DNA of 39,605 bases from NCBI GenBank assembly GCA_029263175.1, contig JAJCXZ010000002.1, positions 1 to 39,605 on the forward strand, given 5' to 3'. Below are positions 1 to 39,605 of the stretch, in pieces. The DNA comes from Acidimicrobiales bacterium. Its GTDB lineage: Bacteria > Actinomycetota > Acidimicrobiia > Acidimicrobiales > Aldehydirespiratoraceae. The notes under the pieces were generated by a model. The model was not told where the DNA came from. It was given only the letters and a program-made list of their open reading frames with translations, and searched no databases. A program made the position numbers and the translations under genes. Each line of letters opens with the position of its first letter. Within the stretch, counting starts at the first letter, position 1.

Positions 1-267
1 GCCGTGGATGGCACTTCAGCGGAGGACTCGGGGTCGAGGGTGCGGCTGATCGATCCAGGGGCAGAAGTCGCCCGGCTGGCGGCCTCCTTCATGACGTCGG
101 CCCAAGCCGACGTCGGCAGCGTCGAGTTCGTCATCGACGCCGCCAACGGTCAGGCCTGCTTCTTCGATTTCAATCCGTACTCGAACTACATCGCCGGTTT
201 CGACGACGTGCTCGGCTTCAACCCGATCGAGCGCTACGTCGACTTCGTGGTCGGCGAGTTCGAATAG
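1..267 (+). CDS. ATP-grasp-type protein, C-terminal end only
   Basis: The reading frame is open at the left edge, so this is the last 88 codons of a longer gene. The GTG at base 4 is probably internal. The visible tail has alternating beta strands and a short motif, FFDFNPYSNY (about residues 53-62), which resembles the end of the ATP-grasp core where acidic and Asn residues bind Mg-ATP (D-N-P-x-S-N pattern). ATP-grasp enzymes ligate a carboxylate to an amine or thiol. The substrate cannot be told from this fragment. Stop is at 265-267, eight bases from the convergent SRPBCC gene. Confidence 0.5.
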   Translation, partial: AVDGTSAEDSGSRVRLIDPGAEVARLAASFMTSAQADVGSVEFVIDAANGQACFFDFNPYSNYIAGFDDVLGFNPIERYVDFVVGEFE

Positions 268-274
268 GTGTCGG

Positions 275-757
275 TCAGACAGAAACCACGTACTCGACGA
301 GCTTGTCGAGGGCCATGTTCCATCCCATCGCTCCGGGGGAGTCGGCGGGCACGCCGAGATGGGTGAGTGTCATCTTGGTGGAGCCATCGAGGTCCTCGAA
401 GTCGACGATCACGGTGGTCACCGCAGGATGACCCTCTGGCATTCCTGTCTGCGCGGGAGGAAGGATGTTGCCTTCGTCGTCGGACATTGCATCGGTGTAG
501 ACGAGACGCACGTTCTCGACGACCTGCTGGAATTCACCGGCGAACCACATCGTCATCGGCCCGTTGGGTGTTTGCATCTCCATACAGATCAGCCGGCTGC
601 CGCCGACCCGTACGTCCATCTTTGCCACCGGGATGGAGGCTCCGCTCGGCCCGTACCAGGCTGCGAAATGGTCAGGGTCGGCCCACATTCGCCAGGCCAG
701 TTCGATCGGTGCATCGAGGGTTCGTTCGATCACTACAGACTTGGTGTCATCGCTCAT
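275..757 (-). CDS. SRPBCC / AHSA1-type ligand-binding protein
   Basis: The 160-residue product is a single START-like SRPBCC domain of the AHSA1 (activator of Hsp90 ATPase homologue 1) group. The N-terminal signature 'ERTLDAPIELAWRMWADPDH' (about 10-29) is the usual first strand and helix, followed by 'WYGPSGASIP', and the protein ends in a long amphipathic helix. Such proteins bind small hydrophobic molecules; the ligand is not predictable. Its start overlaps the stop of the ArsR gene by 4 bp, so the two are translationally coupled. ArsR-AHSA1 pairs are common in Actinobacteria, where the regulator is thought to control its own operon. Confidence 0.9.
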   Translation of the reverse strand: MSDDTKSVVIERTLDAPIELAWRMWADPDHFAAWYGPSGASIPVAKMDVRVGGSRLICMEMQTPNGPMTMWFAGEFQQVVENVRLVYTDAMSDDEGNILPPAQTGMPEGHPAVTTVIVDFEDLDGSTKMTLTHLGVPADSPGAMGWNMALDKLVEYVVSV

Positions 758-1110
758 CGTTCTTCTCTTTCTTCGGTTTGGATTTGTTCGATGTAGTCCG
801 CCATGCGGTCGAAGCGGTCGTCCCAGATGTGGCGGTATTGCTCGGTCCAGGACGCGACTTCTTCGAGTGGTTCTGCGTTGAGGAGGCAGGGGCGGAACTG
901 GGCCCGCTGCCCGCGGCTGACGAGACCGGCTCGCTCGAGCACCTTGAGATGTCGGGAGATCGCCGGGAGGGTCATGGCGAAGGGCTCGGCCAACTCGTTC
1001 ACATTGGCCTCCCCATCGGCCAGCCGGTCCAGGATGGCGCGCCGGGTCGGATTGGCGAGTGCGGCGAATGTCTCGGACAGGCCATCGTCCTTAAGCACGG
1101 TGGAAACCAT
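754..1110 (-). CDS. ArsR-family winged-helix repressor
   Basis: The 118-residue product is a full-length ArsR/SmtB winged-helix domain: 'FAALANPTRRAILDRLADGE' (about 15-34), then the recognition helix region 'MTLPAISRHLKVLERAGLV' (about 46-64) and the wing with 'RGQRAQFR'. The usual metal-binding ELCVCD motif is absent, so it probably senses something other than a metal. Start is ATG at 1110, supported by an AAGGAG Shine-Dalgarno at 1116-1121. A 26-bp dyad upstream (1135-1160) is the likely operator. It is first in a two-gene operon with the SRPBCC gene. Confidence 0.93.
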   Translation of the reverse strand: MVSTVLKDDGLSETFAALANPTRRAILDRLADGEANVNELAEPFAMTLPAISRHLKVLERAGLVSRGQRAQFRPCLLNAEPLEEVASWTEQYRHIWDDRFDRMADYIEQIQTEEREER

Positions 1111-1134
1111 CGGGGCTCCTTACTTCAGCAGACG

Positions 1135-1160
1135 GTTAATTAACGTTTGAGTTAACTAAC
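1135..1160. promoter_or_regulatory. Probable ArsR operator (dyad)
   Basis: Two 10-bp half elements, GTTAATTAAC (1135-1144) and GTTAACTAAC (1151-1160), are separated by 6 bp and form a 26-bp dyad with one mismatch. The inner part, TTAAC-N6-GTTAA (1140-1155), is perfect. The AT-rich dyad sits 25 bp upstream of the ArsR start in otherwise GC-rich DNA, as expected for an autoregulatory ArsR site. Binding is inferred, not shown. Confidence 0.6.
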
Positions 1161-1260
1161 CAGAAGGAGGGCTGCCTGTCAACCCCGTCGTTCGACAACC
1201 GTTGCCGGTGGTCATAGGTTCGCCGGGGCTGGACCACGCTGGGGGCGAAGAACATTGGCC

Positions 1261-1875
1261 GTGACGACCGAAGACGATCCGACGCCCCTGGTGTTGATTC
1301 TGGCCAACACGGTTCGCCGGGCAGCAGCAGCCAGACCCAAGTTGATCGCTGGCATGAGCGGTGTCGCTGCGGTGTGTTCGGCCAACGATGCACAAGCGGT
1401 GACGCTGAGATTCGACCGCGGCGACGTTCACCTCAGCCACGGTCGGGCCCAGGACGCAGGTGTCGTCATCACGCTGGATCTCGAACAGGACGGCTTACCC
1501 GATGCCCCGAAGCCGAAGGTCGAAGGTGCGCTGCGGCATCTTCGATTCGCCCTCGCGCTCGACAAGGTGCTCGACCCGCCACTGCCGACCTGGCAGGTTG
1601 CGGCGGAAGAATTCTGGCGCCGAACATCTCAGCGTCCGAGCATGCCGCCTGCCTTGCGCATCATCGATGAGACCGGCGCGGAGTTGGTGGTCGGTGACGA
1701 CTCAGCCGGTGCCTATGAGATCACCGGCACGGCGGACCGCCTGGCGAAGATGTTCGTCGGCTCGGCATTCCTCCTGGAGGAGGCCCAGCACGGTCGGATG
1801 CACGTACGCGGGTCACTCGGGGAGTCGGTGGTCGTGACGATGGCAGGACTCGACATGGCGACCGCACGGTCATGA
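1261..1875 (+). CDS. SCP2-like sterol/lipid-transfer domain protein
   Basis: About 204 residues. Two stretches look like an SCP2 fold: strands around 'VTLRFDRGDVHLSHG' and, at the C-terminus, 'YEITGTADRLAKMFVGSAF' followed by a 'GRMHVRGSLGES' turn, the usual SCP2 ending of helix, then Gly-rich strand. The middle (about 85-130) is an insertion rich in Trp and Arg. SCP2 domains bind acyl-CoAs or other lipids; the ligand is unknown. GTG at 1261 or TTG at 1255 could both start it and neither has a good Shine-Dalgarno. The stop overlaps the next gene by 4 bp, so it is coupled to the glutamine-synthetase-family gene. Family call is moderate. Confidence 0.6.
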   Translation: MTTEDDPTPLVLILANTVRRAAAARPKLIAGMSGVAAVCSANDAQAVTLRFDRGDVHLSHGRAQDAGVVITLDLEQDGLPDAPKPKVEGALRHLRFALALDKVLDPPLPTWQVAAEEFWRRTSQRPSMPPALRIIDETGAELVVGDDSAGAYEITGTADRLAKMFVGSAFLLEEAQHGRMHVRGSLGESVVVTMAGLDMATARS

Positions 1876-3242
1876 GCGATCAGCTTGCCCAGCTCGTTTC
1901 GGACGGCACCGTGCGCACCGTCAGGCTGATGGCGGCGATGCCCGACGGACGATTGATCGGCAAGTACCTGTCGGCGAAGCACCTACTCGACATGTTGCCT
2001 GATCTGCCCAACGTCTCCGACATCGTCTTCGGACTGGATCGCGCCAACGATGTCGAGGTGACCCGATGGGAGCCTTGGCGGGGTGAGATGGCCGAGGTCT
2101 ATCTGGACCCCGATCTCGCAACCTTGATGGTCGACCCCCGGCTCGACGGCATGGCCACGGTGGTGTGCGACTTCGTCCTCGCGAACGGTCCGATTCCGCA
2201 GTGCGCCCGCAGCCAGGTAAGGCGACTCTTGGCCGAACTCGCTGATCGCGGCCTCGCGATGAAGGCTGGATTCGAGATCGAGTTCACCGCCTTCGATCAG
2301 TCGATCGATGAGGCGCGGGCCCAGGGTTACCGCAACCTCACCCCCCTTGGCGGGAACCTCGCCTCGGCCTACTCGGTCACGAAAACGAGGCCGGTGATCG
2401 ATTTCATGGATGCGGTCACCCGCCGGCTCGACCAACTCGGTCTGCATTGGGAGTCATGGTTGGACGAAGCCGGCAACGGCCAGTTCGAGCTGAACCTCGA
2501 ACCAGACGACGCGCTCCGCACTGCCGACAACGTGACGATCGCCAAGATGGTGCTCCGCGAAGTAGCCGAAGAACAAGGCCGCTCGGTCACGTTCATGGCC
2601 AAGTGGCATGCCGACCAGTTCGGTGGCGGCCTCCACTTCAATCACTCCTTGTGGCGAGATGGCGGGTCCGCGTTCCACGATCCTTCCGAGGCGGGCGCCC
2701 GGTCGATCACATACCGTCATTGGATCGGCGGAGTGATGGCCACGATGCGCGGCGCACAATCGTTTTCCTGCCCGAACGTCAACTCGTATCGTCGAATCGT
2801 CGAGCTGGCCGGCGCGCCGACCACCGTCACATGGGGCGGCGACAACAAGACGGCAGCCATGCGAGCCATGTCGCAATCGCCGGGATCAGCCCGAGCGGAA
2901 TATCGGATGCCTGGGGCCGACAGCAATCCCTACCTCATCATGGCGGCGGTTCTCGCGGGCGGCCTCGCCGGGCTGGACGAGGAACTCGAGCCCCCGAATC
3001 CATTCCCCGGCATGGCGTGGGCCGTCCCACCCGAGGACGGGCTTCAACTCGCTCGCTCGATCACCACCGCCATCGCCGCACTGGACAATGACGCTCGACT
3101 CCGATCCAGGCTCGGTGATGGCCTTGTCGATCATTGGATCGGGCATTGCCGCGGCGAATGGCTGGCATTCCACACGACCGGTGGTGACCCCGATAGCCCG
3201 CTCACCGATTGGGAACTCCAGCGCTACTTCGAAAACGTCTGA
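1872..3242 (+). CDS. Glutamine synthetase family protein (type I-like ligase)
   Basis: The 456-residue length matches class I glutamine synthetases. The N-terminal beta-grasp part covers about 15-110. The catalytic domain shows the metal-ligand strand 'GFEIEFTAF' (E135, E137), 'GNGQFELNL' (201-209, the usual G-x-G-Q-x-E-x-N box), 'GGLHFNHS' (H255) and the Arg loop 'RAEYRMPGADSNPYL'. The Tyr-adenylylation loop of GlnA is not apparent. Sequences of this kind in Actinobacteria often ligate glutamate to amines (GlnA2/3/4-like, polyamine or ethanolamine use) rather than ammonia, so the amine substrate is left open. It is translationally coupled to the upstream SCP2-like gene. Confidence 0.85.
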   Translation: MSDQLAQLVSDGTVRTVRLMAAMPDGRLIGKYLSAKHLLDMLPDLPNVSDIVFGLDRANDVEVTRWEPWRGEMAEVYLDPDLATLMVDPRLDGMATVVCDFVLANGPIPQCARSQVRRLLAELADRGLAMKAGFEIEFTAFDQSIDEARAQGYRNLTPLGGNLASAYSVTKTRPVIDFMDAVTRRLDQLGLHWESWLDEAGNGQFELNLEPDDALRTADNVTIAKMVLREVAEEQGRSVTFMAKWHADQFGGGLHFNHSLWRDGGSAFHDPSEAGARSITYRHWIGGVMATMRGAQSFSCPNVNSYRRIVELAGAPTTVTWGGDNKTAAMRAMSQSPGSARAEYRMPGADSNPYLIMAAVLAGGLAGLDEELEPPNPFPGMAWAVPPEDGLQLARSITTAIAALDNDARLRSRLGDGLVDHWIGHCRGEWLAFHTTGGDPDSPLTDWELQRYFENV

Positions 3243-3296
3243 CGAGGCTGGTTTCTGGCGCGAAGCCGCACTCAGGGGCTGCGCAAACGTCGGAAC

Positions 3297-4943
3297 ATGA
3301 ACCGACGACTACGAAGCGTGATCGTGGCCGCCGCCTTGGTGTTGGTGTCCGCTCCGCCGGCGGCGGCGCAAGACGACGACAGCGGAGCGCTGGAGTGGGT
3401 CATCACGGTTCCCTCCACCTTCCGCTCGGGGACAACGCCGAGGGGCTTCGCTGTCGATCCGTCGGCAGGGGTGATTGTGGCGGTCTTGAATGTCGAGGGA
3501 TCGACGGTCATGCCCGATGGGACCGAACTCGAGACCGGGGCCTACGCCGTCTGGGTTGACTTCGATGGACAGATCCTGCGAACTGTGCCGCTCCGCGACC
3601 GTGTCCGACGTATGGACTTCGCCGCGAACGGCGATCTCCTGACGGTGTCGGAGCAAGGAATCGCCCGCTTGTCCGGGGACGGGGTCGAGCGCTGGCGCCG
3701 TGAGTTGCCGGGGATTTTCGAACCGGGGATCGTCGAGCTCACCGACGGGAACATCGCCGTCGTGGGCAGGGTCTTCGACCCCGTCACCCTCGGCGCCGGT
3801 GAATCCACCGAGACAGCGGTTGGAAAGTCGCCAGACGGGACCACGTCGGGATTTGTCGCATGGTTCGGACCTGAGGGGTCGTTCCTGTCAGCCGATCCGT
3901 GGTTCGCGGCCGGCGACATCGACGTCGCTGCCGCTCCCGGCGGAGTCACGCGTGTCGTCAGCGATATGAGCACGGAGCTCACGCTCGGTGCTGGTCAAGC
4001 GGGCGAGGTGACCGTTGCCCCGACTGTTGCCGATGGCGAAGACCGGCCGCCTTCGACAGCCGTCCTTGCCTCCTACGCGCCTGCCGGGCAACTCGAATGG
4101 GCAGTGAACACCCAAGCTGCGCACTCTGGCGATGTAATCGATCTTGCGGTGAGCGAAGACGGATCGACTGTGATTTGGCAGAGCATCGACACTGCGAGCA
4201 CGCTGGGCGCCGGCGGGAACAATGAGGTGAGAGTTCTTCCCCTGCGGGCCGAGGGTGAGTTCGGCGACGATCATCTGCTGCACCGCTACGGCCCTGATGG
4301 AACCTTCGAGTGGGCCCATGTGATGGGCTCTCCGACATACACCGAAGAGGAGTATCGCTCGCTCCACGTTCGACCCGATGGTGGGATCAGTGTCACCGGC
4401 ACGCTCGCGGCAGGAATGACAACGATCGGTGGATCCGCAGGTCTGCTCCTCGACGTCGGTGAAACCGCCCGTCACTTCGTCGCCGTGTTCGATCCTGATG
4501 GCAGCTTTCGCTGGGCCACGGCCTTTGGCGGCGACAGCTTCGACGCCGGCTGGGGTTCGGCCCTGCTCGACGATGGAGACGTGATCGTGTTCGGGGTCAC
4601 TGGCGGCACTGCCAGTCACGGCTTCCCCGGCTCGGAGACCTTGATCAGCGATGTTGACGGCAACTGGCTGGTTGCTCGCTTCGATGGTCTCGAGCCGGTC
4701 CGGGAGCCCCCGCCGACGACCGAAGCCCCGACGACCACAACCCCGGCGACCACAGCTGCCACCCCTGATGCGGTTGGCGACGTTGACGATTCGATCGACA
4801 CCCCAGCGCAGAGCGAGATACCCGGCGAAGAGTCCGACGCCGGTAGTCCGGTGGTGATCTACATCGTCGCGTTGGCCGCGATTCTGATTCTGAGCGTCGG
4901 GTTCGTTGTCAGGGGCCGGATGGGGAAGCCGTTGACGAGCTAG
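3297..4943 (+). CDS. Secreted, membrane-anchored repeat (propeller-like) protein
   Basis: The 548-residue product has a Sec signal peptide (Arg-rich start, hydrophobic 8-19, cleavage near AAA|Q25), a large extracellular beta-rich region, a Thr/Pro-rich stalk near 478-505, one transmembrane helix near 518-540 and a short basic tail. The extracellular part repeats a motif of the form G-x-[LF]-x-W-[AV] ('GALEW', 'GQLEW', 'GTFEW', 'GSFRW') followed by Gly/Asp turns, as in SBBP/PQQ-like beta-propellers. It would therefore stand on the outer face of the membrane. No catalytic residues are recognisable and the function is unknown. It lies 54 bp after the glutamine-synthetase-like gene and may be transcribed with it. 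Confidence 0.8.
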   Translation: MNRRLRSVIVAAALVLVSAPPAAAQDDDSGALEWVITVPSTFRSGTTPRGFAVDPSAGVIVAVLNVEGSTVMPDGTELETGAYAVWVDFDGQILRTVPLRDRVRRMDFAANGDLLTVSEQGIARLSGDGVERWRRELPGIFEPGIVELTDGNIAVVGRVFDPVTLGAGESTETAVGKSPDGTTSGFVAWFGPEGSFLSADPWFAAGDIDVAAAPGGVTRVVSDMSTELTLGAGQAGEVTVAPTVADGEDRPPSTAVLASYAPAGQLEWAVNTQAAHSGDVIDLAVSEDGSTVIWQSIDTASTLGAGGNNEVRVLPLRAEGEFGDDHLLHRYGPDGTFEWAHVMGSPTYTEEEYRSLHVRPDGGISVTGTLAAGMTTIGGSAGLLLDVGETARHFVAVFDPDGSFRWATAFGGDSFDAGWGSALLDDGDVIVFGVTGGTASHGFPGSETLISDVDGNWLVARFDGLEPVREPPPTTEAPTTTTPATTAATPDAVGDVDDSIDTPAQSEIPGEESDAGSPVVIYIVALAAILILSVGFVVRGRMGKPLTS

Positions 4944-4949
4944 CTCTCG

Positions 4950-5288
4950 CTACTTCGGTTCGAGCGAAACGGCGTGATCCCAACTCGTGGCAAAGACGTC
5001 GTCGAGTTCGGTGTCTGACAGTCCGGGAGGCACACTGACGAAGTCGGGCATATTGCTGCCGTACTGTCTGACTGCTGATCCTCCCGCGCCGATCACCAGC
5101 GCACGATCTTCGGCCGACATCCGTAGGCAGACCAGCCCGTCCGGATCGAGAAAGCTCGTCATCCATCCGTTGACCGACGTGTAGGGATTCTTTGCGCCGA
5201 GAACGTCGGCATCGGAGTGCCGATCGACGATCGCGCGATAACCCTCCAGCGCGGCGGGAGAACCGGGGTATGCGCTTCCTCGTGGCAC
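4950..5288 (-). CDS. TfoX-N-like small protein, start uncertain
   Basis: The C-terminal ~100 residues contain 'NPYTSVNGWMTSFLDPDG', then 'LRMSAEDR' and an ending in 'SLEPK'. This is the pattern of a small actinobacterial/bacteroidete family related to the TfoX N-terminal domain; its molecular role is unknown. The frame stays open upstream to 5576, but that extension is antisense to the HNH gene and has no sensible sequence. GTG at 5288 gives 112 residues, a normal family length, although the Shine-Dalgarno-like GGAGGT directly abuts it. Its 5' end lies only about 70 bp from the divergent SOS promoter of the HNH gene. Confidence 0.6.
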   Translation of the reverse strand: MPRGSAYPGSPAALEGYRAIVDRHSDADVLGAKNPYTSVNGWMTSFLDPDGLVCLRMSAEDRALVIGAGGSAVRQYGSNMPDFVSVPPGLSDTELDDVFATSWDHAVSLEPK

Positions 5289-5357
5289 ACCTCCATTTGG
5301 CCATGCGATGGACTGTCGCGCAAGGCGAAAATCTCCGAGGGAATTCAGGGAAATCCC

Positions 5358-5386
5358 TTGAAAGGAGAGTGTTTGGTGAGTATGAT
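5358..5386 (+). promoter_or_regulatory. Strong sigma-70 type promoter of the HNH gene
   Basis: TTGAAA at 5358-5363 and TATGAT at 5381-5386 are separated by exactly 17 bp, near-consensus for a housekeeping sigma factor. The expected start point, about 7-9 bp after the -10 box, falls at 5393-5395, on or next to the ATG at 5395, so the transcript should be leaderless. The AAGGAG at 5362-5367 lies in the promoter spacer and is too far away to serve as a ribosome site. Confidence 0.75.
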
Positions 5387-5387
5387 G

Positions 5388-5401
5388 CGAACATATGTTC
5401 G
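5388..5401. promoter_or_regulatory. LexA (SOS) box
   Basis: CGAACATATGTTCG is a perfect 14-bp palindrome that matches the Gram-positive/actinobacterial LexA consensus CGAAC-N4-GTTCG without mismatch. It begins 1 bp after the -10 box and covers both the predicted transcription start and the ATG (5395-5397). LexA bound here would block initiation directly. Confidence 0.85.
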
Positions 5402-6675
5402 TGTCAGATCGTGCGGATGATGCACTCGAGATGATCAATGCGGGGCTGGAGATTCTCCTGCGTGAGGGAGTCGAGCCCGAGAACGCAACCGTCGCGGCTG
5501 ATGTCGTTCGTGAGATCGAGTCGGCTGGGCGTCGCATCGCTGCCGCGGAGTGCGAGTTGCTCGGCTCAATCCGCAAACGCGGCCTCCATGCTCGCGATGG
5601 TCACACTTCGGCGAAGGTGATGGTTCGCCATGAGGCCGCTCTGAGTCCCGGCGAGGCCGCGGCGCGCGAGAAGGTGGCGGTGATGTTGGCCACACTCACC
5701 GAGGTGGAGGTGGCCTTCCGCAGCGGTGTCGTGGGAGTCGATCAGGTTCGTCTCCTGGCCCGCGTCTACGCGAACCGTCGAGTGCAGTTCGCCATGGTCG
5801 GCGCCCAGCAATGGCTGCTCGAGATGGCGGCCATCAATACGTTCCCTGACTTCGAGACCATCGTCCGTCAGTGGGAAAAGTTGCTCGACGACGACGGTCC
5901 TGAGCCGGCTGCCGTTCGGAGACGCCAGTTCAGCCTGACACAGGATCCAGTCGAGTTGTCGTGGATCTTGGAGGGCAAAGTCAGTTCGGTTGCCGGCGCC
6001 CAGATGCGCGAAATCTTCGACCACTATGTTGAAGTCGAGCGGCTGATTGATTGGGAGAAGGCGGTTGCCGAGAAGGGCGATGAAGCCTGCGAGGCTGACT
6101 TCGCTCGAACCGCCGCACAGCGTCGAGCTGATGCGCTCTACCAGATCTTCCTCGACGCGGCCGCGAACCCAGATGGCAGCGCGCCGGCCGAGTTCGTCAC
6201 CAACATCGTGTACAGCGCCCAAGAGTTCGAGGACATGCTCGGTCGCCTCTCTGGCGGGCACAGTCGCCCGCTCGACGTGAAGAACTTGCGCTGCGAGACG
6301 CTCAACGGCGTGCAGCTTGATCCCGTCGAAGCGGCCAGAGTGTCGCTGCTGAACGACTTCCGGCGAGTTGTGCTCACGAGCGATGGAGTCACCATCGATC
6401 TCGGTCGCCGTCGCACGTTTGCCGGCGGAGCTCGACTCGCAGCCCAACTCCAGCGCCGCTCGTGCTACTGGCCTGGATGCTGGCTTCCCACCCTCAAGTG
6501 TGAGATCGATCACCTCGAACCCCATGCGGGTGGTGGGTTAACCAACCCCGGAAACGGGGAACCGCTGTGCGGATGCCACAATCGGCTCAAAGAAGGCGGC
6601 TTCACCGTCACCCGCAATCCCGACGGCGGGCTGACCATCGTGCGCCCCGACGGCACCATCATCGGCCTCGTCTAG
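5395..6675 (+). CDS. DUF222 / 13E12-repeat HNH endonuclease-like protein, SOS-regulated
   Basis: The 426-residue product has the typical two-part layout: an all-helical DUF222 region (about 20-300) and a C-terminal HNH nuclease fold. The HNH part shows 'CYWPGCWLPTLKCEIDHLEP' (zinc Cys plus the D-H pair), then 'GGGLTNPGNGEPLC' and 'CHNRLKEGG', completing the His-Asn-His signature; it ends with an 'NPDGG...PDGT' tail. Function of the family is unsettled; DNA cleavage is inferred from the fold. An in-frame TGA at 5383-5385 fixes the start at or after 5395, and promoter geometry supports a leaderless ATG at 5395. A perfect LexA box overlaps the start. Mycobacterial 13E12-family genes are also known to carry SOS boxes. 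Confidence 0.9.
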   Translation: MFVSDRADDALEMINAGLEILLREGVEPENATVAADVVREIESAGRRIAAAECELLGSIRKRGLHARDGHTSAKVMVRHEAALSPGEAAAREKVAVMLATLTEVEVAFRSGVVGVDQVRLLARVYANRRVQFAMVGAQQWLLEMAAINTFPDFETIVRQWEKLLDDDGPEPAAVRRRQFSLTQDPVELSWILEGKVSSVAGAQMREIFDHYVEVERLIDWEKAVAEKGDEACEADFARTAAQRRADALYQIFLDAAANPDGSAPAEFVTNIVYSAQEFEDMLGRLSGGHSRPLDVKNLRCETLNGVQLDPVEAARVSLLNDFRRVVLTSDGVTIDLGRRRTFAGGARLAAQLQRRSCYWPGCWLPTLKCEIDHLEPHAGGGLTNPGNGEPLCGCHNRLKEGGFTVTRNPDGGLTIVRPDGTIIGLV

Positions 6676-6688
6676 ATCATCGACTGGA

Positions 6689-7246
6689 TCATCGTCCGAA
6701 ATCGAGATCGGCGGTGCTGACGATGCCACCCCGGCTGTCGACGGCGGACGCACTCCGCCAGTAGTGGTTGGTGTGGGCGATCACGTCGGCCGCACGAACA
6801 GGCAGACCGTCAGCCTCGATGTCATCGGTGGTGTGCGCGTCGGAGACGAGGGTGGTGTCGTAACCACGGGTCAACCCGCCATGCAGCGTGGCCCGGACGC
6901 AGTAGTCGGTCTGTGAACCGGTGACATACAGGCGACCGATTCCGTTGCTCGAAAGCACCTCCTCGAGATCGGTGCCTTCGAATGAGTCGCAGTACGCCTT
7001 GTGTACCAGCGGCTCATCGTCGAGCCGTTGGAGTTCCTCGACGTACTCCCATCCATGGGTGTCCGGCACGAGATCCTCGTCGTAGTGCTGGATCCACACG
7101 ACCGGCACATCGGCGGCGCGCGCCTTGTCGATCACCGTGCCTATATTGGCGATGATGCGACCAGCATCGTGGGCGTTGGCGACCACGTCGCGCTGCACGT
7201 CGACGACCAATACAGCTGCGTTGGGGCGGTCGGCTGCTGCACTCAC
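6689..7246 (-). CDS. Isochorismatase-family cysteine hydrolase
   Basis: The 185-residue product is a complete isochorismatase-like fold. The catalytic triad is visible: D16 in 'VLVVDVQRD', K83 in 'VHKAYCDSF' and C116 in 'GSQTDYCVRAT'. A Gly before the Tyr-Cys loop and the 'ATLHGGLTRGYD' helix are typical. Family members hydrolyse isochorismate, nicotinamide, N-carbamoyl compounds or other amides, and the residues here do not decide between them. The gene overlaps the upstream ABM-monooxygenase gene by 4 bp, so the two form an operon read leftward. It converges on the HNH gene with a 13-bp gap. Confidence 0.9.
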   Translation of the reverse strand: MSAAADRPNAAVLVVDVQRDVVANAHDAGRIIANIGTVIDKARAADVPVVWIQHYDEDLVPDTHGWEYVEELQRLDDEPLVHKAYCDSFEGTDLEEVLSSNGIGRLYVTGSQTDYCVRATLHGGLTRGYDTTLVSDAHTTDDIEADGLPVRAADVIAHTNHYWRSASAVDSRGGIVSTADLDFGR

Positions 7247-7545
7247 GAACCCTCCGATCGGTCGGCTACAGGATAAATATCAACCTTCGGTCTCTCCGAC
7301 GCAAGACTCGACAGAGTCCGTGCGAACTCGATGGACTCCGGGACCCCGAAGTGGGTCTTGAGCGCAGCATCATCGACCCACCGTTCGACGAACACAATTC
7401 GGTTGGGGAGCTCGGTGTCGACGTGCACGTCATGGGAGATGCAGCCCGGTTCGGTGCGGGAACGGTCGACGTGGATGCGGCTCTCAGCAAGCGCTTCGTC
7501 GAGCGTGCCCTCTCGGAGTGTGACATCGCCGATTACCAGGATCAT
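7243..7545 (-). CDS. ABM-family (antibiotic biosynthesis monooxygenase) small enzyme
   Basis: About 100 residues forming one ferredoxin-like ABM domain: a first strand 'MILVIGDVTL', a helix, 'EPGCISHDVHVD' and 'FVERWVDDAALKTHFG', which is the usual E-x-W followed by a helix with His. ABM proteins are dimers that oxidise quinols or aromatic substrates without a cofactor, or act on haem or aldehydes; the substrate is unknown. ATG at 7545 is preferred because AAGGTG (7552-7557) lies 6 bp upstream of it; a GTG at 7554 would add three residues. It is coupled to the isochorismatase-family gene, suggesting a joint step on a small aromatic or amide compound. Confidence 0.85.
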   Translation of the reverse strand: MILVIGDVTLREGTLDEALAESRIHVDRSRTEPGCISHDVHVDTELPNRIVFVERWVDDAALKTHFGVPESIEFARTLSSLASERPKVDIYPVADRSEGS

Positions 7546-7574
7546 GTGGGTCACCTTAGAGAACGGCCGGTGGG

Positions 7575-7580
7575 TACGGT
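7575..7580 (+). promoter_or_regulatory. Probable -10 box of a leaderless transcript
   Basis: TACGGT fits TANNNT and ends exactly six bases before the ATG at 7587. The same spacing is seen at three other genes in this window. No clear -35 element is visible. Confidence 0.4.
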
Positions 7581-7586
7581 GAAGAC

Positions 7587-7751
7587 ATGTGCCGTCGGAC
7601 CACCTGTCGAATCTGTCACAAACCGTCGTGGGCGGGATGTGGCGCCCATGTCGAGCAGATACTCGCCGACGTCGAGCCGGCCGAACGATGTAGCTGTACC
7701 GCCGCGGAGAAGCGCGGCAAGAGCTTCATCCAGAAGCTGATGCGCCGCTAG
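7587..7751 (+). CDS. Small Cys-rich protein (54 residues)
   Basis: This short frame encodes 54 residues with six cysteines in the first 37: C2, C7, C10, C18, C35 and C37. The arrangement C-x2-C ('CRIC') with 'WAGCGAHVEQIL' and 'RCSC' looks like a small zinc-ribbon or metal-binding fold, and it ends in a basic tail ('KLMRR'). I recognise the pattern C-R-x-T-T-C-x-x-C...W-x-G-C-G-x-H from small uncharacterised actinobacterial proteins. There is no Shine-Dalgarno; a TACGGT -10 box six bases upstream suggests a leaderless message. Its last 26 bp overlap the 3' end of the convergent lipoprotein gene. Confidence 0.75.
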   Translation: MCRRTTCRICHKPSWAGCGAHVEQILADVEPAERCSCTAAEKRGKSFIQKLMRR

Positions 7752-8967
7752 GTAGTGGGCAGGATTGGTCGGGACTGTCGTCGCTGAGTGATCCGTCGGG
7801 GCATGTCGTCGTGTCCCACTGGGCGTTGGTGAAGTCTGCACCTGTCAGATCGGCGCCGGTGAAGTCGGCATGGTCCAGCACTGCGTTGACGAACGTCGCA
7901 CCCTGTAGCGACGCGCCGCGGAGCTTGGTGCCGGCGAGGTTTGCGGCGGTCAAGTCGATGCCGTCCGCGATTGCATCGGTGAGGTCAGCGCCGGCGAGGC
8001 GCGCTCTCGAGGCAGGAACATCGGTCAAGGAAGCCTCGATCAGCTTCACGTCGACCATCAACACGTCGGTCAGATCGGCACCGGTGAAGACCGAGCCGGA
8101 GAGGTCGTCGTGGGTGAATACCGCCCCTCGGAGCGTGCTGTGACTGAAGTCGGCATCGGTGTGTTCTCGCACTCCGAAGCGAACGCGATCGAGAGCAAGC
8201 CCCGACAGGTCGGAGGGCAGCGTCGCCGTGAGGAGTGTCGCCCCAGTGAGTGACGCACCCGCGAGGTCGGCTCGGTCGAGCCGCGTGAAACGGAGGTTCG
8301 TGCGGTCGAGGATTGCATCGGTGAACGTCGTGTCGAAGAGCTCCGCGGCGGCGAGATCGGCGCCGGCAAGATTCGTGTCGCTCAGGTCGGCATCGCTGAG
8401 ATCAGCCAGTTGTAGCAACGCATTGCGGAGATCGAGATGTGAAAGGTCGGCGCCGCTGAGGTCGCAGCCGATCAGGTTGGCGTCGGGCCCGCGGTCTCCG
8501 CAATTTGACCCCGAGGAAATCTCGGGAGGGGTGCCCGAACAGGTCGAGTCGAGAATGCCGGCAGCCTGAACCAGCGCTCGTCGGTGGCCTGGGTCGGCTG
8601 CCGTGAGGTTGCGGACAACGCTCTGGTGCTCGTGAGCGATGCCCTGTGGGACGGCAGCACTCCAGTACCGCTCGAAGTGCATCCACACCTGGTCGAACGC
8701 AGAACGCCACTCGACGCTGAGCTCGGTCTCTGGCCGGCGGAGTAGCCGCATCACCGTGCCGGCGTCTGCTTCGTAACCCACGTCGTAGGTGAAGCGCTCC
8801 TCGTCGACGCCGGACAGCAAGCTCGCGACGGCATCGTCAACCGCTGCAGTGTCCTCGCACAGGCCCGTCGGGGGTGGGGCCGATTCGCCGGAGAGCGGAT
8901 CGTCGGCGGCACACGCGGCAACACCGACTGCCAGAGCCAACACGGCGACCCAGCGCCTGCCCTTCAA
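7726..8967 (-). CDS. Pentapeptide-repeat lipoprotein
   Basis: The 413-residue product starts at TTG 8967, giving a lipoprotein signal (basic 'KGRR', hydrophobic 6-18, lipobox VAAC with C19). Residues about 35-155 are a helical domain. Residues about 163-384 are pentapeptide repeats of the A(D/N)LxG type ('SGADL', 'AGADL', 'TGADF', 'GASLQ'), which fold into a right-handed beta-helix. A short acidic, Cys-containing tail follows. The longer frame up to 9246 is antisense to nothing useful and overlaps the regulator. The TTG overlaps the TGA of the upstream CGNR gene (TTGA), so translation is coupled. Cytoplasmic pentapeptide proteins can mimic DNA; an exported one cannot do so, and its role is unknown. 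Confidence 0.88.
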   Translation of the reverse strand: MKGRRWVAVLALAVGVAACAADDPLSGESAPPPTGLCEDTAAVDDAVASLLSGVDEERFTYDVGYEADAGTVMRLLRRPETELSVEWRSAFDQVWMHFERYWSAAVPQGIAHEHQSVVRNLTAADPGHRRALVQAAGILDSTCSGTPPEISSGSNCGDRGPDANLIGCDLSGADLSHLDLRNALLQLADLSDADLSDTNLAGADLAAAELFDTTFTDAILDRTNLRFTRLDRADLAGASLTGATLLTATLPSDLSGLALDRVRFGVREHTDADFSHSTLRGAVFTHDDLSGSVFTGADLTDVLMVDVKLIEASLTDVPASRARLAGADLTDAIADGIDLTAANLAGTKLRGASLQGATFVNAVLDHADFTGADLTGADFTNAQWDTTTCPDGSLSDDSPDQSCPLPSGASASG

Positions 8968-9521
8968 CGGCCGGCCCGTTCTCGATACGCACGCATCTTG
9001 GCGCGACTTCCGCAGACGTCCATCGAACACCAACTGCCCGTGCGGCTCTTCGAACGGTCGTAGAACACCCACCGACAGTCGTCGTTTGCGCAGGTCCTTA
9101 GACGCGACCAGGTCCCGTCGGCCCGTGCGGTCATCACCGTCTTCGCGTAGCCGGCGATCAAGCCGTCGATGCCATGGTTCGTGGGTCGGTAGTCGAGGAC
9201 ATCGGAGTCGATCAGATAGCGGGCCTTTGACGCAGCCGCAGCCCACTGCTCACGCGAGGCACGGCTCTCGAAGCTGATCAACTCGCGCGTCGCCTCGCGA
9301 AATCGCACGAGTCGCCGATGCTCGGTCGCAGTCGCCGACGTGAGGGGGTCAGTGAGCTCGGTGAGCCATGCCGAGGTGGCCTCAGGGTCACGCAGTCGGT
9401 CGGCCCCAGACTCGAGGTTCACCGTGTTGAGGAACTGGCGGACGACTTCGAGTTCGCCTTCGGCTGCCTTGTCCGTCGGCCACGCAGGATCAGGGAGGTG
9501 TGGGTCGTGCGTTACCGGCAT
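8964..9521 (-). CDS. CGNR zinc-finger (ABATE) transcription factor-like protein
   Basis: About 185 residues. The C-terminus carries the CGNR zinc finger: 'CANDDCRWVFYDRSK', then 'WCSMDVCGSRAKMRAYRER', with four cysteines and a CGSR variant of the CGNR signature. The N-terminal half is the helical ABATE ligand-binding domain, beginning 'FLNTVNLESG'. Proteins of this class are putative stress-linked regulators. ATG 9521 is preferred over TTG 9542. A 7-bp inverted repeat flanks the ATG (9511-9517 and 9533-9539). The stop overlaps the TTG start of the pentapeptide lipoprotein, so they form one operon. Confidence 0.9.
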   Translation of the reverse strand: MPVTHDPHLPDPAWPTDKAAEGELEVVRQFLNTVNLESGADRLRDPEATSAWLTELTDPLTSATATEHRRLVRFREATRELISFESRASREQWAAAASKARYLIDSDVLDYRPTNHGIDGLIAGYAKTVMTARADGTWSRLRTCANDDCRWVFYDRSKSRTGSWCSMDVCGSRAKMRAYRERAGR

Positions 9522-9539
9522 GAGAATAATGACGGTAAC
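9511..9539. promoter_or_regulatory. Inverted repeat around the CGNR gene start
   Basis: GTTACCG (9511-9517) and CGGTAAC (9533-9539) are perfect inverted arms 15 bp apart, straddling the ATG at 9521. The position would suit autorepression by the CGNR protein. It might also be chance, since each arm is short. Confidence 0.35.
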
Positions 9540-9557
9540 CAACCGCGGCCGCTTTGT

Positions 9558-10001
9558 CTACTTCCCGAGAGCAGTGTCCAACTTCTTGGGTTCGTCGGTG
9601 CCGATACGGAACTTCTTTCCGTTGGCTCTGACGATCTCGACAGCGTCGAGGCCCCAGACGTTCCAGAGTCGCCCACCTTTGATCCAGCGGATGCCCCACC
9701 CGTAGATCCACGAGTTGCGGACGGGTTCGTGGCTGATGACGTCGCTACGCTCGATCCGCTTCCGGGGCCAGCCGAGGCCGAAAGCCACCTGGACCTCATC
9801 GGTGTCGACAGTCACCGTCAGCCGAGAGAAGACCGCGAGCGCCAGGGCCACGACGGCACCGCCGAGCAGCATCGATACGACTCCGCTGGCGCCCATCTCG
9901 TCGCCGAACGTCGATACGACCACGACGATCACGATCAAGTAGAGGACGCCGAGGGGCCACAACTTTCCGTACTGACGATGCTCGTAGTGAGGTTTCGACA
10001 T
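9558..10001 (-). CDS. Small two-helix membrane protein, unknown function
   Basis: 147 residues from ATG 10001 (the in-frame extension to 10052 has no plausible start context). Two transmembrane helices occupy about 14-31 and 38-58, followed by a soluble beta-rich domain with 'VTVDTDEVQVAFGLGWPRK', a Trp-rich stretch ('SWIYGWGIRW') and 'GKKFRIGTDEP'. The layout resembles bacterial PH-like (bPH) or DUF3093-like membrane proteins with an appended domain of seven or so strands. It lies 15 bp downstream of nothing on its own strand and is divergent from the EamA transporter. No function can be assigned. Confidence 0.75.
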   Translation of the reverse strand: MSKPHYEHRQYGKLWPLGVLYLIVIVVVVSTFGDEMGASGVVSMLLGGAVVALALAVFSRLTVTVDTDEVQVAFGLGWPRKRIERSDVISHEPVRNSWIYGWGIRWIKGGRLWNVWGLDAVEIVRANGKKFRIGTDEPKKLDTALGK

Positions 10002-10075
10002 GGGTCTACACGGGGCCGTGATTAGGGTGCGGCGATGGCACGAGGGTTCCACGGCGACGTTAACAGCGGGACCCG

Positions 10076-10993
10076 GTGAGTAACCGGCTGGTTCTGGCCA
10101 CCGTCTTCCTGGTGGCGATCCTCATTGGAGCGAACTTCACCATGCTGAAGTTCGCGCTCGATCACACGACGCCGATGCTGCTCGCGAGCCTACGAACTGT
10201 GGTTGGCGGGACCTTCCTCATCGGCTTTGCGCTCTTGCGAGGCGAACGGGTTCCTCGGCGACTCGATGATCTCCGCAACATCTTCGTGGTCTCGTTCAGC
10301 ATCACCACGGTGTCGAGTGCATTGCTCGTGTTCGGCGTGAACCGAGTACCCGCAGGCGTGGCGTCGCTGATGTCGAGCACCATGCCGCTGTTCACGGCGG
10401 TTCTGAGTGCGCTGCTACTTGGTGCCGCGATCGGTCGGGTCGCAGGGATCGGCCTGGCGATCGGCCTCGGCGGGACGGTGATCCTCGCCTCGCCATCCCT
10501 GTCCGGAGAGACGGCCGCGATCGGCATCCTCTCGCTCGCCGTGTCCGCACTGGCATGGGCGTTCGGCACCGTCTACATGAAGTGGCGTGACTTCAGCCGA
10601 GTGAGCCCGGTGATGTTGGTGGGCACCCAACTCGTGATGTCCGCCTTCGTCTTGGTGCCGTTTGCCCTGCTGACGGAAGGCACGGCCGACACGGAATGGA
10701 CGATCGGTCTCTTCGCCCCGCTGCTCTACGCCGCGATTCCCGCCAATGCAGTGACGTTCGCGCTGATGGCCACCATTGTCTCGCGAGCCACGCCAACCCA
10801 GGCATCCGCAACGGCGTACCTGATCCCGGTGTTCGGCGTGTTCTTCGGATGGCTGATCAGAGACGAGTTGCTCGGGGCCGCGGAGATCAGCGGGGGAGCG
10901 CTCGTGGTGGCGGGTGTCTACGTACTCGTCACCGCCAATGCGCGCCGAGCGGAAGCAACTCAGGCCTGGGCTTCGAGCGCCGACTCGACGTAA
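10076..10993 (+). CDS. EamA/DMT-family metabolite exporter
   Basis: The 305-residue product has ten predicted transmembrane helices in two EamA repeats (about 5-140 and 150-288), the usual size of drug/metabolite transporters. The first helix contains 'FLVAILIGANFTMLKFAL', where these proteins normally have W-G-x-x-F. The repeat ends carry the typical Gly/Pro pattern ('PVFGVFFGWLIRDE' then 'GGALVVAGVYVL'). These proteins export amino acids, nucleotides or drugs, and the substrate is unknown. It starts with GTG at 10076. Its 3' end overlaps the convergent CBS gene by 34 bp. Confidence 0.92.
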   Translation: MSNRLVLATVFLVAILIGANFTMLKFALDHTTPMLLASLRTVVGGTFLIGFALLRGERVPRRLDDLRNIFVVSFSITTVSSALLVFGVNRVPAGVASLMSSTMPLFTAVLSALLLGAAIGRVAGIGLAIGLGGTVILASPSLSGETAAIGILSLAVSALAWAFGTVYMKWRDFSRVSPVMLVGTQLVMSAFVLVPFALLTEGTADTEWTIGLFAPLLYAAIPANAVTFALMATIVSRATPTQASATAYLIPVFGVFFGWLIRDELLGAAEISGGALVVAGVYVLVTANARRAEATQAWASSADST

Positions 10994-11817
10994 TCGGCGA
11001 TCTGGCGGAATGACGCGACCCCAGCCGGTCGCCCGGTTTCGCCGACCAGAGCCACGTTGCTGAGATGGTCGGCTTGAAGCATCTTGATCGCATCTTGGAT
11101 GGGGGCGCGAACCGAGATGGTGTGCGGGTGATCGACCATCACTTCGCGGGTGGAGAGGGTCGTCAGATCGACGACGTCGCAGCCCAACCGTTGCTGGAGC
11201 GCGAACGCCGTGAGTGTGCCGATGAGGTGGCCGCGCTCGTCGGCCACCATCACCAGTTCGAGGCCACGATTGCGGAGATAGGTGATTCCGATCTCGACCG
11301 GGTCGTCGGCCGACACGGTCACTGGTGGGCGGAGATTGATCCCGGTGAAGTCGATGAATTCCAGGCTCTCGCGCACGAGGTCGTCCTCGGGTGCCTCGGA
11401 CTCGAATCGTTGCGCCAGCAGGGCAGTCATTGTCTCGACCACCACCGAGAAGGACAGGTTGCCGATGAACCGGCCATCCTCCGCGACGACCGGGAGGTTG
11501 CGAACCCACCACTTGATCATGATGTCCAGAGCATCTTTGAGGGTGTCGTTGGGGCCGGCGGTCTTGAGTCCGGTGGTCATCTCATTGCTGATCGGACCAC
11601 CCCAATCCCGGTCGCGCCCGATCACCCGCTGAAGGATGTCTCCCTGGGTGAACATGCCGAGGATCTGGCCGTTGTCGACCACGCAAGCGCAGGACAGCTC
11701 CGCCTCGCGCATCGCGTTGACTGTGGCGGACACGGCAGTGTCAGGACCGACCTCTATGTATCTGCCGAGGTCAAGCCCGGCGATCGTGGTCTCCTCGAAG
11801 GCATCGGCGATCTTCAT
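10960..11817 (-). CDS. Protein of four CBS domains
   Basis: The 285-residue product consists of four tandem CBS motifs (two Bateman modules): about 20-70 ('TAVSATVNAMREAELSCACV'), 80-135 ('TLKDALDIMIKWWVRNLPVV'), 160-215 and 225-280 ('PIQDAIKMLQADHLSNVALV'). No catalytic or membrane domain is attached. CBS pairs bind adenine nucleotides (AMP, ATP, c-di-AMP) and act as energy sensors, often by contacting another protein; no partner is evident here. A TAGTGT box ends six bases before the ATG, suggesting a leaderless transcript. Confidence 0.92.
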   Translation of the reverse strand: MKIADAFEETTIAGLDLGRYIEVGPDTAVSATVNAMREAELSCACVVDNGQILGMFTQGDILQRVIGRDRDWGGPISNEMTTGLKTAGPNDTLKDALDIMIKWWVRNLPVVAEDGRFIGNLSFSVVVETMTALLAQRFESEAPEDDLVRESLEFIDFTGINLRPPVTVSADDPVEIGITYLRNRGLELVMVADERGHLIGTLTAFALQQRLGCDVVDLTTLSTREVMVDHPHTISVRAPIQDAIKMLQADHLSNVALVGETGRPAGVASFRQIADYVESALEAQA

Positions 11818-11823
11818 GACCCG

Positions 11824-11829
11824 ACACTA
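11824..11829 (-). promoter_or_regulatory. Probable -10 box of the CBS gene (leaderless)
   Basis: On the minus strand TAGTGT ends six bases before the ATG at 11817. This is the spacing expected when transcription begins at the A of the start codon. No convincing -35 box is seen. Confidence 0.45.
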
Positions 11830-11866
11830 CGTGAGCTGCCGGCTCCCCGACAGGGGCTGAGGGCCC

Positions 11867-12328
11867 TTAGGTGGCGGCCGCGGCCGCTGGTTCGAGCTCG
11901 TCGATGAAACCGGCGAAGCCCTTCTCGAGCTGGCCGCGAAGCATCCGGGCGATCAGCCCGGAGAGCGGACCACCCTTCGCCTCGTAGTCATAGCTCAACG
12001 AGAACGCTGTGCCGTCGCCGTCCGGGGCGAGGGAGAAGGTGGCCAATCCCTGTTTGATCGGGATCTTTGTGGCCCTGTCGATTGAGATGGCGAGTCGCTC
12101 TTCGGGAACCCATTCTCGGATGGTTTCATCGAGCCCGCCGAGGGGTGCGAGATCGCAGTGGCGTTGCGCGCCAACACCCTCGGTTGATTCCGACGTGGAG
12201 AAGCTGTTCTTGATGCCGCTGTTCCACGCGGAGATGTTCGGATAGTCCGCGAGCACTGACCAGACCTGAGCCGGGGGCGAGTCGAGACGCCGGTCGACTC
12301 GGACGTTGTGGGGGAGTTTGGCTGACAT
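11867..12328 (-). CDS. SRPBCC (polyketide cyclase-like) protein
   Basis: 153 residues from ATG 12328. A single SRPBCC fold: first strand and helix 'VDRRLDSPPAQVWSVLADYP', 'WNSGIK', a middle Arg/Glu strand pair 'ETIREWVPEERL' and a C-terminal helix 'LRGQLEKGFAGFIDELE'. This matches the polyketide cyclase/dehydrase group that binds hydrophobic ligands. The frame runs on upstream to 13063, but that part is antisense to the hydrolase gene and is not coding. The gene is divergent from the alpha/beta hydrolase with a 90-bp shared promoter region. Confidence 0.88.
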   Translation of the reverse strand: MSAKLPHNVRVDRRLDSPPAQVWSVLADYPNISAWNSGIKNSFSTSESTEGVGAQRHCDLAPLGGLDETIREWVPEERLAISIDRATKIPIKQGLATFSLAPDGDGTAFSLSYDYEAKGGPLSGLIARMLRGQLEKGFAGFIDELEPAAAAAT

Positions 12329-12418
12329 GGTGAATCCATCCTGGCCTGAGCGGAGGCCGGTTGCTTCGGTTTCTGTCCCCACTGTTACCGTTGCAACACG
12401 TTCACCGATGGAGCACAG

Positions 12419-13561
12419 ATGATGTCGATTGTCGAAGACTTCGTGAATCCGACCCGGGATTGGATCGTGGGTCACCGAGAGAAGGATCTGCCGACACCGC
12501 GCCTCACCCCTGCTCTTGCGGCCAAATGGGCCTTCGACGAATGGGCGCTTCAGATCGAAGTTCTCGGTGGACGAGCGCGCCGGCCGGGCCTGGACTTTCG
12601 TCGCCGCCTCCGCAACGAGCTCAGTGATGCGGTCGATCTCTACAACGAACGCGGGTGGATCGACGATCCCCGCAGCTACCACGCGGAGCCGACGCCGATC
12701 GTCAACCCGACCCTTCGCCCCAAGCAGTTCGGCGGCTTGAAGTACGAACACCTCACCGTGCTCAGCGACTATGAGCCGCCGGCCGATGACCCGGGGCGCG
12801 ACCGCTGGCTGAACTACGAGAACAACGCCACGGCCCATGCCTGGATCCTTCGTCACGAGGGTCCGCCGCGTCCCTGGCTGATCTGCATCAACGGGTACCG
12901 CACCGGTCGGGCGGCGGTCGATCTTTCGGCGTTCGAGGCGCGCCGTTTGCACCACGACTACGGACTCAACCTCGTGTTCCCGGTCCAGCCGCTGCACGGC
13001 CCTCGTTCCGAAGGCGCAAGTGGGGATCGCGTCTTGCACGGCGGTGTGATGAACCTCATCCACACGGCCGCCAACGGCCTGTGGGACATCCGTCGGCTGA
13101 AGCGATGGATCCAGACCGAGTACGACGCTCCGGCGATCGGCGCGATGGGCTTGTCGCTGGGTGGCTACTTCACTGCGCTCACCGCGTCATATGAGGACGA
13201 CCTTGCGTGCGCGATCGCCGGTATTCCCGAGCCCGATCTCATTCGCGGGATGCGCCGCAACGTCGAGCATCTTCTGCCGTCGCACTATGAGCAGTGGGGC
13301 CTCAGTTGGCGCTCACTGGAGCGGGCCAACCGTGTTGTGTCACCGCTGTACGTCGACCCGGTGATCGACACCGACCGCCTCTTCATCTTCGCCGGCCTGG
13401 TCGACCGCTGGGTTCGTCCCGGCAATGTGCGCTCGTTGTGGGACCACTGGGGTCAGCCCGAGATCTGCTGGTACGAAGGCGGTCACCTGTCGTTTGCCAT
13501 CGAGCCATCGGTGCGCCGCTTCATCCGCGACGCCCTGCACGACACGCTGCTCGCCGGATAG
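12419..13561 (+). CDS. Alpha/beta hydrolase (ABHD18-like)
   Basis: The 380-residue product has an N-terminal helical extension (about 1-140) and a hydrolase core. The catalytic triad is visible: nucleophile S246 in 'GLSLGGY', acid D329 in 'GLVDRWV' and H356 in 'EGGHLSF'. The oxyanion region is 'LICINGYRTG' (about 154-163). No signal peptide is present, so it should act in the cytoplasm as an esterase, lipase or amidase of unknown substrate. The core resembles ABHD18-type serine hydrolases. ATG at 12419 or 12422 are both possible. Being next to the lipid locus, a lipid ester substrate is plausible but not shown. Confidence 0.85.
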   Translation: MMSIVEDFVNPTRDWIVGHREKDLPTPRLTPALAAKWAFDEWALQIEVLGGRARRPGLDFRRRLRNELSDAVDLYNERGWIDDPRSYHAEPTPIVNPTLRPKQFGGLKYEHLTVLSDYEPPADDPGRDRWLNYENNATAHAWILRHEGPPRPWLICINGYRTGRAAVDLSAFEARRLHHDYGLNLVFPVQPLHGPRSEGASGDRVLHGGVMNLIHTAANGLWDIRRLKRWIQTEYDAPAIGAMGLSLGGYFTALTASYEDDLACAIAGIPEPDLIRGMRRNVEHLLPSHYEQWGLSWRSLERANRVVSPLYVDPVIDTDRLFIFAGLVDRWVRPGNVRSLWDHWGQPEICWYEGGHLSFAIEPSVRRFIRDALHDTLLAG

Positions 13562-13572
13562 ATCGGTGCTGC

Positions 13573-14178
13573 CTACGCGGCGGGGACGTCGAGTCGACCG
13601 ATCGCGCCGAGCGCCCGTCGGAGAACCTCGGGAAGGTCGCCCTCACCGTCGTTGGCGAACCACTGACGAGTAGCCGCTCGAAGGGCGGAGAACGCGGCGC
13701 CTGCGAGGATCTCCGGATGGGCATCCTCGAGCGGATTGACACCTATTCGTTCGGCGATCGCCGTGGTCAGTTCGTGCTCCCATGATGCCTGCACCACGGC
13801 GCGTGCGTAGGCCGAGAGTGCAGGTGACGTCGACCCGAGGCGGGCCTGCAGGTAGCGGAGGTCGCGATCGTCGGGATAGTCGTCGGTGATGGCCATCATC
13901 GCATGGGTGACACTGAGGGTGACGGCCTCGTTGGCCGGGCGAGAGTCGAAGGCGGCACGCATCCGCTCTCGCAACACGTCGGTGTCGGCGTAGAGGACGG
14001 CTTCTTTCGACGGGAAGTGGCGAAAGAACGTGCGCTGAGAAACGTCGGCCGCCTCGGCGATCTGCTCGGTGGTGACAGCGTCGAACCCGTGAGCGTCGAA
14101 CAGGCGCGCCGCTTGGATGATCAGTTCATCTCGCGTCTGGAGCTTCTTGCGATCGCGGCGACTCGGTTCGGGCTCCAT
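13573..14178 (-). CDS. TetR-family repressor of the lipid locus
   Basis: 201 residues. The N-terminal TetR helix-turn-helix spans about 12-60 ('IIQAARLFDAHGFDAVTTEQ' then 'ADVSQRTFFRHFPSKEAVLY'); the remainder is an all-helical ligand domain with a conserved 'MTFT_C_17'-like C-terminal part. It is transcribed divergently from the HAD-PlsC gene, and three copies of a 15-bp dyad fill the 74-bp gap, so it most likely represses both itself and the lipid operon. A fatty acid or acyl-CoA inducer would be logical but is not visible from sequence. The ATG has no Shine-Dalgarno and lies six bases after a TAAGAT box, consistent with a leaderless message. Confidence 0.93.
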   Translation of the reverse strand: MEPEPSRRDRKKLQTRDELIIQAARLFDAHGFDAVTTEQIAEAADVSQRTFFRHFPSKEAVLYADTDVLRERMRAAFDSRPANEAVTLSVTHAMMAITDDYPDDRDLRYLQARLGSTSPALSAYARAVVQASWEHELTTAIAERIGVNPLEDAHPEILAGAAFSALRAATRQWFANDGEGDLPEVLRRALGAIGRLDVPAA

Positions 14179-14184
14179 CTCCGC

Positions 14185-14213
14185 ATCTTATGTCAGCGAG
14201 CGACAGTTGTCAT
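14185..14213 (-). promoter_or_regulatory. Promoter of the TetR gene (leaderless)
   Basis: On the minus strand ATGACA (14213-14208) and TAAGAT (14190-14185) are 17 bp apart. The -10 box ends six bases before the ATG at 14178. Operator copy 1 lies in the spacer and copy 2 overlaps the -35 box. Confidence 0.6.
14191..14205. promoter_or_regulatory. TetR operator copy 1
   Basis: TGTCA-N5-CGACA, a 15-bp dyad with one arm mismatch from the TGTCA-N5-TGACA consensus. It lies between the -35 and -10 boxes of the TetR gene. Copies start at 14191, 14208 and 14225, an exact 17-bp pitch. Confidence 0.65.
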
Positions 14214-14222
14214 TTATTGACA
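14208..14222. promoter_or_regulatory. TetR operator copy 2
   Basis: TGTCATTTATTGACA, a perfect TGTCA-N5-TGACA dyad. One arm is part of the minus-strand -35 box and the other arm contains the plus-strand TTGACA -35 box, so a bound repressor would shut both promoters. Confidence 0.75.
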
Positions 14223-14246
14223 TATGTCAGTGACTGACATTAGAGT
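14217..14246 (+). promoter_or_regulatory. Promoter of the lipid operon (leaderless)
   Basis: A consensus TTGACA (14217-14222) is followed 18 bp later by TAGAGT (14241-14246), which ends six bases before the ATG at 14253. There is no Shine-Dalgarno. Transcription would begin at the A of the start codon. Confidence 0.7.
14225..14239. promoter_or_regulatory. TetR operator copy 3
   Basis: TGTCAGTGACTGACA, a perfect dyad with 6-bp arms around 3 bp, inside the spacer of the lipid-operon promoter. Confidence 0.75.
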
Positions 14247-14252
14247 GACCGC

Positions 14253-15671
14253 ATGAGCAGTGCCGCTGTCTTCGATCTCGACCGCACCCTGGTCCTGGGG
14301 TCATCCGCCACGGTCTTCCAACGACATCTGGCCGATGTCGGTCTGGGTACCGAACACTCGATCCCGGGGATGGGCGCCTACCAGAAGTCCTATGAGATGT
14401 TCGGCGAGAACCCGCTGATGATGCAGGTTGCCCGCCTTCTCGTTCGTAGCGCCGAGGGTTGGCCAGTCGAGTCGGTCGCCATCGCGGCGGAGGCGGCGGT
14501 GGACGAACTCCTCGGCCTGATCCCCGGGTTCGCCCACGGATTGCTCGACGAGCATCGCGCGGCCGGCCGCAAGCTCGTGCTCGCCACGACATCGCCGGAT
14601 GCCTTCGTTCGTCCCCTTGCCGAACGGCTCGGCTTCGACCATGTGATCGCCACTCGCTGGCAGGACGATGGCACCGTCTACACCGGCGAACTCGATGGCG
14701 AATTCCTCTGGGGCCGCGCCAAGCGTGATGCCGTACGCGATCTGGCCGAGCGTGAAGGCATCAAACTCAAGACGAGCTTCGGCTACTCCGACAGCACCTA
14801 CGACGTTCCCCTTCTCAAGGCCGTCGGTACTCCGGTCGCGGTGAATCCCGACCCTCAGCTCACCGCGATCGCCGCCCTCAACGGTTGGCAGATCCGTCAC
14901 CTCGACGTCTCACCCGGCGTCGCCAAGTTCGCCGGCCGCGAGCTTCAGGCGTGGCTGCGCCCCTTCGCCCGTCCTGAACTGATCCCCAACGCCCGCTTCG
15001 ACATCCAGGGCATAGAGAACATCCCGGCCAACGGTGCTGCGATTGTCGTCTTCAACCATCGCAGCTACTTCGACTCGACGGCGGTGGGGATGCTGATCGC
15101 GCAGGCCGAACGCTCGGCCCGCTTCCTCGGGAAGAAGGAAGTGTTCGACGTGCCGTTCATCGGCAAGCTCGGAGCCATGCTCGGCGGCATTCGTGTCGAC
15201 CGCGGCACTGGCTCCGACGAACCGCTGGAGAAGGCAGTCGACGCGTTGAAGGGCGGCGAGCTCGTCGCCATGGCGCCCGAAGGCACGATCCCCCGTGGCC
15301 CGGCGTTCTTCGACCCCGAGCTGAAGGGCCGGTGGGGCGCCGCTCGGCTCGCTCACGCCACCCATGCCCCCGTCATCCCCGTTGGCATCTGGGGCACCGA
15401 GAAGGTCTGGCCCCGCAGCGCCCGAATGCCCAACCTCGATCTCACCGATCCGCCGCTGATCACGATCCGAATCGGAGAGCCTGTCGAGCTGAAGTACAAG
15501 AGCCTCGACAAGGACACCGAGCGAATCATGACGGCGATCGTCGATCAACTCCCGAGCGAAGCTCGCGACCATCACGAGCCCACCCCCGAAGAACTCGTCC
15601 TCACCTACCCCCCCGGCTATTCCGGCGACCCCGAAGCCGAAGCCGAGCGACGTCCAGGAACCGACACATGA
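14253..15671 (+). CDS. HAD phosphatase / 1-acylglycerol-3-phosphate acyltransferase fusion
   Basis: 472 residues with two enzymes in one chain. Residues 1-220 are a HAD-IB hydrolase: D8-x-D10-x-T12 in 'VFDLDRTLV', K157 and the acidic 'GYSDSTYD' (177-184). Residues about 235-440 are a PlsC acyltransferase: 'NHRSYFD' (N268-H269...D274) and 'PEGT' (342-345). The HAD part could dephosphorylate lysophosphatidate, phosphatidate or phosphoserine-like substrates; the PlsC part transfers acyl chains to lysophosphatidic acid. Together they could lead toward diacylglycerol for the WS/DGAT enzymes that follow. The stop overlaps the next ATG (ATGA). It is the first gene of the TetR-controlled operon. Confidence 0.92.
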   Translation: MSSAAVFDLDRTLVLGSSATVFQRHLADVGLGTEHSIPGMGAYQKSYEMFGENPLMMQVARLLVRSAEGWPVESVAIAAEAAVDELLGLIPGFAHGLLDEHRAAGRKLVLATTSPDAFVRPLAERLGFDHVIATRWQDDGTVYTGELDGEFLWGRAKRDAVRDLAEREGIKLKTSFGYSDSTYDVPLLKAVGTPVAVNPDPQLTAIAALNGWQIRHLDVSPGVAKFAGRELQAWLRPFARPELIPNARFDIQGIENIPANGAAIVVFNHRSYFDSTAVGMLIAQAERSARFLGKKEVFDVPFIGKLGAMLGGIRVDRGTGSDEPLEKAVDALKGGELVAMAPEGTIPRGPAFFDPELKGRWGAARLAHATHAPVIPVGIWGTEKVWPRSARMPNLDLTDPPLITIRIGEPVELKYKSLDKDTERIMTAIVDQLPSEARDHHEPTPEELVLTYPPGYSGDPEAEAERRPGTDT

Positions 15672-17158
15672 GCACGACAACACGCCCCCGTGAACTGCGT
15701 TTCGAGCAGAAGATGTCCGACGCCGAAGCGCTGATGTGGAACATCGAAAAGGATCCGTGGCTCAATCCGAGCGGCGCCATGATCAGCATCCTCGATCGGC
15801 CCCTCGACATCGAATTGTTCAAAGCACGCATCCGCACAGCGGTAGCCGAGATTCCTCGGCTGCGCGAGCGGGTTGTGCCCGGGTTCGGTCGCCTCTCTCC
15901 CCCCACGTGGGCGACCGACCCGGAGTTCGACTTCGACTACCACGTTCGCCACATCGCGCTACCGGCCCCGGGTACCGAGCGGCAGCTCCTCGACCTGGCC
16001 ACCCGTCTCTACGAAGACCCGTTCGATCGCACCCGGCCACTGTGGATGTTCATCTCTATTGACGGCCTCGAAGGGGGCCGGGGTGCGGTCTTCTCCAAGA
16101 TGCACCACACCGTCACCGACGGCATCGGTGCCATCCGTCTCTCCGAGCGTTACATCGAAGCCGAGCGGGAGGCACCCGCCCCCGAGTCTGTCGACCTCGA
16201 CCAGGTCATCGCCGATGCCGTCGCCGAAGAACGAGCCGACGAGGACAAGCCCGGCGGAGCCAGTGTCGATGGGGCCTCGCCCCTCGACAGTCTTCGTCGC
16301 AGCCTCGGCCATGTGGCTCGCCGCCAGGCCGGCTTCGCTCGTCGCGCCGTCGGTGAGGTGGCCACCTGGAGCGGTGATCCGCTACTGGCGCGCGAGTTCG
16401 CCGAGGAGATGATCGACACCACCAAGTCCACAATCGGCCAGCTCGGCTCCTCTGACTCTGAAGCCCCGTCGGGCTCGGAGCTGTGGTCGCACCGGTCGCG
16501 TCGTCGGCGCCTGGAGACCATCAGTCTCCCGCTCGACGCAGTGAAGAGCGCCGGCAAGACTCTAGGTGGATCGATCAACGATGTTTTCGTTGCCGGCGCG
16601 GCGATGGGAGCGCTCGACTACCACAAGAAGCGTGGCGTGACGCCCGAAGGCCTCAATGCCAGCTTCGTCGTGAGCACGCGAGCCGACAGTGCCATCGGCG
16701 GCAATTCGTTCACGCCGACCAAGCTGCCCATACCGGGTTCGTACAAGTCGGCCAGGAAGTTCTTCGTCGAGGTTCGTGATCGGATGACCGAACGGCGTGA
16801 AGCCGTTTCCGGTGGCGGTGCCCTCGGCGGACTCGCCGGCGTGGCCAACCTGCTGCCGACCTCTGTTGTCACCCAGATGGCTCGGGCCCAGGCCTCGAGC
16901 ATCGACTTCGCCACATCGAACCTGCGGGGTGCGTGGTTCCCGACATTCATGTCAGGCGCCGCCGTTGAACGCAACATCGTCATGGGGCCGGTTGCCGGCA
17001 CGCCGATGAACATCACGACCATGTCCTACAACGGCCAACTCGACATCGGCTTCTTCATGGACCCGTCCGCAATAGAGGATCCCGACGATCTTCGAGAGTG
17101 CATGCTCGCCGCCTACACACAGCTGCTGGCTGCCGGCGGGGTTGATCTCGATGGCTGA
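15668..17158 (+). CDS. Wax ester synthase / diacylglycerol acyltransferase (WS/DGAT), copy 1
   Basis: 496 residues from ATG 15668, overlapping the previous stop; the longer frame beginning at 15332 is a shadow of the upstream gene. The active-site motif HHxxxDG is present as 'HHTVTDG' (H146-G152), preceded by 'RPLW' (123-126). The C-terminal half has the conserved 'GSINDVFVAG' box. The N-terminus is longer than in copy 2 ('FEQKMSDAEALMWNIEKDP'). WS/DGAT enzymes esterify diacylglycerol or fatty alcohol with acyl-CoA to make storage triacylglycerol or wax ester at the membrane and lipid-droplet surface. The stop overlaps the next small gene. Confidence 0.93.
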   Translation: MSTTTRPRELRFEQKMSDAEALMWNIEKDPWLNPSGAMISILDRPLDIELFKARIRTAVAEIPRLRERVVPGFGRLSPPTWATDPEFDFDYHVRHIALPAPGTERQLLDLATRLYEDPFDRTRPLWMFISIDGLEGGRGAVFSKMHHTVTDGIGAIRLSERYIEAEREAPAPESVDLDQVIADAVAEERADEDKPGGASVDGASPLDSLRRSLGHVARRQAGFARRAVGEVATWSGDPLLAREFAEEMIDTTKSTIGQLGSSDSEAPSGSELWSHRSRRRRLETISLPLDAVKSAGKTLGGSINDVFVAGAAMGALDYHKKRGVTPEGLNASFVVSTRADSAIGGNSFTPTKLPIPGSYKSARKFFVEVRDRMTERREAVSGGGALGGLAGVANLLPTSVVTQMARAQASSIDFATSNLRGAWFPTFMSGAAVERNIVMGPVAGTPMNITTMSYNGQLDIGFFMDPSAIEDPDDLRECMLAAYTQLLAAGGVDLDG

Positions 17159-17585
17159 TTCCGATTTCATCGACCGACTGCAGACCAGTCGCGACACGCT
17201 TCGCAAGTTCCAGTCGTCTCTCGCCCGCATGGCGATGCCGGCTGAGCAGCGCAAGGCGCTCGTCGACGGGATGACCCGCTTCGTGATGCCGGGCGATCAG
17301 ATCCAAGCGATGGTCGATCTCGTCGACGCATTCGGACCGCCGCTGGCCCAGATCGAGACGTTTCGGTCCGAACTCGCCGAGCATCGGGTCGAGGTCGAAC
17401 GGATGGAGGCTCGTCTCGCCCATCTCGAGTCTGCGGCCGAACGTTTGGCCCTCGCCGCCGAGAACATGATCGCCATGCAGGAACCGTTCATCAGGATGGC
17501 CGAACTCCTGACCGGGCAAAAGGCCGACCGCAAGAATGCCGTTGACACCGCCGCCGACACCGAACCCGAAAGCACAGATTCATGA
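17151..17585 (+). CDS. Small helical (coiled-coil) protein between two WS/DGAT genes
   Basis: 144 residues from ATG 17151, overlapping the previous stop by 8 bp; its own stop overlaps the next start (ATGA). It is almost entirely helical: 'FIDRLQTSRDTLRKFQSSLA' (about 5-24), a short 'MPAEQRK' turn, and a heptad-like segment near 75-110 rich in E, R, L and A ('VEVERMEARLAHLESAAERL'), then an acidic tail of about 20 residues. No signal peptide or membrane helix. I do not recognise the family. Size, amphipathic helices and position suggest a phasin-like protein coating lipid inclusions or a scaffold for the two acyltransferases; this is inference only. Confidence 0.8.
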   Translation: MADSDFIDRLQTSRDTLRKFQSSLARMAMPAEQRKALVDGMTRFVMPGDQIQAMVDLVDAFGPPLAQIETFRSELAEHRVEVERMEARLAHLESAAERLALAAENMIAMQEPFIRMAELLTGQKADRKNAVDTAADTEPESTDS

Positions 17586-19042
17586 AGCAACTCACCGGAC
17601 TCGACGCGGGCTTCCTGTACATGGAGTCGTCGACATCGTTTGGACACGTGAGCAGTGTCGTCGTGTACCAACGTCCCGACGATCCCGACTTCAAACCATT
17701 CGAGGCGTTTCGGCAACAGATCGCAGATCGAATCCACCTCCTCGAACCATTGCGGCGGCGCCTGGTAGAGGTGCCCTTCAACCTCGACCACCCGTATTGG
17801 ATCAACGATCCGGACTTCGATCTCGACTTCCACGTTCGCCACATCGCCATCCCTGCACCCGGCGACATGTCGCAACTGAGCGAACAGATCGCCCGCATCA
17901 TCAGCCGTCCTTGTGATCGCAGCCGCCCGCTCTGGGAGGCCTATGTCCTGGAGGGTCTGGAGAACGGCGACTTCGCCATTCTCACCAAGGTGCACCACGC
18001 CACCATCGATGGGGCATCCGGCGTTCAGTTCCTGAACATGGTGCTCGACAGCGATCCGGCCGGTGATCCAATTCCCGAAGACGACGGCTCGTGGCGCCCC
18101 GATTCGATCCCGAACGAGATGGACATGCTCGGTCGAACCGCGGTCAGTTTCATGAGAAAGCCCGGCCGCATGGCCAGGGCGCAGCTGAACACGATGCAAG
18201 AGCTCGCCGAGATCACCCGCAACAAGGGAGCGAGCGCGTACATCTCGAGTGTGCGCGATCAGTTGCCGCCGGCATTCGGCGGCCGCAATCGTGGTGACGC
18301 TGATGCGCCGTCCGGCCTGTCGGCCCCATCGACGCCGTTCAACAAGCCGATCAGCGCCCAACGGCGACTGGCGATGCGTTCGACGCCGCTGGCTGACGTC
18401 AAGGCACTGAAGACAGACCTCGGTGCCACCGTCAACGACATCGTCATGGCTGTCTGCGCGGGAGCGCTGCGCAACTACCTGCTCTCTCACGATGCGCTTC
18501 CCGACAGGCCCCTGCGCACAATGGTGCCGGTCTCGATCCGCAGTGGCGACGAGGCCGACCCGTGGACCAATCGTGTGTCCAGCCTCTTCGTCGACCTTCC
18601 GACCCATATCGCCGATCCGCTCGAGCGTGTGGCTTCGGTTCACGAATCGATGGTCGCCGCGAAGGAACAGATGCGACTTGTGCCCGCCGAAGCGATCGTC
18701 GATGCAGCCGAATTCGCGCTGCCTGCGATCACCTCGCAGGCGTCGCGAGCCGCCGGCCTGCTCGCCCGCCGTGGCGCAGTGCCCGTCAACGTCGTGATCT
18801 CGAATGTGCCAGGTCCGCGCACGCCGCTTTACATGGGTGGTGCGAAGATGACCCACTTCTATCCGGTGTCGACCATTGCCCCCGGTGTTGGTCTCAACAT
18901 CACGGTGCAGAGCTATCTCGACACCCTCGACTTCGGTTTGGTTGCGTGCCGCGAACTCGCCCCCGACCTCGATGACCTCATGGATCTCCACCTCAAGGAG
19001 ATCGACACGCTGTTCGACGCCGCCGGGATTACGCGACCGTAG
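17582..19042 (+). CDS. Wax ester synthase / diacylglycerol acyltransferase (WS/DGAT), copy 2
   Basis: 486 residues, closer to the classical WS/DGAT form than copy 1: it begins 'MKQLTGLDAGFLYMES' (the typical L-s-x-x-D-a-x-F start), has 'SRPLWEAYVLEGLENG' (114-129), the active-site 'HHATIDG' (H138-G144), and 'GATVNDIVMAVCAGALRNYL' in the second half. It transfers acyl groups from acyl-CoA to diacylglycerol or alcohols. Having two different WS/DGATs in one operon suggests a division of substrates or a heteromeric unit. Its last 14 bp overlap the convergent PlsC gene. Confidence 0.95.
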   Translation: MKQLTGLDAGFLYMESSTSFGHVSSVVVYQRPDDPDFKPFEAFRQQIADRIHLLEPLRRRLVEVPFNLDHPYWINDPDFDLDFHVRHIAIPAPGDMSQLSEQIARIISRPCDRSRPLWEAYVLEGLENGDFAILTKVHHATIDGASGVQFLNMVLDSDPAGDPIPEDDGSWRPDSIPNEMDMLGRTAVSFMRKPGRMARAQLNTMQELAEITRNKGASAYISSVRDQLPPAFGGRNRGDADAPSGLSAPSTPFNKPISAQRRLAMRSTPLADVKALKTDLGATVNDIVMAVCAGALRNYLLSHDALPDRPLRTMVPVSIRSGDEADPWTNRVSSLFVDLPTHIADPLERVASVHESMVAAKEQMRLVPAEAIVDAAEFALPAITSQASRAAGLLARRGAVPVNVVISNVPGPRTPLYMGGAKMTHFYPVSTIAPGVGLNITVQSYLDTLDFGLVACRELAPDLDDLMDLHLKEIDTLFDAAGITRP

Positions 19043-19838
19043 CTTCGGCTGCGGCCGGGTCAGGCTGTTCGAGCACGATCGGGTGGGCGGTGAGTACGGC
19101 TCGCCGGGGCTCAGGAGTCGTGCCCGTCGTTTCAGAATCGCCCTTGCCGGCGTAGGTGTTCGTGTAGTTCTGTCCACTGAGGTGGCTGATCTCGTACATC
19201 ACCGCGTCGGTGATACTCCGCGCCAGACGAGGACCGGTCAAGCCGCCGAAGTCGCGCGGGTGAATCGGTGCGCCGACACGCACGACGACGCGCTTTCCGC
19301 GCTTGAGCATCACGCTGTCGGGCGGCTGCACGTCGACTGTGCCCTCATGGCCGACTGGAATGATCGGCACGTCGCAGCGAATGGCCAGCCGAGCGGCACC
19401 GGTGCGTCCCTTGTGGAGATTCCCGCTTCGAGACCTGGTGCCTTCGGGGTACAGCATGAACAGCTTTCCTGACTCGATCACCTTCGCCGCCGTGTCGAGT
19501 GCGTCCATCGCCGCCTCGCCGCCGGATCGATCGATCGGAATCATGCCCATGGCCGGGAAGAGGTGTTTCGTCTTCCAACTGTCCATGTACTCGCCCTTGC
19601 CGATCGCCCAGACCCGTCGGGGAAGCGCCGCCGGTACGAACAACGAATCGCAGAACGACAGATGATTGGGGGTGATGACCGCTCCGCCGGTGAGGGGAAT
19701 GTTCTCGACCCCTTCGATCTGGAAGTCCCAGAAGCGATGAAGGGACCGGCGCACCAGGCCGAGTCCATACCGGCTCAGGCGATCCGACCCAGGCAGTCCA
19801 GGAGCTTCCTCGAACTGGAACGTGGGTCGGCTCGACAT
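19029..19838 (-). CDS. 1-acyl-sn-glycerol-3-phosphate acyltransferase (PlsC family)
   Basis: 269 residues from ATG 19838; an in-frame extension to 19949 overlaps the divergent promoter and is not needed. Catalytic motifs are clear: 'NHLSFCD' (N58-D64) and 'YPEGTRSRSG' (about 129-138). Block 'GMIPIDRSGG' sits between them as expected. A C-terminal tail of about 40 residues is Thr/Pro/Ala-rich. It acylates lysophosphatidate or a related lysolipid at the inner membrane. It lies opposite to the WS/DGAT operon and divergent from an acyl-CoA synthetase, so the local gene set covers most steps from fatty acid to storage lipid. Confidence 0.92.
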   Translation of the reverse strand: MSSRPTFQFEEAPGLPGSDRLSRYGLGLVRRSLHRFWDFQIEGVENIPLTGGAVITPNHLSFCDSLFVPAALPRRVWAIGKGEYMDSWKTKHLFPAMGMIPIDRSGGEAAMDALDTAAKVIESGKLFMLYPEGTRSRSGNLHKGRTGAARLAIRCDVPIIPVGHEGTVDVQPPDSVMLKRGKRVVVRVGAPIHPRDFGGLTGPRLARSITDAVMYEISHLSGQNYTNTYAGKGDSETTGTTPEPRRAVLTAHPIVLEQPDPAAAEATVA

Positions 19839-19947
19839 CGCTAGTCCCTCGGCCCGGGTGGGGGATCGGTGCGGTCCACGCCTCTGTGGATATCGCGGAC
19901 GGTCGGGCTTGTCCAACACGGGCGCCCCCTCGTAGCGTTCGTTCACC

Positions 19948-21510
19948 ATGGATTATCGGGCGACGATCGACGTTCTGCAGCGAACGGGCGCCGCCGACCC
20001 GACCCGCGTGGCCGCACTCACCGCCGGCTTGGCGCGGTGGGGCCCCAGCCTTGCGGCCACCTGCGCTGCCGGATCGCTGCGCTACCGCAACCGCGTGGCC
20101 GTTCACGATGATGACGGTTCGGTCACGTGGGGTCAGCTCGATCGACGGTCGAGCCATCTCGCTCGGGGTCTCCATGGCGCGGGCGTCGGTCGCGGGGCGC
20201 AGCTCGGAATCCTGTGCCGCAACCACATCGACTTCGTTGTCGTCGCGATCGCAGCGGCGAAAGCCGGCCATGTGCCGATCTTCTTGAACACGGGTTCGGC
20301 GGCCGCCCAAGTCATCGAGATCGTGCGGGCAGAGTCGATCGAAGCGCTCGTCGCCGACGCAGATCTGTTGGATTCGTTGGCGGCCGACCTCGACGGGCTC
20401 GCGTTGACGGTCGTCGTCGCCGATGGTCACCGGCAGGGACACACCTCGGTGGAGGAGCTCACCCGACAGGGTCGCTTCCGACTCGACCCGCTTGTGCCCA
20501 AGCCCGCGGCCCCGGTGGTGATGACCTCGGGGACGACGGGCACCCCCAAGGGAGCGCGCCGTCGGTTGCGAGCCGGATCCACCAGCGCCGGCGCGGGCAT
20601 CCTTCAACGCATCCCCTATCGAACCAGCGATGTGTTTGTGATCTCCGCACCGCTGTTTCACGCATGGGGCCTCGCCAACCTCACGCTCGCCGGTCTCCTC
20701 GGTTGCCCGGTGGTGCTCTCCCGTCGGTTCGACCCTGCTTCCACGGTGGCATTGGTCGTGGCCCATCGGGCCTCGGTCCTCGGTGCTGTGCCCATCATGC
20801 TCCAGCGGATCCTCGCGGCTGACGATGTCGATCTGGCGCCACTGTCGGGCCTGCGGATCGCGGCGACGTCGGGGTCGGCGCTTCCCGCCGCCGTCGCCGA
20901 GGAGTGGATGGATCGCACGGGCGACAACCTCTACAACCTCTATGGCTCCACGGAAGTCGGCCAAGCCACTCTGGCCACACCGGAGGATCTCCGCCATGCA
21001 CCGGACACCGCCGGCCGCGCGATCCCGGGGTGCGAGGTCCTGGTGCTCGACGACGAAGGTGTCGCGGTCGCGGTGGGGGAGAGTGGCCGGATCTTCGTCG
21101 GCAACGGAGGCCAGTTCGACCATTACACCGGCGGTGGCACCCGGGAGATCGTCGACGGGCGGATGGCCACCGGTGATGTCGGGCATCTCGACACGGCCGG
21201 TCGACTCTTTGTCACCGGACGAGCGGACGACATGATCGTGAGCGGCGGCGAGAACGTCTTTCCCACTGTTGTCGAAAGCGCGCTGCTCGCCCATCCGAGC
21301 GTCGTCGACTGTGGTGTGGTCGGCGTCGATGATGACGAGTTCGGCCAGCGCCTCCGAGCCGTCGTTCAGGTCAGCGCGCCCTTGGGCGCCGAAGACCTGC
21401 GGGCGCACGTGAGCGGTCGGCTCGGACGTCATTACGTCCCCCGAGACTTCGAGTTCGTCGACGAGGTCCCCCGCAATGCCAGCGGCAAGCTCCGGCGATC
21501 AGAGCTTTGA
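19948..21510 (+). CDS. AMP-forming acyl-CoA synthetase (FadD-type)
   Basis: 520 residues of the ANL superfamily. The P-loop is 'TSGTTGTPKG' (193-202), the adenine-binding motif is 'LYGSTEVG', the hinge region reads 'ATGDVGHLDTAGRLFVTGRA', and the C-terminal catalytic Lys is in 'NASGKLRR'. It activates a fatty or other organic acid to the acyl-CoA used by the acyltransferases nearby. A TAGCGT box at 19933-19938 with TTGTCC 18 bp upstream of it is a weak promoter candidate for a near-leaderless message. An atypical point is the basic 'ARRRLRAGS' right after the P-loop, where most FadD proteins have a hydrophobic stretch. Confidence 0.92.
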   Translation: MDYRATIDVLQRTGAADPTRVAALTAGLARWGPSLAATCAAGSLRYRNRVAVHDDDGSVTWGQLDRRSSHLARGLHGAGVGRGAQLGILCRNHIDFVVVAIAAAKAGHVPIFLNTGSAAAQVIEIVRAESIEALVADADLLDSLAADLDGLALTVVVADGHRQGHTSVEELTRQGRFRLDPLVPKPAAPVVMTSGTTGTPKGARRRLRAGSTSAGAGILQRIPYRTSDVFVISAPLFHAWGLANLTLAGLLGCPVVLSRRFDPASTVALVVAHRASVLGAVPIMLQRILAADDVDLAPLSGLRIAATSGSALPAAVAEEWMDRTGDNLYNLYGSTEVGQATLATPEDLRHAPDTAGRAIPGCEVLVLDDEGVAVAVGESGRIFVGNGGQFDHYTGGGTREIVDGRMATGDVGHLDTAGRLFVTGRADDMIVSGGENVFPTVVESALLAHPSVVDCGVVGVDDDEFGQRLRAVVQVSAPLGAEDLRAHVSGRLGRHYVPRDFEFVDEVPRNASGKLRRSEL

Positions 21511-21552
21511 GCGCTCCCGACTTGATCATCACGCGGCTTGCGTCGACACTCG

Positions 21553-21657
21553 GTGGTCGCCCTTCCTGACGAGAACCTGACGGTCGATCGCCATGTCGAA
21601 CTCGGCCGCCGATTCGGCGAACTGTTGATCCGTCCGTTCCTCGAAGCCGTTCCCTGA
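21553..21657 (+). pseudogene. TauD/TfdA dioxygenase fragment
   Basis: Codons 21553-21657 translate to about 34 residues including 'LPDENLTVDRHVELGRRFGE', matching the N-terminal 'f-r-d-Q-x-L-t-x-e-q-h-v-a-l-g-r-r-F-G-e' block of Fe(II)/2-oxoglutarate dioxygenases of the TauD family. The frame has a stop at 21523-21525 just upstream and TGA at 21655, and no other frame continues the protein (His-x-Asp motif absent). It is therefore a remnant. It lies 42 bp after the acyl-CoA synthetase stop, in the only sizeable non-coding stretch (21511-21820). Confidence 0.55.
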
Positions 21658-21689
21658 GGGTTCCGGTTTGCAAACGACCGTCGACTTGG

Positions 21690-21708
21690 CCCAAGCTTTC
21701 GCCTTGGG
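21690..21708. terminator. Possible hairpin terminator downstream of the acyl-CoA synthetase
   Basis: CCCAAG (21690-21695) and CTTGGG (21703-21708) form a 6-bp stem around a 7-base loop. No U-tract follows on either strand, so it may be a weak terminator or simply a remnant of the decayed dioxygenase region. Confidence 0.3.
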
Positions 21709-21757
21709 TATCTGAGCGACACATCCAAACATGTTTCAAACTGAGATCGTTAAGACC

Positions 21758-21786
21758 TTGCCGATCTCGCTGGCTGTTCGTAGGGT
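21758..21786 (+). promoter_or_regulatory. Probable promoter of the ligase-LIV operon
   Basis: TTGCCG (21758-21763) and TAGGGT (21781-21786) are 17 bp apart. The expected start near 21793 leaves a leader of about 28 bases with a strong Shine-Dalgarno (GGAGG at 21808-21812, 8 bases before the ATG at 21821). Confidence 0.5.
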
Positions 21787-21820
21787 GCGCCAGTCTGTAT
21801 GACCTGGGGAGGGGCTTTCA

Positions 21821-23689
21821 ATGGCGACCACGATGGAGAAGCCTGCGGCGTCTACGGTTGGGGCCACGACGGTCGCAAGCCGGGCGCACAATTGGGCGCT
21901 CAGTGCTCCGGACCAGATCGCGATGCGCGAAAAGGACTTCGGGATCTGGCAGGAGTACACCTGGGCCCAGACCTGGGACATCATCGAGACCGCAGCGCAC
22001 GGCTTGCTGGCGCTCGGCGTCGAAGTCGGAGATCGTGTGGCGATCCACTCCGAGGATCGACCCGAGTGGGTCCTTCTCGATCTCGCCACGGTCGCCGTCC
22101 GCGGCATCACCGTCGGGCTCTACCCGACCAACCCGATGGCAGAGGTCGAGTACATGGTCGGCGACTGCACCCCCAAGGTGTTCTTCGCCGAAGATCAGGA
22201 ACAAGCCGACAAGGTTCTCGAGGTCGACCCCGCCTCCGCAGTCAGCATCGAGAAGATCATCTATGTCGAGCCCCGAGGATTCGGTGACTACACCGACCCC
22301 CGTCTGTTGTTCTGGGACGACTTCCTGGAGTTGGGTCGCACCCATCGCTCGCAAAACGCCACCGCCGTGACTGACCTGATGGCGGCGGCTCAGCCCGACG
22401 ACATCATGACGCTCGTCTACACCTCGGGTACGACCGGTCCGCCCAAGGGCGCGATGCTGAGCAATACGAATGCTGAGTTCGCAATCGACAAGATCATCAA
22501 CGAGTCGGGCCGCGTACCCGACGGCAAGGGTCCCCATGCCAAGGACCTGATCGTCACCTACCTGCCGCTGTGTCACGTCGCGGAGCGGATCTTCTCGACG
22601 TGGACCCTCGTCGGTGCCGGACCTTCGCTCAACTTCGCTGAGTCGATCGACACTGTCACCATCAATCTTCGCGAGATCCAGCCGACGATCTTCTTCGCGG
22701 TTCCCCGCATTTGGGAGCGTCTGCACGCCAGCGTCTTCATCCGCGGTAGCGACGCCACGTTCTTCAAGAAGCTGTTCTTCAGCGGTGGGCTGAAGCTGGC
22801 CGGCAAGATCGGCAAGGCGAAGACGGCCAACGGCGGCAACCACACCGCGCAGAGCCGCATGCTCTATCTGATCGGCAACGTTCTCGTCTTCCGGGCCATG
22901 AAAGAACGGCTCGGTCTTCGGCGATGTCGCTACGCCGCCTCCGGAGCCGCCGCGATTGCCCCCGAGGTACTCGAGTTCTTCATGGGCATCGGGGTGCCCG
23001 TCTTCGAGCTCTACGGAATGACCGAGAACTCAGCAGTCGCCACGTGCAACATGGCCGGCCGTATCAAGCTCGGCACCGTCGGCGAGCCGTACGCCGGTAT
23101 CGGACTCCGCCTCGACGAAGAGACAAATGAAATCCAGACCAAGCATGACGGCGTGTTCGTCGGCTACTGGAACAAGCCCGACAAGACCGCCGAGACGATG
23201 ACCGACGACGGCTGGCTCATGACCGGCGACGTCGGTGAATGGGTCGATGGCACCCACGTCAAGATCGTCGATCGCATCAAGCACATCATCATCACCAGTG
23301 GTGGAAAGAACATCTCGCCATCGGAGATCGAGAACTCGCTCAAGACCTCCATGTTCGTCAAGGAGGCGATGGTGATCGGCGACGGGCGCAAGTTCCTGTC
23401 GGCATTGATCGGTATCGAGATGGACACGGTGGGTGACTGGGCGCTCCGCAAGAACATTCCCTACACGACCTACCGTGACCTCTCGGAGAAGCCCGAAGTG
23501 ATCGAGATGATCCAAGGTGTGGTTGATGAGACCAACGAGAAATTCGCGAGGGTCGAGAATGTCCGGAAGTTCAAGATGATTCCGAAGGAGCTCGACCATG
23601 AGGATGGTGAGTTGACCGCCACGCAGAAGCTCAAGCGCAGCGCCATGGATGATTTGTTCGGTGATCTGATCGAGGAGATGTACCGATGA
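21821..23689 (+). CDS. Long-chain acyl-CoA ligase (FadD15-like), first gene of a transporter operon
   Basis: 622 residues, the length of the long-chain (FadD15/ACSL-type) branch of AMP-forming ligases. P-loop 'YTSGTTGPPKGA' begins at residue 200; 'ELYGMTENSAVATCNM' is the acyl/adenine pocket; 'TGDVGEWVDGTHVKIVDRIKH' is the hinge; 'TSGGKNISPSEIEN' follows. It converts a free carboxylic acid to its CoA thioester. It is coupled by a 4-bp overlap to the LIV-type permease gene, so the ligase is probably made together with the importer and traps the imported acid as CoA ester. The gene is the first of six. Confidence 0.95.
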   Translation: MATTMEKPAASTVGATTVASRAHNWALSAPDQIAMREKDFGIWQEYTWAQTWDIIETAAHGLLALGVEVGDRVAIHSEDRPEWVLLDLATVAVRGITVGLYPTNPMAEVEYMVGDCTPKVFFAEDQEQADKVLEVDPASAVSIEKIIYVEPRGFGDYTDPRLLFWDDFLELGRTHRSQNATAVTDLMAAAQPDDIMTLVYTSGTTGPPKGAMLSNTNAEFAIDKIINESGRVPDGKGPHAKDLIVTYLPLCHVAERIFSTWTLVGAGPSLNFAESIDTVTINLREIQPTIFFAVPRIWERLHASVFIRGSDATFFKKLFFSGGLKLAGKIGKAKTANGGNHTAQSRMLYLIGNVLVFRAMKERLGLRRCRYAASGAAAIAPEVLEFFMGIGVPVFELYGMTENSAVATCNMAGRIKLGTVGEPYAGIGLRLDEETNEIQTKHDGVFVGYWNKPDKTAETMTDDGWLMTGDVGEWVDGTHVKIVDRIKHIIITSGGKNISPSEIENSLKTSMFVKEAMVIGDGRKFLSALIGIEMDTVGDWALRKNIPYTTYRDLSEKPEVIEMIQGVVDETNEKFARVENVRKFKMIPKELDHEDGELTATQKLKRSAMDDLFGDLIEEMYR

Positions 23690-24693
23690 TCAACGCCGTG
23701 CTCACGCTCGCCCAGGTAGGGACCGGTGCAACACTCATCCAGACCATCGTCAAGTCGTTTGCGCTCGGCTCGGTGTACATCCTCATCGGACTCGGGTTTG
23801 TCATCATCTTCAAGGCCACACAGGTCCTGAACTTTGCTGCCGGCGCACTGTCGATGGCGGGCGCGATGTTCCTCACCATCCTGCTCGCTGATGGTGGGTT
23901 CCCGTTCCTCCCGTTCGACAACCCGCTGGCCCCTGAGGCGGGCGAGAACCCGAGCGTCTTCATGTGGTTCGTCCACGTGTTGATAGCGCTGGCGTTTGCC
24001 GCACTTCTCGGCCTGGTGATCGAGCGGCTCACGATCCGTCCGATGGTGGGGCAACCGCTGTTCGCGATGGCGGTCATCACCCTCGGTATCGAGGTCGCCA
24101 TCCGTCCGTTCAACCTCGACGCCACCGCCCTCGAGGGCCGTAGCCTCCGCGTGCCATGGGGCGCCGACAGTTGGTCGCTGCTCGACGCGGTGATACCGAT
24201 TTCCTATGTGGTGGCGATGCTCATCGCTGCGGTGTCGGGTGCTGCGATTCTGTTCTTCTTTCGCACCAAGCTGGGTGTGGCCATGCGTGCCGTGGCCTTC
24301 GACCAGGAAGCGGCGATGGCCCAAGGCATCAATGTAGGTCGTGTGTTCGCCATCGCATGGGCGATGGGCGCAGCGCTCGCCGCCCTTGGCGCGATCGTCT
24401 ACGGCATGGCTCCGTTCCCGCCCGGCGGAGCGGTCAGCCAGGAGATCCATCCGCTCCTTGCGCTCCGCGTCCTGCCCGTCATCGTGCTCGGCGGCCTCGA
24501 CTCTGTCGCCGGCGCGATCTATGGCGGCCTGATCATCGCCAGCGCCGAAGTCTTCGCCGGTCAGTACCTCTCGCAGTGGAACTCCACCCTCGGTTCGGGC
24601 TACTCCACGATCGTTCCGTACCTCGTGATGCTGTTCATCCTGCTTGTCAAGCCATACGGGCTCTTCGGCACTCCTGAGATCCGGAGGGTGTGA
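23686..24693 (+). CDS. livH: LIV-type ABC transporter permease (LivH-like)
   Basis: 335 residues with about eight to nine transmembrane helices and the LivH features: 'GSVYILIGLGFVIIFKATQV' and 'LNFAAGALSMAGAM' near 25-60 and 'GGLDSVAGAIYGGLIIASAEV' near 266-286, the EAA-like cytoplasmic loop region. LivH and LivM form the membrane channel of HAAT-family importers for amino acids, urea, amides or aromatic/short-chain acids. It has a periplasm-side insertion rich in Pro/Glu after the third helix ('NPLAPEAGENPSV'). It overlaps the ligase stop by 4 bp. Confidence 0.93.
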   Translation: MINAVLTLAQVGTGATLIQTIVKSFALGSVYILIGLGFVIIFKATQVLNFAAGALSMAGAMFLTILLADGGFPFLPFDNPLAPEAGENPSVFMWFVHVLIALAFAALLGLVIERLTIRPMVGQPLFAMAVITLGIEVAIRPFNLDATALEGRSLRVPWGADSWSLLDAVIPISYVVAMLIAAVSGAAILFFFRTKLGVAMRAVAFDQEAAMAQGINVGRVFAIAWAMGAALAALGAIVYGMAPFPPGGAVSQEIHPLLALRVLPVIVLGGLDSVAGAIYGGLIIASAEVFAGQYLSQWNSTLGSGYSTIVPYLVMLFILLVKPYGLFGTPEIRRV

Positions 24694-24695
24694 TC

Positions 24696-26003
24696 ATGGC
24701 GCTCAACCGACCGCTGCTGCGGACCTCCTACGAACAAGACGCCGCAATCTTTCCGACACAGACGCAAAAGACGCTCGTCACCCTTTTCGGCCTTGCTCTG
24801 ATTCTCATGGGGCTCGGGGTACCAGGGTTTGATTGGCTACCCGACAAGTTTCTTGGTGGTACCTGGATCAACCCGGTCACCAACATGTTGCCGCTGGCGA
24901 TTGCTGCCCTCGGTTTCAACATCCTGGTCGGAGTCACCGGTCAGGTGTCGCTCGGTCACGCCTTCTTCATGGGTGTCGGCGCCTATACCGCGGTAGCACT
25001 CGGCGGCAACGGCGATGAGCCGCTTGCCTGCATCCCGTTCCACGAGGAGCTCGGAATCCTCGAGGCGCGCGATCAGTGTGGCCTCGGCCTCCCGATATGG
25101 ATCTGGCTCCCGATGGCGGGCATCGCTGCCGCGGCGGTTGGTATTTTCGTGTCCCCCGCGGCGATGAAGGTGCGTGGCCTCTACCTCGCCATCGTCACCG
25201 TCGGCCTCGTGTTCATCGGCCTCCATCTCGGCCGCATGTTCCCCGAGTACGCCGGCGACTTCGAATCCGGACGCAAGTGGCCGAGTCTCGACATCAAGTT
25301 CTGGAAGGAAGAAGAGCCGCTCATCGCCCTCAGCGAAGACGGGCAGTGGTTCGGCCTCATCCACCTCAGCGAAGAGCAGAAGCAATACTTCTTCCTCCTC
25401 GCCCTGCTCGGTGGCTCCATCGTGTTGGCCAAGAATCTTGTACGCACACGAACCGGTCGTGCCCTACAGGCCATCCGCGACCGCGACATCGCGGCGGAGG
25501 TCATGGGCGTGCCGGAGTTCCAGTACAAGCGACTCGGTTTTGCCATCAGCTCGTTCTACGCCGGCATCGCCGGTGCGCTCTTCGCCTCATACAACGGTCG
25601 CATGTCGCCGGTGAACTGGTCGCTCTTCTTGTCGGTCGACTTTGTTGCCATCCTGCTGATCGGCGGTGCAGGCACGATTGCAGGCACGATGCTCGGCACC
25701 GTGTTCGTCGAGCTCACACCCGAGGTCGTGAAGACCTTCACCGAGTGGATGGGCGACCAAACCGCATCGAATGGCCCCATCAGCTGGTTGGCCAACATCT
25801 TGCTCACCACCGGCGAGAGTGGCGACTTCGGTCCGATCAGCACCGGCACCGTGGCGCCGGGCTGGCCGATGAGCGTTTTCTTCTGGAATTTCGTGATCTA
25901 CGGAGTTCTCATCATCGTGTTCTTGATCTTCGAGCCTCTCGGGCTCTTCGGCATCTGGATCAAGATCCGTAACTATTGGAAACGGTGGCCGTTCAGCTAT
26001 TAA
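24696..26003 (+). CDS. livM: LIV-type ABC transporter permease (LivM-like)
   Basis: 435 residues from ATG 24696, chosen because GGAGGG (24683-24688) is 7 bases upstream; GTG at 24690 would overlap the livH stop. LivM features include 'NMLPLAIAALGFNILVGVTGQVSLGHAFFMGVGAY' split over the first helices (the G-x-x-S-L-G-H-x-x-F motif), 'KVRGLYLAIVTVGLVFIGLH' and 'ALQAIRDRDIAAEVMGV' as the cytoplasmic coupling loop. It is longer than E. coli LivM because of two extracellular insertions (about 105-135 and 185-230) that are polar and Glu/Lys-rich. It pairs with LivH. Confidence 0.93.
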   Translation: MALNRPLLRTSYEQDAAIFPTQTQKTLVTLFGLALILMGLGVPGFDWLPDKFLGGTWINPVTNMLPLAIAALGFNILVGVTGQVSLGHAFFMGVGAYTAVALGGNGDEPLACIPFHEELGILEARDQCGLGLPIWIWLPMAGIAAAAVGIFVSPAAMKVRGLYLAIVTVGLVFIGLHLGRMFPEYAGDFESGRKWPSLDIKFWKEEEPLIALSEDGQWFGLIHLSEEQKQYFFLLALLGGSIVLAKNLVRTRTGRALQAIRDRDIAAEVMGVPEFQYKRLGFAISSFYAGIAGALFASYNGRMSPVNWSLFLSVDFVAILLIGGAGTIAGTMLGTVFVELTPEVVKTFTEWMGDQTASNGPISWLANILLTTGESGDFGPISTGTVAPGWPMSVFFWNFVIYGVLIIVFLIFEPLGLFGIWIKIRNYWKRWPFSY

Positions 26004-26049
26004 CTGCCACTGACAGGTCTTGTCTCGCGAAGCACGCGACACTTGAAAG

Positions 26050-26075
26050 GTTCGATCGATTCCGATTGATCGAAC
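26050..26075. other. Hairpin between livM and the binding-protein gene
   Basis: GTTCGATC (26050-26057) and GATCGAAC (26068-26075) are perfect 8-bp arms with a 10-base loop that can extend by two further pairs past one mismatch. It lies in the 99-bp gap. No U-run follows, so it is better read as an mRNA-stabilising hairpin or partial terminator that raises the level of the binding-protein message, or as an operator. Confidence 0.5.
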
Positions 26076-26102
26076 GGCACAACAACCATGGAGGGATCCA
26101 AC

Positions 26103-27593
26103 GTGCGACGATTGAAAGTACTGCTCGCAATGCTTCTTGCATTGTCGATGCTGGCCGCAGCCTGCGGCGATGACTCGAGCGATGACTCGAGCGATTCCGG
26201 TGATTCCGGCAGCTCCGATGATTCAGGAAGCGATGACTCGAGCTCCGATGACTCGGGCTCCGACGATTCAGGAAGCGATGACTCGAGTTCTGACGACTCG
26301 GGTTCTGACGACGGCACCTCCGATGACGGAGGCGAAGTTGCCACCGACCACGGAGTCGATGCTGACAACAAGGTGATCCGTGTTGGCTTGAACGCCGACC
26401 TTTCAGGTCCCTTCGCGGCGCTGGTCGCCGAGATCGTGGCCGCCCAGGAGGTTTACTGGGAGGTCTTCAACGACAATGGTGGCTACCAGGGCTGGACCGT
26501 GGAAACGGTCGTGCTCGACTCTGGTTACGCGACTGATGTCGGCATCCAGAATTACCAGGAACTCGCCCAGGAAGGCGAAGAAGGCGTTCTCATGATCACC
26601 GAGAACACCGGCTCGCCGATCACCTCGGCGATCGCTGAGGACGCGGCCGACGACGATCTTCTCGTCATCCCGCTGAGCTGGGCATCGCTGTGGCCGGACC
26701 CCGAGTTCGGATCTGCCATTCTCGAGAAGCAGACCACGTACTGCGTCGAGTCGATGAACGGAGTCGAATGGCTCAAGGGCATGGTCGAGTCGCAGGGCCA
26801 GGAGCCTGCGCTTGCCATCATCGGCCGTCCTGGCGAATATGGCGAGGACGGTTCCGCAGGAGCGAAGCTTGCTGCAGATGTGTTGGGCATCCCGATCGTC
26901 TATGACGGCACCGGTGCAGTGGCGGGCGACGACCGCACCGCCATCGTTGCCTCCGTGGTTGGGTCGGGAGCGAACATGGTGTGGACCACTCTCACCCCGG
27001 GAGAAACCCTCGACGTGTTCGGCAACTCGGTGAGCCAGGGATTCCGGGCCTACTGGTCCGGCAACTCGCCTTCGTTCAACTACCTGTTCCACCTGACCTC
27101 GGACTTCGCCGAGCAGTTCGACGAGTTCTACTTCCAGTCCCAGTACCAGGCACCGTGGGCAACCCCGGGTATTCCCGGCATGGACGCCATCGTGACCGAG
27201 ATGTCGGCTCGCCGTCCGGAGCTCAACATCTCCGACGTGTACACCACCGGCTGGATCGAGGGGATCATGGCCGAGACCCTGATCCGGACCGCTATCGATG
27301 CGGGTGACCTCACCCGTGCCAACATGGTGGCGATTTCCCAGGATCCGAGCTTCTCGGTGGACTTCCAGGGTCTGTCGGCGAACCAGTCCTGGCCAGCCGA
27401 CTACAACGAGGCAGTCGTCCGGTCCAGCTGGATCTACGACGTCTCGCTGGCTGACTTCAACATCATCCCGACGGGTGACGCGACTGCGGACGTCCCCGGT
27501 TCATCGGGCATGATCCCGATCGAGCAGGACTATGTCGGTTCAGTGGCCGAGAACTTCGTGTTCGACGGTCCCTGCATCGAGCCGTCCGGCTGA
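26103..27593 (+). CDS. LIV-type ABC transporter substrate-binding lipoprotein with Ser/Asp-rich linker
   Basis: 496 residues from GTG 26103, supported by GGAGGG (26090-26095) 7 bases upstream; ATG 26088 has no ribosome site. A lipoprotein signal ends in LAAAC with C21. Residues about 22-78 are a highly acidic Ser/Asp-rich linker with a 15-residue direct repeat. Residues about 85-496 are a type I periplasmic-binding fold beginning 'VIRVGLNADLSGPFAALVAE'. The protein would sit on the outer face of the membrane and deliver ligand to LivH/LivM. The ligand is not readable from sequence; the ligase gene in the operon suggests an organic acid. Confidence 0.93.
   Translation: MRRLKVLLAMLLALSMLAAACGDDSSDDSSDSGDSGSSDDSGSDDSSSDDSGSDDSGSDDSSSDDSGSDDGTSDDGGEVATDHGVDADNKVIRVGLNADLSGPFAALVAEIVAAQEVYWEVFNDNGGYQGWTVETVVLDSGYATDVGIQNYQELAQEGEEGVLMITENTGSPITSAIAEDAADDDLLVIPLSWASLWPDPEFGSAILEKQTTYCVESMNGVEWLKGMVESQGQEPALAIIGRPGEYGEDGSAGAKLAADVLGIPIVYDGTGAVAGDDRTAIVASVVGSGANMVWTTLTPGETLDVFGNSVSQGFRAYWSGNSPSFNYLFHLTSDFAEQFDEFYFQSQYQAPWATPGIPGMDAIVTEMSARRPELNISDVYTTGWIEGIMAETLIRTAIDAGDLTRANMVAISQDPSFSVDFQGLSANQSWPADYNEAVVRSSWIYDVSLADFNIIPTGDATADVPGSSGMIPIEQDYVGSVAENFVFDGPCIEPSG
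26217..26306 (+). repeat. Two 45-bp tandem repeats in the binding-protein linker
   Basis: Bases 26217-26261 and 26262-26306 each encode the same 15 residues (DDSGSDDSSSDDSGS). The two copies differ only at synonymous third positions (for example AGC/TCC versus AGT/TCT), so the peptide repeat is under selection or the duplication is old. Shorter GAT-GAC-TCG units flank it on both sides. Confidence 0.85.
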
Positions 27594-27612
27594 TCAAACC
27601 TGATTGTTCGTT

Positions 27613-27644
27613 CGACGGGTTGGGGCCCAAGCCCCGGCCCGTCG
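27613..27644. terminator. Stem-loop between the binding-protein gene and livF
   Basis: CGACGGG (27613-27619) pairs with CCCGTCG (27638-27644), and inside it GGGGC pairs with GCCCC around a CCAA loop, with a 2-base internal loop. This is a strong 12-bp GC stem without a U-tract, 20 bp after the stop. It probably acts as a partial terminator or 3'-end protector so that more binding protein than ATPase is made. Confidence 0.5.
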
Positions 27645-27705
27645 GGCGGACGCCCACTTCTCAACCTTTGAAGAAGTCAAGAAGTCTCATCGTGGAGGTC
27701 GAGCG

Positions 27706-28494
27706 TTGCTCGAAATAGCAAACCTTGAAGTGGTCTACAACGAGGTGATCCTCGTGTTGCGAGGCCTGTCGATCGAGGTGCCCGACGGTCAGATCGTCGC
27801 GCTTCTCGGTTCGAACGGCGCAGGCAAGACCACCACGGCCCGGGCGATCACCGGACTCTTGAGCCACCACGAGGGCAAGGCCACCAAGGGCACGATCAAG
27901 TGGAATGGCAAGGACATTGCCCACTCCGAAGCCTCCCAGATCGTAGAGGGCGGTATCTCCCAGGTGATGGAAGGTCGGCGCATCTTTGCTGAGATGACCG
28001 TCGACGAGAATCTGTCCTGTGGCGCATTCACCAATCGCGCCAACATGGACGCCAACTACGACCGAGTGATGGAGCTGTTCCCCCGGATCAAAGAACGCAG
28101 TAAGCAGACTGCCGGCTATCTGTCTGGTGGCGAGCAGCAGATGCTTGCGATCGGTCGAGCGCTGATGGCCGAGCCGAAACTCCTGATCCTTGATGAGCCA
28201 TCGCTGGGCTTGGCCCCGATGCTCATCGAGCAAATCCGCGACATCGTCGTCGAGGTCAACAAGCAGGGCGTGAGCGTACTGCTGATCGAGCAGAACGCCA
28301 TGATGGCGCTCTCGATTGCCGACTACGGCTACGTGTTGGAATCAGGCAAGGTCGTCATGGACGGTCCTGCGCAGAAGCTCCTGGGCGACGAAGACGTGCA
28401 GGAGTTCTACCTGGGTCTTCATGGCGAGGGCGGCGAGCGGAAGTCCTTCCGCGACGTCAAGCACTACAAGCGCCGCAAGCGCTGGTTGTCCTAG
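27706..28494 (+). CDS. livF: LIV-type ABC transporter ATPase (LivF-like)
   Basis: 262 residues from TTG 27706, chosen because GGAGG (27694-27698) is 7 bases upstream; the in-frame extension to 27604 runs through the stem-loop. Walker A 'GSNGAGKTT' (35-43), signature 'LSGGEQQMLAIGRAL', Walker B 'LLILDEPSLGLAP' and the switch His region 'LLIEQNAMMAL' (Gln/Asn variant normal in LivF). The C-terminus has a basic extension of about 20 residues ('FRDVKHYKRRKRW') beyond the E. coli protein. It powers the LivH/LivM importer with LivG. Confidence 0.95.
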   Translation: MLEIANLEVVYNEVILVLRGLSIEVPDGQIVALLGSNGAGKTTTARAITGLLSHHEGKATKGTIKWNGKDIAHSEASQIVEGGISQVMEGRRIFAEMTVDENLSCGAFTNRANMDANYDRVMELFPRIKERSKQTAGYLSGGEQQMLAIGRALMAEPKLLILDEPSLGLAPMLIEQIRDIVVEVNKQGVSVLLIEQNAMMALSIADYGYVLESGKVVMDGPAQKLLGDEDVQEFYLGLHGEGGERKSFRDVKHYKRRKRWLS

Positions 28495-28506
28495 GGGGCC
28501 ACAGTC

Positions 28507-29295
28507 ATGACCGACCACATTCTCGACGTCGAAAACATCACTCTCCGCTTCGGCGGCGTCACGGCCATCCACGACGTGAGTTTCCACGTGGAGCCCGGTG
28601 AACTCTTCTCCATCATCGGCCCGAACGGTGCCGGGAAGACCTCGATCTTCAACACCATCTCACAGGTGTACCAACCCCAAGAAGGCGACATCAAGTGGAA
28701 GGGCGAGTCCATCATGGGTCATCGCCCCGACTATGTCGCCGAACTGGGGATCGCCCGCACCTTCCAGAACATCGAGCTGTTTCCCCAGATGACGGTGATT
28801 GATAACCTCCTTCTCGGCCGCCACGTGCGGATGAAGAAGTCCTGGTTCGCCGGCATGCTCTGGGTCGGTGCCGCCAAGAAGGAAGAGATGGAGCACCGCC
28901 GTCGGGTGGAAGACATCATCGACTTCCTCGAGATCGTCGAGTGGCGCAGTCATCCGGTCGCGCTTCTTCCCTATGGCATTCAGAAGCTCGTCGAGCTGGG
29001 TCGAGCCCTTGCCATGGATCCCGAGCTTCTGTTGCTCGACGAACCCGTGGCCGGCATGAACCTCGAAGAGACCGAGGACATGGCTCGCTTCATCCTCGAC
29101 ATTCGTCGCGAGCTCGACATCCCGATGATCATGGTCGAACACGACATGGGTCTCGTCATGGACATTGCCGACCGCATCATGGTGCTCGACTTCGGCGAGA
29201 AGATCTCCGAAGGCACCCCTGAAGAGGTGCAGGCTGACCCGAACGTGATCGCCGCCTATCTCGGCAGCAGCGATCTGCACGTCGCCACCGAGTAG
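28507..29295 (+). CDS. livG: LIV-type ABC transporter ATPase (LivG-like)
   Basis: 262 residues. Walker A 'GPNGAGKTS' (38-46), the LivG-type Q-loop segment 'ARTFQNIELFPQMTVIDNLL', Walker B 'LLLLDEPVAGMN' and switch His 'MVEHDMGLVM'. The ABC signature is 'LPYGIQKLVELGRALA' in place of LSGGQ, a variation usual for LivG (LPYG/LSYG). The last part matches the LivG C-terminal extension ('VIAAYLG'). It starts 12 bp after livF and is the last gene of the importer operon. The phenylacetate operon follows after a 99-bp regulatory gap. Confidence 0.95.
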   Translation: MTDHILDVENITLRFGGVTAIHDVSFHVEPGELFSIIGPNGAGKTSIFNTISQVYQPQEGDIKWKGESIMGHRPDYVAELGIARTFQNIELFPQMTVIDNLLLGRHVRMKKSWFAGMLWVGAAKKEEMEHRRRVEDIIDFLEIVEWRSHPVALLPYGIQKLVELGRALAMDPELLLLDEPVAGMNLEETEDMARFILDIRRELDIPMIMVEHDMGLVMDIADRIMVLDFGEKISEGTPEEVQADPNVIAAYLGSSDLHVATE

Positions 29296-29324
29296 CGGTC
29301 GACGTTCCTGTTTCCGAGAGCCGC

Positions 29325-29339
29325 TGACGTGATACGTCA
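29325..29339. promoter_or_regulatory. Palindrome upstream of paaZ
   Basis: TGACGT-N3-ACGTCA is a perfect 15-bp dyad just upstream of the paaZ -35 box. It could be an activator site or second repressor site. The 99-bp gap therefore holds two different dyads. Confidence 0.45.
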
Positions 29340-29340
29340 C

Positions 29341-29369
29341 TGGACATTGATACTGTAGTTCCGTATCAT
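29341..29369 (+). promoter_or_regulatory. Promoter of the phenylacetate operon
   Basis: TGGACA (29341-29346) and TATCAT (29364-29369), each one mismatch from consensus, are separated by exactly 17 bp. The expected start near 29376 gives a 19-base leader ending in the AGAGGGG ribosome site (29384-29390). Confidence 0.65.
29348..29368. promoter_or_regulatory. Dyad operator in the paa promoter
   Basis: TGATAC-N9-GTATCA is a perfect 21-bp inverted repeat filling the promoter spacer and overlapping the -10 box, the ideal place for a repressor released by phenylacetyl-CoA. The half-site resembles the TGATTC half-site reported for E. coli PaaX, and a PaaX-type gene lies at the other end of the locus. 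Confidence 0.6.
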
Positions 29370-29394
29370 GATTGGGACGTCGAAGAGGGGTTGG

Positions 29395-31425
29395 ATGCGC
29401 GCGGTCGAGAGCTATGTACAAGGCAGCTGGACCGGTACCGCTGACGGGGTCACGGTCAACCACGCAGTCAGTGGCGACCCCATCGCCACGATTTCTTCGG
29501 CGGGCGTCGATTTCGCCGCCACCGCCGCGTACGCCCGAGCCGTCGGCGGTCCGGCATTGCGCGAGCTGACCTTTCACGACCGAGCCGGGATGCTGCGTGC
29601 GCTGGGCAAGCACCTGCTCGCCGATACCGCTGCGCTCTATGAACTCTCAACCGCAACGGGCGCAACCCGATCCGACTCGTGGGTCGACATCGAAGGCGGC
29701 GCCGGTGTGCTCATGGCGTACTCCGGCGTGGGTCGTCGCGAGATGCCGAACGCCAAAGTCGTTGTCGATGGTGAACCGGTCTCGCTGAGTCGCGATGGCT
29801 CGTTCCTCGGGGCTCACATCATCGGCCCCCGCCCGGGTGTTGCCGTCCACATCAATGCGTTCAACTTCCCGTGTTGGGGAATGCTCGAGAAGCTGGCGCC
29901 GACCTTCCTGGCCGGCATGCCGATGATCGTCAAGCCCGGATCACAGACCGCGTATCTCACCGAACTGATGGTCCGCTCGATCATCGACAGCGGCATCCTT
30001 CCGGAAGGTTCGGTTCAGCTCATCAGCGGCAGCGCCGGTGACCTCCTCGATCACCTCGGGCCTCAGGATGCTGTCGCATTCACCGGATCGGCCGACACTG
30101 CCCGCATGCTGCGAACGCATCCGACGATCATCGAGAACTCGGTCCGTTTCAATGCCGAAGCCGACTCCCTCAATGCTGCCATTCTCGGCGAGAGCGCAGT
30201 GCCCGGATCCTCCGAGTTCGATCTGTTCATCGCCGAAGTCGTCAAGGAGATGACGACCAAGGCGGGGCAGAAGTGCACTGCCATCCGGCGGGTCATTGTG
30301 CCCTCGACCGTCGCCGCCGATGTCGAGGACGCCATTGCTGCCCGGCTCGCCGGTGTTCGCGTCGGAGACCCGGCCGACCCCGAGACCGATATGGGTGCGC
30401 TGGCCAGCCTCGATCAGCGCGACGAGGTCCGACGCTCGGTCGCTGCACTCAGCGCGGTGACGAGCGTCATCCTCGACCGCTGCGAGTTCCATGACGTCGA
30501 CCCCGCCCGTGGGGCGTTCCTTGCCCCGACGCTCCTGCGCGCCGGCGACAATCGGGCGGAAGCGATCCACTCGATCGAGGCATTCGGACCGGTCACCACT
30601 CTCGTCTCCTACGGCGGCACCGCCGATGCGATCGAGGTCGCCGCCCTCGGCCAGGGGAGTCTCGTGGCCTCGGTCTTCACTCCCGACGACAGCGAGGCTG
30701 CCGAGCTGGCTCTCGGTATCGCCGCCCACCACGGCCGCGTCCACGTCGTCGATGAAGCATGTGGCGCCACCAGCACGGGTCACGGTTCGCCCATGCCTCA
30801 ACTTGTCCACGGCGGGCCTGGCCGCGCCGGTGGCGGCGAAGAGCTCGGCGGCGTACGCAGTGTTCATCACTACATGCAGCGCACAGCAATCCAAGGGTCA
30901 CCCGACAAGATCACCGCCATCACCGGGACATGGACCAACGGATCCCGCCGCACCGACAATGGCCACCCGTTCACACTGCATTTCGAAGAGTTGCAGATCG
31001 GGGACGCGATCACGACCGAATCTCGCACCATCACCATCGACGACATCGAGGCCTTCGCCGAACTGACCGGAGACTTCTTCTACGCCCACATGGATGAAGA
31101 GGCGGCCAAGGCGAGCCCGATCTTCAACGGCCGTGTCGCCCACGGCTATCTCGTGCTGTCGATCGCGGCCGGATTGTTCGTCTGGGCTCCGCCCGGACCC
31201 GTGCTGGCCAACACCGGTCTCGACAACCTTCGCTTCGCGGCGCCGTCGTATCCGGGGGACGAGTTGACCGTGCACCTCACGGCCAAGGAGAAGTCCCTTC
31301 GAGCCGGATCCGGCTACGGCGAGGTTCGGTGGGACGCTCAAGTGGTCAACCAGCGCGGCGAGACCGCGGCAACCTATGAATTGCTGACCATGGTGGCCTG
31401 CCGCCCGCAAGGAGACCCAGCATGA
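29395..31425 (+). CDS. paaZ: Oxepin-CoA hydrolase / 3-oxo-5,6-didehydrosuberyl-CoA semialdehyde dehydrogenase
   Basis: 676 residues from ATG 29395 (AGAGGGG ribosome site); the ATG at 29368 lies inside the operator. The N-terminal ~520 residues are an aldehyde dehydrogenase with general base E255 ('FNAEADSLN') and nucleophile C294 ('GQKCTAIRR'), close to the numbering of E. coli PaaZ. The C-terminal ~140 residues are a MaoC-type hydratase with '[16 protein letters not shown]' and '[12 protein letters not shown]'. It opens the oxepin-CoA ring and oxidises the resulting aldehyde. Full-length and fused, as in E. coli (681 residues). The stop overlaps paaA by 4 bp. Confidence 0.95.
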
Positions 31426-32351
31426 TCCGAAACCAAGACCAGTTCGACGTGGTGATCGAGGCTGACCAGCGCATCGAGAGCGATGATTGGATGCCCGAGG
31501 ATTACCGCAAGACGCTGATTCGACAGATTGCTCAGCACGCCCATTCCGAGATCATCGGAATGCAGCCCGAGGGAGCCTGGATCTCTCGAGCCCCGTCGTT
31601 GCGACGAAAGTCGATCCTCACCGCGAAGGTTCAGGACGAGGCCGGTCACGGACTGTATCTCTACGGTGCCGCCGAGACCCTGGGCCCGGATCGCTCTGAG
31701 CTCCTCGAGATGCTTCACACCAAGAAGCAAAAGTACTCGAGCATCTTCAACTATCCGACACCGACGTGGGCCGACGTCGGTGCAATCGGGTGGCTTGTCG
31801 ACGGTGCCGCGATCATGAACCAGGTCCCGTTGTGCCGTTGCAGCTACGGACCGTACGGACGAGCCATGGTCCGCGTCTGCAAAGAAGAAAGCTTCCACCA
31901 GCGTCAGGGTTTCCAGATCATGCTGACGTTGGCCGAGGGAACCGAAGAACAAAAGGTGATGGCGCAGGAGGCCCTCAATCGCTGGTGGTGGCCGAGCATC
32001 ATGATGTTCGGACCGCCCGACACCGAGTCGATCCACAACGCTCGAAACATGGCGTGGGGCATCAAGCGCTATACCAACGACGAACTCCGCCAGAACTTCG
32101 TCGATGCCTCCGTCCCACAAGCCGAGGTGCTCGGACTCACCGTGCCCGATCCTGACCTGGTCTGGAACGAGGAGCGCGGCCACTACGACTACGGCGAACC
32201 GGACTGGGAAGAGTTCATGCAGATGGTTCGTGGCGAGGGTGAACTGCCCGCCGAACGGATTCGGACGCGCCTCGACGCCCACAACGAGGGCGCCTGGGTT
32301 CGCGAGGCCGCCGAGGCCTATGCCGCCAAGCGGCGAGAGGTTGCCGCATGA
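31422..32351 (+). CDS. paaA: Phenylacetyl-CoA 1,2-epoxidase, catalytic subunit A
   Basis: 309 residues, the same length as E. coli PaaA. It is a ferritin-like di-iron oxygenase: the ligand sequences E-x-x-H are seen in '[15 protein letters not shown]' and '[12 protein letters not shown]', with further Glu in the first helices ('[13 protein letters not shown]'). The enzyme adds one oxygen atom from O2 across the ring of phenylacetyl-CoA, with electrons from PaaE. Part of the tightly overlapped A-B-C-D cluster, which implies stoichiometric assembly of the PaaABC complex. Confidence 0.97.
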
Positions 32352-32632
32352 GTCCTGGATGGCCCCTTTGGGAAGTCTTCGTTCGTGCCCGCCGGGGCGT
32401 GAACCATGTGCACTTCGGATCGGTCCACGCCGCCGATGAGGAGACCGCGCTCCAAGCCGCCCGTGACCTGTTCACCCGCCGCCAGGAAGGTGTGAGCATC
32501 TGGGTTGTTCGCTCGTCGGATGTCGTTGCCTCCGACCCCGACGACGAGGACGAGCTGTTCGATCCGGCGGAGGGCAAGGACTATCGGTTCCCGACCGACT
32601 ACAAGCTGCCCGCTGAAGTCGACCACATGTGA
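32348..32632 (+). CDS. paaB: Phenylacetyl-CoA epoxidase subunit B
   Basis: 94 residues (E. coli 95). The conserved beginning '[20 protein letters not shown]' and '[20 protein letters not shown]' followed by '[12 protein letters not shown]' are characteristic. PaaB is the small bridging subunit that holds two PaaAC units together. Start overlaps the paaA stop and its stop overlaps the paaC start. Confidence 0.97.
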
Positions 32633-33408
32633 CCGTGATGACCGACACGTCCGTTCTGAACGCCTCCCTTCTCAACCACGTCCTCCGCCACGGCGACCGC
32701 GCCCTCGTGCTCGCCCAGCGTCTCGGTCAGTGGGTCGCCCACTCGCCCGAGCTCGAAGAGGACATGGCCCTCGCCAACATCAGCCTGGATCTGCTCGGTC
32801 AGGCTCGGGTGTTGTACACCTACGCGGCCGCAGTCGAGGGACTCGGTCATGACGAGGACCACTTCGCCTATTGGCGAGAGCCAGGCGAGTTCCGCAATCC
32901 TCTGATCGTCGAACAACCCAATGGTGATTTCGCCCACACGATCGCCCGTCAGTTCCTCCACGATGCCTACGCCGTCGCCCACTGGGAGGCCATGCGATCG
33001 AGCACTGATGACACGCTGGCGGCGCTGGCCAACCGGGCTGCCAAAGAGACGTCGTTTCACCTCCGTCACTCGCGTGGCTGGCTGGTCCGCCTCGGCGACG
33101 GCACGGACGAGAGCCATCGACGAATGCAAGCCGGTCTCGATGCAATGTGGCCGTTCGCCGCAGAGCTCGCGGCGCGCGACGACGAGGAGCCGCTCCGCCA
33201 GTCCGGCGTCGTTCCTGATTCCGGCGTCCGGTTCGCCTTCGACGCCGAGATGGCCTCGGCGGTAGCCGAGGCCACCCTGACGGCGCCGGAGCGAGTCGAC
33301 GTCGCCACCAGCGGTGGAGGCTGGGACGGTGCGCACAGTGAGCACCTGCCGATCCTGCTCGACGAGCTCCAGGTTCTGGCTCGGGCCCACCCGGGAGCTA
33401 CGTGGTGA
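32629..33408 (+). CDS. paaC: Phenylacetyl-CoA epoxidase, structural subunit C
   Basis: 259 residues; GTG 32629 overlaps the paaB stop, and ATG 32638 is an alternative. A ferritin-like fold with 'LAQRLGQWVAHSPELEEDMA' and 'ANISLDLLGQARVLYTYAA', then 'KETSFHLRHSRGWLVRLGDG', typical of PaaC, which has lost the iron ligands and supports PaaA. Slightly longer than the E. coli protein (248). Confidence 0.95.
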   Translation: MTVMTDTSVLNASLLNHVLRHGDRALVLAQRLGQWVAHSPELEEDMALANISLDLLGQARVLYTYAAAVEGLGHDEDHFAYWREPGEFRNPLIVEQPNGDFAHTIARQFLHDAYAVAHWEAMRSSTDDTLAALANRAAKETSFHLRHSRGWLVRLGDGTDESHRRMQAGLDAMWPFAAELAARDDEEPLRQSGVVPDSGVRFAFDAEMASAVAEATLTAPERVDVATSGGGWDGAHSEHLPILLDELQVLARAHPGATW

Positions 33409-33887
33409 CCACGGTCGACCTCGACGCCGTTCGTGAGATTGCGGCTGCGGTCGACGACCCCGAGCTTCCCCATGTCACGATCGGTGACCTCGGGATGGTC
33501 CGCACCGTCGCGCTCGACGCAGGCCGGGTCCACGTCACCCTCACACCGACCTACACCGGCTGCCCTGCAACAGAAGAGATCCTCGCCGATGTGCGCTCGG
33601 CGCTCGCCGCTGCCGACATCGACGCCGAGGTCAAAATGGTGATGAGCCCCGCATGGACCACCGACTGGATCACCACCGCCGGCCGGGAGAAGCTCCGGGC
33701 CGCCGGGATCGCCCCACCGGCTCCCGCAGGCGAGCATCCAACGGTGATGCTCGATCTGCCCGTGGCGTGTCCGCGGTGCGGTTCGCGCCGCACCCGGCGG
33801 CTTGGCGACTTCGGCGCCACAGCCTGCAAAGCCCCCTTCCGCTGCGAGGCATGCAAGGAACCATTCGAGAGCTTCAAATCGCTGTGA
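33405..33887 (+). CDS. paaD: Epoxidase maturation factor (MIP18/DUF59 type)
   Basis: 160 residues from GTG 33405, which overlaps the paaC stop by 4 bp (GTGA). N-terminal DUF59 domain: 'DDPELPHVTIGDLGMV' and 'PTYTGCPATEEI' with the conserved Cys. C-terminal zinc-ribbon-like part with C-x2-C ('CPRCGS'), 'ACKAPFRCEACKEPF'. PaaD is needed for active epoxidase, probably for iron or Fe-S handling. Close to E. coli length (165). Confidence 0.93.
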   Translation: MTTVDLDAVREIAAAVDDPELPHVTIGDLGMVRTVALDAGRVHVTLTPTYTGCPATEEILADVRSALAAADIDAEVKMVMSPAWTTDWITTAGREKLRAAGIAPPAPAGEHPTVMLDLPVACPRCGSRRTRRLGDFGATACKAPFRCEACKEPFESFKSL

Positions 33888-33917
33888 GCTTCAACGAACG
33901 ATGACGTGGATCCAACG

Positions 33918-35003
33918 ATGACCGAAATCGCTACTGTTGCCCCGACTTTCGCCACCCTCACGGTGTCGGCCGTGGAACGAGACACCGCTGATTCCGTCGT
34001 GGTCACGCTTGACACCGGCGGTGATGAACGGTTTCGGTTTGCCCACGGCCAGCACCTCACGTTCCGCCGTACCTTCGACGATGTCGAGGTTCGTCGTAGC
34101 TACTCCGTCTGTGCCACCGCACCCGACGGGGTGCTTCGGGTCGCGATCAAACGAGTCAGCGGCGGCGTCTTCTCGACCTGGGCCACCACTGAACTCGAGG
34201 CGGGTGTCGATCTTGACGTGATGACACCGACCGGTCACTTCACCCACGACCTCGCCCCCACACTCGCTCGGCGTTACGCGGTCATCGCCGCCGGCAGCGG
34301 CATCACTCCGATCTACTCGATCGCGGCCACGATCCTTGCCGAGGAGCCGGACTCTGTTGTCTCGCTTCTCTGCGTCAACTCCACCTCGAATAGCATCATG
34401 TTGCTCGACGACGTCGAGGCTTTGCGCAATCGCTACCTCGGGCGGCTTCAGATCTGGAACGTGTTGACCCAGGAGGCCACCGAGATTCCGCTGTTGGAGG
34501 GCCGCCCTGACGCAACGCGTATCGGCGCCATGATTCGTGTCGGTGTGCTCCCGGCTGAACCCGACCATGTGTTTGTGTGCGGTCCTGAAGGCCTGGTGGC
34601 AAGTGTGCGAACGGGCTACCTCGCGGCGGGTGTAGCCGCCGATGTGATACATGACGAACTCTTCACCAACAGCCAGGTCGGTCGAGTGTCGCTGGCACCG
34701 CAGGAGATCGAGCAGGGCGAGAAGCCGATCGGAACCGGCTCCGCGATCCTGCACGGTCGGGCCACGACGTTCAACATCTACGAGGGCGACACCATTCTTG
34801 ATGCCGCCCAGCGTTCACGCCCTGACGCGCCGTTCTCGTGCCGCGCTGGAGTGTGCTCCACCTGTCGAGCGCATCTGGACGAGGGCGACGTCGAGATGGG
34901 GGTGACACATGGTCTTGTTCCCGGCGAGGAGCAGGCCGGCTACATCCTGACTTGTCAGGCGTCACCGAAGTCAACAAACGTACGGGTCGACTTCGACCGC
35001 TAG
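33918..35003 (+). CDS. paaE: Phenylacetyl-CoA epoxidase reductase subunit
   Basis: 361 residues from ATG 33918 (GTG 33906 would add four residues). FAD domain with 'RRSYSVCA' (R-x-Y-S), NAD domain with 'AAGSGITPIYSIA' and 'VFVCGPEGLV', and a C-terminal plant-type [2Fe-2S] ferredoxin domain with C-x4-C-x2-C in 'SCRAGVCSTCRA' and the last Cys in 'ILTCQAS'. It passes electrons from NADPH to the di-iron site of PaaA. E. coli PaaE is 356 residues. There is a 30-bp gap after paaD, the only real gap inside the A-E block. Confidence 0.95.
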   Translation: MTEIATVAPTFATLTVSAVERDTADSVVVTLDTGGDERFRFAHGQHLTFRRTFDDVEVRRSYSVCATAPDGVLRVAIKRVSGGVFSTWATTELEAGVDLDVMTPTGHFTHDLAPTLARRYAVIAAGSGITPIYSIAATILAEEPDSVVSLLCVNSTSNSIMLLDDVEALRNRYLGRLQIWNVLTQEATEIPLLEGRPDATRIGAMIRVGVLPAEPDHVFVCGPEGLVASVRTGYLAAGVAADVIHDELFTNSQVGRVSLAPQEIEQGEKPIGTGSAILHGRATTFNIYEGDTILDAAQRSRPDAPFSCRAGVCSTCRAHLDEGDVEMGVTHGLVPGEEQAGYILTCQASPKSTNVRVDFDR

Positions 35004-35019
35004 GGGGACCGTGGGGACC

Positions 35020-36285
35020 ATGGGATACGAGCCCATCGAGACAGCGTCGGTTGATGAACTGAGGGCGCTTCAGCGCGAACGGCTGGCAGCGACACTCACC
35101 AACGCCTACAACAACATCGATCACTACCGTCAGGCCTTCGACGCCGCGGGCGTGCATCCCGACGACGTTGGAGGCCTCGACGGGCTGGCGAAGCTGCCGT
35201 TCCTGGTCAAGGATCATCTTCGCGACGCCTACCCGTTCGGCATGTTTGCGGTCCCCCGAGAGCAGCTTGTGCGCGTACACGCATCGTCAGGCACCACGGG
35301 GAAGCCGACCGTGGTCGGTTACACCCGTAACGATCTGGATGTCTGGTCCACAGTCGTGGCCCGCTCGATCTACGCCGCAGGAGGCCGGCCCGGCGATCTG
35401 CTGCACAATTCCTACGGCTACGGGCTGTTCACCGGCGGGCTCGGTGCCCACTACGGCGCCGAGCGGCTCGGCTGTACTGTCATCCCGATGGGCGGCGGCC
35501 AGACGGAGAAGCAGATCCAGCTCATCGTGGACTTCGAACCGAAGCTGATCACGGTCACGCCGTCATATTGCCTCAACCTGGTCGAGGAAATGGAGCGTCG
35601 CGGAATCGATCCGGCAGCGACCTCGCTGAAGATCGGGATCTTCGGTGCCGAGCCCTGGACCGAGGGCATGCGTAGCGAGATCGAGACACGCGTCGGTATC
35701 GACGCGGTCGACATCTACGGACTGTCCGAAGTCATCGGCCCGGGCGTCGCTCAGGAATGCGTCGAGACCAAGGACGGCCTCACGATCTGGGAAGACCATT
35801 TTTACCCCGAGATCATCGATCCTGAGACCGGTGAAGTCCTCCCGGACGGCGAAGAAGGCGAGCTCGTCATCACCTCGCTCACCAAGGAAGCGCTCCCCGT
35901 AATCCGCTACCGAACGCGCGACATCACCCGACTCCTGCCGGGCACTGCTCGCACGATGCGCCGCCTCGCTCGGGTCACCGGACGAAGCGACGACATGTTG
36001 ATCATTCGCGGCGTCAATGTGTACCCGTCTCAGATCGAGCACGAGCTCATGAAAGTCGACGGCCTCTCACCGCATTACCAACTCCACAAGCACACCGACG
36101 GCACCATGGCCTCTCTCACCGTTCGCGTCGAGGCAGCGAGTGCCATCGACGGTGTCGAGGCGGCCCGACTCGCTGACCTCGCCCAGCGTCAGATCAAGAG
36201 CATGGTCGGTGTCACCGCAGGCGTTGACGTAGTGGCGCCCGGCCAGGTCCCCCGAAGCGAAGGCAAGGCCCAACGGGTGGTTTGA
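35020..36285 (+). CDS. paaK: Phenylacetate-CoA ligase
   Basis: 421 residues from ATG 35020; GTG 35011 is an alternative. Adenylate-forming ligase of the PaaK group: 'VHASSGTTGKPTVVGYT' (P-loop), 'SYGYGLFTGGLG', 'DIYGLSEVIGPGVAQEC' and 'YRTRDITRLLPG' plus the C-terminal 'VNVYPSQIEHEL'. It makes phenylacetyl-CoA, the true inducer and substrate of the pathway. It ends in a perfect stem-loop that separates it from paaX. Confidence 0.96.
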   Translation: MGYEPIETASVDELRALQRERLAATLTNAYNNIDHYRQAFDAAGVHPDDVGGLDGLAKLPFLVKDHLRDAYPFGMFAVPREQLVRVHASSGTTGKPTVVGYTRNDLDVWSTVVARSIYAAGGRPGDLLHNSYGYGLFTGGLGAHYGAERLGCTVIPMGGGQTEKQIQLIVDFEPKLITVTPSYCLNLVEEMERRGIDPAATSLKIGIFGAEPWTEGMRSEIETRVGIDAVDIYGLSEVIGPGVAQECVETKDGLTIWEDHFYPEIIDPETGEVLPDGEEGELVITSLTKEALPVIRYRTRDITRLLPGTARTMRRLARVTGRSDDMLIIRGVNVYPSQIEHELMKVDGLSPHYQLHKHTDGTMASLTVRVEAASAIDGVEAARLADLAQRQIKSMVGVTAGVDVVAPGQVPRSEGKAQRVV

Positions 36286-36294
36286 CCCGTTGGG
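36269..36294. terminator. Bidirectional stem-loop between paaK and paaX
   Basis: CCCAACGGGT (36269-36278) and ACCCGTTGGG (36285-36294) are perfect 10-bp arms around a 6-base loop. The structure begins inside the last codons of paaK, ends one base before the paaX stop codon, and lacks a U-tract. It would halt or protect both convergent messages. Confidence 0.7.
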
Positions 36295-37224
36295 TCATCC
36301 GGCGAAACGGCTGGCGTATGCCTCGGGGTGCAGCGCCAGCGGTCCGGCGCCGGTAACGCACGTGGCGGCGAGCCGCTCGTCGGACGGGCCGATGAGCGCT
36401 CGGTAGAGCTGAGCGGCGACCTCAAACGCTCTCCGCTCAGGCCAGCCCGCAGGGACCAGCTCCTCGGGGATACCAGGGTCAGCGAGCACGATCCGGCGGT
36501 AGTCGCTCACCATGAGCGAGCGCACCGCAAAAGCGGTGTCCGGCTTGATCTCGCCCGCCGCGCCGACCGACTCGGCGAGACCGCCGTAGCGCGTGGTGAA
36601 GTCCTCGTAGTCTGCCTTCAACCGGGCCAGTGGCAGTGTGCGTTCGACCAACTGCTGATTCGTGATGGTGCCGCTGGTGCCGTCCACGGTCGACCGCGTG
36701 AGGGCGAGGAGGCGACGGTACTTCGGGTCGAGTTCCACAATCGTCTCCCGGGGCTGAAGCGTCGGGGAGATGAGAACGGTGGGTGTGAGTGCGCCGAAAC
36801 CCAACCAGGAAAGATCACGGCGGATTGCTTGGCGTGACTCGGCTTCGGTCTCGGCATCGATGATTGCGATTGTCCACTGGCCATCCCAGGCAGGGGGCTG
36901 GGAGCGATAGATGCGCTGTTCGGCTCGCCAGAACGACGATCGTGCATCGGGATGAACGGAGTAATAGCTGCGACGGCCTTCCTGGCGATTGATGAGCAAT
37001 CCCTCGGCGACCAGGCGCCGAACCGACGTGCGCACAAGCCGGTCTGTGATCCCCAGCGGGTGAAGAAGCTGCGACAAACTCCCGAGCCAGGCATCTTCGG
37101 CGTGAGGAACGATCGCGTCGCCGAACAGCGTGACGATCAGGACTCGGGCGCTCGGCGTGGGATCGGCGGCGTAACCCTCGAGGAGCCGGGCGGCTCCGGT
37201 GGAGAAGCGGGCCGGTTCGCTCAT
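36295..37224 (-). CDS. paaX: PaaX-family repressor of phenylacetate catabolism
   Basis: 309 residues from ATG 37224; a frame open to 37524 is antisense-like shadow over the MarR gene. N-terminal winged helix: 'SARVLIVTLFGDAIVP', 'WLGSLSQLLHPLGITDRLVR', 'TSVRRLVAEGLLINRQEGRR', all typical of PaaX, followed by the PaaX-like central and C-terminal domains. E. coli PaaX is 316 residues and is released by phenylacetyl-CoA. The likely target is the dyad in the paaZ promoter. Start overlaps the stop of the MarR gene by 4 bp. Confidence 0.93.
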   Translation of the reverse strand: MSEPARFSTGAARLLEGYAADPTPSARVLIVTLFGDAIVPHAEDAWLGSLSQLLHPLGITDRLVRTSVRRLVAEGLLINRQEGRRSYYSVHPDARSSFWRAEQRIYRSQPPAWDGQWTIAIIDAETEAESRQAIRRDLSWLGFGALTPTVLISPTLQPRETIVELDPKYRRLLALTRSTVDGTSGTITNQQLVERTLPLARLKADYEDFTTRYGGLAESVGAAGEIKPDTAFAVRSLMVSDYRRIVLADPGIPEELVPAGWPERRAFEVAAQLYRALIGPSDERLAATCVTGAGPLALHPEAYASRFAG

Positions 37225-37748
37225 CGCGGCGGTGGGTATGTTTCGATCACGCGCCGCAGCAGGTCGATCAATTCGTGGAGATCGTCCCCGCTGACAGCGG
37301 AGAACATTTCCTGCTCGCGGGCGTTCTGGGACCGGTAGGCGGCGGCGAGCCGTTCCGTGCCGATGGCTGTCAGCCCGACCGTGACCAACCGTCGATCGGT
37401 TGATGTTCGGCGCCTCTCGACCAGACCATCGCGCTCGAGCGTGTTGAGGGCGCTCGAGATGCCGGCTGGGCTGATGCCGGAGAGCCGAGCGATATCTCGC
37501 TGTTCGAGATCGCCGGCGATCCACAGGATGAACATGACCCGGAAGCCGGCGAGGCTGAACCCGGCCGGCTTGTAAATCGTGTTCTCGAGATCGTTGAAGA
37601 CCAGAGCCGACACTCGAAACACTGCGAACATGGCGTGGAAGGTGTCGCGAACGAGCCCTTCGGATTCGATTCGTTCCCCTGCGTGGCGCTCGAACGACTC
37701 AGCGGGGAGACGGGCCCGCGGCACTGTGAGCTCCTGGTCCTCAGCCAT
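37221..37748 (-). CDS. MarR-family transcriptional regulator
   Basis: 175 residues. The winged-helix core spans about 55-125: 'AGFSLAGFRVMFILWIAGDL' leads into 'QRDIARLSGISPAGISSALN' (helix-turn-helix) and 'RDGLVERRRTSTDRRLVTVG' (wing). MarR proteins usually sense aromatic acids or CoA thioesters. It lies between paaI and paaX and is coupled to both (8-bp overlap with paaI, 4-bp with paaX), so two regulators are made from one message. Its own target is unknown; the second dyad upstream of paaZ is a candidate. Confidence 0.92.
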   Translation of the reverse strand: MAEDQELTVPRARLPAESFERHAGERIESEGLVRDTFHAMFAVFRVSALVFNDLENTIYKPAGFSLAGFRVMFILWIAGDLEQRDIARLSGISPAGISSALNTLERDGLVERRRTSTDRRLVTVGLTAIGTERLAAAYRSQNAREQEMFSAVSGDDLHELIDLLRRVIETYPPPR

Positions 37749-38154
37749 CGATCACCTTGGTTCGACCACGAAATATTGCCACCATGTCGCCGTCGGGATT
37801 CGTGACGGCAACGTCCCAGTGGGCCGTGCGGCGGCCACGGTGCGGTGACGAGGCTGTGGCCACGATCCGCTGGCCGACATAGGCGGGACGGAGGAACTCG
37901 ATCGAGGCTCCCGCGGCGAGAGCGACAGGACCGAAGCTGTTGCAGGCGTAGGCCATCGCAGTATCAGCAAGAGTGAAGACAAGGCCGCCGTGGCAGACCG
38001 AGTGCCCGTTGACCATGGTGTCGGTGACGGTCAGCGCCACGGTTGCCGCGCCGTGATCGACCGACACGATCTCGATTCCGAGGTCATGGATTGCCGCGTC
38101 GGTTTCGTACATGGCCGCGGCCGAAGGGTTGTCGATATCTGCCCCGAACATCAT
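37741..38154 (-). CDS. paaI: Hotdog-fold acyl-CoA thioesterase PaaI
   Basis: 137 residues, a single hotdog domain. PaaI features are seen: 'VNGHSVCHGGLVFTLADTAMAY', with N and D/H catalytic positions and the GG turn, then 'ASIEFLRPAYVGQRI'. PaaI hydrolyses stalled hydroxyphenylacetyl-CoA to free CoA in the phenylacetate pathway. It follows the helicase gene by only 17 bp on the same strand and overlaps the MarR start by 8 bp. Confidence 0.94.
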   Translation of the reverse strand: MMFGADIDNPSAAAMYETDAAIHDLGIEIVSVDHGAATVALTVTDTMVNGHSVCHGGLVFTLADTAMAYACNSFGPVALAAGASIEFLRPAYVGQRIVATASSPHRGRRTAHWDVAVTNPDGDMVAIFRGRTKVIDG

Positions 38155-38171
38155 GACAACCTAGCTGCTGG

Positions 38172-39605
38172 CTACCTCACACATTCACACGCGACCTTGT
38201 CGTCCATCGCCTGCCATTTGTAGGACTTCGGATCGGACGTCACGCCGCATCCCGTGCACTGCAACGCCCATTCCTTGCCAATCGCCTGGAGTGAGACCGG
38301 GTGCTCGCCGGTGGAAAGGCGCGGCTTCTCCTTGACGACCCTCGGCTTGTCGATCTCGGGCAGGGCAGGGCTTCTCAACTCGAGATACGGCTGGCTCTCG
38401 GCCTTCCATTCGGTGATGTCCTCGGGGGCGAGATGCGGTGTCTCGAACGTGCCGGCCACGACGGGTTCGATGATCTCGGCGGGTCCGGAGTAGTCGAGGA
38501 ACTCCGCCAGTTGATCGAACTCGCTTGGGCGGAAGATCCGTGACGCTTCGGCGATCTCTTCGATCTCCTCCAGGAAGCCATCGCGATCCTCGGAGAACCG
38601 CGGATCCTCCAGTGTGTCCGCCGCGAAGATGATGACGAACCGCGCCCCGCTTCCCAGCTGCTTGCGCCGCAGGATTCGACCCATGCGCTGGATCATCTGG
38701 CGTCGGGTGCGACTGGCGCTGACAACGAGGCCGAGGTTTGCATTCGGGACATCGACACCCTCGTCGAGCACTCGAGGCGCGGCCACGGCATCGAGGCGAC
38801 CATCGCGCAGGCCGTCGAGGATGGTGACGCGGTCGCGGCGGCCGGTGTCGCCGGTGATGATCTCGATTGCAATGAGCGGGTCGAGACGCACGATGGCGTG
38901 GTTGGCCGCGCGAACGGTCTCGGTGAACAGGAGGGCGCCAGCGGCATCCTTGATCGCCGGAGCGAATCGGCCGAGCGCCTCGTACTTGGCGGAACTGGAT
39001 GCCACGATCTCACGGCGAGACGAGAAGGCATTGAGGTAGTCGTTGGCCGCTCGACCGTCAGGCCCTGCGTCGTTGGCCGCAAGGTGGTGAACGGCAGCGA
39101 GGAAGTCACCGAATGGTTCGTGGGGTACGCCCTTGATCTGCTTGAGCTGGCGGCGCGCAGAAACGATTCGGCCCTCGGTGGCGTCGTACTCGGTGCGTTC
39201 CTCATGGGTGAGCGGCACCGCCATGAAGCCGACTCGCGGTTGGGCGCAGACGCCATCGCCGATCGCGGTACCGAAGTCGTAGCGGAAGCAGATACCGCCG
39301 AAGTAGGGGAGAAGAATGGTCTCGACGGCATCGTCAGAGCGTTCGAGGGTGGCGGTCAGCCCCAGACGTTCCTGGTACTCGGGAAGTAGCGACTTGCGCA
39401 GAACTGCGCCACCGAATCCATGGCATTCGTCGGCGATGAGAATGCCGCCCTCTTCGCTCGTCGGGAGCGGAACCCGCGACGCTGCTGAATGGCGAGTGGT
39501 GATGAGGACATCACAGTCGATCGGACGGTCACGGTAGCCGTCGCCTAGGCGACCGATCTGATGATCGGGCATCCAGCGGGTCAAGCGCTCGTGCCACTGC
39601 TCCAT
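38172..39605 (-). CDS. Superfamily 2 DECH-box helicase, C-terminal part (gene continues past the window)
   Basis: The 477 visible residues are the C-terminal part of a larger gene; the Met at the right edge is probably internal and Walker A is not in view. Motif II is 'ADECHGFG' (DECH), motif III is 'LGLTATLERSD', and motif VI reads 'QMIQRMGRILRRKQLG'. Between them 'FSSRREIVASSSAKYEALGR' and 'FTETVRAANHAIV' belong to the second RecA domain. The last ~35 residues contain a C-x2-C 'CTGCG' and a 'CECVR' end, suggesting a zinc ribbon. The XPB/ResIII-like group acts in DNA repair or defence; no nuclease is attached in the visible part. It precedes the paaI-marR-paaX set with a 17-bp gap. Confidence 0.88.
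   Translation of the reverse strand: MEQWHERLTRWMPDHQIGRLGDGYRDRPIDCDVLITTRHSAASRVPLPTSEEGGILIADECHGFGGAVLRKSLLPEYQERLGLTATLERSDDAVETILLPYFGGICFRYDFGTAIGDGVCAQPRVGFMAVPLTHEERTEYDATEGRIVSARRQLKQIKGVPHEPFGDFLAAVHHLAANDAGPDGRAANDYLNAFSSRREIVASSSAKYEALGRFAPAIKDAAGALLFTETVRAANHAIVRLDPLIAIEIITGDTGRRDRVTILDGLRDGRLDAVAAPRVLDEGVDVPNANLGLVVSASRTRRQMIQRMGRILRRKQLGSGARFVIIFAADTLEDPRFSEDRDGFLEEIEEIAEASRIFRPSEFDQLAEFLDYSGPAEIIEPVVAGTFETPHLAPEDITEWKAESQPYLELRSPALPEIDKPRVVKEKPRLSTGEHPVSLQAIGKEWALQCTGCGVTSDPKSYKWQAMDDKVACECVR

Follow-up and report, generated by a model that had tools for sequence, protein, structure and literature searches.

The window analysed here, a stretch of 39,605 nucleotides from an Acidimicrobiales bacterium, contains a TetR-type regulator gene and a cluster of lipid genes that diverge from an intergenic gap of 74 bp. 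This gap extends from the tetR ATG at 14178 on the minus strand to the ATG of an acyltransferase gene at 14253 on the plus strand. The acyltransferase gene (14253-15671, plus strand) encodes a 472-amino acid fusion of a HAD-IB and a PlsC-type acyltransferase domain, for which the HAD-IB and Pfam Acyltransferase models score above their cut-offs and the NCBIfam model AGP_acyltrn scores below. It is followed on the same strand by a WS/DGAT family acyltransferase (15662-17158), which exceeds the Pfam cut-off and reaches 255 bits against an NCBIfam cut-off of 310, by an ORF of 147 amino acids (17142-17585), and by a second WS/DGAT family acyltransferase (17582-19042) above both the Pfam and NCBIfam cut-offs. 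Because these genes overlap, we infer that they form one transcript, and their family memberships indicate a cluster of triacylglycerol or wax-ester synthesis enzymes.

The 147-amino acid ORF has no family and only sub-threshold matches, some of which are to coiled-coil families; residues 2-135 are 93% identical in locus L047, and the product is possibly, as a guess, a lipid-body or enzyme-scaffold protein. Further downstream, a second PlsC-type acyltransferase gene (19029-19949, minus strand) and a FadD-like ligase gene (19948-21510, plus strand) have listed starts that overlap head to head in the letters CATG; the minus-strand gene may in fact begin further inside its listed frame. A fadD/plsC-like pair comes after tetR instead in several relatives.

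The regulator gene (13573-14178, minus strand) encodes a protein of 201 amino acids with a TetR_N helix-turn-helix domain (PF00440, 62.7 bits against a cut-off of 24, E-value 2.8e-17) and a TetR_C_14 domain, the C-terminal domain of MftR (PF17754, 53.9 bits against a cut-off of 22.7, E-value 2e-14). Its structure model (pLDDT 92.3) has the all-helical TetR fold, with 2rae, SCO3201 and MftR (8x0a) as the nearest solved folds (TM 0.80-0.89) and the acyl-CoA binders FadR and FasR lower down the matches, at ranks 14 and 27. The protein scores below the cut-off of the MftR equivalog TIGR03968 (105.3 bits against 224.9) and far short of that of the FasR model NF053731 (29.6 bits against 330). Mycofactocin genes, which mark the location of MftR, were absent among the scanned tetR neighbours (eight by Pfam, seven by NCBIfam); these neighbours encode lipid enzymes, a hydrolase, a CBS protein and an ORF product without family. 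The adjacent DNA carries the half-site TGTCA and not that of the MftR operator GGCA-N5-TGCC, the N5 spacing being common to both. The repressor very probably binds the three-copy word that lies beside its own gene.

Three putative operator copies interlocked with two candidate divergent promoters

The intergenic gap holds three copies of the palindrome TGTCA-N5-TGACA. Site 1 (14191-14205, TGTCAGCGAGCGACA) matches 9 of the 10 defined letters with a mismatch in its right half, site 2 (14208-14222, TGTCATTTATTGACA) is exact, and site 3 (14225-14239, TGTCAGTGACTGACA) is both exact and a perfect palindrome. The initial annotation had described copies starting at 14191, 14208 and 14225; all three positions hold and the second and third copies are exact, but the mismatch in the first went unmentioned. 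The pitch between successive copies is exactly 17 bp, twice, as had been claimed, and a 2-bp gap separates each complete 15-mer from the next. At 10.5 bp per turn this pitch corresponds to 1.62 helical turns, leaving a residual of 223 degrees between neighbours, and the earlier figure of about 1.6 turns is thus right as arithmetic.

Single matches to the motif are common enough, with a mean of 1.03 matches of at least 9/10 letters per copy when the window was simulated 400 times under a first-order Markov model. None of these 400 copies contained a pair of such matches 11-40 bp apart or an evenly spaced triple. The number of motifs in the window is not raised (6 matches with at most two mismatches against 14.3 expected), and the array therefore exceeds chance because of its close and even spacing, not because of motif number.

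The sites are interlocked with candidate promoters for both genes. On the minus strand, the tetR promoter combines a -35 box ATGACA (14213-14208) within site 2 with a -10 box TAAGAT (14190-14185) that ends 6 nt ahead of the ATG, and its 17-bp spacer is filled by site 1. On the plus strand, the promoter of the lipid operon combines a -35 box TTGACA (14217-14222), also within site 2, with a -10 box TAGAGT (14241-14246) that again ends 6 nt ahead of the ATG, and its 18-bp spacer contains site 3. Both genes are probably leaderless. A promoter scan of positions 13900-14500 found only this divergent pair, with shuffled sequences giving a mean of 0.1. The scan agrees with the initial assignment of copy 1 to the tetR spacer, of both -35 boxes to copy 2 and of copy 3 to the lipid spacer, and both -10 boxes do end six bases ahead of their start codons as described. 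The three-copy array interlocked with two divergent promoters is a real feature of this gap.

Conservation of the array and its association with the TetR gene

Seventeen orthologous TetR proteins were found besides the window protein, with identities to it of 46-91%. A family search of 51 genomes gave matches at 1e-20 in 10, of which 9 were orthologous (the window's own genome included), and an order search of 397 genomes, with at most eight candidates per genome scored, gave 9 more; a class sample of 395 genomes, with at most eight candidates per genome scored, added no orthologue in the 46-91% range. Locus L028 was excluded as an orthologue, as its protein is 39% identical and its divergent gene lacks an acyltransferase-like start by eye; it does carry a 17-bp pair. 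Among the 18 orthologous loci, 17 keep two 15-mers that lie 17 bp apart and match at least 7/10 letters each, the exception being L025, in which two sites lie 33 bp apart. An unbiased offset scan of the same 18 loci gave an excess of 5.9 ± 0.5 at 17 bp and at most 2.2 elsewhere, this at 34 bp, or twice 17. The best single offset was 17 in 15 of the 18 loci (one tie), 33 in L025 and 34 in L009 and L027, yet the last two also contain the 17-bp pair, and a strict version of the scan recovered the pair in 14/18 loci against a shuffle mean of 0.01. The initial annotation had held that an unrelated repeat pattern in close relatives would speak against the proposed operator; the pattern kept in the relatives is the same one.

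The individual sites and promoters were compared in 21 loci, 17 of them found through the protein and four (L044, L045, L052, L060) through the pattern, which consequently favour the pattern letters because they were chosen by them; L025, with its sites 33 bp apart, is absent from this set. Site 3 is the most conserved: at 13 of its 15 positions, 20 or 21 of the 21 loci share the same letter. Most of the loci retain the terminal TTGAC of site 2, as befits a -35 box. At site 1, at least 7/10 letters match in 6/21 loci, comprising three of the four in the window genus and 3/17 elsewhere. Site 3 is thus the conserved core of the array, with site 1 both weaker and more variable.

A promoter was counted as fitting when it had a -35 box in site 2 with at least 4/6 letters of TTGACA and a -10 box of the form xAxxxT. 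By this definition the lipid-gene boxes framed on site 2 fit in 20/21 loci (spacer of 17 in 11 rows and 18 in 10) and the tetR boxes in 19/21 (spacer of 17 in 18 of 21 rows), figures flattered by a script that tried four spacer lengths and kept whichever gave the best -10 box. These fits across loci indicate that the use of site 2 as a shared, back-to-back pair of -35 boxes is a conserved design. When the listed starts were read by eye, an in-frame start lay 6-7 nt past the -10 box in 17/21 loci for the lipid gene and in 17/20 for tetR; the first listed start alone gave 16 and 12, respectively, L026 was left uncounted for its poor -10 box, and L044 has no tetR on its contig. Leaderless starts thus look usual for both genes; in loci L010-L012 the lipid gene is preceded by 27, 33 and 61 nt of leader. 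The L027 lipid promoter is a misfit to site 2 and its assumed -10 box is poor; a better promoter, judged by eye, lies one 17-bp unit downstream, where TTGACA forms the outer half of site 3. The earlier proposal of a compact switch over both promoters is supported by this comparison.

The array was also compared with the presence of the regulator. Fifty-seven best-scoring acyltransferase loci were collected (30 from a search with matches in 177 of 397 genomes, and a further 27 from one with matches in 28 of 51), and two of these, L090 and L091, were left out because the gene start was off the contig. With a TetR scored as nearby when a tblastn match below 1e-15 fell inside the fetched locus, the 17-bp pair stood ahead of the acyltransferase gene in 14/14 best-scoring loci with a TetR nearby and in 1/41 without (Fisher 3e-12 over the 55 loci, a value that ignores kinship; since the loci are related, the counts are not independent events). 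In the lone exception, L085, the pair is degenerate, and the contig also carries a TetR orthologue (L025) at a distance of 6-7 kb. Within one genus (g6), TetR and array occur together in three genomes (G025, G027 and G030) and are both missing from four (G024, G026, G028 and G029). By this comparison, the array accompanies the TetR gene and is tied to that regulator.

A scan for the pair through a genome collection of 84,980 species, according to the description of the tool, returned 18 stretches. Fourteen were of the Acidimicrobiia type, 10 of which were taken as genomes already in the protein-found set; all 14 lie ahead of an acyltransferase gene and 13 lie beside a TetR gene, the fourteenth (L044) beginning at a contig end. 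Another stretch, in Pseudonocardia sp. CNS-004 (L051:6860-6890), lies beside another TetR_C_14 gene, between it and a divergent ORF, and has three TGTCA-type palindromes spaced by 17 bp, two of them good and one degenerate. Three stretches were set aside as unrelated repeats, with no match to a TetR homologue at 1e-10. Two of these, in Clostridia (L046:2165-2196 and L053:2185-2233), contain three to four tandem TGTCAGAAACTGACATT-like 17-bp units, located at the end of a presumably GGDEF-like gene, and in the third, from Treponema (L055:4071-4101), the 17-bp unit CTGTCAGCCGCTGACTA is repeated in tandem within an intergenic stretch.

The initial annotation had suggested that the same 15-mer elsewhere in the genome would define a regulon, and this search gave no wider regulon. 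The 4.4-Mb genome contains one other exact TGTCA-N5-TGACA, and the relaxed word TGTCAGYNRCTGACA (at most two mismatches) occurs at 33 places against 48 for a reversed control. The other exact palindrome (G000:C45:53991-54005, locus L003) is a single copy in an intergenic gap between genes that we take to encode an IclR-type regulator and a urocanate hydratase.

The 17-bp pitch at other TetR_C_14 loci

A sister TetR_C_14 regulator (G000:C49:454-996, locus L014) adjoins an MMPL transporter gene in the genome G000 and represents a group that is 33-38% identical to the window protein. The sites of its orthologues are tandem and resemble TTGCA-N5-TGCAA, and the best second site, among at most 60 offsets, was exactly 17 bp away in 13 of the 14 sister loci; seven of the 14 were unused in forming the idea, and six of those seven show 17 bp. 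In the six sister loci having TTGACA, this -35 box starts at -11 from the left site, as against +9 in the lipid array, so that the promoter register is shifted by 20 bp and the -10 position falls over the junction of both sites. Loci L180-L185 have the 17-bp pitch, and the stretch read there lacks an exact TTGACA. The retention of the pitch while both the word and the promoter register change favours a constraint from neighbouring dimers, and on this comparison the pitch probably belongs to the protein. The pitch recurs at other TetR_C_14 loci with another promoter register and is thus not peculiar to the intergenic region of the window.

Upstream regions of more distant homologues hinted at other 17-bp pairs, and some relatives show 18 bp. 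We compiled 63 other TetR_C_14 loci, comprising 44 of 50 places and 19 loci from the family, order and class searches; of the six places omitted, four already belonged to other groups, one was an additional copy in G764 and one lay where a contig begins. A strict 17-bp pair was the commonest in this sample, with 5 loci where 0.35 would be expected (about 0.0016 once corrected for the 50 offsets), one of the five being from the sister group, and a strict 18-bp pair occurred in 4 loci against 0.45 expected. Multiples of 3 (12, 15, 18, 21 and so on) were also raised in the offset scan, which we read as the coding periodicity of the scanned stretches. Upstream of the tetR gene of a distant homologue, locus L032 contains, by eye, tandem TGGCA-N4-TGCCA palindromes spaced by 16 bp, a shorter unit in which the gap is again 2 bp.

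Among the seven best-scoring PF17754 loci, four (L132-L135) have a single mft-type palindrome, with partners scoring 1-5/10 at 17 bp on either side, and a search for mft-type palindromes gave no match in the other three (L131, L136 and L137). The operator letters suggest that L132-L135 are mycobacterial MftR loci. A universal 17-bp rule for the TetR_C_14 family finds no support, given four MftR-like loci with one site, a broad excess that is modest, and 18 bp raised as well. The lipid and sister groups are moreover paralogues, so that common descent rather than selection may account for the trait.

A proposed switch and its precedents

Taken as a whole, the best explanation, in which we have strong confidence, is that the array is the autoregulatory operator of the adjacent TetR-type repressor and covers both promoters. 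One repressor dimer would occupy each 15-bp palindrome, possibly with cooperativity between dimers. Dimers at sites 3 and 2, placed at the 17-bp pitch, would mask the spacer and the -35 box of the acyltransferase and lipid operon, and in the window genus a dimer at site 1 would similarly mask the repressor's own promoter, so that both leaderless genes would be shut together. As the half-site in site 2 provides the -35 letters TTGACA and the 17-bp unit matches a promoter spacer, the repressor and RNA polymerase would compete for the same DNA. By analogy with MftR, FasR and FadR, a lipid ligand, most likely a long-chain acyl-CoA or a relative of one, would release the repressor.

Two other accounts concern what the sites are and which protein owns them. 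In the window the 12-bp stretch between copies, TGACATATGTCA (TGACA-N2-TGTCA), is itself a perfect palindrome, and the second gap letter is A in 18/21 loci, which would suit true sites shifted in register by half a unit. However, the first gap letter varies (the commonest occurs in 10/21), 20-21 of the 21 loci retain the G and AC about the site 3 centre, and the footprinted MftR operator is of the N5 build (PMC8728441); we regard the shifted register as extremely improbable and as ruled out on conservation. It is very improbable, too, that the sites belong to a DNA-binding protein other than the adjacent TetR. Among the best-scoring loci the array is found in 14/14 with a TetR nearby and 1/41 without, and the exception (L085) carries its TetR elsewhere on the contig.

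The origin of the pitch is a separate matter, as 17 bp might be a by-product of tiling sites on divergent promoters, with the half-site serving as -35 box and a spacer of 17-18 bp, and with no contact between dimers. Consistent with this, in the window as in most relatives the -35 box lies in the left site of the pair and the spacer is occupied by the right site; in L027 the promoter of the lipid gene reads, by eye, as displaced by one whole 17-bp unit. The MMPL-linked sister nevertheless keeps 17 bp with its promoter placed 20 bp differently, its half-site TTGCA is no -35 box, and L180-L185 hold the pitch without exact TTGACA in the stretch read. We therefore consider this account unlikely, and promoter tiling as the sole cause of the 17 bp is disfavoured. 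The fixed pitch most likely reflects how neighbouring dimers of this group of TetR_C_14 regulators sit on DNA. A broader reading, which we advance tentatively and with somewhat less than even confidence, is that one group of TetR_C_14 regulators has a fixed 17-bp dimer geometry (1.62 turns, on near-opposite faces) that would form a helical coat despite changes of half-site, target and register, and that in the lipid branch the unit doubles as a promoter ruler, with promoters able to shift by whole units, as L027 hints.

An autoregulated divergent TetR switch is an already known type. In the tetR-tetA systems of Tn10 and Tn1721, divergent promoters are under tandem operators with autoregulation, the Tn1721 tetR message is leaderless, and there are two operators and a drug as inducer. 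What is new here is the recurrence of the 17-bp pitch in two regulator branches.

Several other regulators may be compared with the window protein. MftR of Mycolicibacterium smegmatis is described as binding long-chain acyl-CoAs and, upstream of mftA, one 27-bp operator with the palindrome GGCA-N5-TGCC, and its binding is reportedly unimpeded by single-letter changes in the palindrome (PMC8728441). It resembles the window protein in its PF17754 C-terminal domain and the N5 build of the palindrome, but differs in its half-site, in having one operator and in regulating a redox-cofactor cluster. The nearest precedent found is FasR of Mycobacterium tuberculosis, a TetR-type lipid activator that reportedly recognises three inverted repeats within a single promoter and is released by long-chain acyl-CoA, and whose crystal has neighbouring dimers juxtaposed at roughly 90 degrees on one DNA fragment (PMC7382501). 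FasR is alike in repeat number and differs from the putative window repressor in being an activator. MAB_4384 of Mycobacterium abscessus is a TetR regulator divergent from its efflux-pump targets, and two dimers on its intergenic operator are modelled as shutting both sides (PMC5895659); that operator is one 27-bp palindrome of two 13-nt repeats, in contrast to the separate 15-mers here. DarR, and QacR as cited in the same source, place two TetR dimers on one operator region (PMC10636190), but the DarR palindromes overlap, whereas the 15-mers here are side by side with 2 bp between them. MtrR is described with a single N4 palindrome (PMC8053128). In the open-access literature on tandem, 17-bp or two-dimer TetR operators and on TetR and triacylglycerol operators, we found no recognisable match to the array, which does not imply its absence from print.

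These results link a lipid-synthesis operon, comprising an acyltransferase and two WS/DGAT enzymes, to a repressor related to lipid sensors in a manner that can be tested, and they do so for hosts, the Acidimicrobiales, that are represented here by metagenome-assembled genomes only. The constancy of 17 bp under changing sequence and register points to protein geometry as a conserved operator trait. The unit length and the half-site word together provide a simple code for locating the operators of other TetR_C_14 regulators.
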